Source: Carnobacterium pleistocenium FTR1
GTDB taxonomy: Bacteria; Bacillota; Bacilli; Lactobacillales; Carnobacteriaceae
Length of the DNA stretch: 64,000 nt
Reading direction: 5' to 3'
Assembly: GCF_000744285.1 (NCBI RefSeq)
Contig: NZ_JQLQ01000002.1
Coordinates: 2,232,001 to 2,296,000, forward strand
The translations under genes were made by a program, and so were the position numbers. Shown here in pieces: positions 1 to 64,000 of this stretch (its first letter is position 1; the number at the start of each line of letters is the position of its first letter). The notes under the pieces are model-generated. The model ran no database searches and was not told where the DNA came from. It saw nothing but the letters and a program-made list of their open reading frames with translations.

Positions 1-1336
1 CGCGATCTTTGCGCAAATAAACGGTTTCCGTACTAATTAATTTAGGCAATTCAAATGTCACTTCTTCTTTAGAAAGAGCGTAGCCGGTCTTTTTATAGCT
101 GCGGTAGCCATAAAAAAGAATCACTAAACTGCCTACTATCCCAATCGTCCAAGCAAATGACCATAGAAAGTAGGAAATCAAAAGGGTTAAACTGATCCAG
201 CATAAAAGCGGCCATTGAATAAAGCGTCTCAAAGAACGAATTGGAACGACTTGTTGAGCAGGCAGACAGTTAAAATGCGGTACGATTTCACCTCTCAATG
301 AGGCCAGCTGCTCCTTTTTAACAAGTGGCAGCAACACAATTTTGCCTTTTTCATACGATTCACTCGTATCATCTTTCGTAGTTGATTCTTCATCACTTGT
401 GATGCCAACTGACAGTGTCGTGTAGCCAAATAATTTTTGCACCCAATTTTGCTCTTCCCAAACACTTTGAATATTTGCTAAGGCAATGGTTTGGCTCTTC
501 AATTCCAACAACCCTTTTTCAATAGTCAAATGTTCTTTGGTCAATTCAACTTTGTAGTCAAAATTTTTAATGACAGATATAACGTTCCCAATAACATAAA
601 AAATAACAATCGCCAATACAATGATGAACAGTTGCGCTAAGATAGTCGTTTGACTAACGATTGTTTCCGCTTGATCAAACAAAGTGTCTGAAATCAGTTC
701 TTCAAAGATATTCAGTGCTCCCACTAATACAACTAACCCTTTAAGAATAGATCCTCCCATCAAGTTCATTTTTATAATATCGATTAAACTCATCGAATAA
801 AGGGATTTTGTCACTCCCACTTTTTGTAATGAAAAGCCCGTCTGTCGATCGATTTGCTTCTCTCCCGCTTCTTCAGCACTCTGGCTAACCGTTTCCCGCT
901 GCGTTTCTTTTAAATAATGCAGCTGAGTAGCCAACTTCAGTGCATTTTCTTTGGATAAAGCGTCTAAAGCTATCCCTTTTCCTGGCGTCTTGATCTCGAT
1001 CTTCGTCACATTAAAGAGACGATGAATCAAGTTCTCGCTGTAATCAATGCTTTGAATACGGCTAATTTGAACATCTTTTTCTTTTTGAATAAATAATCCA
1101 CTTTTTACCACAAATCGATTGTGATCGATCCAGTACGATGTCCGTATAAATTTCAAAACATCTACCAAGTACACCAAACCAAAAATAGTAAAGAACAGCA
1201 GGGTTAAAATGAGACCCAATCCTTCTAGTCGATAACTTGAAAAAGCAAAGAAAATAATAGGGATAACAAAGGACACCAAGCGATTGTAAGCATCGGTAAT
1301 AAGCGTTAGCGGGTGTAATTTTTTTTCATCATACAT
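1..1336 (-). CDS. PH-domain membrane protein, YdbT-like (C-terminus cut by window edge)
   Basis: The frame is open from an ATG at 1336 to base 1, so about 445 codons are visible and the C-terminus lies outside the window. The product begins MYDEKKLHPLTLI. Two hydrophobic segments fall near residues 20-38 and 40-62, with further membrane pairs near 190-255 and 380-425. Between them are soluble stretches of bacterial PH (bPH2/DUF304) type with the repeated pattern RIQSI (about residue 93) and NIQSV. This is the layout of B. subtilis YdbT. In Bacillus the ydbST pair belongs to the sigma-W envelope-stress regulon; the role here is inferred only. It overlaps the preceding PH gene by 8 nt and has its own SD (GGCGGTG), so the two are probably coupled. 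Confidence 0.8.
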   Translation of the reverse strand, partial: MYDEKKLHPLTLITDAYNRLVSFVIPIIFFAFSSYRLEGLGLILTLLFFTIFGLVYLVDVLKFIRTSYWIDHNRFVVKSGLFIQKEKDVQISRIQSIDYSENLIHRLFNVTKIEIKTPGKGIALDALSKENALKLATQLHYLKETQRETVSQSAEEAGEKQIDRQTGFSLQKVGVTKSLYSMSLIDIIKMNLMGGSILKGLVVLVGALNIFEELISDTLFDQAETIVSQTTILAQLFIIVLAIVIFYVIGNVISVIKNFDYKVELTKEHLTIEKGLLELKSQTIALANIQSVWEEQNWVQKLFGYTTLSVGITSDEESTTKDDTSESYEKGKIVLLPLVKKEQLASLRGEIVPHFNCLPAQQVVPIRSLRRFIQWPLLCWISLTLLISYFLWSFAWTIGIVGSLVILFYGYRSYKKTGYALSKEEVTFELPKLISTETVYLRKDR

Positions 1337-1811
1337 CTGATTTCACCGCCTTTAATTGTTCTAATAACTGAATCCTTAATTCTTCCGCCTCATTTTTTAT
1401 CAGCAATGGAATCTCGTGAACTGTGCCAGCTGTAAAAACTTCTATGATCTGTATGGCGTATATTCGAGTAAGTGGACCTTCTTTTACTGCTACATGTTGG
1501 ATGCGTTCAATTGGGATCAGTGTTCTTTTTTTTAAAAAGATGCCCGTCATGATTTCCAAATGCAACGCGTGCATCTCATAGCGCACGGATTTTAATTTCA
1601 AATACGGAAGGACAAATAAACTCATTGAGAAATCAACAATCGGTAGGATGATCCAAATCGCTATTAACGCTGTAGGCCAATCAAATTCAAGCGTTAAGAC
1701 TATTAAAATCCCAAAGAAAACTAGCGTAAAGAAGCTGCCAATAATGTCTTTTGTCCGTTCATATCGAATGGTACTTTCATCTAATTTTTTTACCGGCAAT
1801 TCTTTATACAT
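1329..1811 (-). CDS. PH-domain membrane protein, YdbS-like
   Basis: A 160-residue protein starting MYKELPVKKLDESTIRYER. Two membrane segments (about residues 25-45 and 50-70) are followed by one bacterial PH domain (bPH2) with the typical stretch IPIERIQHVAVKEGP. It is the short partner of the YdbT-like gene that follows with an 8-nt overlap. A GTG in frame at 1820 gives three more residues, but TAGGAG lies 8 nt upstream of the ATG at 1811 and directly abuts that GTG, so I chose 1811. Function is unknown in detail; homologous pairs are membrane proteins linked to envelope stress and resistance to membrane-active peptides. Confidence 0.8.
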   Translation of the reverse strand: MYKELPVKKLDESTIRYERTKDIIGSFFTLVFFGILIVLTLEFDWPTALIAIWIILPIVDFSMSLFVLPYLKLKSVRYEMHALHLEIMTGIFLKKRTLIPIERIQHVAVKEGPLTRIYAIQIIEVFTAGTVHEIPLLIKNEAEELRIQLLEQLKAVKSDV

Positions 1812-1897
1812 ACCATCCACTCCTAAACTAATATTATTACTTTGAGTGTAGCACTATCTTGAAAATAGTACTATCTTAACAATCTTTTAGAGCACAA

Positions 1898-1938
1898 AAA
1901 AAGTAAGAAACAAATCAATTGATTTGCTTCTTACTTTT
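1898..1938 (-). terminator. Terminator downstream of metQ
   Basis: Near-perfect hairpin made of AAAAGTAAGAA and TTCTTACTTTT arms around a second palindrome (CAAATCAATTGATTTG). An A-run on the plus strand gives the U-tract for minus-strand transcripts. It sits between the end of metQ and the PH genes and separates the two units. Confidence 0.85.
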
Positions 1939-1944
1939 ATTTGA

Positions 1945-2799
1945 TTATTCTTCTACAGGAACAACTGCTCCGTCCCATTCTTCTAAAATAAACTCTTTTA
2001 CTTCATCAGATTTCAATGTTTCCACTAATTTTAAAATAGCAGGATTTTCAGCATCTTCTGAACGAACGGCAATAATATTTGCATATGGAGAAGATGAGCT
2101 TTCAATTGCAACTGAGTCGTTGAGTGGGCTGATATCTTGATCTACTGCAAAGTTTGAATTGATAGCAATTAATTCTGCTTCATCTTGTTGGTACAATGTT
2201 GTCATCAATGCTGGATCATTATCGTATTCAAAGACTAGGTTTTTAGGATTTTCATCAATATCATCAAAAGTAGCCGTTGTAAGATCTACGCCATCTTTCA
2301 CTGTTATTAATCCTGCTTCTTGAAAAATCGCAAGAATTCTTCCCCAGTCTGGTTGATTGTTGCTGACTAAGACCGTTGCACCATCTTCTACCTCATCTAA
2401 GCTTTCGTAGCGTTGAGAAAAAATAGCTAACGGTTCAATATGAATATTTCCAGCATTAACAAAGTCAAAACCATTTTCTTCTACTGCTGCGTCAAAAAAT
2501 GGAATGTGTTGGAAATAGTTAGCATCAATTTCGCCTTCATCTAATGCGATATTTGGGATAACATAATCATTGTAAGTCGTGATATCTAATGTGATGCCTT
2601 CTTCTTCAAGGATGGGTTGAACAAATTCAAGAATTTCAGCATGAGGAACATTGCTGGCCCCAATTTTGATTGTTGTTTCTTCTATAGCTGATCCACCTGT
2701 TTCACTGCTTGTTTCGTTGCTTCCTTCGCTACCACATGCAGCTAAAGTCAGTACCACACCTGTTGTTACTAACGCTGATAAAACTGTTTTCTTTTTCAT
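1945..2799 (-). CDS. metQ: Methionine ABC transporter substrate-binding lipoprotein
   Basis: A 284-residue NlpA/MetQ-family protein. It starts with a lipoprotein signal (MKKKTVLSALVTTGVV then LTLAAC), so Cys22 should be lipidated by Lgt (encoded at 51.0 kb) and anchor it outside the membrane. The mature part has the family pattern KIGASNVPHAEIL, then VQPILEEEGI and NYFQHIPFFD. It delivers L- or D-methionine to the MetNI channel. It is the last gene of metNIQ, with 119 nt to metI and a strong terminator after it. The operon is under the methionine T-box upstream of metN. The SD is AAGGGGG, about 8 nt before the ATG. Substrate specificity rests on family and leader. Confidence 0.95.
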   Translation of the reverse strand: MKKKTVLSALVTTGVVLTLAACGSEGSNETSSETGGSAIEETTIKIGASNVPHAEILEFVQPILEEEGITLDITTYNDYVIPNIALDEGEIDANYFQHIPFFDAAVEENGFDFVNAGNIHIEPLAIFSQRYESLDEVEDGATVLVSNNQPDWGRILAIFQEAGLITVKDGVDLTTATFDDIDENPKNLVFEYDNDPALMTTLYQQDEAELIAINSNFAVDQDISPLNDSVAIESSSSPYANIIAVRSEDAENPAILKLVETLKSDEVKEFILEEWDGAVVPVEE

Positions 2800-2918
2800 C
2801 TTTAAATCCCCCTTGTTTTAAATCTGTTTTTTAAAATGTTAAATCCCCTATTAAACTGCTGTACTTTTTTAGCAACTAATGATTGTAACTTGCCGCTCAT
2901 TTAGCTGTTTTTCCTGTC

Positions 2919-3623
2919 TTAGCGTTTATCGACTTTCTTAACAATCACATCTCCAATAGCTTGGATGATAAAGACGATAACTAAAATAATCAAAGTTGAA
3001 ACCAACGTTACTGCCGGTTGATTACGTTGAAAGCCATCAAGATAGGCTAAGTTTCCTAAACCACCGGCTCCGATAACTCCTGCCATCGCCGTAGCTCCAA
3101 CTAAAGAAATCGTTGTGACGGTAATCCCTGAAACAATAGCCGGTAAGCTTTCTGGAATCAAGACTTTATAAATGATTTGCCATTTGCTAGCTCCCATGGC
3201 TTCAGCTGCTTCAACGACTCCTTTGTCGATTTCTCTAAATCCAATCTCGACTAGTCTTGCAAAGAATGGTGCTGACGAAAGAATCAGCGCCGGCAATGCA
3301 GCTGTTGGCCCAATTATGGATCCAACAAGTGTCTTAGTAATGGGAATCAATAACACGATCAAAATAATAAATGGAATAGAACGGAAGACATTGACTAAGA
3401 TAGCCACTACGCGATAAAGTGTTTTGGCGAATACCGAATTCTTTCCGTTTGTTTCATATAATAATAGCCCAAGTAATAATCCGGCAAAAAAGATGATCAC
3501 CACTGATCCAATTGTCATGAAGATTGTTTCTGTTGTTGCTTCTTGCATTTTTTCCCAATCGACTTCTGCAAAATCGACGTATTGTGATAAAACACTGGTA
3601 CCAAAATTAAGATTCGACAACAT
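2919..3623 (-). CDS. metI: Methionine ABC transporter permease
   Basis: A 234-residue integral membrane protein with about five transmembrane segments and the EAA loop that docks on the ATPase (EAAEAMGASKWQIIYKV, about residues 140-156). It is the membrane channel of the MetNIQ importer. The ATG at 3623 follows GAGGTGG at 6 nt and lies within the last 17 nt of metN, so translation is probably coupled. The length and the LVGATAMAGVIGAGGLG signature fit MetI. Confidence is high because the neighbours supply the matching ATPase and binding lipoprotein. Confidence 0.95.
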   Translation of the reverse strand: MLSNLNFGTSVLSQYVDFAEVDWEKMQEATTETIFMTIGSVVIIFFAGLLLGLLLYETNGKNSVFAKTLYRVVAILVNVFRSIPFIILIVLLIPITKTLVGSIIGPTAALPALILSSAPFFARLVEIGFREIDKGVVEAAEAMGASKWQIIYKVLIPESLPAIVSGITVTTISLVGATAMAGVIGAGGLGNLAYLDGFQRNQPAVTLVSTLIILVIVFIIQAIGDVIVKKVDKR

Positions 3624-4647
3624 GTTCTACCACCTCAACTTCTACTTTTAATTTTCTTAACTCTTCAATAGCGATTTGTATTTTTTGATTCTCACCTGTA
3701 AGTTGAACATACAGTGAGCCAATAGCACCTTCTTGTGTTTGTTGAATGCTTCCTTGGATGATGCTTAAATCGACTCCATCTTCTCGAACGATTTTTGACA
3801 TGATCGGCATCTTAGCTTGCTGTCCATGAAACGTTAAGTGGACGATTTTTCCTTCAGGATATTCCGCTAATAATTCCTCAAAGATCATATTTGTGTCTTC
3901 GCTATCTGGATTTGAATCTTGGCGGATAAATCGTTTGGTTATATCTTGTTGTGGCTTTTTGAACACATCGATAACTGAACCTTCTTCAACGATTTTTCCA
4001 TCATCCATAACCGCAACTTTATCACAAATTTTTCGAATAACATGCATTTCATGCGTGATCAATACGATGGTTAAATTTAAACGCTTATTGATATCCAATA
4101 ATAAATCTAACACTTCGTCCGTTGTCTGCGGATCAAGCGCACTTGTTGCTTCGTCACAAAGCAATAACGTTGGATCGTTGGCTAGAGCTCTTGCTATTCC
4201 AACACGTTGCTTTTGACCACCTGACAATTGTGAAGGATAAGCTTTTTCTCTTCCTTCTAATCCTACTAAATTAATCAATTCTTTTGCTTTAGCTTCACGT
4301 TCTGCTTTAGGCAAGTTGGCTAACTCAAGTGGAAATGCAATGTTTTCTTCTACGGTTCTTGACCATAAAAGGTTGAAATGTTGAAAAATCATCCCAATTT
4401 TTTGGCGTTCTTTTCTAAGAGATTTCCCTTTTAGTTGTGAAATAATCTTCCCTTCAACGGCAACTGTGCCATCCGTTGGTATTTCTAAACCGTTAAACAT
4501 TCGGACCAATGTACTTTTTCCGGCACCTGAGTAGCCCACGATGCCATAAATTTCACCATCTTTGATTGAGATATTTATGTCCTTTACCGCTGTTAAACTG
4601 CCTTGTTTGGTTTGAAATACCTTTTTTATATTTTTTAATTCAATCAC
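3607..4647 (-). CDS. metN: Methionine ABC transporter ATP-binding protein
   Basis: A 346-residue ABC ATPase. It shows Walker A (GYSGAGKS, about residue 38), the Q-loop (MIFQHFNLL), the signature LSGGQKQR, Walker B (LLLCDEATSALD) and a switch His (LITHEM). After residue 265 there is a regulatory NIL/ACT-like domain, which in MetN binds methionine and shuts import when the cell is replete. The start is GTG at 4647, preceded by AGGAGGT at 9 nt. It is the first gene of metNIQ and directly follows the T-box leader, so its transcription should depend on uncharged tRNA-Met. Confidence 0.95.
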   Translation of the reverse strand: MIELKNIKKVFQTKQGSLTAVKDINISIKDGEIYGIVGYSGAGKSTLVRMFNGLEIPTDGTVAVEGKIISQLKGKSLRKERQKIGMIFQHFNLLWSRTVEENIAFPLELANLPKAEREAKAKELINLVGLEGREKAYPSQLSGGQKQRVGIARALANDPTLLLCDEATSALDPQTTDEVLDLLLDINKRLNLTIVLITHEMHVIRKICDKVAVMDDGKIVEEGSVIDVFKKPQQDITKRFIRQDSNPDSEDTNMIFEELLAEYPEGKIVHLTFHGQQAKMPIMSKIVREDGVDLSIIQGSIQQTQEGAIGSLYVQLTGENQKIQIAIEELRKLKVEVEVVEHVVES

Positions 4648-4670
4648 TTTAGCTACACCTCCTATTTTAT

Positions 4671-4990
4671 TGAAATAAAAAAACTCTCATCCTTATACTA
4701 AGCACACTGCTCACTATAAGGACGAAAGTTTCGAATTTTCGTGTTACCACCTTAATTTATTGATTTATTGCTAAATCAACCTCTTCCAGTACTCAAGCTT
4801 TTTTCAACTCTTTTATACTGCGGCACGTTATCGGGTGCACCCGGAATAGGCTTATGCAAAGCATTCACTCATTCTGCTCAAAGACCATCTTCGGTTCAAT
4901 TCCCATTACCTTTTTTCAGCAAACAAGGCTCTCTATGAATGGTTATTACGAACGTACTCTTCTTATCATCGCGTTATTGATATTTAATAT
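4671..4990 (-). promoter_or_regulatory. T-box leader (probably methionine-specific) upstream of metNIQ
   Basis: Read on the minus strand, the leader contains the conserved T-box core AAGGTGGTAACACG (4740-4753). This is followed by a terminator hairpin with arms TCCTTATA/TATAAGGA (4690-4722) and a U-run at 4684-4671. The upstream part folds as a long stem I. In its 3' side the stretch GCAGAATGAGTG offers an AUG specifier at 4872-4870. T-boxes read through when the matching tRNA is uncharged, so the call is a tRNA-Met-sensing antitermination switch. Lactobacillales are known to use Met T-boxes where bacilli use S-boxes. The T-box core is seen; the exact specifier is inferred. Confidence 0.88.
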
Positions 4991-5019
4991 ATTCTAACAG
5001 AGCTCTTTTTTTCTGTCAA
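4991..5019 (-). promoter_or_regulatory. Promoter of the metNIQ T-box transcript
   Basis: On the minus strand TTGACA (5019-5014), a 17-nt spacer and TAGAAT (4996-4991) form a near-consensus sigma-A promoter. It ends a few bases before the start of the T-box leader. Confidence 0.85.
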
Positions 5020-5035
5020 CTATATATTACAGCTT

Positions 5036-5389
5036 TTACCAGATTTCAACTGACAATTTGTCAAAAGTAGCAGGTTCTATATCTTTCACTTCAAGAATCC
5101 AATTGTCTTTTTTATCTGTACTGTTTAATTTTTCAGGATTATCTGTTAACTCTGTATGGAACTTAACAACAATACCCGTTAGAGGAGACAGCAATTCAGT
5201 GACTGCTTTTGCTCCTTCAACGCCTAGTAAAACATCTTCTTCTTTTACTTCAGCTAATGTGTTAGGAAGTTCGACAAACATCACTTCACCTATATCATCT
5301 TGACCTTTTTCAGATAACCCAACACGGTAGTTTTCGCCTTCTTTTAATACCCATAAGCCATTTTCGCTGTATCTCATTTGTTGTTCCAA
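5036..5389 (-). CDS. gcvH: Glycine cleavage H-protein-like lipoyl domain protein
   Basis: A 117-residue H-protein homologue. The lipoyl-lysine hairpin is recognisable as GVEGAKAVTELLSPLTG, with Lys in the position that carries lipoate, and VGLSEKGQDDIGEVMFVELP matches the family N-terminal half. No gcvT or gcvP is nearby, so a role as lipoate carrier or relay, rather than in glycine cleavage, is plausible (inference). I chose a TTG start at 5389 because AGGAG lies 8 nt upstream; the first internal ATG is 20 nt from that SD, and a longer frame would run into the upstream gene. It follows the Spx/ArsC-like gene by 11 nt, a pairing also known in B. subtilis (yusI-gcvH). Confidence 0.82.
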   Translation of the reverse strand: MEQQMRYSENGLWVLKEGENYRVGLSEKGQDDIGEVMFVELPNTLAEVKEEDVLLGVEGAKAVTELLSPLTGIVVKFHTELTDNPEKLNSTDKKDNWILEVKDIEPATFDKLSVEIW

Positions 5390-5400
5390 TCGAATCACTC

Positions 5401-5772
5401 CTATCTCTTTTCGTTTCTGTCTCCCCACGTTTTTTCATAGACGTCTTCTTTAAAACCCAGAGTCGTTGTTTTTCCATCTGTCAACAACGGTCTTTTGATC
5501 AACATGCCTTCTGTTGCCAATACTGTGGCGCCTTCATCGATTGCCATATTGGGTACACGTGATTTCAGCTCTAATTCGCGGTACCTATTTCCGCTAGTAT
5601 TGAAAAATCGGATAAGAGGAAGATCAGACTGCTTTATTAAATCAACTAACGTTTCTTGTGTTGGTGGAGTATCAATCATATTTATCGCTTGATACTCTAT
5701 CGCCTGCTGGTCTAACCATTTCCTTGCTGCTTTACATGTTGAACAAGTAGGGTGTTGATATAGTTTAAGCAT
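5401..5772 (-). CDS. Spx/ArsC-family thioredoxin-fold protein (YusI-like)
   Basis: A 123-residue member of the ArsC/Spx family with a redox motif CSTC at residues 10-13 (LYQHPTCSTCKAARKWL). The conserved IRFFNTSGN and LIKRPLL stretches are present. The CxxC resembles Spx more than classic arsenate reductase, yet there is no arsenic gene nearby, and the closest known layout is B. subtilis yusI next to gcvH. It could be a redox regulator or a reductase; the sequence does not decide. SD TAGGAG is about 8 nt before ATG. It forms a two-gene unit with gcvH. Confidence 0.85.
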   Translation of the reverse strand: MLKLYQHPTCSTCKAARKWLDQQAIEYQAINMIDTPPTQETLVDLIKQSDLPLIRFFNTSGNRYRELELKSRVPNMAIDEGATVLATEGMLIKRPLLTDGKTTTLGFKEDVYEKTWGDRNEKR

Positions 5773-5802
5773 TTTAGCTCACTCCTATCGTCCGTCACGT
5801 TT

Positions 5803-6978
5803 TTATTTGAAACTTTCGTCTTCTTCAGAAAACATGTAGCTGCGGTAATGATACCTCATGGACATGATCAATCCAACACCCATCATATTTCCTAACAACG
5901 CCGTTCCCCCTTGAGAAATAAACGGCAGTGGTATCCCAGTTAATGGAAGTAGCCCAATACTCATACCGATATTTTCAAAAACATGGAACAAAATCATCAT
6001 AATGACACCCGTTGCGATATAAGCGTAAAATTCATTTTTCGTATCAAAACAAATACGGATCATTTGATAAATCAATAAAAAGTAGATGAAAATCAAAATG
6101 CAACTGCCGAGAAAACCAAAATTTTCGCCAATTGTTGAAAAAATCATATCTGACTCTCGAACTGGCACATAAACTTCTGAGGTTCCAAAGCCTTTACCAA
6201 GCATTCTCCCTGAGCCTATCGCTTTTATACTCTGGATCAATTGATAGGATGTATCTCCTGAGTCTCCATAAGGATTTAGCCAAGAGTCTATTCGAGAGAA
6301 TTGATACGGTTTAAAACCCAATTGTAGTAGAAATTCTCGATTGTACACTACTAGAGCGAGCAAGGTCCCCCCAAGTGCCGCAACTCCAGTAAATAATGGC
6401 AGAATGATTTTCCACGTGATGCCTGATATCAGCACTAAACCAATAATAATAGCGATAAATACAAGTGTTGAACCTAAATCATTTTGTAACATGACCAGTA
6501 TTAGTGGCGGAACTGAAGTTAGCATAATCTTTCCTATTAATAAGAAATCAGTTTTAGGGAAATGGTTTAAGTAGTCGCCATTATGTTTTGTGACTACACG
6601 AGCGAGCATAAGAATAAAGGAAATTTTCATAATTTCGGAGGGCTGGAAGGTCAGTCGACCTATCTTAAACCAACTTTTGGCTCCAGTACTCAATTCTGTA
6701 GGGCGATCATAAAGGAATAAAACAAGCACTAACAGAAAGAGCCCTATACCATATGCAACCGGCGCTAATTTCCATAATTGCTCCGAATCAAATTGCATAA
6801 TAACAATGATGGCAACTGTGCCAACTACATACCAGATTACTTGCATTAGCGTAGCTCCCATACCACCGCCAGCATCCAAAGAAGTCGTTGAGAAGATAGT
6901 CGCAATACTAATGATTGCTAGCAACAAGACGGATAAGATGATTCCATAATCTATTTTTGTTTCTTTGTTCTCTGTCAT
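5803..6978 (-). CDS. rodA: SEDS-family peptidoglycan polymerase, RodA type
   Basis: A 391-residue polytopic protein of the RodA/FtsW/SpoVE family with about ten membrane segments. Diagnostic stretches are RPTELSTGAKSWFKIG, FQPSEIMKISFILMLAR, QNDLGSTLV, and near the C-terminus PLPFISQGGTALL. These proteins polymerise lipid II into glycan strands together with a class B penicillin-binding protein. The RodA rather than FtsW call rests on length and on the absence of division genes nearby, so it is an inference. It is probably transcribed alone from the AT-rich stretch at 6980-7055. Confidence 0.88.
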   Translation of the reverse strand: MTENKETKIDYGIILSVLLLAIISIATIFSTTSLDAGGGMGATLMQVIWYVVGTVAIIVIMQFDSEQLWKLAPVAYGIGLFLLVLVLFLYDRPTELSTGAKSWFKIGRLTFQPSEIMKISFILMLARVVTKHNGDYLNHFPKTDFLLIGKIMLTSVPPLILVMLQNDLGSTLVFIAIIIGLVLISGITWKIILPLFTGVAALGGTLLALVVYNREFLLQLGFKPYQFSRIDSWLNPYGDSGDTSYQLIQSIKAIGSGRMLGKGFGTSEVYVPVRESDMIFSTIGENFGFLGSCILIFIYFLLIYQMIRICFDTKNEFYAYIATGVIMMILFHVFENIGMSIGLLPLTGIPLPFISQGGTALLGNMMGVGLIMSMRYHYRSYMFSEEDESFK

Positions 6979-7058
6979 TTTTTAACATTCTCCTTGTGTC
7001 CTATCTGTTAAAAATTTCTTTATCAAACTTCATTCATTATATAAGAAATCAAATCTAA

Positions 7059-7081
7059 AAAAAAGACTTCTCGTCTTTTTT
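7059..7081. terminator. Small hairpin, second terminator between yihY and rodA
   Basis: AAAAAAGAC and GTCTTTTTT arms with a 5-nt loop. The run of A/T on both sides would let it act on either strand. It lies about 40 nt beyond the larger yihY terminator, so the two may work in tandem. Confidence 0.5.
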
Positions 7082-7122
7082 AGAGAAATCTTACAATACT
7101 GTCCTGCTAAAAGTAACTGAGC

Positions 7123-7158
7123 AAAAAGAAAACTGAATGAGGTTTCAGTTTTCTTTTT
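7123..7158 (-). terminator. Terminator of the yihY-like gene, overlapping its stop codon
   Basis: A perfect 15-bp hairpin (AAAAAGAAAACTGAA and its complement, 6-nt loop). The yihY stop codon at 7147-7145 and its last codons sit inside the first arm. The arm ends in a run of U on the minus strand. Confidence 0.8.
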
Positions 7159-8131
7159 GTTTTTCGACTGTTTTTACTTTAATTAATTTTTTATGTTGAA
7201 TCGAATCTAAACTATCTGGATATTCTTTTGGTCTATCGTCTTTTTCGGCTTCGTCTTTCTCAAGTTTAACTTCATTAACTGATTTACCCATTTTATATTC
7301 AAAATAAACTGAATTGATCAGTCCACCTAATAATAAAATTATTGCTGATAAATAAAGCCAGACCATTAAAACAATGAATACCCCGAACGTCGCGCTAGCC
7401 GCTGCTTCTCCTCCAGCAAATTGGATATAAAGCGTAAATGCTTGAGATAAAATCAACCAACCTATTGTAGTAAATACAGCTCCTGGAACAGCATATTTAA
7501 TTTTCAAACGATTATTTGGTACTAAAAAATAAACCATGGTTAGGACTAGAATCAAGACAACAAGCAAAACTAGCCATCTATAACCAAACACTTGCAGAAT
7601 GATTCCCAGATCGATTCCCAAGAAATCTTGGACAAATAACAAAATTTGTTCCCCAAAAACAAAAATAAAAATCAATGACCCTACGATAGCCACCATGGCT
7701 AATTGAACCAAAAATGATACTAATCGGACAATAATAAAGTTTTCTCTCGCTTTTACTCCATAAACGCTATTCAACACATTTTGTAAAGCGTTAAATGCTT
7801 TACTAGCAGCCCATAATGACGTAATAAGTCCGATAGAAATAGCTCCTCCACTTGAACTACTTAAATAATTTTCTAGTATCGGTGCTAGGATATTGTAAAT
7901 ATCTGGTGGAACTCCTGTTTCTAAAAGTGGCAATACATCAGATGCTCGGATAGGAAAGAGCGGAATAACATTAGCTACAACCAATAAAATAGGAAATAAA
8001 GATAGCAAACTAAAGTAAGCCAATTCGGCTGCATTTGAGGAAACTTCAGCTCGTTCCCAATTGGGTTTTGCGACTTCTAGGATAGATTTCAATTTGTCTT
8101 TAAAAGAAGCTTGTTTAGTATTCGTTGCCAA
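7145..8131 (-). CDS. YihY/BrkB-family membrane protein
   Basis: A 328-residue polytopic protein with six predicted membrane segments and the family stretch AELAYFSLLSLFPILLVVANVIP near the N-terminus, plus LWAASKAFNALQ and FGVFIVLMVWLYLSA. The family was once misnamed RNase BN; the true function is unknown. It has a charged C-terminal tail of about 50 residues. GTG at 8140 is one base from the SD, whereas TTG at 8131 has AAAGGA at 9 nt, so 8131 is preferred. It is a single-gene unit. Confidence 0.85.
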   Translation of the reverse strand: MATNTKQASFKDKLKSILEVAKPNWERAEVSSNAAELAYFSLLSLFPILLVVANVIPLFPIRASDVLPLLETGVPPDIYNILAPILENYLSSSSGGAISIGLITSLWAASKAFNALQNVLNSVYGVKARENFIIVRLVSFLVQLAMVAIVGSLIFIFVFGEQILLFVQDFLGIDLGIILQVFGYRWLVLLVVLILVLTMVYFLVPNNRLKIKYAVPGAVFTTIGWLILSQAFTLYIQFAGGEAAASATFGVFIVLMVWLYLSAIILLLGGLINSVYFEYKMGKSVNEVKLEKDEAEKDDRPKEYPDSLDSIQHKKLIKVKTVEKQKEN

Positions 8132-8224
8132 AACGACCACATCCTTTACATTATATATAGAAAAAGCATAGCATAATTGAATTTAAAAAGCATTTAGGAA
8201 GCTTTTAGTTCAGCAAGAAACGCA

Positions 8225-8259
8225 AAAAAAACAACCCTGAAAAACAAGGTTGTTTTTTT
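8225..8259 (-). terminator. Terminator of the DUF2969 gene
   Basis: Hairpin AAAAAAACAACC / GGTTGTTTTTTT directly after the stop codon of the DUF2969 gene, with a strong U-tract on the minus strand. Confidence 0.85.
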
Positions 8260-8263
8260 GGAT

Positions 8264-8494
8264 TTACATTTGGTGTAAATTATAGTCCATAATTAATTTG
8301 TTTATGCCTTCATCGACAGTTCTTACTTTAGACTCTGTTCCTGAGTTCGTTGTTACAGTAACTGTTTGTCCTTCTCTTTGTTGCAATTGACCAATTTTTT
8401 TATCATTCACATACAACTCTAACTCGATGAAACCTTCTCTGTTATTAGGGGTTTCTTTTACTTCTACTTGAACTTTTTTATTTCCTTTAGACAT
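8264..8494 (-). CDS. DUF2969 family small protein
   Basis: A 76-residue, highly charged soluble protein (MSKGNKKVQVEVKETPNN, then YVNDKKIGQLQQREGQ) matching the DUF2969 family, which is largely confined to Lactobacillales. Function unknown. It has no signal peptide or membrane segment. It stands alone, with a hairpin terminator 5 nt downstream. A 14-bp perfect palindrome lies about 35 nt upstream at a possible -10 element. Confidence 0.82.
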   Translation of the reverse strand: MSKGNKKVQVEVKETPNNREGFIELELYVNDKKIGQLQQREGQTVTVTTNSGTESKVRTVDEGINKLIMDYNLHQM

Positions 8495-8526
8495 GTGAAT
8501 GCTCCTTTTGCAGTTAATCTCTCTAT

Positions 8527-8540
8527 TGCAGTATACTGCA
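8527..8540. promoter_or_regulatory. Perfect 14-bp palindrome upstream of the DUF2969 gene
   Basis: TGCAGTATACTGCA is a perfect dyad. The embedded TATACT could serve as a -10 element for the DUF2969 gene, which would make the dyad an operator on the promoter. No regulator is assigned. Confidence 0.4.
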
Positions 8541-8569
8541 TTTCGGAAAAAAATTCATTCATTTATTTT

Positions 8570-8603
8570 AGTGATAGAGATTTTAGTTAAAAACTCTATC
8601 ACT
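8570..8603. repeat. Hairpin spanning the ald stop codon
   Basis: Ten-bp inverted repeat AGTGATAGAG / CTCTATCACT with a 14-nt loop that includes the ald stop codon. It lacks a proper U-tract on the minus strand, so it may be a weak terminator or a 3'-end stabiliser. Confidence 0.5.
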
Positions 8604-9714
8604 TAAAAAAATTCAAAGCTTCATAAAAAGGAATATTCAAAGCCCGTGCCACTTCTTTTTTAGTTAATTTCCCATCCATAACATTGATACCTGTATAGAT
8701 TGTTGAATTTTCTTTAGCTGCTTCGATTAATCCTTTATTTGCAATCTCTACTGCATAAGGAATTGTTACATTGGTTAGAGCTAAAGTAGAAGTCTTAGGA
8801 ACAGCACCTGGCATATTTGCAACTGCATAGTGAACAACGCCATGTTTTAAATAAACAGGATTATCATGAGTTGTCACTTCAGAAGCTGTTTCAAAAATGC
8901 CACCTTGGTCAACTGCTATATCAACAATAACAGAGCCTGGTTCCATTTGTTTAACCATTTCTTCAGTCACTAATGTTGGCGCTCTCGAACCGGGAATCAA
9001 TACAGCACCAATCACTAGATCTGCTTCTTTGACTGTTTCAGCAATATTAAATTCATTTGACATCAATGTATTGATTTTATTTTCAAATAAATCATCTATC
9101 TCTTCTAAACGTTTTGGATTCACATCTAAAATCGTAACATCTGCCCCTAGACCGATTGCAATTTTAGCAGCATTTGTTCCTGAAACGCCACCACCTATAA
9201 TACTTACTTTCCCTTTTTTTACTCCTGGTACTCCACCTAATAGGATACCTTTTCCTTGATTTACACTTTCAAGAAATTCTGCTCCAATTTGTGCAGCCAT
9301 TCTACCGGCAATTTGACTCATAGGAGTTAACAGAGGCAATGTTCCATCCTTTCCAACCATTGTTTCATATCCGATAGCAGTTACTCTTGCCTCCATCAAT
9401 GCTTTAGTTAATTCTAATGCTGGAGCTAAATGCAAATATGTGAAAAGGATCATCCCTTTTTTAAAATACTTGTATTCGGTCGGTATCGGTTCTTTAACTT
9501 TAATAATCATTTCAGCATTCCAAACTTGTGAAGCTTCTACTAATATTACAGCTCCTGCAGATTCATACTCTCCATCTGGAAATCCAGCTGCTTTTCCTGC
9601 GTTTACTTCAATCATGACCTCATGACCATTTTTAACAAGACTTTTAACACCTGCTGGCGAAATAGCCACTCGGTTTTCATTGTTTTTGATTTCGCTTGGT
9701 ACTCCAATTTTCAT
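8599..9714 (-). CDS. ald: Alanine dehydrogenase
   Basis: A 371-residue enzyme that interconverts L-alanine and pyruvate plus ammonia using NAD. Visible signatures are [17 protein letters not shown] at the N-terminus, [25 protein letters not shown] and the NAD-binding [13 protein letters not shown] (about residues 173-185). The start at 9714 is set by AGGAGG 8 nt upstream and by the family N-terminus; the frame stays open 12 codons further up without support. The candidate promoter has a cre-like site in its spacer, which would fit CcpA control. Monocistronic. Confidence 0.95.
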
Positions 9715-9761
9715 AATATATCCTCCTATTTTTTTCATTAACTCTCGCATCTACCTTCTCT

Positions 9762-9790
9762 ATTGTAGCGCTTACTTGTGAGAAACCCAA
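9762..9790 (-). promoter_or_regulatory. Candidate ald promoter with cre-like site
   Basis: On the minus strand TTGGGT (9790-9785), 17 nt, TACAAT (9767-9762). The spacer contains AAGTAAGCGCTACA, which matches most of the CcpA cre consensus core (TGWAARCGYW). Both assignments are by eye. Confidence 0.45.
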
Positions 9791-9937
9791 ATTTCCAGAC
9801 ATGTTCACTTTGCATTCGTCCAATTTTTATTCGCTAGTAATTACAATCCACTTAATTCTTTATGCTTTTTAAAACTAACAATTTTACAAAGTACGTGGAT
9901 TTTTATGAAATAAATGTGGATATAGATGTGCAATAAA

Positions 9938-9996
9938 AAATAAGCTGTTAAAACGTCTTAAAGATACTCACGTATCAACGTTTTAACAGCTTATTT
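9938..9996 (-). terminator. Terminator of ssrA
   Basis: Perfect 19-bp stem (9938-9956 with 9978-9996) beginning AAATAAGCTGTTAAAACGT, followed by a U-run on the minus strand. It lies 12 nt after the mature tmRNA 3' end. Confidence 0.9.
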
Positions 9997-10008
9997 AATT
10001 TGACTCGA

Positions 10009-10372
10009 TGGAAGCGAGGGGAGTCGAACCCCTGTCCAAATATATCGGCACCCAGACGTCTACGTTCATAGTTATGCTATTAAGGTTTCGCTCAGTACTA
10101 GCCGCACAACAGGCATCGTATATCGCTAGTCTGATAATCTATTCTAAAACTTGCAGACGGAAAGTTTTAGCGTATCCCACTAATTATAGGACCCTTGCTC
10201 GAGCACATGGGCGATGCCGAGAGGATCTACACTAAGCTGTTATTACGCAGCTAAAGCGTAAGAGTTATTATTGTTTTTGTCAGTTATATTTAACTGTAAC
10301 GTTTTTACGTAGCCGTAACCTACGAAACGCAATCCAAGCTCGACCTATACCTGTCGATTCCGTAACGCTCCC
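10009..10372 (-). ncRNA. ssrA: Transfer-messenger RNA (tmRNA)
   Basis: tmRNA rescues stalled ribosomes together with SmpB (21.5 kb). The 7-bp acceptor stem GGGAGCG (10372-10366) pairs with CGCTTCC (10016-10010), followed by discriminator A at 10009. The T-arm reads GGGGTTCGACTCCCC. The 5' region has the hallmark TTACGGAATCGACAGGTATA. The tag frame (10281-10243) reads GAC AAA AAC AAT AAT AAC TCT TAC GCT TTA GCT GCG TAA, giving DKNNNNSYALAA. The resume codon is therefore GAC (Asp) where relatives usually have an Ala codon. CCA is not encoded (next bases TCG). Length 364 nt. Confidence 0.95.
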
Positions 10373-10443
10373 TTGAAGGGATGTGTCTACAGAAAAAATG
10401 ATTTGTTCAACTAATTAATCATCTTTAGTTAACTCTCTTAGAA

Positions 10444-10449
10444 CATTAT
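10444..10449 (-). promoter_or_regulatory. Candidate -10 element of the ssrA promoter
   Basis: TATAAT on the minus strand about 72 nt upstream of the mature tmRNA 5' end, consistent with a short precursor trimmed by RNase P. No good -35 is seen. Confidence 0.4.
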
Positions 10450-10713
10450 AGCACATTTTACTTGAAAAGAAAATACGTACGTTCCAATTAAAAAACAGGT
10501 TGATAAGGTTATTTATAAAGATTGATTGTCCTCTTTGAATGTTAGGCTAGAAAGTCATTTTTCTGCAGCTACAGAAACCACTGTCTAAAAGAAAATCTTG
10601 TTTTTTGACAAAAAACACCCCATCCTTTAGTGTTATGTTATAAAAATCGCCCTTTTCAATATCAGGTATTGACCCATTTTATATTCTATTACAAGCTAAA
10701 AGGAGATCATTTA

Positions 10714-11448
10714 ATGAATGAACCAATAAAACTTTTGCAACAGTATATTAACGAAGCAAATAATATTGTCTTTTTTGGCGGAGCAGGTGTTTCTACAGAA
10801 AGCGGGCTTCCAGATTATCGTTCTGCTGAAGGTGTCTATACGACTATGGAAAATGAGAATATCGATCCAAAAAAATTGATGAGCAAACGGTTTATGATGG
10901 AAAAACCTGAAGTATTTTTTAGTCATCGTTTCCAAGCTGAAACACCTTTAAAACCAAAACCTAATGCAGCGCATCAGTATTTAGCTGCTTTAGAAAAATC
11001 AGGCAAATCGATTCAAATCATCACTCAAAATGTTGATGGGCTTCACTACAAAGCCGGCAGTACAAATGTCGTTGAGCTACATGGCAATCATCGTCGCTTT
11101 TATTGTATGACTTGTGGAACAGAGTATGCTTATGAGACTATCCATCGAGATGAACAAAACATTCCCCGGTGCCCACTAGACAATGGCATCGTTAGAGCTG
11201 ATGTCATTTTATTTGGTGAAAACTTGAAACCAGAGAATCTTGTTAAAAGTAAGCAACTCATTTCGGCTGCTGATCTATTGATCATCGCTGGAACTTCCTT
11301 AACGGTAAATCCTGCCAAAAATTTAATCAACCAATTTAAAGGAAATAAAGTTGTTGTAATCAATAAGTCTGCTCTTGAAATGAATCTAACAGCCGATTTA
11401 TTTATTAAAGATGCCGTTGGAACTACTTTTAGTCAATTAACGATTTGA
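10714..11448 (+). CDS. Sirtuin (NAD-dependent protein deacylase)
   Basis: A 244-residue Sir2-family enzyme and the only plus-strand gene. Signatures are GAGVSTESGLPDYR near the N-terminus, TQNVDGLH, catalytic His123 in ELHGN, and GTSLTVNPA near the C-terminus. It removes acyl groups from protein lysines using NAD. The zinc site shows Cys131, Cys134 and Cys153, but the fourth ligand position is Asp156 (CPLDNG) instead of the usual Cys. The ATG at 10714 has AAGGAGA 8 nt upstream; the frame continues 28 codons upstream without an SD. It is monocistronic and converges with argF on a shared terminator. Confidence 0.92.
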   Translation: MNEPIKLLQQYINEANNIVFFGGAGVSTESGLPDYRSAEGVYTTMENENIDPKKLMSKRFMMEKPEVFFSHRFQAETPLKPKPNAAHQYLAALEKSGKSIQIITQNVDGLHYKAGSTNVVELHGNHRRFYCMTCGTEYAYETIHRDEQNIPRCPLDNGIVRADVILFGENLKPENLVKSKQLISAADLLIIAGTSLTVNPAKNLINQFKGNKVVVINKSALEMNLTADLFIKDAVGTTFSQLTI

Positions 11449-11474
11449 TGAATGACTCCATTTCATACACAATT

Positions 11475-11513
11475 AAAGAAGCAGCCAGGAATTTTTTTCC
11501 TGGCTGCTTCTTT
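11475..11513. terminator. Bidirectional terminator between the sirtuin gene and argF
   Basis: Perfect 16-bp stem AAAGAAGCAGCCAGGA with its complement, 7-nt loop of A/T. U-rich flanks on both strands suit the convergent genes ending at 11448 (+) and 11519 (-). Confidence 0.9.
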
Positions 11514-11518
11514 AAACT

Positions 11519-12472
11519 TTAGCTTTCTCCCATTAACATCTTCAATACTGCTTTTTGAGCATGCAATCGATTCTCCGCTTCATCAAATACTACCGAGTGG
11601 CTGCCGTCAATTATTTCTGCTGTTACTTCTTCACCCCGATGTGCTGGCAAGCAATGCAAGAAAATAAAATCCTCTTTTGCGTACTGAACCAGTTCTGTAT
11701 TCACTTGATAAGGCAAAAAGACGGATAAACGTTCTGCTGTTTCTGCCTCCATACCCATGCTTGTCCATACATCCGTCACCACGATATCCGCATTTTTTAC
11801 AGCTTCAATGGAATCATATGTAAATTGAATAACCGCTCCTGATTGTTCAGCTTTAATTTTGGCCTTTTGATAAATCGTTTCTAACGGTTCATAACCTTTA
11901 GGACTAGCTATGTTCATATTGACTCCCATAATGGCTGCCCCCTCCATTAATGAATGGGGCATATTGTTATTTCCATCTCCAACGTAGGCTATCGTCAACC
12001 CTTTTAAAGTTCCTTTTTTTTCGTATATTGTCATTAAATCGGCTAAGACTTGCATCGGATGATGTTCATTTGTCAGACCATTTATGATTGGTACCGATGC
12101 ATTTTCAGCAAACTCTTCAATGATTTCATGACCAAACGTACGAATCATTAGCCCATCAACGTATCGCGAAAGAACTTTGGCCGTGTCCGCAATGCTCTCG
12201 CCTCTTCCCAACTGAATATCTTTAGAGCTCAAAAATACGGCATGTCCGCCTAATTGTGTCATCCCAACTTCAAAAGATACCCGTGTCCGTGTAGAAGATT
12301 TTTCAAAAATCATGCCCAATGTTTTCCCTTGTAAATAATGGTGAGAAATTCCTGCTTTAGTTTGTTCTTTCATCACGATCGCTTCCTCAATGAGCAGCAT
12401 CAATTCTTTTGCTGTCAGATCCGCTATTTGTAAAATGTTTGTTTGACTTTCTTTCAACACTTGTTCTACCAT
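11519..12472 (-). CDS. argF: Ornithine carbamoyltransferase
   Basis: A 317-residue enzyme that joins carbamoyl phosphate and ornithine to give citrulline. The carbamoyl-phosphate loop STRTRVSFEVG, the HHPMQVLADLMT stretch and the ornithine-site HCLPAHRGEEV are all present. Its place as last gene of argCJBDF marks it as the anabolic enzyme rather than the arginine-deiminase one. The ATG at 12472 has GAGGAA about 6 nt upstream; a GTG six codons earlier overlaps that SD and is less likely. It is 25 nt after argD. argG and argH for the last two arginine steps are not in the window. Confidence 0.95.
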   Translation of the reverse strand: MVEQVLKESQTNILQIADLTAKELMLLIEEAIVMKEQTKAGISHHYLQGKTLGMIFEKSSTRTRVSFEVGMTQLGGHAVFLSSKDIQLGRGESIADTAKVLSRYVDGLMIRTFGHEIIEEFAENASVPIINGLTNEHHPMQVLADLMTIYEKKGTLKGLTIAYVGDGNNNMPHSLMEGAAIMGVNMNIASPKGYEPLETIYQKAKIKAEQSGAVIQFTYDSIEAVKNADIVVTDVWTSMGMEAETAERLSVFLPYQVNTELVQYAKEDFIFLHCLPAHRGEEVTAEIIDGSHSVVFDEAENRLHAQKAVLKMLMGES

Positions 12473-12497
12473 AATTGATTCCTCACTCACTTTCTAT

Positions 12498-13697
12498 CTA
12501 CTTCTTTTTGTCCGTTTTTTCTTGAATGATCAGTAACACATGTTCTAATTTTTGTAAAAATTCATTTATTTCTTCAATTGTGACCGTTAACGGCGGCAAA
12601 ATACGCAAAACACTTTGTCCAGCAGTCAAAGTTAAAACATGTTGCTCGTGTAAGAGTATGACGATTTCTTTTGCTTCCATGTCTACTTCAAGTCCGATAA
12701 GAAAACCGAGCCCTTTAACGCTTTTTATCACGCTAAATTGATTGGCTAATTTTTCTAGCTGTTCCTTTAAATAAGCTGCTTTTTGCTGGACATCTTTCAT
12801 AAATCCAGGCTTGGTCATTTCTGTTAAGGTGGCCATACCTGCTGTTGCCGCTAAAGGATTTCCGCCAAAAGTTGTCCCATGAGCTCCAGGAGTAAAAGAG
12901 ACTGCCACATGTTTTTTGGCTAACATGGCGCCAATTGGAAAGCCGGAACCTAGTCCTTTGGCCAACGTCATAACATCTGGTTCAATGCCATATTGTTCAT
13001 AAGCAAATAGCGTTCCTGTTCTTCCCATTCCCGTTTGGACTTCATCTACCATTAAAAGAATATCAGACTCTTTACAGATATCTTGTAATGCATGCAGCCA
13101 CTCATTTTGTGCCGAATTGACTCCACCTTCGCCTTGCACAAGCTCTAGCAATACCGCAGCTGTTTTTCCATTATTAATTTTCTCCAAATCAGAGACCTCA
13201 TTAAAAATCAGAGATCGCACGCCCGGCATCAAGGGCTGATATCCAGTTTGAACTTTTTCTTGTCCTGTTACAGAAAGGGTAGCGTAAGTTCTTCCATGAA
13301 ATGAGTTTTTAAAAGAGACAACAGACGTGCGTTCTGGATGACCGTGGTCTTTTGCATATTTGCGTGCAATTTTCAATGCTGCTTCATTGGCTTCTGCTCC
13401 GCTATTACAGAAAAAGACTTGATCAAATAAGGAATGTTGAGTGAGTCCTTCAGCAAGTTTGGTTTGAACAGGTATCTCATACAAATTTGAACAATGCCAC
13501 AGTGTGTCTAATTGTTGGTGCAGCTTTTGCGTGACTTGATCAGGAACATGACCTAAGTTACACGTAGCGATCCCAGAGGTGAAATCTAAATAAGCTTCAT
13601 TTTTTTCATCCCATATATATGTCCCTTTTCCTTTTAGGATGGTAATAGGAAAACGAGCATACGTCGACATAAGAGCTGCTTGATTTTCTTTAGACAT
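12498..13697 (-). CDS. argD: Acetylornithine aminotransferase
   Basis: A 399-residue class III PLP-dependent aminotransferase converting N-acetylglutamate semialdehyde to N-acetylornithine. The PLP lysine sits in LAKGLGSGFPIGAM; other marks are FFCNSGAEANEAALK, SFHGRTYATLSVTG and DEVQTGMGRTG. The start overlaps the end of argB by 8 nt, with AGGAGG 9 nt upstream of the ATG. Context in argCJBDF supports ArgD over other class III transaminases. Confidence 0.95.
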   Translation of the reverse strand: MSKENQAALMSTYARFPITILKGKGTYIWDEKNEAYLDFTSGIATCNLGHVPDQVTQKLHQQLDTLWHCSNLYEIPVQTKLAEGLTQHSLFDQVFFCNSGAEANEAALKIARKYAKDHGHPERTSVVSFKNSFHGRTYATLSVTGQEKVQTGYQPLMPGVRSLIFNEVSDLEKINNGKTAAVLLELVQGEGGVNSAQNEWLHALQDICKESDILLMVDEVQTGMGRTGTLFAYEQYGIEPDVMTLAKGLGSGFPIGAMLAKKHVAVSFTPGAHGTTFGGNPLAATAGMATLTEMTKPGFMKDVQQKAAYLKEQLEKLANQFSVIKSVKGLGFLIGLEVDMEAKEIVILLHEQHVLTLTAGQSVLRILPPLTVTIEEINEFLQKLEHVLLIIQEKTDKKK

Positions 13698-14493
13698 ACG
13701 CCACTTCCTCCTTATAAATAAATTTTGTTCCTACTTCATTCCCTTTTAAATAATTTGCAATATCTTCTGGTTCTAATCCGTTCAAAATAACAGCTTGTTT
13801 CATTTGAACAGATAGACTTCCAATAGCTGAGCGTACTTTAGGAATCATTCCATCAGTAATAATTTTTTCTTTGATCAGTTGTTCTGCTTCTACTTGTGTT
13901 AATGAAGAATAAACGTTTGATTTATCTTTTTGTTGTTTCATGACTCCCGGAACATTACTAATAAAAGCCAACTTCCCACCTAAAGCTTTTGCAATTGCTG
14001 AAGCGGCCATATCTCCATTGATATTGTAGTGCTGTCCCGTTTCATCCATTCCGATAGGTGAGATTACTGGAATAATATTATTTTCAAGCAACTCCATTAG
14101 AAAAGCAGTATTGACTTCGGTAACTTCTCCGACAAAACCGATAGCTTCAATAGTTTGGACAGGTTTCACTTTTAATAGACCATGGTCGATGCCACTTAAT
14201 CCGATAGCTTGCAACTGTTTGATTTGGCATTGAGTAACGATTTCGTTATTGATCGAACCGCTTAAAACCATTTCCACCACCGTCAAGACCTCTTTTGTGG
14301 TAACACGCAATCCATCGACAAATTTTGTAGGAATAGCTAATTTCTCCAATAAAGTATTGATCATTGGTCCTCCGCCATGAACGATCAGTGGGTAACATTT
14401 TTTTGTCTGTTGTAACTGGGCAATCATTTGATAGAAAGACCCAGGTAATTTGTCTTGTATACTTCCGCCTATTTTCATAATCAATATATCCAA
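13690..14493 (-). CDS. argB: Acetylglutamate kinase
   Basis: A 267-residue amino-acid kinase that phosphorylates N-acetylglutamate. Marks are MKIGGSIQDK, VHGGGPMINTLL (glycine-rich ATP loop) and NINGDMAASAIAKALGG. The most likely start is TTG at 14493, giving DILIMKIGGS, because GAGGTG lies 5 nt upstream and the family needs the first beta strand; an internal ATG five codons in would truncate it. It lies 9 nt after argJ and overlaps argD by 8 nt. It follows ArgJ, as expected for the cyclic acetyl-recycling pathway. Confidence 0.94.
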   Translation of the reverse strand: MDILIMKIGGSIQDKLPGSFYQMIAQLQQTKKCYPLIVHGGGPMINTLLEKLAIPTKFVDGLRVTTKEVLTVVEMVLSGSINNEIVTQCQIKQLQAIGLSGIDHGLLKVKPVQTIEAIGFVGEVTEVNTAFLMELLENNIIPVISPIGMDETGQHYNINGDMAASAIAKALGGKLAFISNVPGVMKQQKDKSNVYSSLTQVEAEQLIKEKIITDGMIPKVRSAIGSLSVQMKQAVILNGLEPEDIANYLKGNEVGTKFIYKEEVAYV

Positions 14494-14502
14494 TTTCTCA
14501 CC

Positions 14503-15738
14503 TCACGTTCTATAGGATGAATTGATGCGGATGTAATCATACGTTAGATCGCAGCCCCATGCTGTTGCGGTATATGAACTTTGTTGCAAGTCGATCAGCA
14601 GCTTTACTTCATCTTTTACTAAAGTGAGCATGACTGCTTCTTCGTCAAAGGGAATACCTACTCCCTTTTCAACAACAACTGTGTTGCCTATCGAAATGTG
14701 TACCCGTTCTGGTTCGATTTTTTGATTACTATAGCCAATAGCTGAAATAATCCTTCCCCAATTGGCATCTGAACCGTACATTGCTGTCTTAACTAAATTC
14801 GAAGATATGACCGATTTGGCAACAGCTCGAGCAGCTTCTACTGTTTGAGCTCCTAGAACTTCTACTTCTATTAATTTGGTGGCCCCTTCTCCGTCACGTG
14901 CAATGGATTTAGCCAGTACTTGGCAAACATATTGAAAGCCTGCCAAAAATTTATTCCATTGTGGGTGATTTTCAGTTAGCAAGAGGTTTCCTTGTGTGCC
15001 ATTTGCCAAAGCAAGAACCATATCATTCGTACTTGAATCTCCATCAACAGTGATCATATTAAAGGTTTGGTTAGTTGTTGATTTCAATGCCGCTTCTAGA
15101 CTTTCACTAGCAACAGCAGCATCTGTCGTGATAAAACCTAGCATAGTCGCCATATTGGGATGAATCATCCCAGATCCTTTTGCAGCTCCGCCAATGGTGA
15201 TAGTCTTACCATCAATTTCCAACTCAACAGCTACATGCTTTGTTTCAATATCGGTCGTTAAAATAGCTCGTTCAAAGTCCATTACATTTTGACAAAGCGG
15301 ATCATTCAGATAATGGACACCTTTCAAGATCGGCTCAAACGGTAATGGGACTCCTATGATTCCGGTAGAAGCAACAGCCACTAATTGCTCATCGATGCCT
15401 TTTTCTTTAGCTACCATTTCCACTGTTGCTTGAGCTTTTATTAGTCCATCTTCGCCGGTACAAGAATTAGCATTGCCCGAATTCACGACTATTGTCTGGA
15501 TTTGTTGTCCGTTGTCTACATGTTGTTTTGTCAACTTAAGCGGTGCAGCTTGAAAACTGTTTAAGGTGTAAACACCTGCTGCAGTAGCTGGGATCTCAGA
15601 ATGGATCCAACCAAAATCAAGAGCTACTTTACGTAAGCCGGTATGTACACCTCCAGCAGTAAAACCTTTTGGAGAGGTTACATGGCCATCCTCTAATATA
15701 TGGAACGTTTTTACAGGTTTCTTTATATGGGTCAACAT
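14503..15738 (-). CDS. argJ: Glutamate N-acetyltransferase / ornithine acetyltransferase
   Basis: A 411-residue ArgJ. It moves the acetyl group from N-acetylornithine to glutamate, so the pathway recycles acetyl groups; many ArgJ enzymes also use acetyl-CoA. The self-cleavage site is visible in KGSGMIHPNMATMLGF, where cleavage before the Thr of ATML would give alpha and beta chains. C-terminal YGSDANWGRIISAIGYS is also typical. SD AGGAG lies 8 nt before ATG 15738. It is the second gene of the operon, 22 nt after argC. Confidence 0.95.
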   Translation of the reverse strand: MLTHIKKPVKTFHILEDGHVTSPKGFTAGGVHTGLRKVALDFGWIHSEIPATAAGVYTLNSFQAAPLKLTKQHVDNGQQIQTIVVNSGNANSCTGEDGLIKAQATVEMVAKEKGIDEQLVAVASTGIIGVPLPFEPILKGVHYLNDPLCQNVMDFERAILTTDIETKHVAVELEIDGKTITIGGAAKGSGMIHPNMATMLGFITTDAAVASESLEAALKSTTNQTFNMITVDGDSSTNDMVLALANGTQGNLLLTENHPQWNKFLAGFQYVCQVLAKSIARDGEGATKLIEVEVLGAQTVEAARAVAKSVISSNLVKTAMYGSDANWGRIISAIGYSNQKIEPERVHISIGNTVVVEKGVGIPFDEEAVMLTLVKDEVKLLIDLQQSSYTATAWGCDLTYDYIRINSSYRT

Positions 15739-15760
15739 TCATTCATCTCCTTGCTTTTTT

Positions 15761-16795
15761 TTAAGGGTATACTGGGCTATTCTCTAGTCCTTCTTGAACA
15801 GGCCAGTCATTCATCAAATTCATATTTTGGATTGCTTGGCCTGCTGCTCCTTTAACCAAGTTATCTATCGCTGTAACGATGACTAACTGTTCGGTTCGCT
15901 CATCCACATGAATACCAATAGCGATATAATTGCTTCCAATAACTTGTTTTGTCTGAGGCAGTGAACCTAGCGGGTAAAGTCGCACAAATAGATCTTTTTC
16001 ATAAAAATCTTGATACAATTGCCAAATTTCTTTTGGCGTTACCATTTGGTTTAAAGGAACATACATGGTGCATAAGAGACCTCTAGTCATTGGGACCAGG
16101 TGAGTTGTTAACGTTACTTTTATCTCTTCACCTGCTTCTTTTGACAGATAGTACTCAATTTCAGGTGTATGTTGGTGCTTTCCAAATTTATATGGAACAA
16201 GAGATTCATCCATTTCTGAAAAATGGGTCATTCTAGAAAGTGTGCGTCCAGCTCCTGAAGTACCGCTTTTAGCATCAATAATGATGCCTTTTTTTGTAGT
16301 TAAACCAGTTTTGATAACGGGTATCAATCCCAATAAAGCCGCAGTTGAGTAGCATCCCGGATTAGAAATAAAGGCCGCTTCTTTTATTTCTTCTGGATAA
16401 ATTTCTGCCAATCCAAAGGTAGCTTTTTCTTGTATCTCACTTGACGGTGCTTCTTTTTCATACCATTCTTCATAGTCTTTTTTTAGCAATCTAAAATCTC
16501 CACTTAAATCAATACATTGTAAAGACGTTTTTAGAACATCTGGAACTAAAGATTTGCTAATACCAGCTGGAGTTGCAAAAAATAAAATATCGACAGCTTT
16601 TTCAAGGTAAGCAAGATCGTATTCAATTAGCGGTTTTTCTTTATTTTTTTTCATGTGAGGGTATAAATCACTTAACAATTCCCCATAATGAGTGTGTGAA
16701 ATAATTTCCGTAACGGTTACACGCGGATGTTGGTTCAGTAAACGGATCAGCTCTAAAGCACTATACCCCGTTGCGCCAACAATAGCTGCTTTCAT
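15761..16795 (-). CDS. argC: N-acetyl-gamma-glutamyl-phosphate reductase
   Basis: A 344-residue NADP-dependent reductase making N-acetylglutamate semialdehyde. It opens with the nucleotide-binding MKAAIVGATGYSALELIRLL and has the catalytic Cys in FISNPGCYSTAALLGL, plus GTSGAGRT. It is the first gene of argCJBDF. I chose ATG 16795 over the adjacent TTG at 16798 because it gives the family start; GAAGG lies 10 nt upstream. The promoter region holds several ARG-box-like dyads, so repression by ArgR with arginine is expected. Confidence 0.95.
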   Translation of the reverse strand: MKAAIVGATGYSALELIRLLNQHPRVTVTEIISHTHYGELLSDLYPHMKKNKEKPLIEYDLAYLEKAVDILFFATPAGISKSLVPDVLKTSLQCIDLSGDFRLLKKDYEEWYEKEAPSSEIQEKATFGLAEIYPEEIKEAAFISNPGCYSTAALLGLIPVIKTGLTTKKGIIIDAKSGTSGAGRTLSRMTHFSEMDESLVPYKFGKHQHTPEIEYYLSKEAGEEIKVTLTTHLVPMTRGLLCTMYVPLNQMVTPKEIWQLYQDFYEKDLFVRLYPLGSLPQTKQVIGSNYIAIGIHVDERTEQLVIVTAIDNLVKGAAGQAIQNMNLMNDWPVQEGLENSPVYP

Positions 16796-16834
16796 CAATT
16801 TCTAACCTTCTTTCATTTGATTTTAATTATTCTC

Positions 16835-16930
16835 ATTATAACAATAAAAATTATTTATGCAACTATAATGGCATAAATAATTATTTTATACATATATTAG
16901 ATATTTAATGTATAAAAATTGCATACATTT
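16835..16930 (-). promoter_or_regulatory. argC promoter and candidate ArgR boxes
   Basis: TATAAT (16840-16835) has a weak -35 TTGCAT (16862-16857) at 16 nt. Around and upstream of it are AT-rich dyads like ARG boxes: TATGC-N10-GCATA at 16857-16876 on the -35, an imperfect dyad at 16870-16891, and TGTATAAAAATTGCATACA at 16909-16927. The Bacillus/E. coli box is TGAATAAAAATTCA-like, so the last is the best match. Operator assignment is inferred. Confidence 0.55.
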
Positions 16931-16946
16931 TTTTATGCACATACAA

Positions 16947-16983
16947 AAAAAGAGCTACCAGCGCAATGCTGACAGCTCTTTTT
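16947..16983 (-). terminator. Terminator of the gpm-family/HAD unit
   Basis: AAAAAGAGCT / AGCTCTTTTT hairpin with a nested CAGC/GCTG pair and a U-run on the minus strand. It ends the unit read from 18650 and insulates the argC promoter. Confidence 0.85.
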
Positions 16984-17057
16984 AAAGGGTCCATAATTTC
17001 TAGTTGTCTAAATAATTTAATTAAATGACTCACCTAAAATTTCTTGAGGAAGAGATT

Positions 17058-17137
17058 TGCTTGTAGCTCCACAAGCACATCCATCTATTCCATAAAAAAT
17101 TTCTTTTTTAAGTATCCAAACTATCTGATGTAGAGTC
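17058..17137 (-). repeat. Intergenic repeat copy A (ISL3-end-like)
   Basis: About 80 bp that align with 32954-33030: shared blocks are TGCTTGTA, CCATCTATTCCA, AGTATCC and TAGAG in the same order and spacing. Read on the minus strand the end is GACTCTACATCAGATAGTTTGG, the style of ISL3-family terminal repeats. A near-perfect TGCTTGT/ACAAGCA dyad lies at its other end. No transposase remains. Confidence 0.6.
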
Positions 17138-17153
17138 TTTTAAAACTAAAATT

Positions 17154-17936
17154 TTATTTAATTAAATCGTAAAATTCTAATCCTTCAACGATTCCGCCTT
17201 CAACATGACTAGATGTGATATAATCAGCGGCATTTTTCAAGATATTGGTACCATTTTCCATTGCCACACCAAAATCAGCATGAGTAACCATTTCTAAATC
17301 ATTCGGACCGTCTCCAAATGCATAAACAGGAATTTTATCAAACTGCATTAATTTGACCAATTCTTGAATACCTGTAGCTTTTGAGTTGCCCTTCGTGATC
17401 ACATCTATGCTATAAGGCGTATTTCGATAGAAAGACAGTTCTGGAAATTTCTCTCTAAACTGATCATCAATTGATTTATCTTCTGTTAAGATCAAAGCCA
17501 TCAATACTTCATCATTCAAATGAATTTCCGCATCAACGGGAGGAGTTTTAGCGTGAAGAAAATTGTACGCATTCTCGACTTCTTTTGAAGTATACGTGAC
17601 TCGGATTTTATCACTTGTATAAAAAGAAACGGCCAATTTTAGCTCGTCAGCTGTTTCCTTTAAACGAATCAATAATTCTTTTGGCATCTGACTGCGGTAA
17701 ATTTCTTTGCCTTCATACATGATGTATTGACCGTTAAGTGTGATAAAAGATTCAATTGGTGTCTTATCGAGTACATGCTGGATCTCAAGTGGGCTTCTTC
17801 CCGTTGCAATAAATGGAACTCCCCCATTTATTTTCAATTTTTCTAAAGCAGCGATTACTTCTTGGTCTACTTCAGATTTATTATTCAATAATGTTCCGTC
17901 TAAATCAAAAAAAACTAGAGCTTTTGGCATTACCAT
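17154..17936 (-). CDS. HAD-superfamily (Cof-type) sugar-phosphate phosphatase
   Basis: A 260-residue HAD hydrolase. Motif I is FFDLDGTLL (Asp nucleophile about residue 11), motif II is FIATGRSP, and motif IV is AFGDGPNDLEMV. The Cof/YwpJ-type C2 cap between motifs points to a sugar phosphate or flavin phosphate as substrate, but the exact one cannot be told. The first ATG has AAAGGGAG at 6-7 nt. It follows the histidine-phosphatase gene by 33 nt and both end at the terminator near 16.95 kb. Confidence 0.85.
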   Translation of the reverse strand: MVMPKALVFFDLDGTLLNNKSEVDQEVIAALEKLKINGGVPFIATGRSPLEIQHVLDKTPIESFITLNGQYIMYEGKEIYRSQMPKELLIRLKETADELKLAVSFYTSDKIRVTYTSKEVENAYNFLHAKTPPVDAEIHLNDEVLMALILTEDKSIDDQFREKFPELSFYRNTPYSIDVITKGNSKATGIQELVKLMQFDKIPVYAFGDGPNDLEMVTHADFGVAMENGTNILKNAADYITSSHVEGGIVEGLEFYDLIK

Positions 17937-17969
17937 ATTAATCTCCCTTTTGTAAACCTAACATTATAA

Positions 17970-18650
17970 TTACTTTTCTAAATCTTTAAAATGACCTACT
18001 TCATTGTATAATTCTAAATGGTATTTTCCATTGTAGTATTTAACAGCTGAGACACTTGCGTTTAATAAGGGTTGTGAATCTTCAAGTTCTGGGACTAAAT
18101 TATTTAGTAAATAGCGAATCGTATTTCCATGAGCAACAATCATGACTTTATCTCCAGTATCACGGTGTTTATTTATTAGTTTGATCAATCCTTGTTCTAC
18201 TCTTAACCAAAATGTTAAAAAATCTTCCGCATCGTGATAAGGATCCGCTTTTTTAAAAGCATTCATTTGTTCAGGAATAGACGACTCAGCCCACATCTCA
18301 GCAACACTTGAGTAACCCATTTGTTCATTCACTGTTTCCCAAGTTTCATCCACGTCGCCTCCTTCAAATGAACCAAAGAAAACTTCACGAAATTCTGGCA
18401 TTGATTTTAGTGTTAAATCTTTCCCTTTTTTATTCTCTTCTAAAATAATAGTGGCTGTTTCAATCGTACGGCTCAAATCACTCGTATAAGCTGCATCAAA
18501 TTTGACATCTGCTAAGCCTCTTCCGCTACTGCGAACATCTTCGCGCCCTTTTGGTGTTAAAGGGGTATTAGACCACCCTTGCATTTTTCTGTAATGATTA
18601 AAATAAGTTTGTCCATGACGTATAAAATAAAAAGTACAGCCTTCTCCCAT
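17970..18650 (-). CDS. Histidine phosphatase (phosphoglycerate mutase) family protein
   Basis: A 226-residue member of the histidine phosphatase superfamily. The catalytic RHG triad is in FIRHGQTYFNHYRKMQG, with the second His in VAHGNTIRYLL. Since the glycolytic mutase here is GpmI (34.6 kb), this protein is more likely a phosphatase of broad specificity than a dPGM (inference). It is the first gene of a two-gene unit with the HAD phosphatase, so both may work on the same class of phosphomonoesters. Confidence 0.85.
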   Translation of the reverse strand: MGEGCTFYFIRHGQTYFNHYRKMQGWSNTPLTPKGREDVRSSGRGLADVKFDAAYTSDLSRTIETATIILEENKKGKDLTLKSMPEFREVFFGSFEGGDVDETWETVNEQMGYSSVAEMWAESSIPEQMNAFKKADPYHDAEDFLTFWLRVEQGLIKLINKHRDTGDKVMIVAHGNTIRYLLNNLVPELEDSQPLLNASVSAVKYYNGKYHLELYNEVGHFKDLEK

Positions 18651-18799
18651 AAAAAATCGCCTCCTATATAATCATAATATTGCTAATTCACCTACGCTTC
18701 TTATTGTACCAAAAAAAAGAACGATTATATGGATATCTGTTTAGTTTTAGGTAAACTTTTTGTTAATACTTTTGAATTCACTTTTATAACGGACTGATT

Positions 18800-20773
18800 T
18801 CAGGTTAATTCTTCAATAATATCTCCATTACGGTAAGCTTTCAATAATACCTTCAACTCACTGACTTGCTCAGTCAATTCTTTGCCCACATCGGTTTCTC
18901 TTACTTTTTTACGGTCTAGCTCTCGGTCGATCACTCTTCTTGTAGACATGATATCTATTTCATTTTCAATCGCTTCACTTACAGAAGTGAATGGCTGATG
19001 CGAAACTAAAACCATTCCATAAGAGTTATACAACAGAGTATAACCTGCTATTCCCGTTGTTTCTTGATAAGCTTTTGAGAAACCGCCGTCGATCACGATC
19101 ATACGCCCATTTGCCTTTATAGGATCTTCGCCACGTTTTTCTTTTACTGGTGTATGCCCATTGATAATATGTCCTTTAAGTGGGTCTAAGCCAAACTCAC
19201 TCAATATCATTTCACACGTTTTTTCATCATTGCGCATAGCATAATAAGCATTTTTCTTTTCTTCGTGGGTAGCTTTATCTTTAACATAATACCGTTCAAA
19301 AGTCGTCATTTGATCTTTTCCAAAAAGTGAAGACACTGGACCTGTCCACAAGTACCAAACGTAATCTAAATACTTATCATTGTCCTTTTGTCCCTTATTT
19401 AAATACCCTTTACGTAGTATTTCTTCAAATTTATCTAATAACTTTTTACCGGCATATTGTTTTCTTTGGATATCCATCCCCATAAATTCGCCTGTTTCGG
19501 TCAATGGCATACACCCATGAAACAATAGATTATCATTATAGGTAAGGTACATACTGCCTTTGCTGTATAAATAAGAAATGTGTTTCTGTAGACGTTCACA
19601 GTTTTTAAAAGCTACGACTAATTTTTCAATGACCATTTCTTCCTCTATTGTTAACTTGTAAGGATCAGCAGGATCTATGGTCGGGAAATTTGTATTCAAC
19701 AATGGATATTCTTTGCCTTTAATTGAAATCGTTCCATTTTTATAATTGATTCCATTTAAGACTAAGCGATGGTCTAATTGGAAATCAGGGTGTCTTTTAA
19801 TGATTTCTCCTTCGAGTTTGAACTGGATCACTGAAATCGCTTGATGCATTTTAGTGATTTGTCGAATCTCATCTTCAAAATAATCTTTTTTATCAGGATC
19901 CATTTTAGGATAAAAACAGCTTTCTAAATCTTCTGGGTAAGTCATTTCTGCAAATGTAAGCAACTGACGCAATGAGATCCCATAAGCATCTTCGATAATC
20001 TCCAAATTATCATACCGGGCACTGATACGCAGTACATTTGCAATACAAACAGCTGACCCACTAGCTGCTCCCATCCATAAGATATCATGGTTTCCCCATT
20101 GGATATCGACAGAGTGATGTTCCATCATGGTGTCAATAATTTTATCAGGATATGGACCTCTGTCATAAATATCACCCACCACATGCAGTTGATCCACTAC
20201 AAGACGTTGAATCAGATAAGATATCGCCGCAATAAATTCAGCCCCTCTATTCAATGAAATGATGCTATCAATAATTTCACTATAGTAATCTTCTTTATTC
20301 GTATAGCCGTCTCCATCTTTTGATAATAATTCTTCAATGATGTAAGCAAACTCATTAGGCAAGGCTTTTCTTACTTTTGAGCGGGTATACTTTGAAGCGA
20401 CAAATGCGCATAATCCGATTAGTCTAGACAATGTGATTCGGTACCATTCATTTGTTTCCTCTTGACTCTCAAATTCATTACTGACTAAGCGAATTTTATC
20501 TTCAGGATAATAAATCAATGTTGCCAAGCTATTCATTTCTTTTTGACTTAAACGATCGTGGAAAATCTCTTTAATTTTCTCTTTTATATTGCCTGATCCA
20601 TTCCTAAGCACATGTTGAAAAGACTCATACTCCCCATGAATATCGCTAACAAAATGTTCTGTACCTTTAGGAAGATTCATAAGAGCCTCTAAGTTGATAA
20701 TTTCGGTAGTGGTTTCCCCAATAGTTGGATATTCTTTAGCTAATAAGTTCAAATACTTTTTAGTCAAGTCCAT
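18800..20773 (-). CDS. fbp: Fructose-1,6-bisphosphatase, class III
   Basis: A 657-residue Firmicutes-type FBPase, a calcineurin-like metallophosphatase. Metal motifs are visible as [11 protein letters not shown] (about residues 43-53), [12 protein letters not shown] and [10 protein letters not shown], with INGHTPVKE near the C-terminus. It hydrolyses fructose-1,6-bisphosphate for gluconeogenesis. It is monocistronic, and in this window it complements the CggR glycolytic operon and YvcK, a gluconeogenesis factor. Length matches the family (about 640-670). Confidence 0.96.
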
Positions 20774-20898
20774 ACTTTCTCACCCCTTTATAATCTATAC
20801 CAAATCATTATACCATGTTTCTCATTAATATTTTTTTATTAACAGAGCTTGAAAATTATCTATTAGTGAAGATCTTTTTTTTCTAACAACTAAACAGA

Positions 20899-20932
20899 AA
20901 AAGGCCTCAGACTAGTTGTCTAAGACCCTTTT
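20899..20932 (-). terminator. Terminator of the glutathione peroxidase gene
   Basis: Imperfect hairpin AAAAGGCCTCAGAC / GTCTAAGACCCTTTT just after the stop codon at 20940, with A-rich bases giving U on the minus strand. Confidence 0.75.
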
Positions 20933-20939
20933 AGTAAGG

Positions 20940-21413
20940 CTAGCCGTTCGCTACTGCTTCAGCTATATCTGCTTCCATTTTTTGGGGTTGAGTTGTTGAG
21001 CCAAATCGTTTAATGATTTCTCCATCTCGACCAATTAAGAATTTCGTGAAATTCCATTTTATTTTCTTATTGTTTGTTTCTGATGTTAGGTACTGATAAA
21101 GAGGATCAGCATTTTTTCCATTTACCATTATCTTTTCATGAAGTTGAAAGGAAACACCAAAATTCTTTTGACAAAAATTAGCAATTTCTTCCCCTTCACG
21201 AGGTTCTTGATTCATAAACTGATTAGAAGGAAAACCTAATATGACAAGTCCTTGATCTTTATATGTTTGATACAATTCTTCTAAATCTTTCAATTGAGGA
21301 GCTAGGCCACATTCTGTTGCTGTATTTACAATAACCAAAACATTCCCTTTGTATTTTGATAAGGAAACTTCTTCACCACTAATTTCATTAACCGTGTACT
21401 CGTAAACAGACAT
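20940..21413 (-). CDS. Glutathione/thioredoxin peroxidase
   Basis: A 157-residue peroxidase of the Gpx family. The active Cys (Cys rather than selenocysteine) lies in NTATECGLAPQ at about residue 36. The conserved Gln and Trp fall in GFPSNQFMNQEP and IKWNFTKFLIG. Such enzymes reduce hydroperoxides, usually with thioredoxin as donor in Gram-positives (trxB is at 47.5 kb). It is monocistronic, with SD GAAGGA before ATG 21413. It lies 114 nt after smpB, which may be read by separate transcripts. Confidence 0.92.
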   Translation of the reverse strand: MSVYEYTVNEISGEEVSLSKYKGNVLVIVNTATECGLAPQLKDLEELYQTYKDQGLVILGFPSNQFMNQEPREGEEIANFCQKNFGVSFQLHEKIMVNGKNADPLYQYLTSETNNKKIKWNFTKFLIGRDGEIIKRFGSTTQPQKMEADIAEAVANG

Positions 21414-21526
21414 CTATAGTCCTTCTTTCGTGTACTCTTTTTTTAGAAGCTATTTTAATTCTTATATCAACTTTACTTACTTATTTTATCAAAGTCAACA
21501 AGAATGATTTTACCGATCCACTTTGT

Positions 21527-21985
21527 TTATCTAGATCTTAATGCACGGTCCAATTCACGTTTTTGATCTTTTCGTTTCAAATCTTCACGCTTATCGTATT
21601 TTTTCTTCCCTTTTGCTAGGCCAATCAATACTTTTGCATAGCCATCTTTTAAATAAACTTTTAAGGGAATCAATGTATTTCCACTAGACTTCGTTTCGTT
21701 CATTAAACGCATGATTTGTTTTTTATGCATCAATAGTTTCCGCGTTCTTAGTGGATCATGATTGAATTGATTTCCTTGCTCATAAGGACTGATATGAACA
21801 TTATGCAAATAAATTTCATCATTCTGAATCTTCGCATAGCCGTCCTTCAAGTTGATTCGGGCCGCTCTGATAGACTTGATTTCTGTTCCCTGCAATACTA
21901 TTCCAGCTTCTACGGTATCTAAAATAGAAAAATCATAACCTGCTTTTTTATTTTGAGCTAATACTTTACCGGTACCTTTTGGCAT
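21527..21985 (-). CDS. smpB: SsrA-binding protein
   Basis: A 152-residue SmpB. It starts [19 protein letters not shown] and carries [24 protein letters not shown] and the basic tail [25 protein letters not shown] that enters the ribosomal channel. It delivers tmRNA to stalled ribosomes. The ATG at 21985 has AGGAGG 9 nt upstream; a TTG just before it is in frame but unneeded. It follows rnr by 32 nt, the usual Firmicutes order secG-est-rnr-smpB. In B. subtilis ssrA comes next; here it lies 11 kb further on. Confidence 0.96.
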
Positions 21986-22017
21986 CAATGATCACCTCCT
22001 GATTCATTCACTCTTAC

Positions 22018-24369
22018 TCAGTATTTCTTTTTTGGCTTTTTACTTTTAGCTGCATCTTTATAGAAAGGTTTGCTTTTATTTTTATTATTTCCATCTTGTT
22101 TAGGTTTATATGAAGAAGAACCACCTTTTTTACCATATTGCTTGTTTTCACGGCCTCTGCCTTTTGTTGACTGTTTGGGTCCATCATATTTCGGTGCATC
22201 TGGATCTGGAACAAGTTCAAAATCGATTTCACGTGTTTCAGGATCGGCTTTTGTTATTTTTACTTTTACTTTTTGTCCGATACGGTAAACAACACCCGTT
22301 CGTTCTCCAACAAGCATCATTTGCTCTTCGATATAGTTAAAGTAGTCATCTTTCATATTTGAAATATGGACCAGACCTTCAACAGTATTCGGTAATTCGA
22401 CGAATATACCAAATTTCAAGACTGAACCGATGATTCCTTCATAGATTTCGCCAACTTTGTCAGCCATAAACTCTGTTTTCTTCAATGCATCGGTTTCTCT
22501 TTCAGCATCAACTGCACGACGTTCCGCTTTTGACGTATCTTCTGCAATTGCGGGCAAACGATTTTCCCATTTTGTTTTCTGAGCAGATCCAGTACCTTCT
22601 TCTCCATAAGAACGGATCAAACGGTGTAAGATCAAATCTGGATAACGACGGATGGGAGAAGTGAAATGTGAATAAAATTCTGCTCCAAGACCGAAATGGC
22701 CTAATGGTTCCACAGCATATTTGGCTTGTTTCATACTTCTTAACATCATCGTTGAAACAACTTGTTCTTCTGGTTTTCCTTTGACACTATTGGCAATTTT
22801 TTGTAACGTCATAGGAGAAACATCTTTGCTGGTCCCTTTAACGGTAATACCAAAAGCCGTAACAAATTCCATGAATTTTTGCATACGATCACTGTCAGGT
22901 TGTTCATGAATACGATAGATCAATGGAACTTCCATTTTTGAAAAATGTTCAGATACCGTTTCATTTGCTGCCAACATGAACGATTCGATCAAGCGCTCAC
23001 CAACACCACGTTCTCTCAACACGATATCCAATGGCTTACCTGTAGGATCGACAATGATTTTAGCTTCTTTTGTATCAAAGTCAATGGCCCCTCGATTTTT
23101 ACGATCTACCTCTAGGGTATGATGCAGAGTTTCCATTAATTCAAACATAGCTACTAAGCTGCTGTATTTTTTACGGGTCTCTAGATTTTTATCTGTTAAT
23201 ATTTCATTTACTTCAGTATAAGTCATCCGTTCAGTTGTTCGTATCACACTTTGGAAAACGTCATGTCCGACGATTTCTCCATCAGGTGTCATTTCCATTT
23301 CGCAGCTCATTGTTAAACGATCGACATGAGGATTTAACGAACAAATACCATTAGATAATCGTTGTGGAATCATTGGTATAACGCGATCGGTTAAGTATAC
23401 ACTGGTTCCTCTTTCAAAGGCATCTTTGTCTAAAGGACTATCTTCTGTCACATAATAAGAAACGTCTGCTATGTGAACGCCCAATAGATAGTTTCCATTA
23501 TCCAATACTTTCAAGCCTACCGCATCGTCTAAGTCTTTTGCATCTGCTCCATCAATCGTCACCAGAACTTCATCTCTTAAGTCACGACGACCTTCAAGAT
23601 CAGACTCGCTGATTTTTTCTGGAACTTCATCTGCTTGTTTCAAAGCTTCTTGTGAGAACTCAGTCGGGATTCCGTGTTTATAGACAATAGTCAAAATGTC
23701 GATTCCTGGGTCATTTATATGTCCCACAACTTTTTTAACGATTCCTTGCATGCTTCTAGGAAACTCATCATCTGGGTACAAAGTTATTTCTACAACAACA
23801 ATTGAACCGTCAACTGGTTTAATACCTTCTGACTCAATAAAGACGCGCAAGTCTGTAATTTTTTTATCTTGTGGATCGATATATCCGTATAACCCGGTCT
23901 CTTCGATTCCTTCTTCACTATAAGCGTAGAACTCTCCAACTAATTGTGTAAAGTTGCGTTCAATAATGCCTTTTATTTTTCCTTCAGCACCTTTATCCGA
24001 CCAAGGTTCAGCAGGTTTAATGATATCAACAGTTACCTTATCGCCATCTAGGGCATAATTAGTCATATTCGGTGGAATAAAAATATCTTTTTCGACATCT
24101 TCAATCGCAACGAATCCAAATCCTCGATCACTTGCTCTGAAAATACCGGTCAATACAGGATCGTTACTTGGCAACTTAAAATGTCCTTTTTTATTCAGAA
24201 ATAGTTTGCCTTCTCGTTCCATTTCAGCTAAAGAACTGACCAGGATTTTAAAATCGGCTGCACTAGTCATACCCATTCCTTCACTGATATCACTTACTTG
24301 AAATGAAACTTTTTTGTGTTCATTCATAAAAACTATAATTGCTTCTTTTAACGTTCTTTTGTCGTTCAT
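22018..24369 (-). CDS. rnr: Ribonuclease R
   Basis: A 783-residue 3'-5' exoribonuclease. Order of domains: N-terminal helix-turn-helix (about 1-70), cold-shock domains (about 70-230), RNB catalytic domain with the metal-binding Asp cluster in DGADAKDLDDAVGL (about 273-286), C-terminal S1 domain (about 640-720), and a Lys/Gly-rich tail from about 725. It degrades structured RNA and takes part in clearing mRNA after trans-translation, which fits the adjoining smpB. It follows the esterase by 3 nt. Confidence 0.96.
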   Translation of the reverse strand: MNDKRTLKEAIIVFMNEHKKVSFQVSDISEGMGMTSAADFKILVSSLAEMEREGKLFLNKKGHFKLPSNDPVLTGIFRASDRGFGFVAIEDVEKDIFIPPNMTNYALDGDKVTVDIIKPAEPWSDKGAEGKIKGIIERNFTQLVGEFYAYSEEGIEETGLYGYIDPQDKKITDLRVFIESEGIKPVDGSIVVVEITLYPDDEFPRSMQGIVKKVVGHINDPGIDILTIVYKHGIPTEFSQEALKQADEVPEKISESDLEGRRDLRDEVLVTIDGADAKDLDDAVGLKVLDNGNYLLGVHIADVSYYVTEDSPLDKDAFERGTSVYLTDRVIPMIPQRLSNGICSLNPHVDRLTMSCEMEMTPDGEIVGHDVFQSVIRTTERMTYTEVNEILTDKNLETRKKYSSLVAMFELMETLHHTLEVDRKNRGAIDFDTKEAKIIVDPTGKPLDIVLRERGVGERLIESFMLAANETVSEHFSKMEVPLIYRIHEQPDSDRMQKFMEFVTAFGITVKGTSKDVSPMTLQKIANSVKGKPEEQVVSTMMLRSMKQAKYAVEPLGHFGLGAEFYSHFTSPIRRYPDLILHRLIRSYGEEGTGSAQKTKWENRLPAIAEDTSKAERRAVDAERETDALKKTEFMADKVGEIYEGIIGSVLKFGIFVELPNTVEGLVHISNMKDDYFNYIEEQMMLVGERTGVVYRIGQKVKVKITKADPETREIDFELVPDPDAPKYDGPKQSTKGRGRENKQYGKKGGSSSYKPKQDGNNKNKSKPFYKDAAKSKKPKKKY

Positions 24370-24372
24370 TTT

Positions 24373-25125
24373 TTATCCTCCATTCCAATCTAACTGTTTC
24401 AAAAAATTGCTAACATCTTCTTGCAAAGCTTTTCTATCTACTCCAACCGTTACTGCATGTTGGCTGTTTTCATACCAATGAAAATCAACCACTGAAGCTT
24501 GTGTTAATGCCGCCTTCAAAGCAAACGCTACCTGTGGATCAATCAATTCATCTTGACCAGCCTGTGCAATAAAGAAGGGATGTTTGATTTCACTAATATC
24601 CGTTTCCATTGATTGCGTTAGTTCGCCTATTTCATCTAATTGGTCGTCTAATTTCTTTTCGATTCCCGGCATGTAATCCTCTATTTCTATCTCGGAATAA
24701 CCGGCTTTCTTTTTCAATGTCCGCACGTAAGTTAAAAATTCTTTTTTCACATTATTGCCTCTATGAAAATTCATTACTGGGGAACAAAACGTTCCACCCG
24801 CTACTATCGGTTCTCTATCTATCAGCATTTTAGTTGCTATCACACCGCCCATAGACAGTCCAAATATAGCTATTTTTTTATACCCTTTTTCAAGCAAGAA
24901 CTGGATGGCTTCTTTCGCATCCTCAACCCAATCTGTTGGTGATGTATCTAAAATATCTTCTGGGTCTTTCGTTCCATGTCCTTTGAATAACGGTGCATAA
25001 ACGGTATAATTTTCTTTTTCTAGCGCTCTCCCTAACATCCGCACATCATTAGGAGTACTAGAGTAAGCATGCATTAAGATGACCGCTTGAGGCCCGTTTT
25101 CAAAAAAAAATGATTTTATCGCCAT
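24373..25125 (-). CDS. est: Carboxylesterase (YvaK/Est30 type)
   Basis: A 250-residue alpha/beta-hydrolase. The nucleophile elbow is GLSMGG; the acid and base are likely in QAGQDELIDP and NSQHAVT. N-terminal VILMHAYSSTPNDVRMLG is typical of bacterial Est30-like carboxylesterases, which have a small cap. It is encoded between secG and rnr, as in B. subtilis (yvaK), though its link to RNA decay or secretion is unknown. The physiological substrate is not evident. The 3-nt gap to rnr implies co-transcription. Confidence 0.9.
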   Translation of the reverse strand: MAIKSFFFENGPQAVILMHAYSSTPNDVRMLGRALEKENYTVYAPLFKGHGTKDPEDILDTSPTDWVEDAKEAIQFLLEKGYKKIAIFGLSMGGVIATKMLIDREPIVAGGTFCSPVMNFHRGNNVKKEFLTYVRTLKKKAGYSEIEIEDYMPGIEKKLDDQLDEIGELTQSMETDISEIKHPFFIAQAGQDELIDPQVAFALKAALTQASVVDFHWYENSQHAVTVGVDRKALQEDVSNFLKQLDWNGG

Positions 25126-25231
25126 CCTATTCTCCCTTTTCTCATTTCCTGTAAGTCTTTATTCTACTATTTTACTGTAAAATAAACTTTTTTCATACTT
25201 AAACACTGTTAATGCTATGAAAAGTCTTTGC

Positions 25232-25243
25232 ACTAACGTTAGT
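25232..25243. promoter_or_regulatory. Perfect 12-bp palindrome between secG and est
   Basis: ACTAACGTTAGT is a perfect dyad inside a longer imperfect one (TGACTAACGTTAGTGC) about 107 nt upstream of est. It lies 33 nt beyond the secG terminator. It looks like an operator; no regulator is assigned. Confidence 0.35.
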
Positions 25244-25275
25244 CAGTAAAGGATGTTAAATTTTTTAGAAAAAAA

Positions 25276-25299
25276 AGCCACCTGAAGATTCAGGTAGCT
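25276..25299 (-). terminator. Terminator of secG
   Basis: AGCCACCTGA / TCAGGTAGCT hairpin with a long A-run on the plus strand (U-run in the minus transcript). Some read-through into est may occur because the est-rnr-smpB promoter is not obvious. Confidence 0.8.
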
Positions 25300-25308
25300 T
25301 CACTAATT

Positions 25309-25554
25309 TCATTGATTAATTGCTATATAAGCGAGAGCCAGTGCCAATGCAAAGAATAAGATTCCAAGTACTACTGTAGTACGTTGCAATACTGCCTCAA
25401 ATCCACGTGCTTTTTGTTTTCCAAATAATTGTTCAGCTCCGCCAGTAAACGCACTAGCAGCATTATTTGTTTTTGAAGGTTGCATAGCTACCACAATGAT
25501 AAGTAAAACTGAAATAATTAGTTCAGCAATTAAAAGTGTATCGTACAATTTCAT
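25309..25554 (-). CDS. secG: Preprotein translocase subunit SecG
   Basis: An 81-residue two-helix membrane protein of the SecYEG channel. The family core is clear: GGAEQLFGKQKARGFEAVLQ between helix 1 (about residues 5-25) and helix 2 (about 58-78). I start it at ATG 25554; GATAGGAGG precedes it closely (3-nt gap), and a TTG two codons later has the better 9-nt spacing, so the exact start is uncertain. The frame continues 14 codons upstream to 25596 without support. It opens the conserved secG-est-rnr-smpB block. Confidence 0.92.
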   Translation of the reverse strand: MKLYDTLLIAELIISVLLIIVVAMQPSKTNNAASAFTGGAEQLFGKQKARGFEAVLQRTTVVLGILFFALALALAYIAINQ

Positions 25555-25612
25555 TGCCCTCCTATCTACCGTTTCTTCTATCCCTAACTTTAACATAAAT
25601 TCTATTAAATTA

Positions 25613-25668
25613 CTAGAAAATAAATGAAGTTATTCCCTTGCTAATTTACGTTTTCATTTACTTTCTAG
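25613..25668 (-). terminator. Hairpin at the end of the serCA-DUF1015 operon
   Basis: Sixteen-bp stem with one mismatch (CTAGAAAATAAATGAA against the complement at 25653-25668) that includes the DUF1015 stop codon. It has no clear U-tract, so it may be a weak terminator or a 3' stabiliser. Confidence 0.45.
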
Positions 25669-26895
25669 GTCGTGAACAAATAATCCGCTTAGCAACTTTG
25701 GTTCGAACCAAGTTGATTTTGGAGGCAACACTTCTCCGCTGTCTGCTACCCGTATCAATTCATCGATTTTTGTCGGATACATAGAAAATGCTACTGTAAA
25801 TGATCCTTTATCAACCGCATCACTTAATGCTTGCATTCCTCTGATTCCTCCAATAAAATCCACTCGTTTGTCTGTACGGATATCTTTTATACCGAATAAA
25901 GGCGTCAGCACGTGTTCTTGTAAAAGTGAAACATCAAGTCCTTTTACAGGGTGATTTGAAATAAAAGCAGGTTTTATGGTTAGTTTATACCAATCACCTT
26001 GCAAATACATGCCGATTGTTTTAGGACGATCCGGTTTATAACTAGCAGAAACTTTTTCAATCTCAAATTTTTCAGCTAATTGGTCTAAAAAGTCTTCTTC
26101 AATCAAGCCGTTAACTACTCGATTATAGTCTAAAATTGCTAGTTGTGATGCTGGAAAAAGAACGGCTAGAAAATAATTGAATTCTGCTTCATCTGGTTCG
26201 TTTGGATAAGTCTCTTTCCTTTTTAAAGCAACTTTTACAGCTGATTCTGTTCGATGGTGTCCATCGGCAATATACAACTCTGCTACATTTTGTTCAAATA
26301 ACTTTTCCAATTGATTAATAACGGTTTTTTGGTCAATGACCCATACTTTATGTTTCACCTCATGAAAACTTGAAAAGTCATACATAGGTTCATTCTCGGT
26401 GACCCATTGCTCAATCAATTCATCAATTGATTCTTGATCTCGGTAGGTTAAAAATATTGGACTTGTATTTGCATCTGCTGCATCAATGTGTCGAATACGA
26501 TCTACTTCTTTTTCTTCACGTGTAAATTCATGTTTTTTAATCTTTTTTTCTTGGTAATCCTTGATAGATGCACAGACCACTAAACCCATCTGCGAACGTC
26601 CATTCATTGTCAGCTGATACAAATAAAACTGGTCTTCATCATCTTGCACAAGCCATTTTTTGCTTAAAAACTCTTTTAAATTGCTGGCAGCCTTTTGATA
26701 CACTTCTTCCGCGTAAGGAGAATTTTCTTCAGCTAGGTCAATCTCTGATTTATCAATGTGTAAAAATGATTTTTCATTTTGACGGCCTATTTTACGAGCC
26801 TCATTTGTACTCAGTACATCATAAGGAAGAGAAGCAATGTCGTTTGCATACTCTTCAGCCGGTCGAATAGCTTTGAATGGTTTAATTTTCACCAT
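25654..26895 (-). CDS. DUF1015 family protein of the serine operon
   Basis: A 413-residue cytosolic protein. The N-terminal stretch IKPFKAIRPAEEYANDIASL followed by PYDVL is the DUF1015 hallmark. In the middle is IADGHHRTESAV with DGHHR at residues 211-215. Such a DGHHR box also occurs in ParB/Srx-like enzymes including the serine kinase SerK, so it may bind nucleotide (inference). It sits 11 nt after serA in a serC-serA-DUF1015 unit, a recurring arrangement. No phosphoserine phosphatase (serB) is encoded nearby, so the protein could act on phosphoserine or regulate the pathway. Function is unproven. Confidence 0.88.
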   Translation of the reverse strand: MVKIKPFKAIRPAEEYANDIASLPYDVLSTNEARKIGRQNEKSFLHIDKSEIDLAEENSPYAEEVYQKAASNLKEFLSKKWLVQDDEDQFYLYQLTMNGRSQMGLVVCASIKDYQEKKIKKHEFTREEKEVDRIRHIDAADANTSPIFLTYRDQESIDELIEQWVTENEPMYDFSSFHEVKHKVWVIDQKTVINQLEKLFEQNVAELYIADGHHRTESAVKVALKRKETYPNEPDEAEFNYFLAVLFPASQLAILDYNRVVNGLIEEDFLDQLAEKFEIEKVSASYKPDRPKTIGMYLQGDWYKLTIKPAFISNHPVKGLDVSLLQEHVLTPLFGIKDIRTDKRVDFIGGIRGMQALSDAVDKGSFTVAFSMYPTKIDELIRVADSGEVLPPKSTWFEPKLLSGLFVHDLESK

Positions 26896-26906
26896 GGTTT
26901 CTCCTC

Positions 26907-28088
26907 CTATTTGCTATTATTATTTTTGATTACTCGAACATTTAAAATTCCTTCGACATTTCCCACCCTTTTAACAATCAGCGTCAACTTGTCTTCTGGA
27001 ATAGATTCAATATCAATCAGAGTATACGCATAGTCTCCACGGCTTTTATTCATAATGTTTACGATATTCACACCATATTCGGCTAATCCAATAGATATTT
27101 GGGCAACCATATTCGTAATATTGCGATTGATAATTGCTAATCGTAGCGGAGAATTAAGAACCATTTCTACAGTTGGAAAATTAACGGAATGGACGATATT
27201 ACCAGTCTCCAAGAAATATTTCAGTGTTTTTGAAGCCATTTTAGCACAATTGATTTCTGCTTCTTCTGTTGATGCCCCTAAATGTGGCATGACAACAGCA
27301 TTTTCCATTTTAATTAGTCGCTCGTCAGCAAAATCGGTCATGTATTTTTTCAGCTGTCCTTTTTCAAGTGCAGAGATGACCGCATCTACGTCAACAAGCT
27401 CACCACGTGCAAAATTCAATAAGGTAGCCTCTTTTTTTACTAACGCTAGTTTGTCCGCGCTGATCATTGCTCTGGTAGATTCCATTAAAGGCACATGAAC
27501 AGTGATGTAGTCGGAAGTCGTTAATACTTCTTCAATTGTCAACACTCGTTTGACCCGACTGGAAATGCTCCAAGCAATATCGACTGATACATATGGATCA
27601 TACCCTACAACATCCATTCCTAAGCGATAAGCGTCATTTGCCACCATCGCACCGATTGATCCTAACCCTATGACTCCTAGCTGTTTCCCAGCTAATTCGG
27701 TCCCAACAAAACGATTTTTTTCTGCCTCTACTTTTTTATCGACATCTGGACCTTTGAGTGTTTTCACCCATTCTACGCCTCCAATAATCGGACGAACCGC
27801 TAATAATAAACTAGCTAGGACCAATTCTTTTACCGCATTTGCATTGGCTCCCGGAGTATTAAAGACTACTACCCCTTTTTTAGAGCATTCTTGTACCGGA
27901 ATGTTATTCGTTCCAGCTCCAGCACGTGCAATTGCTTTCAATTGGCTAGGGAAAGTCATATCGTGCAAATTTTGGCTCCTTAATACTATGCCATCAGGAT
28001 CATCTGTTTGATTTAACTGATAATTTTCTACTTCAAATTTTTTCAAGCCATCTTCGGCTATTGCGTTATACGTTTTAATAGCAAACAT
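26907..28088 (-). CDS. serA: D-3-phosphoglycerate dehydrogenase
   Basis: A 393-residue NAD-dependent dehydrogenase, first step of serine synthesis. Marks are AIARAGAGTNNIPV, the Rossmann motif GVIGLGSIGAMVAND (about 146-160), catalytic-domain VHVPLMESTRAM, NFARGELVD and HLGASTEEAE. The C-terminal 70 residues form an ACT domain (YGVNIVNIMNKSRGDYAYTLIDI), suggesting feedback by serine. It is the short SerA type without the extra ASB domain. It begins 2 nt after the serC stop codon. Confidence 0.95.
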   Translation of the reverse strand: MFAIKTYNAIAEDGLKKFEVENYQLNQTDDPDGIVLRSQNLHDMTFPSQLKAIARAGAGTNNIPVQECSKKGVVVFNTPGANANAVKELVLASLLLAVRPIIGGVEWVKTLKGPDVDKKVEAEKNRFVGTELAGKQLGVIGLGSIGAMVANDAYRLGMDVVGYDPYVSVDIAWSISSRVKRVLTIEEVLTTSDYITVHVPLMESTRAMISADKLALVKKEATLLNFARGELVDVDAVISALEKGQLKKYMTDFADERLIKMENAVVMPHLGASTEEAEINCAKMASKTLKYFLETGNIVHSVNFPTVEMVLNSPLRLAIINRNITNMVAQISIGLAEYGVNIVNIMNKSRGDYAYTLIDIESIPEDKLTLIVKRVGNVEGILNVRVIKNNNSK

Positions 28089-28090
28089 CC

Positions 28091-29173
28091 TTATTGATCC
28101 CCTTCCACTTTTGCTTCAAATTCTTTCATAAATCTTACTAATTCTTTCACACCTTCAAGTGGAAAAGCATTATACAAACTAGCCCTCATTCCACCTACAG
28201 AACGGTGTCCTTTTAAATTGATCATCCCTTTGCTTTCGGCTTGCTGGATAAATGATTTATCCAATTCCGCATTCCCTGTAATAAATGGAATATTAGTTAA
28301 AGAACGAGAACCTATAGAAACTGGTGAACGATAAAGGTTTGACGATTCAATAGCCTCGTAAAGTAAACTCGCTTTTTCTCGATTTATTTTTTCGATTTCC
28401 GTAATGCCACCTAATTCTTTGAGCCATTCAAACATCAATTTAGCTGCATAGATGGCAAATGTTGGCGGTGTGTTGTACATTGATCCGTTATCAACATGCA
28501 TTTTATAGTCTAGCATCGCAGGTAAGTTTTCTTTTAGACCAATCAAATCTTTCCGAACAATAACAACAGTTAATCCAGCAGGCCCAATATTCTTTTGGGC
28601 TCCAGCATAAATCAAGCCAAAATCAGATACATTATATCGACTGGACAAGATGTTAGAAGACATATCAGCAACCAACAAAACGTCTCCAGCTTGAGGCACC
28701 TTAAGAAAAGCTGTTCCTTCAATAGTATTATTCGTTGTGATGTGTAGATAATCAAATTCTGAATCTACTAAGGGTATAGCAGGATTTTCAGTAAAGTTAT
28801 TTTCTTTTGAACTAGCAATAACTTCTACTGTTAAACCATCCGTTTTTCGAGCTTCTTCTATAGCTTTTTTAGACCAGCTTCCAGTATTGACATATGCCAC
28901 CTTATTTTTCCCTAAATTCATTGGCAGCATGGTAAATTGCAAGCTTGCTCCCCCTTGCAAAAATAACACTTCATAGTTTACCGGAATATCCATCAATTCG
29001 CGTAAAAGCGACTCTGCATCATTCATAATGGATTGAAATAATGAGGAACGATGACTTAACTCCATAACTGACATGCCACTGCCTTGATAAGACAATAAGT
29101 CTTTTTGTATCGTTTTTAATACAGATACCGGCATAATAGCTGGTCCCGCTGAAAAGTTATAAACTCGCTTCAT
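28091..29173 (-). CDS. serC: Phosphoserine aminotransferase
   Basis: A 360-residue class V PLP aminotransferase making phosphoserine from 3-phosphohydroxypyruvate. It opens [16 protein letters not shown]; the PLP lysine is in [18 protein letters not shown] (about residue 197), and [18 protein letters not shown] closes it. It is the first gene of serC-serA-DUF1015, whose last step (phosphatase) has no recognised gene here. SD AGGAG lies upstream of ATG 29173. Confidence 0.95.
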
Positions 29174-29235
29174 TCTAATCCACTCCTAATTATATCCGTT
29201 TAAAACTAACCGGATTTTAATAAACCATGATTTTT

Positions 29236-29241
29236 ATTATA
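29236..29241 (-). promoter_or_regulatory. Candidate extended -10 of the serC promoter
   Basis: TGGTATAAT on the minus strand (TG-N-TATAAT), about 63 nt before the serC start codon; no good -35 box is visible, as is common for extended -10 promoters. Confidence 0.45.
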
Positions 29242-29325
29242 CCAGTATTTTCATATTTAAACAGACAAACTTAAATTTTTTTAAACTGCTGAAAAAGGAA
29301 CTATCAATCCTATTTGTCATATAAC

Positions 29326-29362
29326 TAAAAAAAGAGACCGGGAAATCCCAATCTCTTTTTTT
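29326..29362 (-). terminator. Terminator of the EIIB gene
   Basis: AAAAAAGAGA / TCTCTTTTTT-type hairpin 49 nt after the EIIB stop, with a U-run on the minus strand. It insulates the serC promoter. Confidence 0.8.
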
Positions 29363-29410
29363 GTTCTATAGAGTTTTTTTAAACTAAGGTTACTTTTTTT
29401 AAAAGCCTAT

Positions 29411-29908
29411 TTAAAGCATTTTTTCTTTTTTCAATAAATCCATCATATATACTTTATTATCTGCCACTACTTTACGAATTTCTAATTTAATTCCTTGATC
29501 ATTTAGATATTTCAAATTTTCTACATCTGCATTGTTTACTGCAACTGCATTTGTGATCATTTTTTTACCATCCGAGAAACTCATCCCACCAATATTGATA
29601 GAATCAAATTTAACTCCACCTTCCACTGCTCTTTTTGCATCATGTGGACTTGTAAACAATAGCATCGCTTTAAAATGATCAAATTTAGAATCATTAAAAA
29701 TCGAAATCATTTTATCAACTGTGATAACATTTACAATAACGCCCGGAGGAGAAGCTTGTTTCAACAATGTTTTTCTCAACAAATCTTTTGCTACCTCATC
29801 ACTGACAACTAATATACGATTTACTTTTGTCACTTTTGCCCATACGGTTGCAACCTGGCCATGAATCAACCGGTCATCAATACGAACTAAACGAATTTCC
29901 ATTGGCAT
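29411..29908 (-). CDS. Orphan PTS mannose-family EIIB component
   Basis: A 165-residue cytosolic EIIB of the mannose/fructose/sorbose PTS family. The phosphoryl-accepting His is in RIDDRLIHGQVATVWAK (about residue 16), and SPPGV and GGMSF are conserved. No EIIA, EIIC or EIID lies in the window, so this is an orphan subunit. Its place 78 nt after a LevR-type activator suggests that it signals transport state to that regulator, as in Listeria-like man systems (inference). An ATG two codons later (29902) preceded by AAGG is an alternative start. Confidence 0.9.
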   Translation of the reverse strand: MPMEIRLVRIDDRLIHGQVATVWAKVTKVNRILVVSDEVAKDLLRKTLLKQASPPGVIVNVITVDKMISIFNDSKFDHFKAMLLFTSPHDAKRAVEGGVKFDSINIGGMSFSDGKKMITNAVAVNNADVENLKYLNDQGIKLEIRKVVADNKVYMMDLLKKEKML

Positions 29909-29986
29909 CCTTATCTATTCTCCTCATCAATCTTCTTCTAAAATTGCAATAATCTGGGTAAACAATTGTTTCTACCCTAACCTTTT

Positions 29987-32812
29987 TTATGCATCAACAA
30001 TTTTAACAATATAAAATATTTCTGAATCTGGAATACTCATATTTAATTTTGATTCAAGCAGTAGATTCGCTTCTTTAATAGCTTGGTAATAAATGGAAGC
30101 CGTATCGATTTCTTCCTCTGGCTGATTGAGTGGATCTCTAAATAAAACTCGTTCGATCACACCTGCCATATGCATTAACAAGCCTATTTGAACGCTATTG
30201 CTGAGTGTTTTATCTAATTTTTCTTCAATGATCTCGGTGTAGTCCCATAAGATATTAATAAATTTACGCGGATTTAAGAAAGTGAAATAAGTAGCCAAAT
30301 ATTCTTCGCAAAGCTGCTTCGTGTCCATTGATTCAGCATAATTTCCTTCAGCATATTGCTGGTTTAAAATCACTTGTTTAACTTTCTCATCTCCTGAAGA
30401 CTGAAATAATTCTTCTAAAGAAAGATGTGGAACGTTTAAAGATGACTTTGCAACTCCAGCAGTCGCTAGCACTTGATAATTTTTCGAAATCTTTGTAACT
30501 TCTTCCTCGATACCAACTAAAGAGATAGAGAAAATTTCAATTGTCTCATCGATAAAATCTTCTAATACACTTTCGACACGTTGTTTTATTCTTACAGCTG
30601 TTCCTTCACCCGTCGAACAAATGGTAATAATCGCTTTAGGTTTATTGATTCTTTGTTGTTGAGGTACGGTTAAAAGAACGGGATTATCTTCTGGAAGATT
30701 GCTGTACCCTCTGAAATTTTTCAAAGACCAGTAGACTTCATCTAATTGATTATCCATCAAAGATGTTTTACGCGCTGCTTCTAATACGAGTGGAGTCGTT
30801 ACCATATCTAATGTTTGGATTGAGATATCCGTTTCTCGCATAGCTTTCACACCAAATGTAGTTAAAGATCCCATATCAACCAACAATAAGACACCTTTGC
30901 CTTCATTCACATTTTGGATTGCTGACAAAACTAATTTATAAGCTTGTTGTGGGCTCATTTCCAAAGGCATGTCCACAGCTTCAATATTTTTAACATCTAG
31001 TAATTTGGATACTACTTGGACCATACTGGTAGCTGTGGAGCGGCCATGCGCAGCAACGACCATCCCAACATCACCCAAATTATTTTGTTCTTTTAAAGAT
31101 ACCAGCAACATAGTCAAATACCAGCATTCTACTTCTGGAACAATAATTTGGTAATTTTCTTTCATATGATTTTTAATTATAATAGCTACTTCGTATTCGT
31201 TTTGGTAATTTAAAATCAATTTATCTAATTCACTATTTTGTTTTATTTGAACAAAACCTTCTTTTGAACGTTTGATGAATGAACTAAGGTGTAAACTCAT
31301 GGCATATAAAAAATTTTGTTTAAAATGATACCCTAAATGTTCTTCCGCCATTTTCCAAACTTCTTTTGTTAATGTGATAACTTCTTGTTCAACGATATCT
31401 CTTAGGTTGTGTTCATTATTTGGAATCAATTGATTGGTTTTATAGAAAGATTTCAAATGAAGATTAATATCAGTTGTAATAAAATTCTCAATATCTTCTT
31501 GTGTCAATCCTTCGTCTCTGAGCATCACTGCTTTATCTCCAATGATTTCATATAAATTAAATGGCAATTCATAAGAATCTTTGTCTAAAATATAGACAGA
31601 GTCTTTTGGGTGGATTACCATGCTAGGTTCAAGATAATTGGATATTTCATTCAATTCTTCTCGATTTCTCGCAATGTTGAGTAAGCCTTCTTGCAATTCT
31701 CCGGTTAATCCATCCATATTGATCAGCATTTCTTCATTGTTATCCATGCTATTCAAAAAGGCTTTGGCACAGGCCAATTGGATGCTTGACTTTAGTTGAC
31801 CTATATTTCCATAAGTAACACTTCCAAGCAATGCCTTAACAACATTTTCTTCGATAACAATTCGTTTATCAATACGTTTCGCTTCAATAGACAACAATAA
31901 TTTAAGCAATTGAATACGTTCATTAGCTGGCCGATCATTGAATGCTGGCAGTTCGATCGTAATAGGGATACGTCTTACAAAGGTCTTCAATAATGCAGAA
32001 TTAGGATCTTCAGTTGTCGCACAAATGATTCGAACTTTAGCTGAATAGCGTTTGTCAGTTTCCCCCATTGGCTGAAATGTTCCGGTATCCATAAAATAAA
32101 AAAGCATTTCTTGTCCTTCAGGAGGCAAGCGATGAATTTCATCTAGAAACAGCATATTATTATCAGCTTTCAGTAATAATCCTTCTTTTGCTTCTGTTGC
32201 ACCCGTATAAGCTCCCTTGGCATGTCCAAACAAATGAGACATCAGTAATTGCGGGTTTTGCGAATAGTCTGCACAATTAAAAATAATCATAGATTGACCT
32301 GGTTCAATGATTCCCTTATCTTGCGAATATTGATACATAGCATTAGCAAAGAAAGTCTTTCCTGATCCAGTTGGACCAATAACGAGACTATTCAATCCTT
32401 TAGGAGGGTAAAAAATAGCAGCCTTTGCTTGTTCCATTTGATTTTTCAAACTACCATTTGAACCAATCATATACTCAAATAAGTTATTATCTTTTTTTAT
32501 AGGATCATTTTGTTTTTCTATTACCCGTTTTTCTTTGATCAATGTTTCATCTTTATAGGATTGTACGACTTTCGACAAAGGTTTCCATTTTAAACAACTG
32601 CTATCAACATATCGCACAGGTCTTCCTTCAAGTTTCGCTACTTTTCCTTCGCGAACTAAAAGATTCAACTCTTTACTTACATTATTGCGAATAATATTTA
32701 GCGCATCAGAAATTTCAATCGTTGTCATCCCTGATCCGAATTCTATTTCATCACTAGTAAGGTTTTCAGTATGATTTTTAACAAACTGATAAACTAAATC
32801 TTTTCTTTTCAT
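29987..32812 (-). CDS. LevR-type sigma-54-dependent activator with PTS regulatory domains
   Basis: A 941-residue regulator. Order: N-terminal winged helix (about 1-75), AAA+ domain with Walker A GPTGSGKT (146-153) and the sigma-54 contact loop GAYTGA (200-205), a first PRD (about 440-530), an EIIA-Man-like domain with His589 in AAHGRS, an EIIB-Gat-like segment with Cys732 in ICSTGEGT, and a second PRD with His881 in LLMHMAGV. Such proteins (LevR/ManR) switch on mannose-class PTS operons with RpoN and are tuned by PTS phosphorylation. The target operon is not in the window. The orphan EIIB follows at 78 nt. Confidence 0.93.
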   Translation of the reverse strand: MKRKDLVYQFVKNHTENLTSDEIEFGSGMTTIEISDALNIIRNNVSKELNLLVREGKVAKLEGRPVRYVDSSCLKWKPLSKVVQSYKDETLIKEKRVIEKQNDPIKKDNNLFEYMIGSNGSLKNQMEQAKAAIFYPPKGLNSLVIGPTGSGKTFFANAMYQYSQDKGIIEPGQSMIIFNCADYSQNPQLLMSHLFGHAKGAYTGATEAKEGLLLKADNNMLFLDEIHRLPPEGQEMLFYFMDTGTFQPMGETDKRYSAKVRIICATTEDPNSALLKTFVRRIPITIELPAFNDRPANERIQLLKLLLSIEAKRIDKRIVIEENVVKALLGSVTYGNIGQLKSSIQLACAKAFLNSMDNNEEMLINMDGLTGELQEGLLNIARNREELNEISNYLEPSMVIHPKDSVYILDKDSYELPFNLYEIIGDKAVMLRDEGLTQEDIENFITTDINLHLKSFYKTNQLIPNNEHNLRDIVEQEVITLTKEVWKMAEEHLGYHFKQNFLYAMSLHLSSFIKRSKEGFVQIKQNSELDKLILNYQNEYEVAIIIKNHMKENYQIIVPEVECWYLTMLLVSLKEQNNLGDVGMVVAAHGRSTATSMVQVVSKLLDVKNIEAVDMPLEMSPQQAYKLVLSAIQNVNEGKGVLLLVDMGSLTTFGVKAMRETDISIQTLDMVTTPLVLEAARKTSLMDNQLDEVYWSLKNFRGYSNLPEDNPVLLTVPQQQRINKPKAIITICSTGEGTAVRIKQRVESVLEDFIDETIEIFSISLVGIEEEVTKISKNYQVLATAGVAKSSLNVPHLSLEELFQSSGDEKVKQVILNQQYAEGNYAESMDTKQLCEEYLATYFTFLNPRKFINILWDYTEIIEEKLDKTLSNSVQIGLLMHMAGVIERVLFRDPLNQPEEEIDTASIYYQAIKEANLLLESKLNMSIPDSEIFYIVKIVDA

Positions 32813-32835
32813 TTAGCTACCTGCTTTCTTTTAGT

Positions 32836-32914
32836 CTTAATCGCTTACATTTTATCACAAATAGACCAGTTTGTATCCTTATTTTTGATACAGTAAAATA
32901 TGTGTATCAAAAAT
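32836..32914 (-). promoter_or_regulatory. Regulatory region of the LevR-type gene: 12-bp dyad and cre-like site
   Basis: A perfect 12-bp inverted repeat (ATTTTTGATACA at 32881-32892, its complement at 32903-32914, 10-nt loop) lies 70-100 nt upstream of the start. Closer in, ATGTAAGCGATTAAG (32850-32836) resembles a cre site directly after a possible -10 (TAAAAT). Both are candidates only. Confidence 0.4.
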
Positions 32915-32953
32915 GATAACATTGTTCACTTTTTGTTCACTTTTAGAAAATGT

Positions 32954-33030
32954 TGCTTGTAACTGTAAAAACAAACCCATCTATTCCAGAAGAATTTTTT
33001 TTGAGTATCCCTACTATTTGACCTAGAGCA
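32954..33030 (-). repeat. Intergenic repeat copy B (ISL3-end-like)
   Basis: About 77 bp homologous to 17058-17137. On the minus strand it starts TGCTCTAGGTCAAATAGTAG directly after the eno terminator. The last 12 bases on the plus strand, TTGACCTAGAGC, recur at 59630-59641. It has no coding capacity. Confidence 0.6.
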
Positions 33031-33033
33031 AAA

Positions 33034-33073
33034 AACACTTCATTAGTTGCGTTGCCTCAACTAATGAAGTGTT
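33034..33073 (-). terminator. Terminator of the glycolytic operon (after eno)
   Basis: Perfect 16-bp stem AACACTTCATTAGTTG with its complement and an 8-nt loop, followed by UUUUUU on the minus strand. Confidence 0.92.
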
Positions 33074-33105
33074 CCTCTATTTAAGAATTCAATTCACTTA
33101 AATTC

Positions 33106-34404
<1,299 letters not shown>

Positions 34405-34440
34405 TTAATTTCTCTCCTTTGAGTTTAAAAATTTTTTTGT

Positions 34441-34460
34441 GCCTGGGCTTTGCCCATGGC
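34441..34460. repeat. GC-rich hairpin in the gpmI-eno gap
   Basis: GCCTGGGCTTTGCCCATGGC folds as a stem with a UUU or AAA loop and one bulge. On the minus strand it is followed by ACAAAAAAA rather than U, so it is not a terminator for upstream genes. It lies 36 nt before the eno start codon; an mRNA processing or stabilising role is possible. The rest of the gap (34461-34613) shows no feature. Confidence 0.5.
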
Positions 34461-34613
34461 CTTATTTTAATGAGTTTAACTGTTAAATGCAAACACTTTA
34501 GTTTTTATCTAACAATTTTTTGAAAAAACTATTCATCAAAAGAATTCATGCAAAGTCTGCAGCTTTTACATAGTCATCTTTCGTATAACGCTTAATTGAT
34601 TTAGAATCTACAT

Positions 34614-36142
34614 TTATTTTTGAATCAATGATACACCGGTCATTTCAACTGGTTTTTCAATATTTAACAAGTCTAACATTGTTGGAGCGACGTCAGCTAA
34701 ACGTCCGCCTTCGCGTAATGTTGCGCCTTCTTTAGTCACAATTACAGGAACTGGTACGGTAGTGTGTGCAGTATGTGGTTTGCCTTCAGGTGTAAGCATT
34801 GTTTCTGCATTACCATGATCAGCAAAGATAATTGCATATCCGCCCTTAGCAGTAATCGCATCTACTACACGTCCTAGGTTTTCATCAACAGCTTCGACCG
34901 CTTTGATCGTTGGTTCAAGCATGCCTGAATGTCCAACCATATCCGGATTTGCAAAGTTTAAGATAATTGCATCGTGTTTATCCGCTTCAATATCTGCCAC
35001 TAATGCATCTGTAACTTCATAAATACTCATTTCAGGTTGCAAATCATAAGTTTCCACTTTTGGAGATGGAATCAAGATACGATTTTCGCCTGGGAACTCT
35101 TCATTACGTCCGCCATTCATAAAGAATGTAACATGTGGATACTTTTCAGTTTCCGCAATGCGTAATTGAGAGAGACCTTTATTCGAAAGAACTTCCCCGA
35201 CAACATTTTTTAATCCAATTGGTGGGAAAGCTATTTCAGCTTTGATACTAGGGTTATACATGGTCATTGTAACAAGTTTAAGATTTTGCGCTCTTTGTCC
35301 ACGGTCAAAGAATTCCCATTCATCATCGGTAATAGCATTTGACAATTGGATCGCACGGTCAGGACGGAAATTGAAGAAAATGATTGAATCATTATCTTGT
35401 AAAGTTGCAACCGGTTTTCCGTCTTTTTCAATAACGGTAGGCATAACAAACTCGTCAAATTTTTCTTTGTCGTAGCTTGCTTGTACAGCTTCTAATGCAT
35501 TAGAAGCTTTAATACCTTCACCATGAGCTACAGCGTTATAAGCTTTTTCTACACGTTCCCAACGTTTATCGCGGTCCATGGCATAGAAACGGCCAGATAC
35601 AGTAGCAATTTCACCTGCTCCGATTTCCATGATAGCTTCTTCTAATTGTTTTACATAGTTGATACCAGAATCAGGTGCAACATCACGGCCATCTAAGAAA
35701 GCATGTACATAGATATTTGGCACACCTTTTTCTTTAGCTGTTTTAATCAATGAAATCAAATGATTGATATGACTATGCACTCCACCATCTGATAAAAGCC
35801 CAAACAAATGCAAATTAGATTGATGTTTGATTGTGCTTTCCATTGCATCACTTAAAACAGGGTTTGTTTGAAATTCTCCATCTTGAATTGCTTTATCAAT
35901 ACGGGTTAAGCTTTGGTAGACAATTCGCCCAGCTCCAATATTTGTATGTCCAACTTCAGAATTCCCCATTTGTCCTTCTGGAAGACCTACATCTAATCCA
36001 GAAGCTTTTAATGTACCATGAGGGTATTTTTCTAAAAGACGATCAAGATTTGGTTTTTTAGCTTGAGCTACAGCGTTACCCATAACTTCACTACGACATC
36101 CTAATCCATCAAGAATGATGATGGCTACTGGTGATTTTGTCA

Positions 36143-36143
<1 letters not shown>
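34614..36143 (-). CDS. gpmI: 2,3-bisphosphoglycerate-independent phosphoglycerate mutase
   Basis: A 509-residue metalloenzyme of the alkaline phosphatase superfamily that interconverts 3- and 2-phosphoglycerate with two Mn ions. The phosphoserine site is in [14 protein letters not shown] (about residue 62), with [10 protein letters not shown] and ADHGNAE as metal and substrate sites. Its ATG overlaps the tpiA stop by one base (TAATG), so translation is coupled. It belongs to the glycolytic operon. Confidence 0.97.
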
Positions 36144-38117
<1,974 letters not shown>

Positions 38118-38172
38118 GAAGGTTCCTCCTCTAAAGAGCAATTATCTATAAAAATTTATTTTTGAAAAAATA

Positions 38173-38204
38173 AAAGCGAGGAAGCGCGTTGCCTCCCCGC
38201 TTTT
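38173..38204 (-). terminator. Intra-operon terminator between gap and pgk
   Basis: GC-rich hairpin (minus strand AGCGGGGAGGC ... GCTTCCTCGCT) followed by a U-rich run. In an operon this is likely a partial terminator or 3' stabiliser that raises gap over the distal genes. Confidence 0.75.
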
Positions 38205-38241
38205 TACTATTTCTATCCTAATTTAAGTCTCTTGTTAAAGA

Positions 38242-39246
38242 TTAACCTAATTTAGCAAAGTAATCTAAAGTACGAATTAATTGTGAAGTATATGACATTT
38301 CGTTGTCATACCAAGCAACAGTTTTAACAAGTTGTTTGTCACCAACAGTGATGATTTTTGTTTGAGTTGCATCGTATAATGAACCGAATGTCATACCTAA
38401 GATATCAGAAGAAACGATTGGGTCTTCAGTATATCCGTAAGATTCATCAGAAGCTTCTTTCATTGCTGCATTAATTTCTTCAGCAGTTACTGATGTTTTT
38501 AGAATTGTTTGTAATTCAGTTAATGAACCAGCAGCAACTGGCACACGTTGTGCAGCTCCATCTAAAATACCTTTTAATTCAGGTAATACTTCACCGATTG
38601 CTTTTGCAGCACCAGTTGTGTTAGGAATAATATTAGCTGCTGCAGCACGAGCACGACGGAAGTCGCCTTTTGGATGTGGAGCATCTAATGTGTTTTGGTC
38701 ACCTGTGTAAGCATGGATTGTTGTCATTAAGCCTAATTCAATACCGAATTTGTCATTCAATACTTTAGCCATAGGAGCTAAACAGTTAGTAGTACATGAA
38801 GCACCAGAAATAACTGTTTCAGAACCATCAAGAGTTTCGTGGTTTACATTGTAAACGATTGTTTTCATGTCACCAGTTGCTGGTGCAGAGATAACAACTT
38901 TTTTAGCTCCTGCTTTGATGTGTAATTCAGCAGCTTCTTGAGTAGTGAAGAAACCAGTACATTCTAATACGATGTCAACTCCAAGTTCTCCCCATGGAAG
39001 TTCTGCTGGGTTACGGTTGCTTAAAACTTTAACGTCTTTACCATTAACTGTAAATCCGCCTTCTTTAACTTCAACTTCACCATTGAAACGGCCTTGTGTT
39101 GTATCATATTTTAGTAAATGAGCTAACATGTTTGGTTCTGTTAAATCATTAACCGCAATAACTTCAATACCTTCTAATTCTTGAATACGACGGAATGCAA
39201 GACGTCCAATACGTCCAAAACCATTAATACCTACTTTAACTGTCAT
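38242..39246 (-). CDS. gap: Glyceraldehyde-3-phosphate dehydrogenase
   Basis: A 334-residue NAD-dependent enzyme of glycolysis. The Rossmann start [15 protein letters not shown] and the catalytic Cys in [12 protein letters not shown] (about residue 153), with His in IHAYTGDQ, are clear. It follows cggR by 41 nt; start 39246 has AGGAGG 10 nt upstream. In B. subtilis the cggR-gapA mRNA is cut to favour gapA, and the hairpin after this gene fits similar differential expression (inference). Confidence 0.98.
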
Positions 39247-39287
39247 AAATATATTTCCTCCTTTAGGAATCATACAATAAATTTATT

Positions 39288-40325
39288 TTAAAGGGTTATC
39301 CCTGTTAAAATCTCATTAGCAGCACCTTCATCTGTGATTAACCACGTATGACCGGGTGCTTTTTTCATGTAAGCTTCAATTGCTTTAGCTTTGGATTTCC
39401 CACCAGCTACTGCAATCACACTAGCAATATTTGCCAGGTTTTTTGACTGCATTCCAATTCGGGGTATTTTATATACCACTTCACCAGACTGATCGTAAAA
39501 TTCTCCAAACGCTTCTCCAACTGCCGCTTTATTTTTAATCAGAGCTAGAACTTCTTCATTCATTCCTCTGCGTTCCGCCATAAGCTTTGCATTACCGATA
39601 CCAAACAAAACACAATTCGCATCATTTACTAACTTAAGCGTTTTTTTGATCCCAGGTTCTTGTAAAAGTGGTTTATATGTTTCTTCACTTACTTGTTCTG
39701 GTACATAAAGAACTCGGTTTTCGCCACCTGTTTTTTGCGCCATCAATGAAGTAATTGAATTCGCTTGAATATGAAGCGATTCTCCTAAACCACCTCGAGC
39801 TGGAACAAATAACAACTTTCTTTTTCGAGAAAGTGCTTCACTCATTTGATTCGCTACTGCCGCCATAGTTGTACCACCCATTACAGCAATAATATTATCA
39901 CCTTCTGGAAGTAAAAAATCTAAAGCCTCTATTGTAGCACGACCTAATTCTTCATTTAATTTTGGCAGTTCATCTATATCACCGGAAACTATCACGCATT
40001 GTTCTATTTCTAAATAAGAAGCAAGTTGTTTTTCTTTCTCTTTCATTCCCAATATTTGACCCATTAACTGGTCTAATTGATGGTAAATAGTTTCACCTTT
40101 TTCGGTTAATTCCATCCCCATTTTTGAAGTTTTTATTAAACCTTGCTTCTTTAGGCCCTCTGACTCAGTACGTAAAACACGTTCTGTGATTCCCATACGA
40201 TCGGCTAAAACTCTTCTGCCTACAGGACCTAATAAAAAGACATTGCGCAAAATGTGATAACGATTCTGAAGTGTAAACATGATATCTGGAATGACCTCTT
40301 CAATAACTGATAATACATTTTGCAT
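39288..40325 (-). CDS. cggR: Central glycolytic genes regulator CggR
   Basis: A 345-residue SorC-family repressor. The N-terminal DNA-binding domain includes RRVLADRMGITERVLRTESEGL (about residues 36-57). The rest is the sugar-phosphate-binding domain with DNIIAVMGGTTMAAVA and VLFGIGNAK. In B. subtilis CggR represses the gap operon and is released by fructose-1,6-bisphosphate. It is the first gene of its own operon with gap-pgk-tpiA-gpmI-eno. The 5' leader of about 170 nt probably holds its operator. Confidence 0.95.
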   Translation of the reverse strand: MQNVLSVIEEVIPDIMFTLQNRYHILRNVFLLGPVGRRVLADRMGITERVLRTESEGLKKQGLIKTSKMGMELTEKGETIYHQLDQLMGQILGMKEKEKQLASYLEIEQCVIVSGDIDELPKLNEELGRATIEALDFLLPEGDNIIAVMGGTTMAAVANQMSEALSRKRKLLFVPARGGLGESLHIQANSITSLMAQKTGGENRVLYVPEQVSEETYKPLLQEPGIKKTLKLVNDANCVLFGIGNAKLMAERRGMNEEVLALIKNKAAVGEAFGEFYDQSGEVVYKIPRIGMQSKNLANIASVIAVAGGKSKAKAIEAYMKKAPGHTWLITDEGAANEILTGITL

Positions 40326-40531
40326 AAGCGACCTCTTTCTACGTTGGACGCTTTGTGACCGCGTTAGTCGTTCGGCGACCCTTGTTACTTAAAAAAACAA
40401 GAGAATCAAAATGAAAATCAAACTATCAGTTTCCTGTTTCGGTTTTCTTATCATTTATCAACAGTACTGATAAAGGCACCATTACCATCTCTCACATCAA
40501 TTATTGTAACAGTTATCTAGTTATCTTTCAA
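40326..40531 (-). promoter_or_regulatory. cggR promoter and 170-nt leader
   Basis: TTGAAA (40531-40526), 17 nt, TACAAT (40508-40503) form a good sigma-A promoter on the minus strand. The transcript then runs about 170 nt to cggR. The final 60 nt are unusually GC-rich for this genome and contain GGGTCGCC, ACGCGGTCAC and a CTTGTT/AACAAG hairpin, a likely place for the CggR operator (inference). 40532-40630 shows no clear feature. Confidence 0.6.
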
Positions 40532-40630
40532 CCATTATGTTTCTAAGTTTTTCATTAAATTCTACAAAGAAACTTTGACTGAATTATGTCTTTTTCACAA
40601 GTGTATTGCTGTTTCCGGTTGCTTCTTTTA

Positions 40631-41158
40631 TTAAATACGTGCTTCTATTAAATCTTTAAGTTCTTGTTGTGTAATATTTTCATCAAAAATCTCTTCACCA
40701 ATAAAGACTGTAGGAACCAGTACAACCACTGCTTCATTTGCTTCTTTTTTAATTTCTTGAGCTCTAGTCTCATTTGATTGCACCGCTAGATTCCTTTTTT
40801 CTTGTGCATAAGTTGCAATATCATCAAAATTTGCTAACCTTCCCCACTCATTTTGGTGTTCAAAAAAGAAATCTATTTCTTCAAGTGCTTTTTCAGGATC
40901 AGTGTAGTCTAAATATTGGTGTAACACATTTCCTTTTTTCAACCCCGATGATTCTTTATCAAAATGCTTAATGATGCGTTGCACTTTCCCAGCTGAGACA
41001 TATTCTGCCAATAAGTCTTTTGAGTCCTCATACCACATTTTGCAATAAGGGCATGCTAAGTTAATAAATTCAATTACTTTAACTGGAGCATTTTCACTTC
41101 CAATTTTAATTCCAGTAGTTGTGTTTACTTGGTTAGCTTTTATATTACTAATATCCAT
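40631..41158 (-). CDS. DsbA-like thioredoxin-fold protein, cytosolic
   Basis: A 175-residue DsbA-family protein with the redox motif CPYC in EFINLACPYCKMWYED (about residue 36) and the cis-Pro region VVLVPTVFIG near residue 154. No signal peptide or membrane anchor is seen, so it should act in the cytosol, unlike classic DsbA; such proteins include thiol oxidoreductases and adaptor-like YjbH relatives. The ATG at 41158 has GAGGAGG 7 nt upstream. It is monocistronic between clpP and the cggR promoter. Confidence 0.82.
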   Translation of the reverse strand: MDISNIKANQVNTTTGIKIGSENAPVKVIEFINLACPYCKMWYEDSKDLLAEYVSAGKVQRIIKHFDKESSGLKKGNVLHQYLDYTDPEKALEEIDFFFEHQNEWGRLANFDDIATYAQEKRNLAVQSNETRAQEIKKEANEAVVVLVPTVFIGEEIFDENITQQELKDLIEARI

Positions 41159-41246
41159 CAAAAATCCTCCTCATTTGTAAGTTATTTCTATTATACAGAC
41201 AATAGTAGATCAGTTAAACGCATTCAACTTATTCTTTTTTCAAGAA

Positions 41247-41277
41247 AAAAGAGATCGGAATATTATCCCAATCTCTT
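41247..41277 (-). terminator. Terminator of clpP
   Basis: Hairpin AAGAGATTGGGATA / TATTCCGATCTCTT on the minus strand followed by UUUUUU, 10 nt after the clpP stop codon. Confidence 0.85.
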
Positions 41278-41287
41278 TCCATGTTAT

Positions 41288-41884
41288 TTATTTACTTAAA
41301 GCAGCACTATTTTCCATAATTTCATCAATCAAACCATATGCTTTTGCATCTTCTGCAGACATATAATTATCACGATCTGTATCGCGTTGGATAACTTCAA
41401 TTGGTTGTCCTGTACGCTCTGATAAAATTTTATTCAAGCGTTCACGCGTTTTCAAAATATGACGAGCAGCAATTTCAATTTCGGTTGCTTGTCCTTGAGA
41501 ACCACCTGATGGTTGGTGAATCATGATTTCAGCATTTGGTAAAGCATAACGTTTGCCTTTTGTACCAGCTGTTAATAGGAAACTTCCCATTGAAGCTGCC
41601 ATACCCATTGCGATAGTTTGAACATCTGCTTTAATAAAGTTCATTGTATCAAAAATCGCTAATCCGGCAGTTACACTGCCTCCTGGTGAATTAATATAAA
41701 TGTAAATATCTTTTTCAGAATCTTGTGCATCTAAAAATAAAAGCTGAGCGATTACAGCATTTGCAAGGTCGTCGTCTACTGGACCACTTAACATGATGAT
41801 ACGGTCTTTTAAAAGACGAGAATAAATATCATAGGCACGTTCACCTCTTGAAGATTGTTCGATTACTGTAGGGACTAAGTTCAT
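41288..41884 (-). CDS. clpP: ATP-dependent Clp protease proteolytic subunit
   Basis: A 198-residue serine peptidase. The triad is visible: Ser in [11 protein letters not shown] (about residue 98), His in MIHQPSGG, Asp in [11 protein letters not shown]. It forms tetradecamers that degrade proteins unfolded by ClpX, ClpC or ClpE, including tmRNA-tagged peptides. SD GAGGAGG precedes ATG 41884. Expression is under a CtsR operator on the promoter. Monocistronic. Confidence 0.98.
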
Positions 41885-41956
41885 AATTTACTTCCTCCTC
41901 AATTGTTCATTTCTTTATGAGTAACTAAAATATCAACTCAATAAGTTACTAGACTC

Positions 41957-41986
41957 ATTTTACTTTATTGGTCAATAAAGGTCAAT
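41957..41986 (-). promoter_or_regulatory. clpP promoter with CtsR operator
   Basis: On the plus strand GGTCAAT AAA GGTCAAT (41970-41986) is a tandem heptanucleotide repeat of CtsR type. On the minus strand the same bases supply TTGACC as -35 (41985-41980), then 17 nt and TAAAAT (41962-41957). CtsR would thus block the polymerase until heat or other protein stress. Confidence 0.9.
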
Positions 41987-42018
41987 TTTTTTGTTCGTTG
42001 TTTTTTTGATAAAAAAAA

Positions 42019-42042
42019 GTGATTAGAATTTTTTCTAATCAC
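42019..42042 (-). terminator. Terminator of tRNA-Arg
   Basis: Perfect 10-bp stem GTGATTAGAA with its complement; a run of eight A on the plus strand gives the U-tract. It lies just after the tRNA 3' end. Confidence 0.88.
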
Positions 42043-42047
42043 AAGAA

Positions 42048-42119
42048 TGCCCCCTAAGGGAATCGAACCCCTATTTTAAGAATCGGAATCTTACGTGATA
42101 TCCATTACACTAAGGGGAC
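42048..42119 (-). tRNA. tRNA-Arg (anticodon CCG)
   Basis: A 72-nt gene. The acceptor stem GTCCCCT pairs with AGGGGGC (one T-G pair), discriminator A; the T-arm reads GGGGTTCGATTCCC and the D-arm AGTGTAATGGATATCA. The anticodon arm TAAGA-TTCCGAT-TCTTA gives CCG, reading the rare codon CGG. CCA is not encoded (next bases TTC). It stands alone with its own terminator. Confidence 0.93.
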
Positions 42120-42177
42120 TACTACACTTAACCTAACAATGATTTAACTAATTTCTGTTGTTAGTAAAATACCAACT

Positions 42178-42206
42178 ATTATAGTGTAGCCCAGTTATAA
42201 TGAAAA
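42178..42206 (-). promoter_or_regulatory. Candidate promoter of tRNA-Arg
   Basis: TTTTCA (42206-42201), 17 nt, TATAAT (42183-42178) on the minus strand, about 60 nt upstream of the tRNA. The rest of the gap up to whiA (42207-42302) shows no clear feature. Confidence 0.5.
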
Positions 42207-42302
42207 AACAAGTAGAACTTCTATGCTATCAAAGTAATAGGACAAAGCTTAGATTTTCTTGTAATGAAGTTTTTTCTCATAACTAACCTAGCTTTTTTTA
42301 TC

Positions 42303-43259
42303 TCAGATACTTATATCAATCTTATCACGTTTTTTTGTTCCCAATTTTTCTGCCATCTCATTCAGTTTACGTAATCGATGATTGATTCCAGACTTACTGA
42401 TTGTTCCACTCGGAATCATTTCTCCCAATTCTTTTAAAGTTACTTCAGGATTTTCTAAACGGACCAGTGCAATTTCTCTTAATTTTGAAGGTATCTTATC
42501 TAATCCAATTGTATCATCAATGAACTTGATGCTTTCAATTTGCTTACTAGCCGCATCAATCGTCTTATTTAAATTAGCATTTTCACAGTTGACCAACCGA
42601 TTGACTGAATTCCTCATATCTCTGATAATGCGGACATCTTCAAATTTAAGCATACCGCTAGTTGCCCCAATCAAGGCTAGAAAATCAGCAATTTTTTCGG
42701 CTTCCTTCAAATAAGTAATATACCCATTCCGTCTTTCTAGTGTACGAGCATTCATACCAAATTGATTCATCATTTGACAAATATCATCATTATGCTCCTC
42801 ATAACTTGAATGGATCTCCAAATGGTAACGACTCGTTTCTGGATTATTGACTGATCCTCCTGCTAAAAATGCACCACGTAAATAAGATTTGACTTTTTGC
42901 GTATTGCCTATTACTTCATCTGAAACATGGCTATGAAGAAACATACCTTCCATAATAGATAAATCTGAAAGAACTTCTTGAGTTCCTTGTTTTAATCGCA
43001 CAATATAAATATTATTTTTCTTTAGTTTCATTTTCCGGCGCACCAGTAGTTCACTTTCAACATCAAAATGATCTTTTAACAAAACATAAATTCTACGTGC
43101 AATGGCAGCATTCTCAGTTTGTACATTTAGAATGAATTTCTTATCCACCAAACCAACTGTCCCATTCATGCGAATCAATGCGGCTAATTCAGCTTTAGCA
43201 TGCTCTCTATGAACTTCTAATTGCGTTAATTCTTTTTTCACTTCTGAAGCATAAGACAT
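42303..43259 (-). CDS. whiA: DNA-binding protein WhiA
   Basis: A 318-residue protein with a LAGLIDADG-like N-terminal half ([31 protein letters not shown]) and a C-terminal helix-turn-helix ([27 protein letters not shown]). In Firmicutes it affects cell division and chromosome segregation; in Streptomyces it controls sporulation. It is the last gene of rapZ-yvcK-whiA, 34 nt after yvcK, with GGAGG before its ATG. crh, which follows in B. subtilis, is absent. Confidence 0.96.
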
Positions 43260-43293
43260 ATGACAGCCTCCTTTCTCTTTTAAAGTTGGTTTA

Positions 43294-44307
43294 CTAACTA
43301 TTTTTTCTTTCTACACGTCTGTTATCAAAAGCCATTTTAAATAATTCATCTACAACTTTTTCTCCATTATGAAAGACCCCTTGATTTCTTAATTCAAGGA
43401 AATCATCCGATATAATGGAAGGAACTTCCTCTGCAAGTTTTTTAAAATTATGTGTTACTTGTACTAAATACTCATTGTACCGTTCAGTATCCATATAATT
43501 TTCTGGCACTTCGCCAATATTGACCAAAACAGTATCAATAAATTTTTTATTTAAGTGTTGATGTAATACACAGACATGATCTGCATCAGTAAAATTTTCT
43601 GTTTCGCCCAGTTGAGTCATTATGTTACAAATATACACCACTTTAGCTTCGGTTTCCGTGACTGCTTTGCCTAAGTCATTAATCATTAAATTAGGTAGAA
43701 TACTTGTAAATAAGCTTCCAGGACCTAATACGACCATATCTGCATCATGAATAGCAGCAATCACTTTTCTAGAAGCTTTAGCCTCATGATCTTCCTCTGT
43801 TGTTGTTACATACACTCTTTCTATTTTTTTTCTTTCTTTTGCAATTTTAGATTCACCTGAAATTCTAGAACCGTCTTCAAAAATAGCATGCAAAATCAAC
43901 GCTTCTTCTGCGGCTGGATAAACATGTCCATCAACCATCATCATTTTAGACAATAGCTGGATTGCCTCAAAAATACTGCCTCGCATTTCAGACATGGCAG
44001 CAATGATTAGATTTCCGATTGAATGTCCAGCTAAAAAGTGATCATGTGTATCAAATCGGTACTGAAAGATATCCTTTTGAGACATAGGAATGTTAGAGAG
44101 AGAAATTAAAACATTGCGAATATCTCCTGGGGGAACAATATTAGCATAATTTCTCAGTGTTCCACTGCTTCCCCCATCATCAGCAACCGTTACGATTGCA
44201 GTTACATCTGCTTGCTTTGATTTTAAGCCATTTAAAATGACGGGTAACCCAGTTCCTCCACCAATGACCACTATCTTTGGTCTATTTTTTTTTCTTTCTT
44301 GTATCAT
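43294..44307 (-). CDS. yvcK: Gluconeogenesis factor YvcK/CofD-like
   Basis: A 337-residue protein of the CofD/YvcK family. N-terminal [19 protein letters not shown] binds nucleotide sugar; [13 protein letters not shown] and [14 protein letters not shown] are conserved. In Bacillus it is needed on gluconeogenic carbon sources, localises as a helix-like pattern and binds UDP-GlcNAc. Its ATG overlaps the rapZ stop by 4 nt (ATGA), so the two are translationally coupled. Confidence 0.95.
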
Positions 44308-45191
44308 GAACGATTCACCGATTCTTTAACCTTTCCTTCATCACGGTGAGTAACATGAACAGGATAGCCATCAATTTTAATTTTTTGTGCAATCCGTTCA
44401 ACCAAAGCTACAGAACGGTGTCTACCACCTGTACAACCAATGGCAATCGTAACGTTGTTTTTACCTTCTTTTTTATAACCCGGTAAAATATATTCCAACA
44501 AATCTGTGAACTTACGGTAGAACATTTCTGTTTCTGGTTGTTTCATCACGTAATCATATACGGGCTTATCCTGCCCAGTTAAGGGTCTTAAGTTATCAAT
44601 GTAATGAGGATTAGGCAAAAAGCGTACATCCATAACTACATCTGCATCAATAGGCAATCCATATTTAAATCCAAATGAAACCATCTCAATTCTAAACGTC
44701 TCGGTCTCAGCTGTTTTAAAATCATCATTGATTTTTTCTCTTAATTGACGCGGTGTTAATTTTGAAGTGTCAATAACAATTTGCGCCCGTCCTTTTATTT
44801 CTTCTAGTAATTCTCGTTCTTTTTTTATCCCTACGATAACTCGTCCATTCATTGCTAAAGGATGTGTTCGACGGGTTTCTTTATAACGAGAGACCAATTC
44901 TTCATCATTAGCGTCTAAAAAGACGATTTTTGTTGTAACAAGAGATGTGTTATCCATTGATTCTAAGGCCGTTACAATTTCATCAAAAAAAGCTCTCGAA
45001 CGCAAATCGATTACTAAAGCAATTTTTGTTAATTTACCAGATTCTTTAACTAATTCCCAAAATTTCGGCAATAAACTTGGTGGCATATTATCCACGCAAA
45101 AATAGCCTATATCCTCAAAACTTTGCATTGCCACAGTTTTACCCGCTCCACTCATTCCAGTAAGAATGACTAATTGTAGACTATCTACCAT
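44304..45191 (-). CDS. rapZ: RNase adapter / nucleotide-binding protein RapZ (YvcJ)
   Basis: A 295-residue P-loop protein. Walker A is [11 protein letters not shown] (about residues 11-21), and the C-terminal domain has [15 protein letters not shown] and [12 protein letters not shown]. In E. coli RapZ steers RNase E and senses glucosamine-6-phosphate; in B. subtilis YvcJ binds and hydrolyses nucleotides. Together with YvcK it ties envelope precursor supply to carbon status. It is first in a three-gene operon. Confidence 0.95.
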
Positions 45192-45235
45192 CTTATTCGC
45201 CTCTTTCTTTTGGTGCTTTTTATTTCATCTAGTTA

Positions 45236-45264
45236 ATTATAGCACTCCGGGTGTTTCATGTATA
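45236..45264 (-). promoter_or_regulatory. Candidate rapZ-yvcK-whiA promoter
   Basis: TATACA (45264-45259), 17 nt, TATAAT (45241-45236), with an extended TGC before the -10, about 45 nt upstream of rapZ. 45265-45377 shows nothing else. Confidence 0.55.
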
Positions 45265-45377
45265 GGTCATCTCAATCTTTTCAATAAAACTTAATTGTTT
45301 CTTAGTCATTTAGTTTATGGAAGAAATTTTATGTGTATTCAATTTCAAATATTTAACCACGTTAAAATCTTTAAATA

Positions 45378-45413
45378 AAAAACAACACAGTATTGATTCT
45401 CTGCGTTGTTTTT
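45378..45413 (-). terminator. Terminator of pgcA
   Basis: AAAAACAACACAG / CTGCGTTGTTTTT hairpin with one G-U pair, about 45 nt after the pgcA stop codon; A-rich 3' flank gives the U-tract on the minus strand. Confidence 0.82.
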
Positions 45414-45459
45414 AGGCTTTTCTAAAATGAATGTCAAAAAGTAGATCTACATTCTTATT

Positions 45460-47187
45460 TTATTCATTTACAAGTGCATTAATGCTCTCTTCAAGAAGAA
45501 CGACTTTACGTTCGATTTCGACACCTGAGTCATCACATGCGCCAATATAAAATTTTATTTTCGGTTCAGTTCCAGAAGGTCGAATAGCGATCCAACTATT
45601 ATCTACCAATTTGTATTTCAAAACATCTGCTTTAGGCAAGTCAATTTTTTCTATCGTGCCGTCTTGCAGCGTACGTTTGCTAGTTGAGAAATCTTCTACA
45701 CAATTTACCGCAATACCAGCAAATTCTTTCGGAGCTTCTTCACGGAATTTCACCATTAAAGCTTTTATTTTTTCAGCTCCGGTGATTCCTTGCATGCTGA
45801 TAGAGATTGTTTTTTCTTTAAAGTAACCATAATCATAGAAAATTCTTCTCAATCCGTCATATAAGGTATCTCCATTTTTTTTATAATAGGCAGCTACTTC
45901 AGCAATCAACACAAGAGCTTGAATGGCGTCTTTATCACGTACAAATGGTGCAACAAGGTAACCATAGCTTTCTTCAAAACCGAATAAAAAGGTTTTGCTT
46001 CCATCTGATTCATATTGTTTGATTTTTTCAGCTATAAATTTAAATCCCGTTAACACATCTACCATTTCAACACTAAAACTTTCAGCAATTTGCGTAGGTA
46101 ATTCACTCGATACGATTGATTTAAGTACAACACCATTTCCAGGTAATGTTCCAGCTTCCTTATGCGCAGTCAACAAATAATGCAACATCAAACTTGAAAT
46201 TTGGTTTCCGGTCAATACCTCGTAATAACCTTCAGATGTCTTAACGGCTATTCCTAGACGGTCAGCATCTGGATCTGTTGCCACTAATACGTCGGCATCC
46301 ACTTCTTTACCTAATTTAATCGCGTATTCAAATGCACCTGGTTCCTCAGGATTAGGTGATTTAACTGTCGGGAAATCAGGATCTGCTTCAGCTTGTTCTG
46401 GTACAAGATAAATGGATTCAAAACCAGCATTTTTTAAGGCTCTCTCACCTATCATTTTTCCAGTTCCGTGAAGCGGCGTGTAGACCAATTTCATCTCTTT
46501 GCTCATTTCTTTCACTAGTTCTGGATTAACGGTAACACTTTTTATATTCTCTAAGTACTCACTATCTACATCTTCGCCAATAATCGTAAGCAACCCTTGA
46601 GATTCAAGTTCTTCTTTTGATAATACTTTGATTTCAAGCATGTTTTCAACACTTCGAACATATGCTGTTAATGCATCTGCTTCTTTAGGTGGCATTTGTC
46701 CGCCATCTTCTCCATAGACTTTATACCCATTATATTCTGCCGGATTATGACTTGCCGTAATCATGATACCTGCAAATGCATGCAAGTGACGAACGGCAAA
46801 AGATAGTTCTGGCGTTGGGCGAAGACTTTCAAAGACAAAAGCAGGAATTCCATGTGCTCCAAGCGTCTTTGCAGCTTCCATAGCAAATTCTGGTGATTTG
46901 TGCCTTGAATCATAAGCTATAGCAACTCCGCGTTTTAGTGTCTCTTCTCCAAGACTGTCCATAAAAAGAGCTAGTCCTTCTGTTGCTTGTCTAACAGTAT
47001 AAGCATTCATCCGGTTAACACCAGCACCAATAACACCGCGCATACCTGCAGTTCCAAATTCTAGTGGAGCATAAAATGCATCTTCTAATGTATGCGAATC
47101 ATCTTTTAAAGATTTCAATTCATCTTTTAATTCAGTTTCTAAATCGCTAAAATTTTCCCAAAGTTGATAAGTATCTTTCCAGCTCAT
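45460..47187 (-). CDS. pgcA: Phosphoglucomutase (alpha-D-phosphohexomutase family)
   Basis: A 575-residue phosphohexomutase. The phosphoserine loop is TASHNPAEYNGYKVYG (about residues 143-158), the metal loop is DPDADRLGI, sugar loop GFEESYGY, and phosphate loop RPSGTEPKIKFY. It interconverts glucose-6-P and glucose-1-P, feeding GalU (49.1 kb) for UDP-glucose used in glycolipids and wall polymers. It is monocistronic, with a cre-like site between the promoter and start. Confidence 0.95.
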   Translation of the reverse strand: MSWKDTYQLWENFSDLETELKDELKSLKDDSHTLEDAFYAPLEFGTAGMRGVIGAGVNRMNAYTVRQATEGLALFMDSLGEETLKRGVAIAYDSRHKSPEFAMEAAKTLGAHGIPAFVFESLRPTPELSFAVRHLHAFAGIMITASHNPAEYNGYKVYGEDGGQMPPKEADALTAYVRSVENMLEIKVLSKEELESQGLLTIIGEDVDSEYLENIKSVTVNPELVKEMSKEMKLVYTPLHGTGKMIGERALKNAGFESIYLVPEQAEADPDFPTVKSPNPEEPGAFEYAIKLGKEVDADVLVATDPDADRLGIAVKTSEGYYEVLTGNQISSLMLHYLLTAHKEAGTLPGNGVVLKSIVSSELPTQIAESFSVEMVDVLTGFKFIAEKIKQYESDGSKTFLFGFEESYGYLVAPFVRDKDAIQALVLIAEVAAYYKKNGDTLYDGLRRIFYDYGYFKEKTISISMQGITGAEKIKALMVKFREEAPKEFAGIAVNCVEDFSTSKRTLQDGTIEKIDLPKADVLKYKLVDNSWIAIRPSGTEPKIKFYIGACDDSGVEIERKVVLLEESINALVNE

Positions 47188-47225
47188 TTTAATTCACCCT
47201 TTACTAATTTAGTTTTTTCATATTT

Positions 47226-47250
47226 CGTTAACGCTTACCTCATAAGTATA
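47226..47250 (-). promoter_or_regulatory. Candidate cre site at the pgcA promoter
   Basis: AGGTAAGCGTTAACG (47240-47226) matches 13 of 15 positions of the CcpA cre consensus and follows a possible -10 TATACT (47250-47245). This would repress pgcA on good carbon sources. No convincing -35. Confidence 0.4.
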
Positions 47251-47370
47251 ACACTTCTTATTCTTCCTTACACACATTTCAATCTAAATGAGTTTCTAAT
47301 AATTTAATTCATTCATTATCAATAGATTTCACCAGAAAAAAAACAATTTCATACTTTATTTTAAATCAAA

Positions 47371-47406
47371 AAAAGAAGAAACAAGATTTCTCTCATTTCT
47401 TCTTTT
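47371..47406 (-). terminator. Terminator of trxB
   Basis: Perfect 11-bp stem AAAAGAAGAAA / TTTCTTCTTTT with a U-rich 3' flank on the minus strand, 48 nt after trxB. 47188-47370 otherwise holds only the pgcA promoter region. Confidence 0.8.
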
Positions 47407-47453
47407 ATACTTATTCATTTTTCTTGAACGTTACCTATACTGGCTTTTTATTT

Positions 47454-48413
47454 TTAGTTGGCAACTTTTGCTTCTAAGCTTTCTTTTAATTTTTCAACAT
47501 AATGAAAAACAGCATTGCCTGCTAGGCTACCATCTCCAACAGCTGTTGCAACTTGACGCAATGGTGTTGCACGAACGTCACCTATTGCGAAAATTCCAGG
47601 TTGTGAAGATTCCATTGTTTCATTAGTTGGAATCCAGCCTTCTTCATCTGTGATTCCCAAATCTATGAACTTATCCGTATTTGGTAGGATACCAACATAA
47701 ATAAATGCACCATCAGCAGCAAATTCTTGCACATCATTTGTGTGAACATTTCTAACTTTGACACCTGTCACTTTATTGTCATCTCCGTAAATACTTTCTA
47801 CAGTAGAATCCCAAATAAAATCGATTTTTTCATTTTTAAATGCTCTATCTTGAAGGATTTTTTGAGCTCTTAACTCGTCACGACGGTGAATAATCGTTAC
47901 TTTTTTGGCAAATTGAGTTAAATACGCTCCTTCTTCAACAGCAGAGTCTCCTCCACCAACAACAACCAATTCTTTATTACGGAAGAAAGCCCCATCACAG
48001 ACAGCGCAATAAGATACTCCACGACCATTGTACTCATTTTCACCACTGACACCTAATTTACGATATTCTGCTCCCGTTGCTATAATAATTGCACGAGTTT
48101 TAAAGGTTTTCTTTCCTGCAAAAATCGTTTTGTATGCTACTCCTTGTTGAACTTCTTGAACATCTGCATAAGCATATTCTGCTCCAAATTGTTTTGAACC
48201 TTCAAATATTTTTTCTGATAATTCTGGTCCTAAAATACTATTAAATCCGGGATAATTTTCTATTTCTGCCGTATTGTTCATCTGTCCGCCAGGTAATCCG
48301 CGTTCTAACATAAGCGTAGATAAATTTGATCTTGAGGCATATAAAGCAGCTGTCATTCCTGCTGGACCACTTCCGATAACGACTACATCATAAATTTTTT
48401 CTTCTATTTCCAT
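47454..48413 (-). CDS. trxB: Thioredoxin reductase
   Basis: A 319-residue low-Mr flavoprotein. FAD site VVVIGSGPAGMTAALYASR, redox pair CAVC in GVSYCAVCDGAFF (about residue 139), NADPH site VVGGGDSAVEEGAYL and C-terminal FAIGDVRATPLRQVATAVGDG. It passes electrons from NADPH to thioredoxin and so supports the Gpx-like enzyme and other thiol systems in the window. Co-transcription with the TPR gene 104 nt upstream is possible. Confidence 0.96.
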   Translation of the reverse strand: MEIEEKIYDVVVIGSGPAGMTAALYASRSNLSTLMLERGLPGGQMNNTAEIENYPGFNSILGPELSEKIFEGSKQFGAEYAYADVQEVQQGVAYKTIFAGKKTFKTRAIIIATGAEYRKLGVSGENEYNGRGVSYCAVCDGAFFRNKELVVVGGGDSAVEEGAYLTQFAKKVTIIHRRDELRAQKILQDRAFKNEKIDFIWDSTVESIYGDDNKVTGVKVRNVHTNDVQEFAADGAFIYVGILPNTDKFIDLGITDEEGWIPTNETMESSQPGIFAIGDVRATPLRQVATAVGDGSLAGNAVFHYVEKLKESLEAKVAN

Positions 48414-48516
48414 AATAAATCCCTCATTTTCCTTACTCGTTTCAATTAGTTTACACCTTTTAGACTAAAACCGCCACACATTTCACTTACAAATTAAAAG
48501 TAATTAAACCAATCTA

Positions 48517-48948
48517 TTAGAAATCATTCAATTCCATCTTAAGTGTTTCTTGCAGTTCAGATGCTTCTCCAACAAAATCACCCTCGGGATCAAGTATAAG
48601 ATATTGTTCAACAAATATTAGCGACTGTTCTAAATCATCTTTAAAAGCGTAATTATTTGCTTGAAAATAATAAGCCTCCGCAAAAATATCGCCGTTTTTT
48701 TCAATCAATTCATTTAAAATTTCAATTGATTCATCATAATCACCAGTATGTTGATGGCAAATTGCTAACTGACAAGAAGCAAAAATACTTTCTTCTTCAT
48801 TTTTAGATAATGTTACTGCTCGTGAGAAGTATTTTTTTGCACGATCCATTTCATTCTTTTGAAACGCAATTATTCCCCGTTGAAAATAGAATTCACTTGT
48901 TGGAATAACTTCTATAATCGTCGCCTTTTGATTTTCTATTTCAGACAT
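48517..48948 (-). CDS. TPR repeat protein
   Basis: A 143-residue soluble protein made largely of tetratricopeptide repeats: FYFQRGIIAFQKNEMDRAKKYFSRAV, then IFASCQLAICHQHTGDYDESIEILNELI, then AYYFQANNYAF and a last partial repeat. Such proteins mediate protein-protein contacts; the partner is unknown. The start at 48948 has a GAGG-type SD (AGAGGAGGGC), while the frame runs 12 codons further up without one. Its place before trxB recurs in Lactobacillales, but no function is assigned. Confidence 0.82.
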   Translation of the reverse strand: MSEIENQKATIIEVIPTSEFYFQRGIIAFQKNEMDRAKKYFSRAVTLSKNEEESIFASCQLAICHQHTGDYDESIEILNELIEKNGDIFAEAYYFQANNYAFKDDLEQSLIFVEQYLILDPEGDFVGEASELQETLKMELNDF

Positions 48949-49037
48949 GTGCAGCCCTCCTCTAAAGTAACATTTGCATACCATTATAGCATATAAACCT
49001 TGTTTTTAATAGTTCTTGTTTATCCTTTTGGATACAA

Positions 49038-49069
49038 AAAAAGATGAACTATGATACATTCATCTTTTT
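49038..49069 (-). terminator. Terminator of the hprK-lgt-gpsA-galU operon
   Basis: AAAAAGATGAA / TTCATCTTTTT hairpin, 17 nt after galU, with U-run on the minus strand. Confidence 0.85.
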
Positions 49070-49085
49070 GTTGAACGGTTTAATT

Positions 49086-49967
49086 TTATTCGTTTTCTAA
49101 TTTCTTACCCAACTCAATAATGTATTCATTCAATGAATCTTTAATTTCTGGATGTTTCAAGCCATATTGAATACTTGTTTTTAAGAAACCAAATTTATCT
49201 CCAACATCGTAACGAATTCCTTTAAACTCATGCGCAAATACACGTTGCGTTTTATTTAAGGTATCGATTGCATCTGTTAATTGGATTTCATTTCCAGCTC
49301 CTGGTTCTTGGTTTTCTAAAATATCAAAAATTTCAGGAGTTAAAAGATAACGACCAATGATTGCTAAATCACTTGGAGCATCTTCAGGATTTGGCTTTTC
49401 AACAAAACGACGAACATTATATGTGGTTTCATCTACTTGTCCTTCAACATCGATGATACCATATTTAGATGTCTCTTCATGTGGAACTTTCATCACTGCA
49501 ATATTTGATGCATGCGTTTTGTCGTATCCATTGATCAATTGTTTTGTTAAAGGAACTTCATCTTCCATCAAGTCATCTCCAAGCATCACAACAAATGGTT
49601 CATTTCCAACAAATGCTTTAGCTTGTAAGACAGCATCTCCTAAACCTTTTGGATAAGATTGGCGAACGAAAAACAAGTTTAAACCTGTTGTTTCTTCGAC
49701 TAATTCTAACAGTTCCATTTTTCCTTTAGACTTTAGATTCGCTTCTAATTCTGGATTAGAGTCAAAGTGATCCTCAATAGGCCTTTTGCTTTTTCCAGTT
49801 ACAATTAGAATATCTTCAATTCCCGAGTTGATTGCTTCTTCAACAATAAATTGAATCGTTGGTTTGTCTACGATTGGCAACATTTCTTTAGCCATCGCTT
49901 TTGTTGCTGGTAAAAATCTTGTTCCTAACCCTGCAGCCGGAATAACTGCTTTGCGTACTTTTTGCAT
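49086..49967 (-). CDS. galU: UTP-glucose-1-phosphate uridylyltransferase
   Basis: A 293-residue nucleotidyltransferase. The UTP-binding loop [22 protein letters not shown], the catalytic-site [11 protein letters not shown] and LGDDLM are typical. It makes UDP-glucose from glucose-1-phosphate supplied by PgcA (45.5 kb). It is last in hprK-lgt-gpsA-galU, 48 nt after gpsA. Confidence 0.96.
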
Positions 49968-50015
49968 ATATTGTATTCCCCCAATTAATTAGATGATAGT
50001 TATTTATTCCCTATT

Positions 50016-51020
50016 TTATGCTTCAGATTTGCCATCCCGTTTCATTAAAGAAACGATGATATCTTCCACGTTAGCTCCATTGTACAGTACTTCGTAGATT
50101 GCTGCAGTGATTGGCATCTCAATTTCCTTTTGTTTGGCTAATTCGTATGCAGCTTTAGTCGTTGCGATTCCTTCTACAACCATTCCCATACTTTCGAGAA
50201 CTTCTTTCAAACTGTTACCTTTACCTAACATGTAACCCGCTCTCCAGTTTCTAGAGTGGACACTCGTACAAGTCACGATCAAGTCTCCTACACCGCTTAA
50301 TCCTAGAAAAGTCATAGGATCTGCTCCAAACGCTACCCCTAAACGACTTATCTCGGCCAGTCCTCTGGTCATCAAAGCTGCTTTTGCATTGTCTCCATAA
50401 CCTAGTCCTTGCAATGCTCCAGCACCTACTGCGATAATGTTTTTCAAAGCAGCCCCTAGTTCAACTCCGATAATATCGTTATTTGTGTATACTCTAAAAT
50501 AATCGTTCATAAACAAATCCTGAACTACTTTAGCAGCTTCTTCGCTTTTTGAAGCCGCAGTGATGGTTGTTAGATCTTTGACCGCTACTTCTTCAGCATG
50601 ACTTGGACCAGATAAAACTACCACAGCTTGTCTTTTGCTTTCTGGGATTTCTTCTTCTAATATTTCTGAAATACGTTTATGACTCTCTTGCTCTAACCCT
50701 TTACTTGCATGAACGATAACCGTTGACTTAGTTATAAAAGGTACAATACTTTTCGCTACTTCACGAATGGCTTTCGTTGGGATCACAAAAACAATAACAT
50801 CTGCATCTTTGATTGCTTCTTCAACAAGAGAAGTTGCTTTAATATTTTCAGCTAAAACGGCAGAAGGCAGATAACTTTTGTTGGTATGTTTAATGTTGAT
50901 TTCATCTGCTTGTTTTGTTTTATGGCTCCATAAGCAAACAGCATTCCCATTTTCTTCTAACACCATTGCTAAAGCTGTCCCCCAGGAACCCGCTCCTAAA
51001 ACAGCTACTTTCTTTGACAT
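50016..51020 (-). CDS. gpsA: Glycerol-3-phosphate dehydrogenase (NAD(P)+)
   Basis: A 334-residue dehydrogenase. N-terminal Rossmann motif [21 protein letters not shown], catalytic Lys in [17 protein letters not shown], and [12 protein letters not shown] are present. It makes glycerol-3-phosphate for phospholipid (and teichoic acid) synthesis. It follows lgt by 21 nt, so membrane lipid supply and lipoprotein maturation are co-expressed. Confidence 0.96.
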
Positions 51021-51041
51021 CTTATTCAGACTCCTTTATCT

Positions 51042-51902
51042 CTATTGCTTTTTTTTTGAAATTTTTTTCTTTTTTTCTTGCTTCATTCCATCTGTATAAT
51101 ACGGAACAGGTGGATAATCTCTTCTTCTATTGAACCATAGATAAATTGTTCCTAAAAATAGGACTAAAGATAAAGCTTGCGATACACGAATAAAATTAAA
51201 AATCCATAAGCTATCCGTTCTAAGACCTTCAATAAAGAAACGTCCAAAAGAATACCAAAGTACATAACTCAATGCCACTTCACCTTGTCGCAATAACTGT
51301 TTTTTATTGCGCAACACTATAATTAACATAAAACCAAATAAGCTCCATAGTGATTCATAAAGAAAAGTAGGGTGATAATAAACGCCACCAATTTCCATTT
51401 GTTTGATAATAAATTCAGGCAAAAACAAGTTTTCTAAAAATGATCTAGTTACTTCTCCACCATGTGCTTCTTGGTTCATAAAATTTCCCCAACGGCCAAT
51501 AGCTTGAGCAAGCAATACGTTAGGCGCCAAGATATCTAGCATTAACCATATTGGAATACCATTCTTTTTTGTATACCAATATACTGTTAATCCTCCAGCG
51601 ATCAAGCCGCCGTAGATTGCTATACCACCATTCCAAATTGCCAAGATTTGACCAGGATTTTCAATATAATAACCTAATTCAAACAACACATAATATAATC
51701 GTGCTCCAATAAAAGCTATTGGTAATGCCCAAAGAGCCATATCTACGATATGATCCCCTTTGATTCCTCTTTTTTCTGCTTCTCGTGTACTTAGAAAAAT
51801 AGCTACAAATATGGCTGAAGCTATAATGACTCCGTACCAATATATCTCTAATGGCCCAAATGAAATAGCTATTGGATCAATAGTCCCTAAAAATCTGTTC
51901 AT
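51042..51902 (-). CDS. lgt: Prolipoprotein diacylglyceryl transferase
   Basis: A 286-residue protein with about seven membrane helices. The Lgt signature GRWGNFMNQEAHGGEVT (about residues 136-152) includes the conserved Arg, Asn and His-Gly. It attaches diacylglycerol to the lipobox Cys of prelipoproteins such as MetQ and PstS. The C-terminus is a Lys-rich tail. It lies 19 nt after hprK, the common Firmicutes arrangement. Confidence 0.96.
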   Translation of the reverse strand: MNRFLGTIDPIAISFGPLEIYWYGVIIASAIFVAIFLSTREAEKRGIKGDHIVDMALWALPIAFIGARLYYVLFELGYYIENPGQILAIWNGGIAIYGGLIAGGLTVYWYTKKNGIPIWLMLDILAPNVLLAQAIGRWGNFMNQEAHGGEVTRSFLENLFLPEFIIKQMEIGGVYYHPTFLYESLWSLFGFMLIIVLRNKKQLLRQGEVALSYVLWYSFGRFFIEGLRTDSLWIFNFIRVSQALSLVLFLGTIYLWFNRRRDYPPVPYYTDGMKQEKKKKISKKKQ

Positions 51903-51921
51903 CTTTTAATCTCCATCCTTA

Positions 51922-52854
51922 CTATTCAAGCGAATTTTTTTTGATCAAATTTTCTAAATTTCGTTCAAAGGTTTCGGTAGCATTATACCCCATATTTTTT
52001 GCTCGGGTATTCATAGCAGCACTCTCAATGATAACGGCTAAATTTCGTCCTGTTTTAACAGGAATTGAGATTTTTGGAATATCGACATCTAAAATGCGTT
52101 TTTTTTCATCTCCGCTACCCAGTCTGTCATAGGTTTTTTCTTTGTCCCATAACTCTAAATTAACAACTAGGTTAACTATTTTGCTTAACCGAATTGAACC
52201 AACACCAAACAAATTCACAACATCTATAATACCAACTCCACGAATTTCAAGTAAATGGCTTAAAATTTCAGGTGGTTCTCCCACAATTTTCCTATCATCC
52301 ATCATGTACATTTCAACTCGATCATCTGCTACTAGTCGATGACCTCTTTGAATTAATTCTAGAGCTGTTTCACTTTTACCTACACCACTATCTCCAGTGA
52401 TCATAACACCCATTCCATATATATCTACTAATACGCCATGCATAGATATTCGTTCAGCTAGCTGTGCTTCTAGAAAATTGGTTACATTACTCGATAATCG
52501 CGTAGTCGATTGTTTAGATGAAAGTAAAGGAATTTCTTTTTCAGTGGTTGCTTGTACCAATTCTTTTGGGGGTGTCAACCCTCTTGCAACAAGAAAAGCT
52601 GGAGTTTCTACATGACACATTCTTCTCATGACGATCAGCCGCTCATCACTAGTCATTTGTTCAGAGAATGATATTTCCGTTTTTCCAAACAATTGGATAC
52701 GCTCCTGGGGATAATAATTAAAATAGCCAGTTAGTTCTAGGCCTGGACGTGAAATATCCTCAGTTAAAATTTCACGATCAAGAAATTCCTCTCCGTTATG
52801 TACTACTAAATTCAGAGAGTCCACTAATTTTTTTACAGTCACACTTTTAGTCAT
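51922..52854 (-). CDS. hprK: HPr kinase/phosphorylase
   Basis: A 310-residue bifunctional enzyme. The P-loop GDSGVGKSETALELIQRGH (about residues 153-171) and the HprK signature LEIRGVGIIDVVNLFG are clear. It phosphorylates HPr on Ser46 (ATP, fructose-bisphosphate) for CcpA-mediated control or removes that phosphate. It heads the hprK-lgt-gpsA-galU operon and so is the hub for the cre sites suggested upstream of ald, pgcA and the LevR-type gene. Confidence 0.97.
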   Translation of the reverse strand: MTKSVTVKKLVDSLNLVVHNGEEFLDREILTEDISRPGLELTGYFNYYPQERIQLFGKTEISFSEQMTSDERLIVMRRMCHVETPAFLVARGLTPPKELVQATTEKEIPLLSSKQSTTRLSSNVTNFLEAQLAERISMHGVLVDIYGMGVMITGDSGVGKSETALELIQRGHRLVADDRVEMYMMDDRKIVGEPPEILSHLLEIRGVGIIDVVNLFGVGSIRLSKIVNLVVNLELWDKEKTYDRLGSGDEKKRILDVDIPKISIPVKTGRNLAVIIESAAMNTRAKNMGYNATETFERNLENLIKKNSLE

Positions 52855-53041
52855 AATTTTTCTCCTCTATTCTAAAAATCATTTTTTCATTTTGATTACT
52901 TTATTTTTTCGCTTTAAAAACACTAGATAATTCTCATTTTACCATGTTAATGATACCGTTTAAAGGAAATCAAAAGAAAACCTATTCAAAAATATGAAAT
53001 GCTTTAAGAATGCCTGATTTTCCAATTTTAATTTAATAAAA

Positions 53042-53079
53042 AAAAGGATTGAGACAAAAGTAATTGTCCCAATCCTTTT
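53042..53079 (-). terminator. Terminator of the liaXYZ-like operon
   Basis: Hairpin AAAAGGATTGAGACAA with partner TTGTCCCAATCCTTTT and a U-rich end on the minus strand, 8 nt after the last gene. Confidence 0.88.
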
Positions 53080-53086
53080 CTACTTA

Positions 53087-53434
53087 TTAAGGTTTTCTGA
53101 ACTGGCTATTTATCAGCATATTGACTAGTGATATTAACATGGCAATAAGCATAGTCGCTCCAAAAGATGAAAATGCAAAACCACTCCCTACAATAGCAGA
53201 GGTCAAACTTAACATTCCCGCATTTATAACTATTGTAAATAATCCTAGCGTTAAGATAGTAATAGGCAATGATAAGATAAACAACACTGGTTTTACAGCC
53301 ATGTTTAATAGTGCCAAGACAATACTAGCACCTAATGATACCCAGATATTTTCCACATAGAACATATTTTGCAAAAAACCAGCTAAGGCTAAAAAGAGCA
53401 CTGCGTTAACAATAATTTTTTGCAGAAATCTCAT
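53087..53434 (-). CDS. liaZ: Holin-like four-helix membrane protein (LiaZ/YvlD-like)
   Basis: A 115-residue protein with four predicted membrane helices, of the phage-holin-IV/YvlD family (FLQKIIVNAVLFLALAGFL, LLNMAVKPVLFILSLPITI). In E. faecalis the homologue LiaZ is encoded with LiaX and LiaY and belongs to the LiaFSR response to daptomycin and antimicrobial peptides. The start codon overlaps the liaY-like stop, so they are coupled. Homology by family and order; not proven. Confidence 0.82.
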   Translation of the reverse strand: MRFLQKIIVNAVLFLALAGFLQNMFYVENIWVSLGASIVLALLNMAVKPVLFILSLPITILTLGLFTIVINAGMLSLTSAIVGSGFAFSSFGATMLIAMLISLVNMLINSQFRKP

Positions 53435-53730
53435 TAAAAGTCACTCCAGTCTTCCTCATCAACTTTTTTTCGTGGTTCTTTTTTTTCTGAATCATTATTA
53501 CTTGGGTTAAATCCATGCATAGTAGGATTTTTATGATCGTTATATCTAGGTGCTTCAGGAATCAGTATAGCTAGAACGATATAAAGAATAAAAGGCGTTC
53601 CCACTCCAATCAAAGTAGCTGCTCCGTAAATAATACGAAGTAAAGTTGGATCAAAGCCAAAATATTCTGCAATTCCAGCTAGCACCCCGCTAACCATCTT
53701 ATTATCTCTTGATTTTGTTAATTTTTTCAT
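53434..53730 (-). CDS. liaY: PspC-domain protein (LiaY/YvlC-like)
   Basis: A 98-residue PspC-family protein. The PspC core SRDNKMVSGVLAGIAEYFG is followed by one long membrane helix and a charged tail. In E. faecalis LiaY links LiaX to the membrane and phospholipid remodelling. ATG 53730 has GAGGTG at 7 nt; an ATG two codons upstream is one base from the SD and less likely. Second gene of the three-gene unit. Confidence 0.85.
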   Translation of the reverse strand: MKKLTKSRDNKMVSGVLAGIAEYFGFDPTLLRIIYGAATLIGVGTPFILYIVLAILIPEAPRYNDHKNPTMHGFNPSNNDSEKKEPRKKVDEEDWSDF

Positions 53731-53771
53731 ATCCATTCACCTCACTTATTTTTTTAGCTCTATTAACTGCT

Positions 53772-55364
53772 TTATTCTGCTTCTTTCAAAAGAATATCAC
53801 CTGTTGTTGTTTCTAATTTCAACACTAATAGTTGAGTATCCTTTATTCTTCTAAATTCTAGAAGTTGACTTATACGATCTTTTTTTTCTTTTAATACCTC
53901 AAGATTTTCAACACGATTTTGAATAGTTCCTAAATTACTTTTCGCTTCGCCCTCAACGCTATAGTTTTTAGGGAAGGATACTTTTACGCTGCCATTGACA
54001 GAAGAAGCTGCCATACGAGTCAAGTCTTCGCCTTCTAAAGTAACTTTTACAGTTCCATTAACCGTTGATAAATTCCCGCTCTTAATTTTACCATGTGTGA
54101 TGATTCCACCATTTACACTTTTCACCATCAAATCTCTCACAGTGCTATTTTCTACTGTAACAGTACCATTAACACCATCAGTTTCCAACATTGTTGCCGT
54201 AAGATTTTGGAAAATTACATTTCCATTTGTACATTTGACGTAGAAATCTTTTCCTTCTAAATCTTCAAACTTCACATTCCCATTCAACAAATTAATCGCT
54301 GTATGATCATACACTCTATTAGGAAGATAGAAGACTAAGTCACAACGTATCCGTTTATTTGGAACATGGAATACCATTTTTTCTTCTGTTACTTCAACAG
54401 TACTTCGTTTTTCAAAAGCTTCTAACGGAGTTGCTGTATCTAATTTTCCATATATTTTTATTTCAGCTGCTACTTTGATGTCTTGGCTATCCCAATTTTT
54501 AAATAATACGTTTCCGTTTGCAACTTTTATATCTAGAATAGATACAGAACTTTCAGGATAGTTGAATTCATGTGTGAATTTAGTTGAAGCTAAGCCAGGA
54601 ACACGAACATTTAAATCTTTCCAATCCATATTTTCCATTACACTTGAGAAGGTGTTTTTCATAAACTTACCGAATTGGTTTCCAGTATCGACTACTTTAC
54701 CCGTTACTTGGTTCAACGTTTCATCCATTGTTTCTTTCCAATCTTCAGGTATCTCAAATTTCTCTGTAATTTGTTTCTTTTGGGTTCCCCATTGTTTTCT
54801 TTTTACCGTCTTCAACTGATTTTCCAATGCTACTTTATCCTCTTCTAAGTCTTCAAGTTGCACTTTTAATTCATTGATTTCATTTTTCATTTGCTTCATT
54901 TCTGGTGCTTTTTCAGTATTTAATCCTTCTAAATCTTCCTTCGTTTCAAGTACCATTAGTTTTTCTTGAACTAATCTAAGTTTGCTTTTGACTGTAGCAA
55001 TTTCTAGATTTTTTTCATCTAATTTAACCGAGTAAGAGGAAGCTTCATTGGATAGGCTTTCTAATATTTTTTCAAGCTGCTCACGGTCCTTTTGTTCTTC
55101 ACTAGAAAAGTCTTCAGCTTGATTGTTTTTTTCAGATGTTGAAAATTCAGGAGTACTTGTCAAGTCTTCAAATTGAGGGTCTTCAGGACCTTTAGGTGGA
55201 ATAGGCGGAATATTTTTTTGTTCTTCAGTATGAGTATGCGCTTGTTCTTTCTTAATTGCTTCTTTGCCTTCTTTTTTTGCTGCATTTTCTAATAATACTA
55301 AAGCTTCTTCAGTAGAGATAATTCCTTGTTTGACTAACTCGAGTATTCTTTCTCTTTGTTTCAT
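53772..55364 (-). CDS. liaX: DUF4097 protein, LiaX/YvlB-like envelope stress protein
   Basis: A 530-residue protein. Residues 1-40 are a small helical N-terminal domain (ERILELVKQGIISTEEALVLL), 40-100 an acidic, Pro-rich linker, 100-195 a coiled coil of Glu/Lys/Leu-rich heptads, and about 265-520 the repeated beta-strand DUF4097 region (NGNVLFKNW, LLNGNVKF, CTNGNVIFQN, VNGTVTVENS). In E. faecalis LiaX has the same layout; its released N-terminal domain signals peptide attack. There is no signal peptide. It heads the operon with the GTCCTATGAC-marked promoter. Confidence 0.87.
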   Translation of the reverse strand: MKQRERILELVKQGIISTEEALVLLENAAKKEGKEAIKKEQAHTHTEEQKNIPPIPPKGPEDPQFEDLTSTPEFSTSEKNNQAEDFSSEEQKDREQLEKILESLSNEASSYSVKLDEKNLEIATVKSKLRLVQEKLMVLETKEDLEGLNTEKAPEMKQMKNEINELKVQLEDLEEDKVALENQLKTVKRKQWGTQKKQITEKFEIPEDWKETMDETLNQVTGKVVDTGNQFGKFMKNTFSSVMENMDWKDLNVRVPGLASTKFTHEFNYPESSVSILDIKVANGNVLFKNWDSQDIKVAAEIKIYGKLDTATPLEAFEKRSTVEVTEEKMVFHVPNKRIRCDLVFYLPNRVYDHTAINLLNGNVKFEDLEGKDFYVKCTNGNVIFQNLTATMLETDGVNGTVTVENSTVRDLMVKSVNGGIITHGKIKSGNLSTVNGTVKVTLEGEDLTRMAASSVNGSVKVSFPKNYSVEGEAKSNLGTIQNRVENLEVLKEKKDRISQLLEFRRIKDTQLLVLKLETTTGDILLKEAE

Positions 55365-55463
55365 GGTCAGTTCCTCCTTAAATTCTTCTAGTTTATTTAA
55401 TAATGAATGATAATGGTTAGCTGCTATTTTCTTAGGCTACGCTGTGCCTTTGTTCTTATCATT

Positions 55464-55497
55464 ATTATGCGTCATCTAAAGAAATTTGTCATAGGAC
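55464..55497 (-). promoter_or_regulatory. Candidate promoter and operator of liaXYZ-like operon
   Basis: On the minus strand ATGACA (55492-55487), 17 nt, CATAAT (55469-55464). The dyad GTCCTATGAC (55497-55488) covers the -35 edge. A LiaR/CesR-type response regulator site would be expected there, but no regulator gene is in the window and the consensus match is by eye. Confidence 0.45.
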
Positions 55498-55752
55498 TTA
55501 AGTACGATTTTATGGTCATTACATAGTCTCAACAAGAGTCAAGCTCTTCACGATTAGTTTAACATGAAACAAAAAAAATTTAAAAAGAAACACTTTAAAA
55601 AAAGCTGTTTAACCAATTAGGGCGATACAATAAACTAATTTGTTAGGAATTAAATTAGTTTAATTTTCCTGTTTGAAGGTAACAACCTATTCTTTCAAAA
55701 AAACCCTAATAATGGACTAAACTAATCCACTTATGCTAAAAATTATGGACCT
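55498..55752. other. Gene-free AT-rich region upstream of liaX
   Basis: No credible reading frame. The 9-mer ATTAGTTTA occurs four times (55553-55561, and reversed at 55631-55639 and 55718-55726, and again at 55654-55662). The middle two form a perfect 11-bp inverted repeat (TAAACTAATTT / AAATTAGTTTA). It could be a complex operator or a small RNA gene. Confidence 0.5.
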
Positions 55753-55754
55753 AA

Positions 55755-55801
55755 AAAAGGGTAAACCAAACTGTAATGAATCAGTTTGATGTACCCCTTT
55801 T
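55755..55801 (-). terminator. Terminator of uvrA
   Basis: Long imperfect hairpin (AAAAGGGTAAACCAAACTG with CAGTTTGATGTACCCCTTTT) with a U-run on the minus strand, 22 nt after the stop. Confidence 0.85.
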
Positions 55802-55823
55802 AAAAAAATATGCTTTTATTGAA

Positions 55824-58673
55824 TCAATTTATATTTTTCTCTCTTTTTTTATCTCTTTTTAAGATTTCATCTAGATACTTACCGGTATAGCTTTTCTTCG
55901 CCTTAGCTACTTCTTCTGGTGTACCTGTAGCGACAATAGTACCACCACCAGCTCCACCCTCTGGACCTAAGTCGATCACATAGTCAGCCGTTTTAATCAC
56001 ATCTAAATTATGCTCAATGACTAAGACGGTATTACCCGCTTCAACTAATCGATTTAATACCACTAGTAAACGTGCAATATCATCTGTATGCAACCCTGTA
56101 GTCGGTTCATCTAGGATATAGAAATTATCTCCATTTGAACTTTTGCGTAATTCACTAGCTAACTTCATACGTTGGGCTTCTCCACCTGATAATGTTGTAG
56201 CCGGTTGACCAAGTGTCACATACCCTAATCCTACATCAATAATGGTTTGAATTTTTTTGCGAATTTTAGGAACATTTTCAAAAAAGATAACGGCTTCCTC
56301 AACTGTCATATTCAGCACGTCTGAGACATTTTTACCTTTGTACCTAACTTCTAAAGTTTCCGAATTGTAACGTGTACCATGGCATATTTCACATGGTACA
56401 TACACGTCAGGAAGGAAATGCATCTCAATTTTTAGGATTCCATCTCCTCTGCAAGCTTCACAACGGCCACCTTTTACGTTGAAACTAAAACGCCCTTTTT
56501 TATACCCTCTTATTTTAGCTTCATTCGTTTGGGCGAATAAGTCGCGGATATCATCAAACACGCTTGTATAGGTTGCTGGATTGCTTCGAGGTGTTCGCCC
56601 GATTGGACTTTGATCGATATCGATCACTTTTTCTAACCCTTTATATCCTTCAATCGACTTGTATTTTCCAGGTTTTTGTTTTGAACGATTTAAATCACGA
56701 GACAATGTTTTTTTCAAAACAGCATTGACTAAAGAGCTTTTACCTGATCCCGAAACACCTGTAACAGCTATAAAACGACCTAATGGAAAATCGACATTCA
56801 CATTCTTTAAGTTGTTTTCAGCTGCCCCAATAACACGAATAACACCTTTATCTTCTGCTCTTCGCTCTTTTGGAACAGGTATAAATTTTTTCCCAGATAA
56901 ATAAGCACCGGTTAATGAATTTTTATTATTAGCAACTTCTTCAGGTGTTCCGATGGCCATGATTTCGCCACCTTTTTCACCAGCACCTGGACCTATGTCA
57001 ATCAAATAATCCGCTGCCATCATTGTGTCTTCATCGTGTTCGACTACAATCAATGTATTTCCTAAATCACGCATTTTTTTTAACGATTCAATTAAACGAT
57101 TGTTATCTCTTTGATGAAGTCCGATTGAAGGTTCATCTAGTATATACAAAACACCTGATAAATTAGAGCCAATTTGGGTTGCTAAACGAATACGTTGTGC
57201 TTCCCCACCTGACAATGTTCCAGCCGTTCGACTCAGTGTTAGATAATTTAATCCAACATTTTTCAAGAAAGATAAGCGATCATTCACTTCTTTCAAGATA
57301 GGTCTTGCAATCATTTTTTCTTGCTCAGACAAAGGTAAATCAATAAAAAATTGAATAGAATTCTCAATAGGATATTCACAGACTTCGCCAATATCTTTCC
57401 CAGCAACTTTCACCGATAACGCTTCTGGACTTAATCTTTTTCCCCCACAAGTTTGACAAGTTAACTCATTCATATATAATCGCATTTGGTCTCTTGTAAA
57501 ATCACTACTCGTTTCACGGTAACGTCTTTCAATGTTCGTCAGTATACCTTCAAAAGGAATATCTACATCACGCATACCACCAAAATCATTTTTATGATGA
57601 AAATGGAATAATTCTCCATTTGAGCCATACAAAATTAACTCTTGATCTTTTTTCGGCAACTCTTCAAATGGAATCGTTTGATCAATGTTAAAATGTTTGC
57701 AGGCTTGTTTTAACATCTGTGGATAGTAATTCGAACTGATTGGGTTCCAAGGCAAAATAGCTCCATCTTTTAATGATAAGCTTTTATCCGGAACGACTAG
57801 ATCAATATCAACTTCTAGTTTAACACCCAAACCATCACAAACTGGGCAAGAACCAAAGGGGGAGTTAAACGAAAACAATCGAGGTTCTAATTCACCAACA
57901 CTAAATCCACAGTGCGGACAAGCATAGTGCTCACTAAATAGAACTTCCTCTTGTCCCATAATGTCCGCAATTGCATAACCTTCCGCCAAGCGTAAGGCTG
58001 CTTCAAAAGAATCAAATAAACGTGAACGAATACCCTCTTTCACTACGATTCGATCGATAACAATTTCAATATCGTGTTTTTTATTTTTCTCCAACTCAAT
58101 ATCATCAGAAATATCGTACATTTCTTTATCTACTCGTACACGTACATAACCTTCAGATTTAATTTTATCAAAAATTTTCTTGTGCTGTCCTTTTTTACCA
58201 GTAACAATTGGGGCTAATAGTTGAATTTTAGTTTGCTCAGGATATTCAAGTATACGATCCACCATCTGTTCAACAGACTGACTAGAAATTTCAGTCCCAT
58301 CATTTGGACAAATTGGGTGGCCTATACGAGCATAGAGCAATCTTAAATAATCGTTGATTTCCGTGACCGTTCCTACTGTGGAACGTGGGTTTTTACTGGT
58401 TGATTTTTGATCAATAGCGATAGCTGGACTTAATCCTTCTATACTATCTACGTCTGGTTTATCCATTTGACCAAGAAATTGACGAGCATATGCTGAGAGG
58501 CTTTCAACATAGCGTCTTTGCCCTTCCGCATACAAAGTATCGAAAGCTAAGGAGCTTTTACCAGACCCAGATAATCCAGTTACCACAACTAATTTATCTC
58601 TAGGTATGGTTACGTCAATATCTTTCAGATTATGCGAACGAGCACCCTTGACGGTAATCTTATCATGTGCCAT
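55824..58673 (-). CDS. uvrA: Excinuclease ABC subunit A
   Basis: A 949-residue damage-recognition ATPase of nucleotide excision repair. Two ABC modules: Walker [20 protein letters not shown] near residue 33 and [15 protein letters not shown] near 644, two signatures LSGGEAQR. Zinc-type Cys pairs appear in CPHCGF/CPVCDG, CQTCGG and [23 protein letters not shown] precedes ATG 58673. uvrB, usually adjacent in Firmicutes, is not upstream. A LexA-type box lies 138 nt upstream, so it should be SOS-induced. Confidence 0.97.
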
Positions 58674-58747
58674 ATACTTACTTCCTTTTTTAGTTATTTT
58701 TACGTTTCTAATTTATTTATAAATTTAATTTTAATGGGAACACAAAA

Positions 58748-58773
58748 AATAGGATAGCAATTTGCACCCTATT
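58748..58773 (-). terminator. Terminator in the uvrA upstream region
   Basis: AATAGG / CCTATT with a nested GCAA-TTGC pair, then UUUU on the minus strand. It ends the HD gene transcript, but lies downstream of the LexA-box promoter, so it could also attenuate uvrA. Confidence 0.6.
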
Positions 58774-58784
58774 CATATCTTATT

Positions 58785-58824
58785 AGTTTATCATAATTCA
58801 TTCACTTTGGCGAACATTTGTTCA
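58785..58824 (-). promoter_or_regulatory. LexA (DinR) box and candidate uvrA promoter
   Basis: TGAACAAATGTTCG on the minus strand (58824-58811) matches the Gram-positive SOS box CGAACRNRYGTTCG at all but the first base. It overlaps the -35 region of a possible promoter with -10 TAAACT (58790-58785). It supports SOS control of uvrA. Confidence 0.78.
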
Positions 58825-58827
58825 TAT

Positions 58828-59472
58828 TTATTTTATTAACGAATCAGAAACAATTCTTTGAGTTATTTTTTGTAATTGATCTTGATTAGTAAAACTACTA
58901 CTTAATAGATCTGGCAACACTTCTTTCAAAAAATAGGTTGCGCTCGTCAAATGTTTAAACTTTAAAATAGTTGTTAAAGATTCTTCATATATTTCTGTGA
59001 ATACCCGTTCAGGATTGCCTTTTTGGATTTCTCCAAAAGATTCATACAATAGATCGATTTTATCTGAAACAGATAAAATTTGACCTTCCAGAGTATCATC
59101 TTTTCCTTCTTTTAATCGTTCAGAATAAGCGGCTTGAAATTCTTTTGGAATTTCTTTTTTTATAAAGTTTTCGGTCATTGAATCTTCTACGTCTGCTAAC
59201 AATTCTCTTAATTCAGGCGTGGCGTATTTGACTGGTGTTTTTATATCTCCTATAAATAGTTCTGTATAATCATGATTGAGCGCTTTTTCATATAATGCGC
59301 GCCAGTTAACCTCATATCCTGCTTGTTCTTCTACAGTTCCTAGAAATTGAGCGATCTGAGAAACTTTAAAAGAATGTGCTGCGACAGAGTGCTCTTCGTA
59401 TTTAAACTTTCCTGGACAACGGAAAATATTTTCTAAATCACTCAAACTTTTAATATATTGGTGCATCCCCAT
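58828..59472 (-). CDS. HD-domain protein, YfbR-like 5'-nucleotidase family
   Basis: A 214-residue HD-superfamily protein. Metal residues are visible as HSVAAHSFKV (about 27-36), NHDYTELFIGDI (His-Asp about 67-68) and SVSDKIDLLYE (about 133-143). YfbR-type proteins dephosphorylate deoxynucleoside 5'-monophosphates, so a nucleotide-pool role next to a repair gene is plausible (inference). SD AAGGGTG is 7 nt before the ATG. Monocistronic, between phoU and uvrA. Confidence 0.82.
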   Translation of the reverse strand: MGMHQYIKSLSDLENIFRCPGKFKYEEHSVAAHSFKVSQIAQFLGTVEEQAGYEVNWRALYEKALNHDYTELFIGDIKTPVKYATPELRELLADVEDSMTENFIKKEIPKEFQAAYSERLKEGKDDTLEGQILSVSDKIDLLYESFGEIQKGNPERVFTEIYEESLTTILKFKHLTSATYFLKEVLPDLLSSSFTNQDQLQKITQRIVSDSLIK

Positions 59473-59580
59473 TTCGTTTCACCCTTCCCTTTGGTAAATT
59501 TTCATAATCCTAACATATAACACCTATTAAAGCAAAAGAAGCCTAATTTTAAACACCTAATCTTATACTCATTTTAAAAA

Positions 59581-59642
59581 TAGCATTAGTCAAAAGATTT
59601 CATGTACTTGATTTACCAGATCTACACCATTGACCTAGAGCC
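59581..59642 (-). repeat. Intergenic repeat copy C (partial, ISL3-end-like)
   Basis: On the minus strand it begins GGCTCTAGGTCAATGGTGTAG right after the phoU terminator. It shares the 12-mer TTGACCTAGAGC with copy B; the rest diverges. Best seen as a third decayed end. Confidence 0.4.
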
Positions 59643-59649
59643 ATAAAAA

Positions 59650-59681
59650 AAGACGACTAGAATACTTATTCCAGTCGTCTT
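59650..59681 (-). terminator. Terminator of the pst-phoU operon
   Basis: Fifteen-bp hairpin (AAGACGACTGGAATA against TATTCTAGTCGTCTT on the minus strand) and U-run, directly after phoU. Confidence 0.88.
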
Positions 59682-59688
59682 ACTCATT

Positions 59689-60369
59689 TTATTTTATAGG
59701 AGTACTTTTGTTATGAGCATTTAATTCAACTACTTTGCCAGAATCCAAATAAACGATCCATTCAGAAATATTAGTTACATAGTCCCCAATTCGTTCTAGG
59801 TATCCAGCAACCAACATATAATCTGATCCTCCTAATACGATTTCTGAATCAACTTTCATGTGTTCAATGCAATCATGATGAATTCTTTTTGCATCTTTAT
59901 CTACTGACCGATCACTTAAAGCTACTTTTTTAGCTTTTTCTGCATCAAAATTTACATAAGCATCTAAAACGCCTTGAACCATTATTTTAACTTTTTCAGA
60001 CATTTCAGCAATTTCTGCTTCGACTTCATATATACGTTTAGTGCCCTTTACTCGAATAGTTGATTTTGCAATACTTACCGCATGATCTCCCATCCGTTCA
60101 AGATCGGCACATGCCTTCATGACCGTTACAATTTTTCTTAAGTCTGTTGTGACCGGTTGTTGCAAAGCAATCATTTCAAAACATTGTTTTTCCAGATTGA
60201 TTTCATGTCTATTGATTTCTACATCTGCATCGATTACTTCTTGAGCAAGTTCTTTGTCATGGTTTACAAATGCTTTGACTGATTTATAAATGGCTTCATT
60301 AACCATTTTACCCATTTCAAAAAAACGAACGTGTAGATTATTTAGTTCTTCTTCAAATACGCGTCTCAT
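59689..60369 (-). CDS. phoU: Phosphate signalling complex protein PhoU
   Basis: A 226-residue all-helical protein with two PhoU three-helix repeats; metal-binding motifs are visible as ACADLERMGDHA and AGYLERIGDYVTNI. It damps phosphate uptake and signalling through PstB and PhoR when phosphate is plentiful. It is last in the pst operon, 41 nt after the second pstB. Confidence 0.95.
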   Translation of the reverse strand: MRRVFEEELNNLHVRFFEMGKMVNEAIYKSVKAFVNHDKELAQEVIDADVEINRHEINLEKQCFEMIALQQPVTTDLRKIVTVMKACADLERMGDHAVSIAKSTIRVKGTKRIYEVEAEIAEMSEKVKIMVQGVLDAYVNFDAEKAKKVALSDRSVDKDAKRIHHDCIEHMKVDSEIVLGGSDYMLVAGYLERIGDYVTNISEWIVYLDSGKVVELNAHNKSTPIK

Positions 60370-60410
60370 TTTCTATCACTCCTATACCATTTTCTTAATT
60401 ATGCAATAAA

Positions 60411-61175
60411 TTATCCAAAACGTCCAGAAATATAGTCCTCTGTTTCCTTTTCTTTTGGACTTGTAAAGATTTGTCTTGTTTTTCCATATTCGATCAAATG
60501 TCCATTTAAGAAGAAGGCTGTATTGTCTGAAATTCTTGAAGCTTGTTGCATATTATGCGTAACGATTATCAATGTGTACTCTTTTTTCAGCTCTAATAAC
60601 ATATTTTCAATTTTTGCACTTGAACCTGGGTCCAAAGCACTTGTTGGCTCATCCAACAGAATAACAGATGGCTCAATTGCTAATACTCGTGCGATGCAAA
60701 CCCGTTGTTGCTGTCCTCCTGAAAGGGAGAGAGCACTTTTATGCAATTTATCTTTAACATCTTCCCAAACAGCTGCTTTTTTTAGACTTTCTTCAACAAT
60801 GGCATCCATTTTCGCTTTGTCTTTCATTCCTGCAATTTTCAAACCATAAGCAACATTTTCATATATCGAAAAAGGGAACGGATTAGGTTGTTGAAACACC
60901 ATGCCAACTTTTTTTCTTAATTCTACAGTATCCATTTTAGGGCTATAGATGTCTCTATTTTCAAACATCACATTACCAGTAATGGTGACATTTGGGATTA
61001 AATCATTCATACGGTTCAAAGTTCTCAAAAATGTTGATTTTCCACAACCACTAGGGCCGATCAATGCTGTGATTTCTTTCGGCTTAAAATCTAACGATAC
61101 ACCTTTTAAAGCTTCATTATCGCCATAATATAAATGAACGTCTTTAGTTTCAATAATAAAATTGTCGTTGCTCAC
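60411..61175 (-). CDS. pstB: Phosphate ABC transporter ATP-binding protein (second copy)
   Basis: A 254-residue ABC ATPase. Walker [20 protein letters not shown], signature [16 protein letters not shown], Walker [14 protein letters not shown]. It follows the first pstB by 12 nt; Lactobacillales and streptococci often carry such pairs. The two share the motifs but differ enough to be old paralogues, so they may form a heterodimer or serve alternative conditions (inference). Confidence 0.95.
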
Positions 61176-61187
61176 TGTTTTTTCCTC

Positions 61188-61994
61188 CTAACCAAAATGA
61201 CCGGATACATAATCTTCTGTTGCTTGAATCTTTGGACGAGTAAAAACTTTTCTCGTTTCATCATACTCAATAACATTCCCAACATAAAAGAAAGCAGTAT
61301 AGTCACTGATTCGGGAAGCTTGCTGCATATTGTGAGTAACAATAACAATAGAATAATCTTCTTTCAATTGTAAGAGTGTTTCTTCTACTTGACTAGTGGA
61401 AATAGGGTCCAATGCACTTGCCGGTTCATCTAATAACAAAATATCTGGTTTAAGAGCAATGGCTCTTGCGATACATAGACGTTGTTGTTGCCCACCAGAT
61501 AATGCTAACGCACTTTTATTTAGTTGGTCTTTTACTTGATCCCACAAAGCAGCTTGTTTTAAGCTAGTTTCCACTGCTTCATCTAATACATTTTTATCTT
61601 TGATCCCATGTCGTCTTAAAGCAAATGCAATATTATTATAAATTGATTTACTGAACGGGTTAGGCCTTTGAAACACCATTCCGATATTTTTGCGTACTTC
61701 ATAGACATCAACGTTTCTAGCATTTACATCAATACCTTTATACATGATTTTTCCCGTAACTTTAGCAGCTTCAATCTCATCATTCATGCGGTTTAAAGAA
61801 CGTAAGTAAGTTGATTTTCCACAACCACTCGGTCCAATGAGAGAAGTAATCTTGTTTTCTTCAAATTCTAATGAAACTCCTTTAATGGCTTCATTCTCGC
61901 CATACCAAACATGTAGGTCTTCGGTAGATAGATCAATCGTCGTACCGGGAGACATTTTTAAAATATTTGTTTCTAATTTAGCTTGATTGGGCAT
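61188..61994 (-). CDS. pstB: Phosphate ABC transporter ATP-binding protein (first copy)
   Basis: A 268-residue ABC ATPase with Walker [20 protein letters not shown], signature [16 protein letters not shown] and Walker [14 protein letters not shown]. Ser of the usual 'EPTSALD' is replaced by Ala (EPASALD), which is tolerated in the family. It has about 14 extra N-terminal residues compared with the second copy. It is 56 nt after pstA. Confidence 0.95.
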
Positions 61995-62050
61995 TACTCA
62001 AATCCTCCTAGTCTAACTGAATCTTTACTGTACTCCATTTATAGTAGTTA

Positions 62051-62935
62051 TTAAGCAGAAGTAGCTTTCTTTTGAAGTTGTCTTCCTAAGTAACGAGCAA
62101 CTAAATTAAACAGCAATACTGCAATGACCAATACAGCTGAAGCTCCTGCAGACACTTGTGCTCCGTCTGGCATTACACCTTCACTGTTGATTTTCCATAT
62201 ATGGACCGCCAATGTTTCAGCTGGTCTCGTAATATTTAACGGACTAGTGATCGATTGTGGATTCCAGTTGGTAAAATCTAGCGCAGGTGCACTTTGTCCA
62301 GCCGTATAAATCAAAGCTGCTGCTTCTCCAAAAACACGTCCGGCTGCTAAAATCATACCGGTTAAAATCCCAGGTAAAGCTGCGGGAAAAATAATACGAG
62401 TAACTGTTTCCCAACGAGACAACCCTAAAGCCAGTCCAGCTTCCCTTTGAATACTCGGTATAGCTTGCAAAGAATCTTCAATAGTTCTTGTTAATAAAGG
62501 CAGATTGAAGATCGTTAGTGCGAGAGCTCCAGAGAGGATTGAAAATCCATAACCAAATTGAATAACAAAAATCAAAAATCCAAAAAGTCCAACAACTACA
62601 GAAGGCAAAGAACTCAATACTTCTATCGCCGTTCTGATGACATCTGTTAACCAATTTTGTCGTGCATATTCTGATAAATAGATAGCCGCACCTAAAGCTA
62701 AAGGCGTACTGATCAGCATTGTTAAGAACAATAAGTAGAATGAATTAAATAATTGAATGCCAATCCCACCACCAGCTTGAAACGATCTTGTTGGTCGAGT
62801 TAAAAATTCCCATGAAATTTGCGGTACGCCTCGCACTAGAATAAAAGCTAAAAGGCTGAATAAAATAAGAACAATTACGATTGATAAAGCGTACAAGACG
62901 CCGACTGCGAATTTATCCCACTTTTTTGCATTCAT
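62051..62935 (-). CDS. pstA: Phosphate ABC transporter permease PstA
   Basis: A 294-residue membrane protein with six predicted helices and the EAA loop REAGLALGLSRWETVTRI (about residues 165-182). With PstC it forms the phosphate channel. Its ATG overlaps the pstC stop by 4 nt. Confidence 0.95.
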   Translation of the reverse strand: MNAKKWDKFAVGVLYALSIVIVLILFSLLAFILVRGVPQISWEFLTRPTRSFQAGGGIGIQLFNSFYLLFLTMLISTPLALGAAIYLSEYARQNWLTDVIRTAIEVLSSLPSVVVGLFGFLIFVIQFGYGFSILSGALALTIFNLPLLTRTIEDSLQAIPSIQREAGLALGLSRWETVTRIIFPAALPGILTGMILAAGRVFGEAAALIYTAGQSAPALDFTNWNPQSITSPLNITRPAETLAVHIWKINSEGVMPDGAQVSAGASAVLVIAVLLFNLVARYLGRQLQKKATSA

Positions 62936-63855
62936 TTTTTTATAGCCCCTTTCTTACCGATCCAACGCGTTAAGATATTAAAGAATAGTGCCATGACCAT
63001 TAAAATCAAAGCTAAAGACCAAAGAACATTGTTTTCTAATGTACCCATAACTGTATTCCCCATACCCATAGTCAAAATACTGGTTAAGGTTGACGCAGGT
63101 GTGATTAAATCGGTTGGCATTAACGCTGCATTCCCGATAACCATTTGAACAGCTAAAGCTTCTCCAAAGGCACGTGCCATCCCAAAAACAACTGCTGTCA
63201 ACAAGCCTGGTGTTGCGCTTCTTAATACAACTTTATAAATAGTTTGCCATCTTGTTGCACCCATAGCAAGAGAGGCTTCACGGTAATATCTGGGCACCGC
63301 ATTTAGCGCATCTACCGCCATGCTTGTTACTGTTGGTAAAATCATAACGAATAGTACTAAAGTAGCGGATATGATCCCAAATCCAGTACCCCCAAAAATA
63401 GAGCGGAAAAAAGGAACGATTACTGTTAATCCAATGAATCCATAAACAACAGATGGGATTCCTACTAACAATTCAACAACCGGCTGTAGAATTCTTTTAC
63501 CAGTTGTTGGTGAAATTTCCGTCATGAAAATTGCTGCACCGATTGCAAAAGGTGTGGCTAATGCTGCTGAAAGCAAGGTAACTAAAAATGATCCTGTAAT
63601 CATCGGAAGTGCTCCAACAAGTGGTTGACCATTTTCGCCAACATTACCAGGATTCCATACTGAACCGGTTAAGAAATCCCAAAAAGAAATGCCATCTATA
63701 AAGAACGTAGAGAGTCCTTTGCTGGTAACAAAATACAAAATTGAAGCAACTACAAGTACGATAATCGCGATACAAATAAAACTAATCGTTTTCCCTAATT
63801 TTTCCAGTCTGCCTTTTTTTGAGTTTCCAAGTAATCTTGCTTGAATCTCTTCCAA
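62932..63855 (-). CDS. pstC: Phosphate ABC transporter permease PstC
   Basis: A 307-residue membrane protein with six predicted helices and EAA loop REASLAMGATRWQTIYKV. The start is TTG at 63855, with AGGAGG 7 nt upstream; no ATG fits. It follows a hairpin that separates it from pstS. It couples by 4-nt overlap to pstA. Confidence 0.95.
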   Translation of the reverse strand: MEEIQARLLGNSKKGRLEKLGKTISFICIAIIVLVVASILYFVTSKGLSTFFIDGISFWDFLTGSVWNPGNVGENGQPLVGALPMITGSFLVTLLSAALATPFAIGAAIFMTEISPTTGKRILQPVVELLVGIPSVVYGFIGLTVIVPFFRSIFGGTGFGIISATLVLFVMILPTVTSMAVDALNAVPRYYREASLAMGATRWQTIYKVVLRSATPGLLTAVVFGMARAFGEALAVQMVIGNAALMPTDLITPASTLTSILTMGMGNTVMGTLENNVLWSLALILMVMALFFNILTRWIGKKGAIKK

Positions 63856-63892
63856 AAGAAGCCCTCCTCTTATATCAAATATAACAAAACAA

Positions 63893-63931
63893 GTTGAAGG
63901 CGAATTTTCATATTAAATAGCCGTCTTCAAC
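63893..63931 (-). terminator. Hairpin between pstS and pstC
   Basis: GTTGAAGGCG / CGTCTTCAAC stem (one G-U pair), 19-nt loop, then a broken U-rich run on the minus strand. It probably lowers transcription of pstC onward compared with pstS. Confidence 0.65.
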
Positions 63932-63978
63932 GATATGCTATCTGTTCTTCTGCTTGATCTTGCTCTGCATTAATTTAT

Positions 63979-64000
63979 CTATTCTACAGGAACTCTATTC
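63979..64000 (-). CDS. pstS: Phosphate-binding protein PstS, last residues only
   Basis: Only the last six codons (NRVPVE) and TAG are in the window. The call rests on position: pstS normally precedes pstC, and the gap to pstC holds a hairpin. The rest lies beyond base 64000. Confidence 0.5.

Follow-up and report, generated by a model that had tools for sequence, protein, structure and literature searches.

Which enzyme completes serine synthesis where serC and serA are followed by a gene of the DUF1015 family (which we take to be the same as COG4198) and no serB lies nearby? Such a locus occurs in the window analyzed here, a stretch of 64,000 nucleotides from Carnobacterium pleistocenium FTR1. 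For many bacteria, published pathway reconstructions offer no explanation of how serine synthesis ends: 450 human-gut genomes from diverse Firmicutes encode SerA and SerC and lack all four SerB types considered (PMC9026213), and GapMind left unexplained how E. faecalis and C. perfringens grow when serine is not supplied (PMC7311316). A family encoded in serC-serA operons and having a serine-kinase fold makes this gap directly testable.

In the portions of the literature available to us, a DUF1015 gene is described beside serC in Porphyromonas. No function for DUF1015/COG4198 was found in the accessible parts of the open-licence literature; DUF1015 appears in no listed title or abstract opening of open-licence papers that deal with a new or missing phosphoserine phosphatase or that combine phosphoserine phosphatase with serine kinase or SbnI; and among the open-licence matches listed for the serine needs of Carnobacterium, none contains the genus name.

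The serC-serA-DUF1015 operon

The unit lies on the minus strand and starts with serC (28091..29173, read from 29173 to 28091), a phosphoserine aminotransferase gene that exceeds the NCBIfam cut-offs of both TIGR01364 (494 bits; equivalog cut-off 443.6) and NF003764 (532 vs. 253). The second gene (26907..28088, minus strand) encodes a serA-like 3-phosphoglycerate dehydrogenase of the short type with 393 amino acids; it has 2-Hacid_dh domains and is a 2-hydroxyacid dehydrogenase, its top NCBIfam model being PGDH with a score under the cut-off (230.6 vs. 454). The third gene (25654..26895, minus strand) encodes the DUF1015 protein of 413 amino acids, which matches the PF06245 profile over all of its positions (1-325 of 325) with 368.9 bits, the gathering cut-off being 25.8. 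The gaps of 2 nt between serC and serA and of 11 nt between serA and the DUF1015 gene agree with the tight packing described in the original prediction.

The accompanying claim that DUF1015 closes the operon needs a qualification. The secG gene (25309..25596, minus strand; PF03840, 76.1 bits) begins 57 nt downstream and is possibly co-transcribed with the three genes, and the sole terminator-like site in a scan of 25000-29700 is a hairpin after secG (25274..25301, minus strand), which comes from a consensus scan only, with one site found compared to 2.2 on average in shuffled sequences. Upstream of serC no riboswitch match reached an Rfam gathering score, and the region 29100-30100 yielded just four weak Rfam matches, each far under its gathering score.

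SerB and the distribution of DUF1015

The original prediction noted that serB is not near the operon, and a scan of the whole genome extends this observation: no SerB exceeds the cut-off of TIGR00338, the one SerB type used in the search (best match 34.9 bits; cut-off 144.15). Fourteen HAD-type reading frames were located under weak SerB matches, and the ten of them named with NCBIfam are Cof-type, beta-phosphoglucomutase, YqeG or haloacid-dehalogenase type II proteins; for one named frame (L009) the SerB model gives 43.8 bits, far under the cut-off.

In the sample of the order, serC shares contig and strand with DUF1015 in all 46 genomes that have DUF1015, at a distance of 852-1308 nt, which leaves room for serA; a Fisher test of DUF1015 with SerC gives 3.6e-26, with no correction for relatedness. 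SerB was detected in 0/46 of these genomes, a count made with SerB candidates scored only in part in many sampled genomes; in the genome that contains the window, for instance, 18 of 28 were scored. Nine of the 60 SerC-positive genomes of this sample have neither SerB nor DUF1015. In Bacteroidota, DUF1015 lies no more than 6 kb from SerC in 63 genomes, none of which has SerB over the cut-off; among 23 other SerC-positive genomes, seven have it. The phylum sample is less regular: 16 of 57 SerC genomes have no DUF1015, and 58 of 99 DUF1015 genomes have no SerC of this type.

DUF1015 loci on genome contigs have a serA homolog upstream in 50 of 53 cases and serC in 48 of 53. SerB over the cut-off is also present in 17 of the 48 genomes reached through DUF1015 loci, and all 17 keep the order serC-serA-DUF1015; SerB and DUF1015 also co-occur in the control genomes of Bacteroides ihuae and Methanosarcina acetivorans. 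Hence DUF1015 is not simply a SerB substitute everywhere, and a strict one-for-one replacement was rejected as a universal rule.

DUF1015 has the fold of free serine kinases

The AlphaFold model of the window's DUF1015 protein has a pLDDT of 96.0 and a pTM of 0.92. In a Foldseek search against PDB, all nine matches at E<=0.001 are SerK or SbnI (E from 1.0e-6 to 1.3e-5). VIA-align superimposes these kinases with Z scores of 11.6-13.4 over 212-227 residues, SerK chain residues 8-240 falling on model residues 97-412; below them come a ParB-N domain (Z 3.4) and two unrelated chains (Z 2.1). The predicted structure thus shows the two-domain SerK fold in both comparisons. A ParB/SerK-like fold had been anticipated from the motif, and the outcome is stronger than that, the significant matches being confined to SerK and SbnI.

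Profile comparisons point in the same direction. A profile search of PDB gave four sequences at E<=10, all of them SerK or the homolog from P. furiosus that is 88% identical to it; these matches are weak (E 0.041-0.69), yet collinear in two segments. The hhalign comparison with SerK gave P values of 2.4e-5 for the family and 2.9e-8 for clade B, one of its two clades. A single phmmer match of the window's DUF1015 protein in PDB (E 0.4) was taken as chance. Pfam at E<=0.1 reports DUF1015 alone in this protein, with no HAD and no HTH or other DNA-binding domain, and no NCBIfam family was found at the same threshold. DUF1015 is therefore a SerK-fold family.

Conserved residues and clades

Comparison with SerK alone identified both the DGHHR box and a C-terminal PKxT motif. 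DGHHR, the box of the ParB/SerK fold, is read at residues 211-215 (26251..26265, minus strand), where it was originally reported, and aligns with D69-R73 of SerK. It is intact in 175 of 176 aligned DUF1015 proteins and therefore is not a chance motif, in agreement with the fold search. Residues 391-400, PPKSTWFEPK (25696..25725, minus strand), place PKST opposite the PKTT of SerK (220-223) in the alignment. Residues 120-123, KKHE (26527..26538, minus strand), put E123 opposite Glu30 of SerK in the hhalign profile alignment, with a His-Glu pair on both sides and low local confidence; the SerK mutant chains E30Q and E30A locate Glu30 within KPHE. H122, E123, G212, H213, H214, R259 and K393 are invariant in all 176 proteins, and T395 is present in 175, the remaining one having a gap.

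The family falls into clade A, the serine-operon clade that includes the window's protein, and clade B, which has the same conserved residues and is mostly unlinked to serine genes, a serine-gene homolog being detected in the stretch around only 4 of 48 loci. Position 121 is lysine in clade A and proline in SerK and in most of clade B. Among 44 loci scanned, one, belonging to clade B, has a T-box (L176); it precedes an aminotransferase-serA-DUF1015 unit, and its specifier is read as UCC (serine). No glycine riboswitch was found in these 44 loci; one upstream of COG4198 has been published, according to the accessible part of PMC2211319.

Proposed function and alternatives

From the observed operon, fold, conserved residues and distribution we infer a substrate, a direction and a chemistry. 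The clade found in serine operons probably makes serine from phosphoserine and is a strong candidate for the last step of the pathway. Specifically, we propose, with a probability of roughly 0.55, that within this SerK-fold family clade A, with its SerK-like cleft, E123 and the DGHHR and PKxT motifs, makes serine from phosphoserine in place of SerB. Phosphoserine would bind in the SerK-like cleft, E123 would serve as the general acid/base, and DGHHR and PKxT would grip the phosphate; the release of serine would thus replace SerB at the end of the phosphorylated pathway.

Making ATP or ADP at the expense of phosphoserine costs about 20 kJ/mol on standard energies. Hydrolysis is therefore more likely than a reverse kinase reaction: net hydrolysis, in which a bound nucleotide may assist, or else phosphorolysis by inorganic phosphate would be favored over transfer to ADP or AMP. 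The reverse ADP-kinase was accordingly demoted as the favored mechanism on generally known thermodynamic values, and phosphorolysis is kept as an option. SerK did not use pyrophosphate as a donor, according to the accessible part of PMC5120207.

The original suggestion of an activity directed towards serine stands in part. It is well supported by the conserved operons, by the 46 DUF1015 genomes of the order sample with no SerB detected and by the one T-box read as serine. Against it speak the co-existence of SerB in 17 of 48 genomes, the nine SerC-positive genomes of the order with neither protein, the SerC genomes of the phylum sample that lack DUF1015 and the DUF1015 genomes there that lack this SerC, and the weak link of clade B, to which the T-box locus also belongs, with serine genes.

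The same co-existence would fit if DUF1015 were a true free-serine kinase that forms phosphoserine, as SerK and SbnI do, with another phosphatase finishing serine synthesis; its place in the operon would then reflect conversion of serine back to 3-phosphoglycerate or supply of phosphoserine for another product. We consider this unlikely, though it is the best of the alternatives. The fold group holds known kinases only, the residue opposite Glu30 is conserved (at low local alignment confidence), and serK near serA and aminotransferase genes in some Desulfurococcales has been interpreted as serine assimilation, according to the accessible part of PMC5120207. A kinase fits poorly with the 0/46 count of SerB in the order sample, and would create a futile cycle beside the biosynthetic serC-serA genes; clade A has lysine at position 121 in place of the proline of SerK and most of clade B, and the sole T-box found points to induction when serine runs short.

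It is still less probable that a generic phosphatase of the HAD or histidine family performs the last step and DUF1015 has another catalytic role, for example, metabolite repair or tuning of the phosphoserine pool. Several Cof-type and other HAD phosphatases are encoded in the genome, nine genomes of the order have SerC and neither SerB nor DUF1015, and in a genome of the phylum that lacks DUF1015 (L135) the protein encoded after serA scores best against the PspA model, under its cut-off; retention of DUF1015 in the serine operon of the 17 SerB-bearing genomes also fits. This leaves unexplained why DUF1015 in the order sample always follows just after SerC and never occurs without it (46/46), and why four DUF1015 proteins (L237-L240) placed in the tree on the side of clade A, which are outside the serine operon, form a long branch, lack R133 and come from SerB-bearing genomes. 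Finally, a nucleotide- or serine-binding regulator of the operon (a ParB-like switch) is very improbable: some proteins of the ParB fold are nucleotide switches, and a survey of that fold selected, among other proteins, a fusion labeled "DU1015" (taken as DUF1015; PMC12704722), but serine-kinase motifs are kept across 176 proteins, Pfam finds no DNA-binding domain and ParB proper is matched only weakly by the fold (Z 3.4).

If synthesis of serine from phosphoserine by clade A is true, a widely distributed DUF gains a function, and phosphoryl transfer on free serine has evolved in the opposite direction. A broader proposal, to which we give slightly less than even odds, is that clade A represents a SerK-fold class of phosphoserine phosphatases, a kinase scaffold turned to dephosphorylation, acting as the last serine enzyme in many Bacillota and Bacteroidota, and that clade B is a second phosphoserine/serine enzyme of the same fold.

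Comparison with known systems

SerK is the archaeal ADP-dependent free serine kinase (T. kodakarensis TK0378, PDB 5x0b and others; P. furiosus homolog 1vk1). DUF1015 shares with it the two-domain fold across nearly the whole length of SerK, D69-R73 (D211-R215) and PKTT (PKST) in collinear order and presumably the chemistry on serine or phosphoserine. Unlike SerK, the 413-residue DUF1015 protein has about 88 N-terminal residues outside most of the matched range, insertions before DGHHR, Lys-Lys-His-Glu in clade A instead of Lys-Pro-His-Glu, and, by our reading of the hhalign alignment, the invariant Arg259 opposite a SerK proline; it is also encoded in biosynthetic operons, often without SerB.

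SerB (HAD, TIGR00338) resembles DUF1015 in the proposed reaction and the place in the pathway, and its fold is unrelated. The free serine kinase SbnI (PDB 5uje, 6nr6, 5ujd) has the fold in common with DUF1015 (Z 11.6-12.2) and, unlike it, belongs to staphyloferrin B siderophore synthesis, to judge from the title of the paper describing it. SerK and SbnI, the relatives whose activity is known, act as kinases in the opposite direction, which counts against conversion of phosphoserine to serine. Histidine phosphatases of the PspA/SerB2 type provide an earlier case of an unrelated enzyme replacing SerB (accessible part of PMC9026213); unlike DUF1015, they belong to another superfamily, PF00300.

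The serine unit and the search for SerB

On the minus strand of the window, serC (29173-28091), serA (28088-26907) and the DUF1015 gene (26895-25654; 368.9 bits) are separated by gaps of 2 and 11 nt. Both the operon and the DGHHR motif at residues 211-215 of DUF1015, as stated in the original prediction, are confirmed. serC passes the curated cut-off, and serA, a short 2-hydroxyacid dehydrogenase, matches the PGDH model best, with a score under the cut-off. DUF1015 had also been said to close the operon: it is the third gene after serC and serA, but secG lies 57 nt downstream, ahead of a terminator-like site, and transcription may therefore continue beyond DUF1015. The Rfam scan found no leader for the unit. 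Among the named relatives found, Carnobacterium jeotgali is closest, at 88% identity. Upstream of serC are a PTS sorbose-type IIB gene (29411-29908, minus) and a 941-aa ORF (29987-32812, minus) resembling, by eye, a LevR-type PTS activator; a hairpin-like sequence, also noted by eye, lies near 29331-29365 between serC and these genes. Elsewhere on the minus strand are a T-box leader (4715-4978, 112.3 bits) and a tmRNA (10006-10372).

The claim that serB is not encoded near held for the whole genome: the search with the SerB model TIGR00338, in which all 29 first-look candidates were scored, gave 27 matches at E<=10 and no canonical SerB, the best match reaching 34.9 bits versus a cut-off of 144.15. 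Beneath the weak matches 14 HAD-type frames were located, ten of them named by NCBIfam (six Cof-type, two beta-phosphoglucomutase, one YqeG family, one haloacid dehalogenase type II); one of the Cof-type proteins, L009, scored 43.8 bits with the SerB model, well under the cut-off. By these model scores a canonical SerB is excluded in this genome; other phosphatases could still act on phosphoserine. The missing phosphoserine phosphatase is a recognised gap (PMC9026213; PMC7311316; PMC5764234). A literature search of open-licence papers showed no assigned function for DUF1015; a 2025 ParB-fold survey places a fusion written 'DU1015' among proteins picked for nucleotide-binding tests (PMC12704722).

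Predicted fold and active-site residues

Predicted structure, sequence profile and motifs together identify DUF1015 as a SerK-fold family. The AlphaFold2 model of the window's protein, a member of the serine-operon clade (clade A), was built from a 61-sequence alignment (mean pLDDT 96.0, pTM 0.92). Foldseek returned 288 PDB matches at E<=10, and the nine at E<=0.001 were all free-serine kinases: SerK (5x0 series), its P. furiosus homologue 1vk1 or SbnI. VIA-align gave these nine Z 11.6-13.4 over 212-227 residues and the next structure, a ParB N-terminal domain, a weak Z of 3.4; the ParB/SerK likeness proposed from the motif was thus borne out on the SerK side. The Foldseek TM-scores, 0.33-0.39 normalised by query and 0.51-0.63 by target, are moderate and mark a common fold with large insertions rather than a near copy; the first ~88 residues of DUF1015 lie outside most matched ranges.

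A profile run against the full set of PDB sequences matched four at E<=10, all SerK or 1vk1 (best E 0.041); the alignments fall into two collinear segments, one around DGHHR and one around the C-terminal PKxT. In profile-profile comparison with SerK the DUF1015 family reached P 2.4e-5 over 153 columns, from DGHHR to PKxT, the second clade (clade B) alone P 2.9e-8 (probability 95%) and both clades jointly P 2e-7.

When the both-clade alignment was forced through the whole of SerK, H122-E123 fell on H29-E30, where the alignment confidence is low. Three points speak for a putative pairing of E123 with Glu30 despite this low local confidence: both families have a His-Glu pair; most of clade B has L-P-H-E where SerK has K-P-H-E; and the pair opens the region ahead of the DGHHR strand, with the order of these elements shared by both families. 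Glu30 is the residue within KPHE, according to the E30Q and E30A mutant chains, and is reportedly the catalytic base of SerK. Invariant in all 176 DUF1015 proteins are H122, E123, G212, H213, H214, R259 and K393; T395 is missing from one protein, and D211 and R215 each differ once, in the same protein (L211), the sole member with an altered box (SGHHL) and possibly a decaying copy. R259 lies opposite a proline of SerK in our reading of the profile alignment.

Two clades and their surroundings

A tree of 113 rows, quick and midpoint-drawn, so that some long branches may be misplaced, parts clade A (K-K-H-E, YNRVV, PPKSTWFEPK) from clade B (mostly L-P-H-E, THRLV, MPQKST). Eighty of the 99 DUF1015 genomes in the Bacillota sample were taken and 75 loci analyzed, called A at >=40% identity to the window's protein and B below 40%. 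A serA or serC homolog was present in the surrounding sequence (at most ~16 kb) in 24 of 27 A loci versus four of 48 B loci; two of the latter, L220 and L221, fall on the tree's A side. Neighbors were scanned for two clade B genes with the SerK-like residues: ScpA, TsaE and TsaD-family genes lie beside the one in the SerB-bearing L227 (5983-7263), and an EamA transporter and Era-like GTPase beside the one in L245 (5734-7011).

The Rfam scan of 44 loci found one T-box leader (L176, 132 bits), directly upstream of genes for an aminotransferase, PGDH (720 bits, over the cut-off) and a clade B DUF1015. In this single case, read by eye, the specifier is the serine codon UCC, and the UGGC of the antiterminator bulge fits G73 of tRNA-Ser. 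A serine-specific T-box would mean induction on serine shortage and hence a biosynthetic role.

Distribution of DUF1015 and SerB

Among 148 Lactobacillales genomes, DUF1015 was found in 46 (15 of 48 genera), SerC in 60 and SerB over the cut-off in 16 (one genus). In every one of the 46, SerC shares contig and strand with DUF1015, and the two matches are 852-1308 nt apart, an interval occupied by serA in all 30 loci inspected; SerB was found in none of the 46, with only part of the candidates scored in many genomes. The 60 SerC genomes comprise 46 with DUF1015, five with SerB and nine with neither. L127 and L130, two of these nine, retain the gene order of the window around serC-serA, secG and esterase, judged by eye, with DUF1015 absent, so either another solution exists there or the pathway is left incomplete. 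In L135, a SerC-positive and DUF1015-negative Bacillota genome, serA is followed by a histidine-family phosphatase (8710-9351; best model PspA, 188 bits versus a cut-off of 350), a possible parallel replacement of SerB.

Of 199 Bacillota genomes, 99 have DUF1015, 57 SerC (TIGR01364) and 41 both; 16 of the genomes with SerC are without DUF1015, and 58 of those with DUF1015 are without a TIGR01364-type SerC (Fisher 8.1e-5). SerB exceeded the cut-off in none of the 199, ten having weaker matches at E<=1e-12.

The 148 Bacteroidota genomes include 131 with DUF1015, 86 with SerC at E<=1e-30 (63 over the cut-off) and 41 with SerB over the cut-off. In the 63 genomes with DUF1015 no more than 6 kb from SerC, SerB was over the cut-off in none, weakly matched in seven and without a match in 56; seven of the remaining 23 SerC-positive genomes have SerB (Fisher 4.6e-5 versus the linked group, uncorrected for relatedness). 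DUF1015 and SerB are not mutually exclusive, occurring together in 39 of the 148. Thirty-four genomes have both and lack a TIGR01364-type SerC; all 12 taken carry clade B, with no serine gene detected in the surrounding sequence. In four further SerB-bearing genomes (L237-L240) an A-side DUF1015 on a long branch lies outside a serine operon; R133 is absent from all four and T125 lost in two.

Of 53 genomes first reached through DUF1015, 48 were covered, and 17 of these have SerB over the cut-off together with the order serC, serA, DUF1015; all 17 are Bacteroidales. SerB and the operon DUF1015 can therefore co-exist, and the zero of 63 in Bacteroidota reflects the lineages drawn by the sample. 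This co-existence counts against DUF1015 as a replacement of SerB. The other 31 lack SerB. Named isolates among them are Rikenella microfusus, Millionella massiliensis, Perlabentimonas gracilis and C. jeotgali; many of the rest are metagenome bins of unstated completeness.

Proposed reaction

In the simplest reading, clade A DUF1015 would convert to serine the phosphoserine that SerA and SerC produce. Hydrolysis, or phosphorolysis with Pi, is the more plausible route, with E123 as acid/base, DGHHR, K393 and T395 holding the phosphate and R259 as a candidate extra phosphate ligand. A kinase working in reverse, with ADP or AMP as acceptor, would face a standard-state cost of ~20 kJ/mol, an unfavorable end to a biosynthetic route. 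Judged from sequences and the structural model, clade A is the strongest candidate found in this analysis to fill the missing phosphoserine-to-serine step of many bacteria that lack SerB, and we put the odds of the predicted activity at about even. A real rival is that DUF1015 acts in the kinase direction, from serine to phosphoserine: SerK works in that direction, using ADP, and SerK-linked operons in Desulfurococcales have been interpreted as serine assimilation (PMC5120207).
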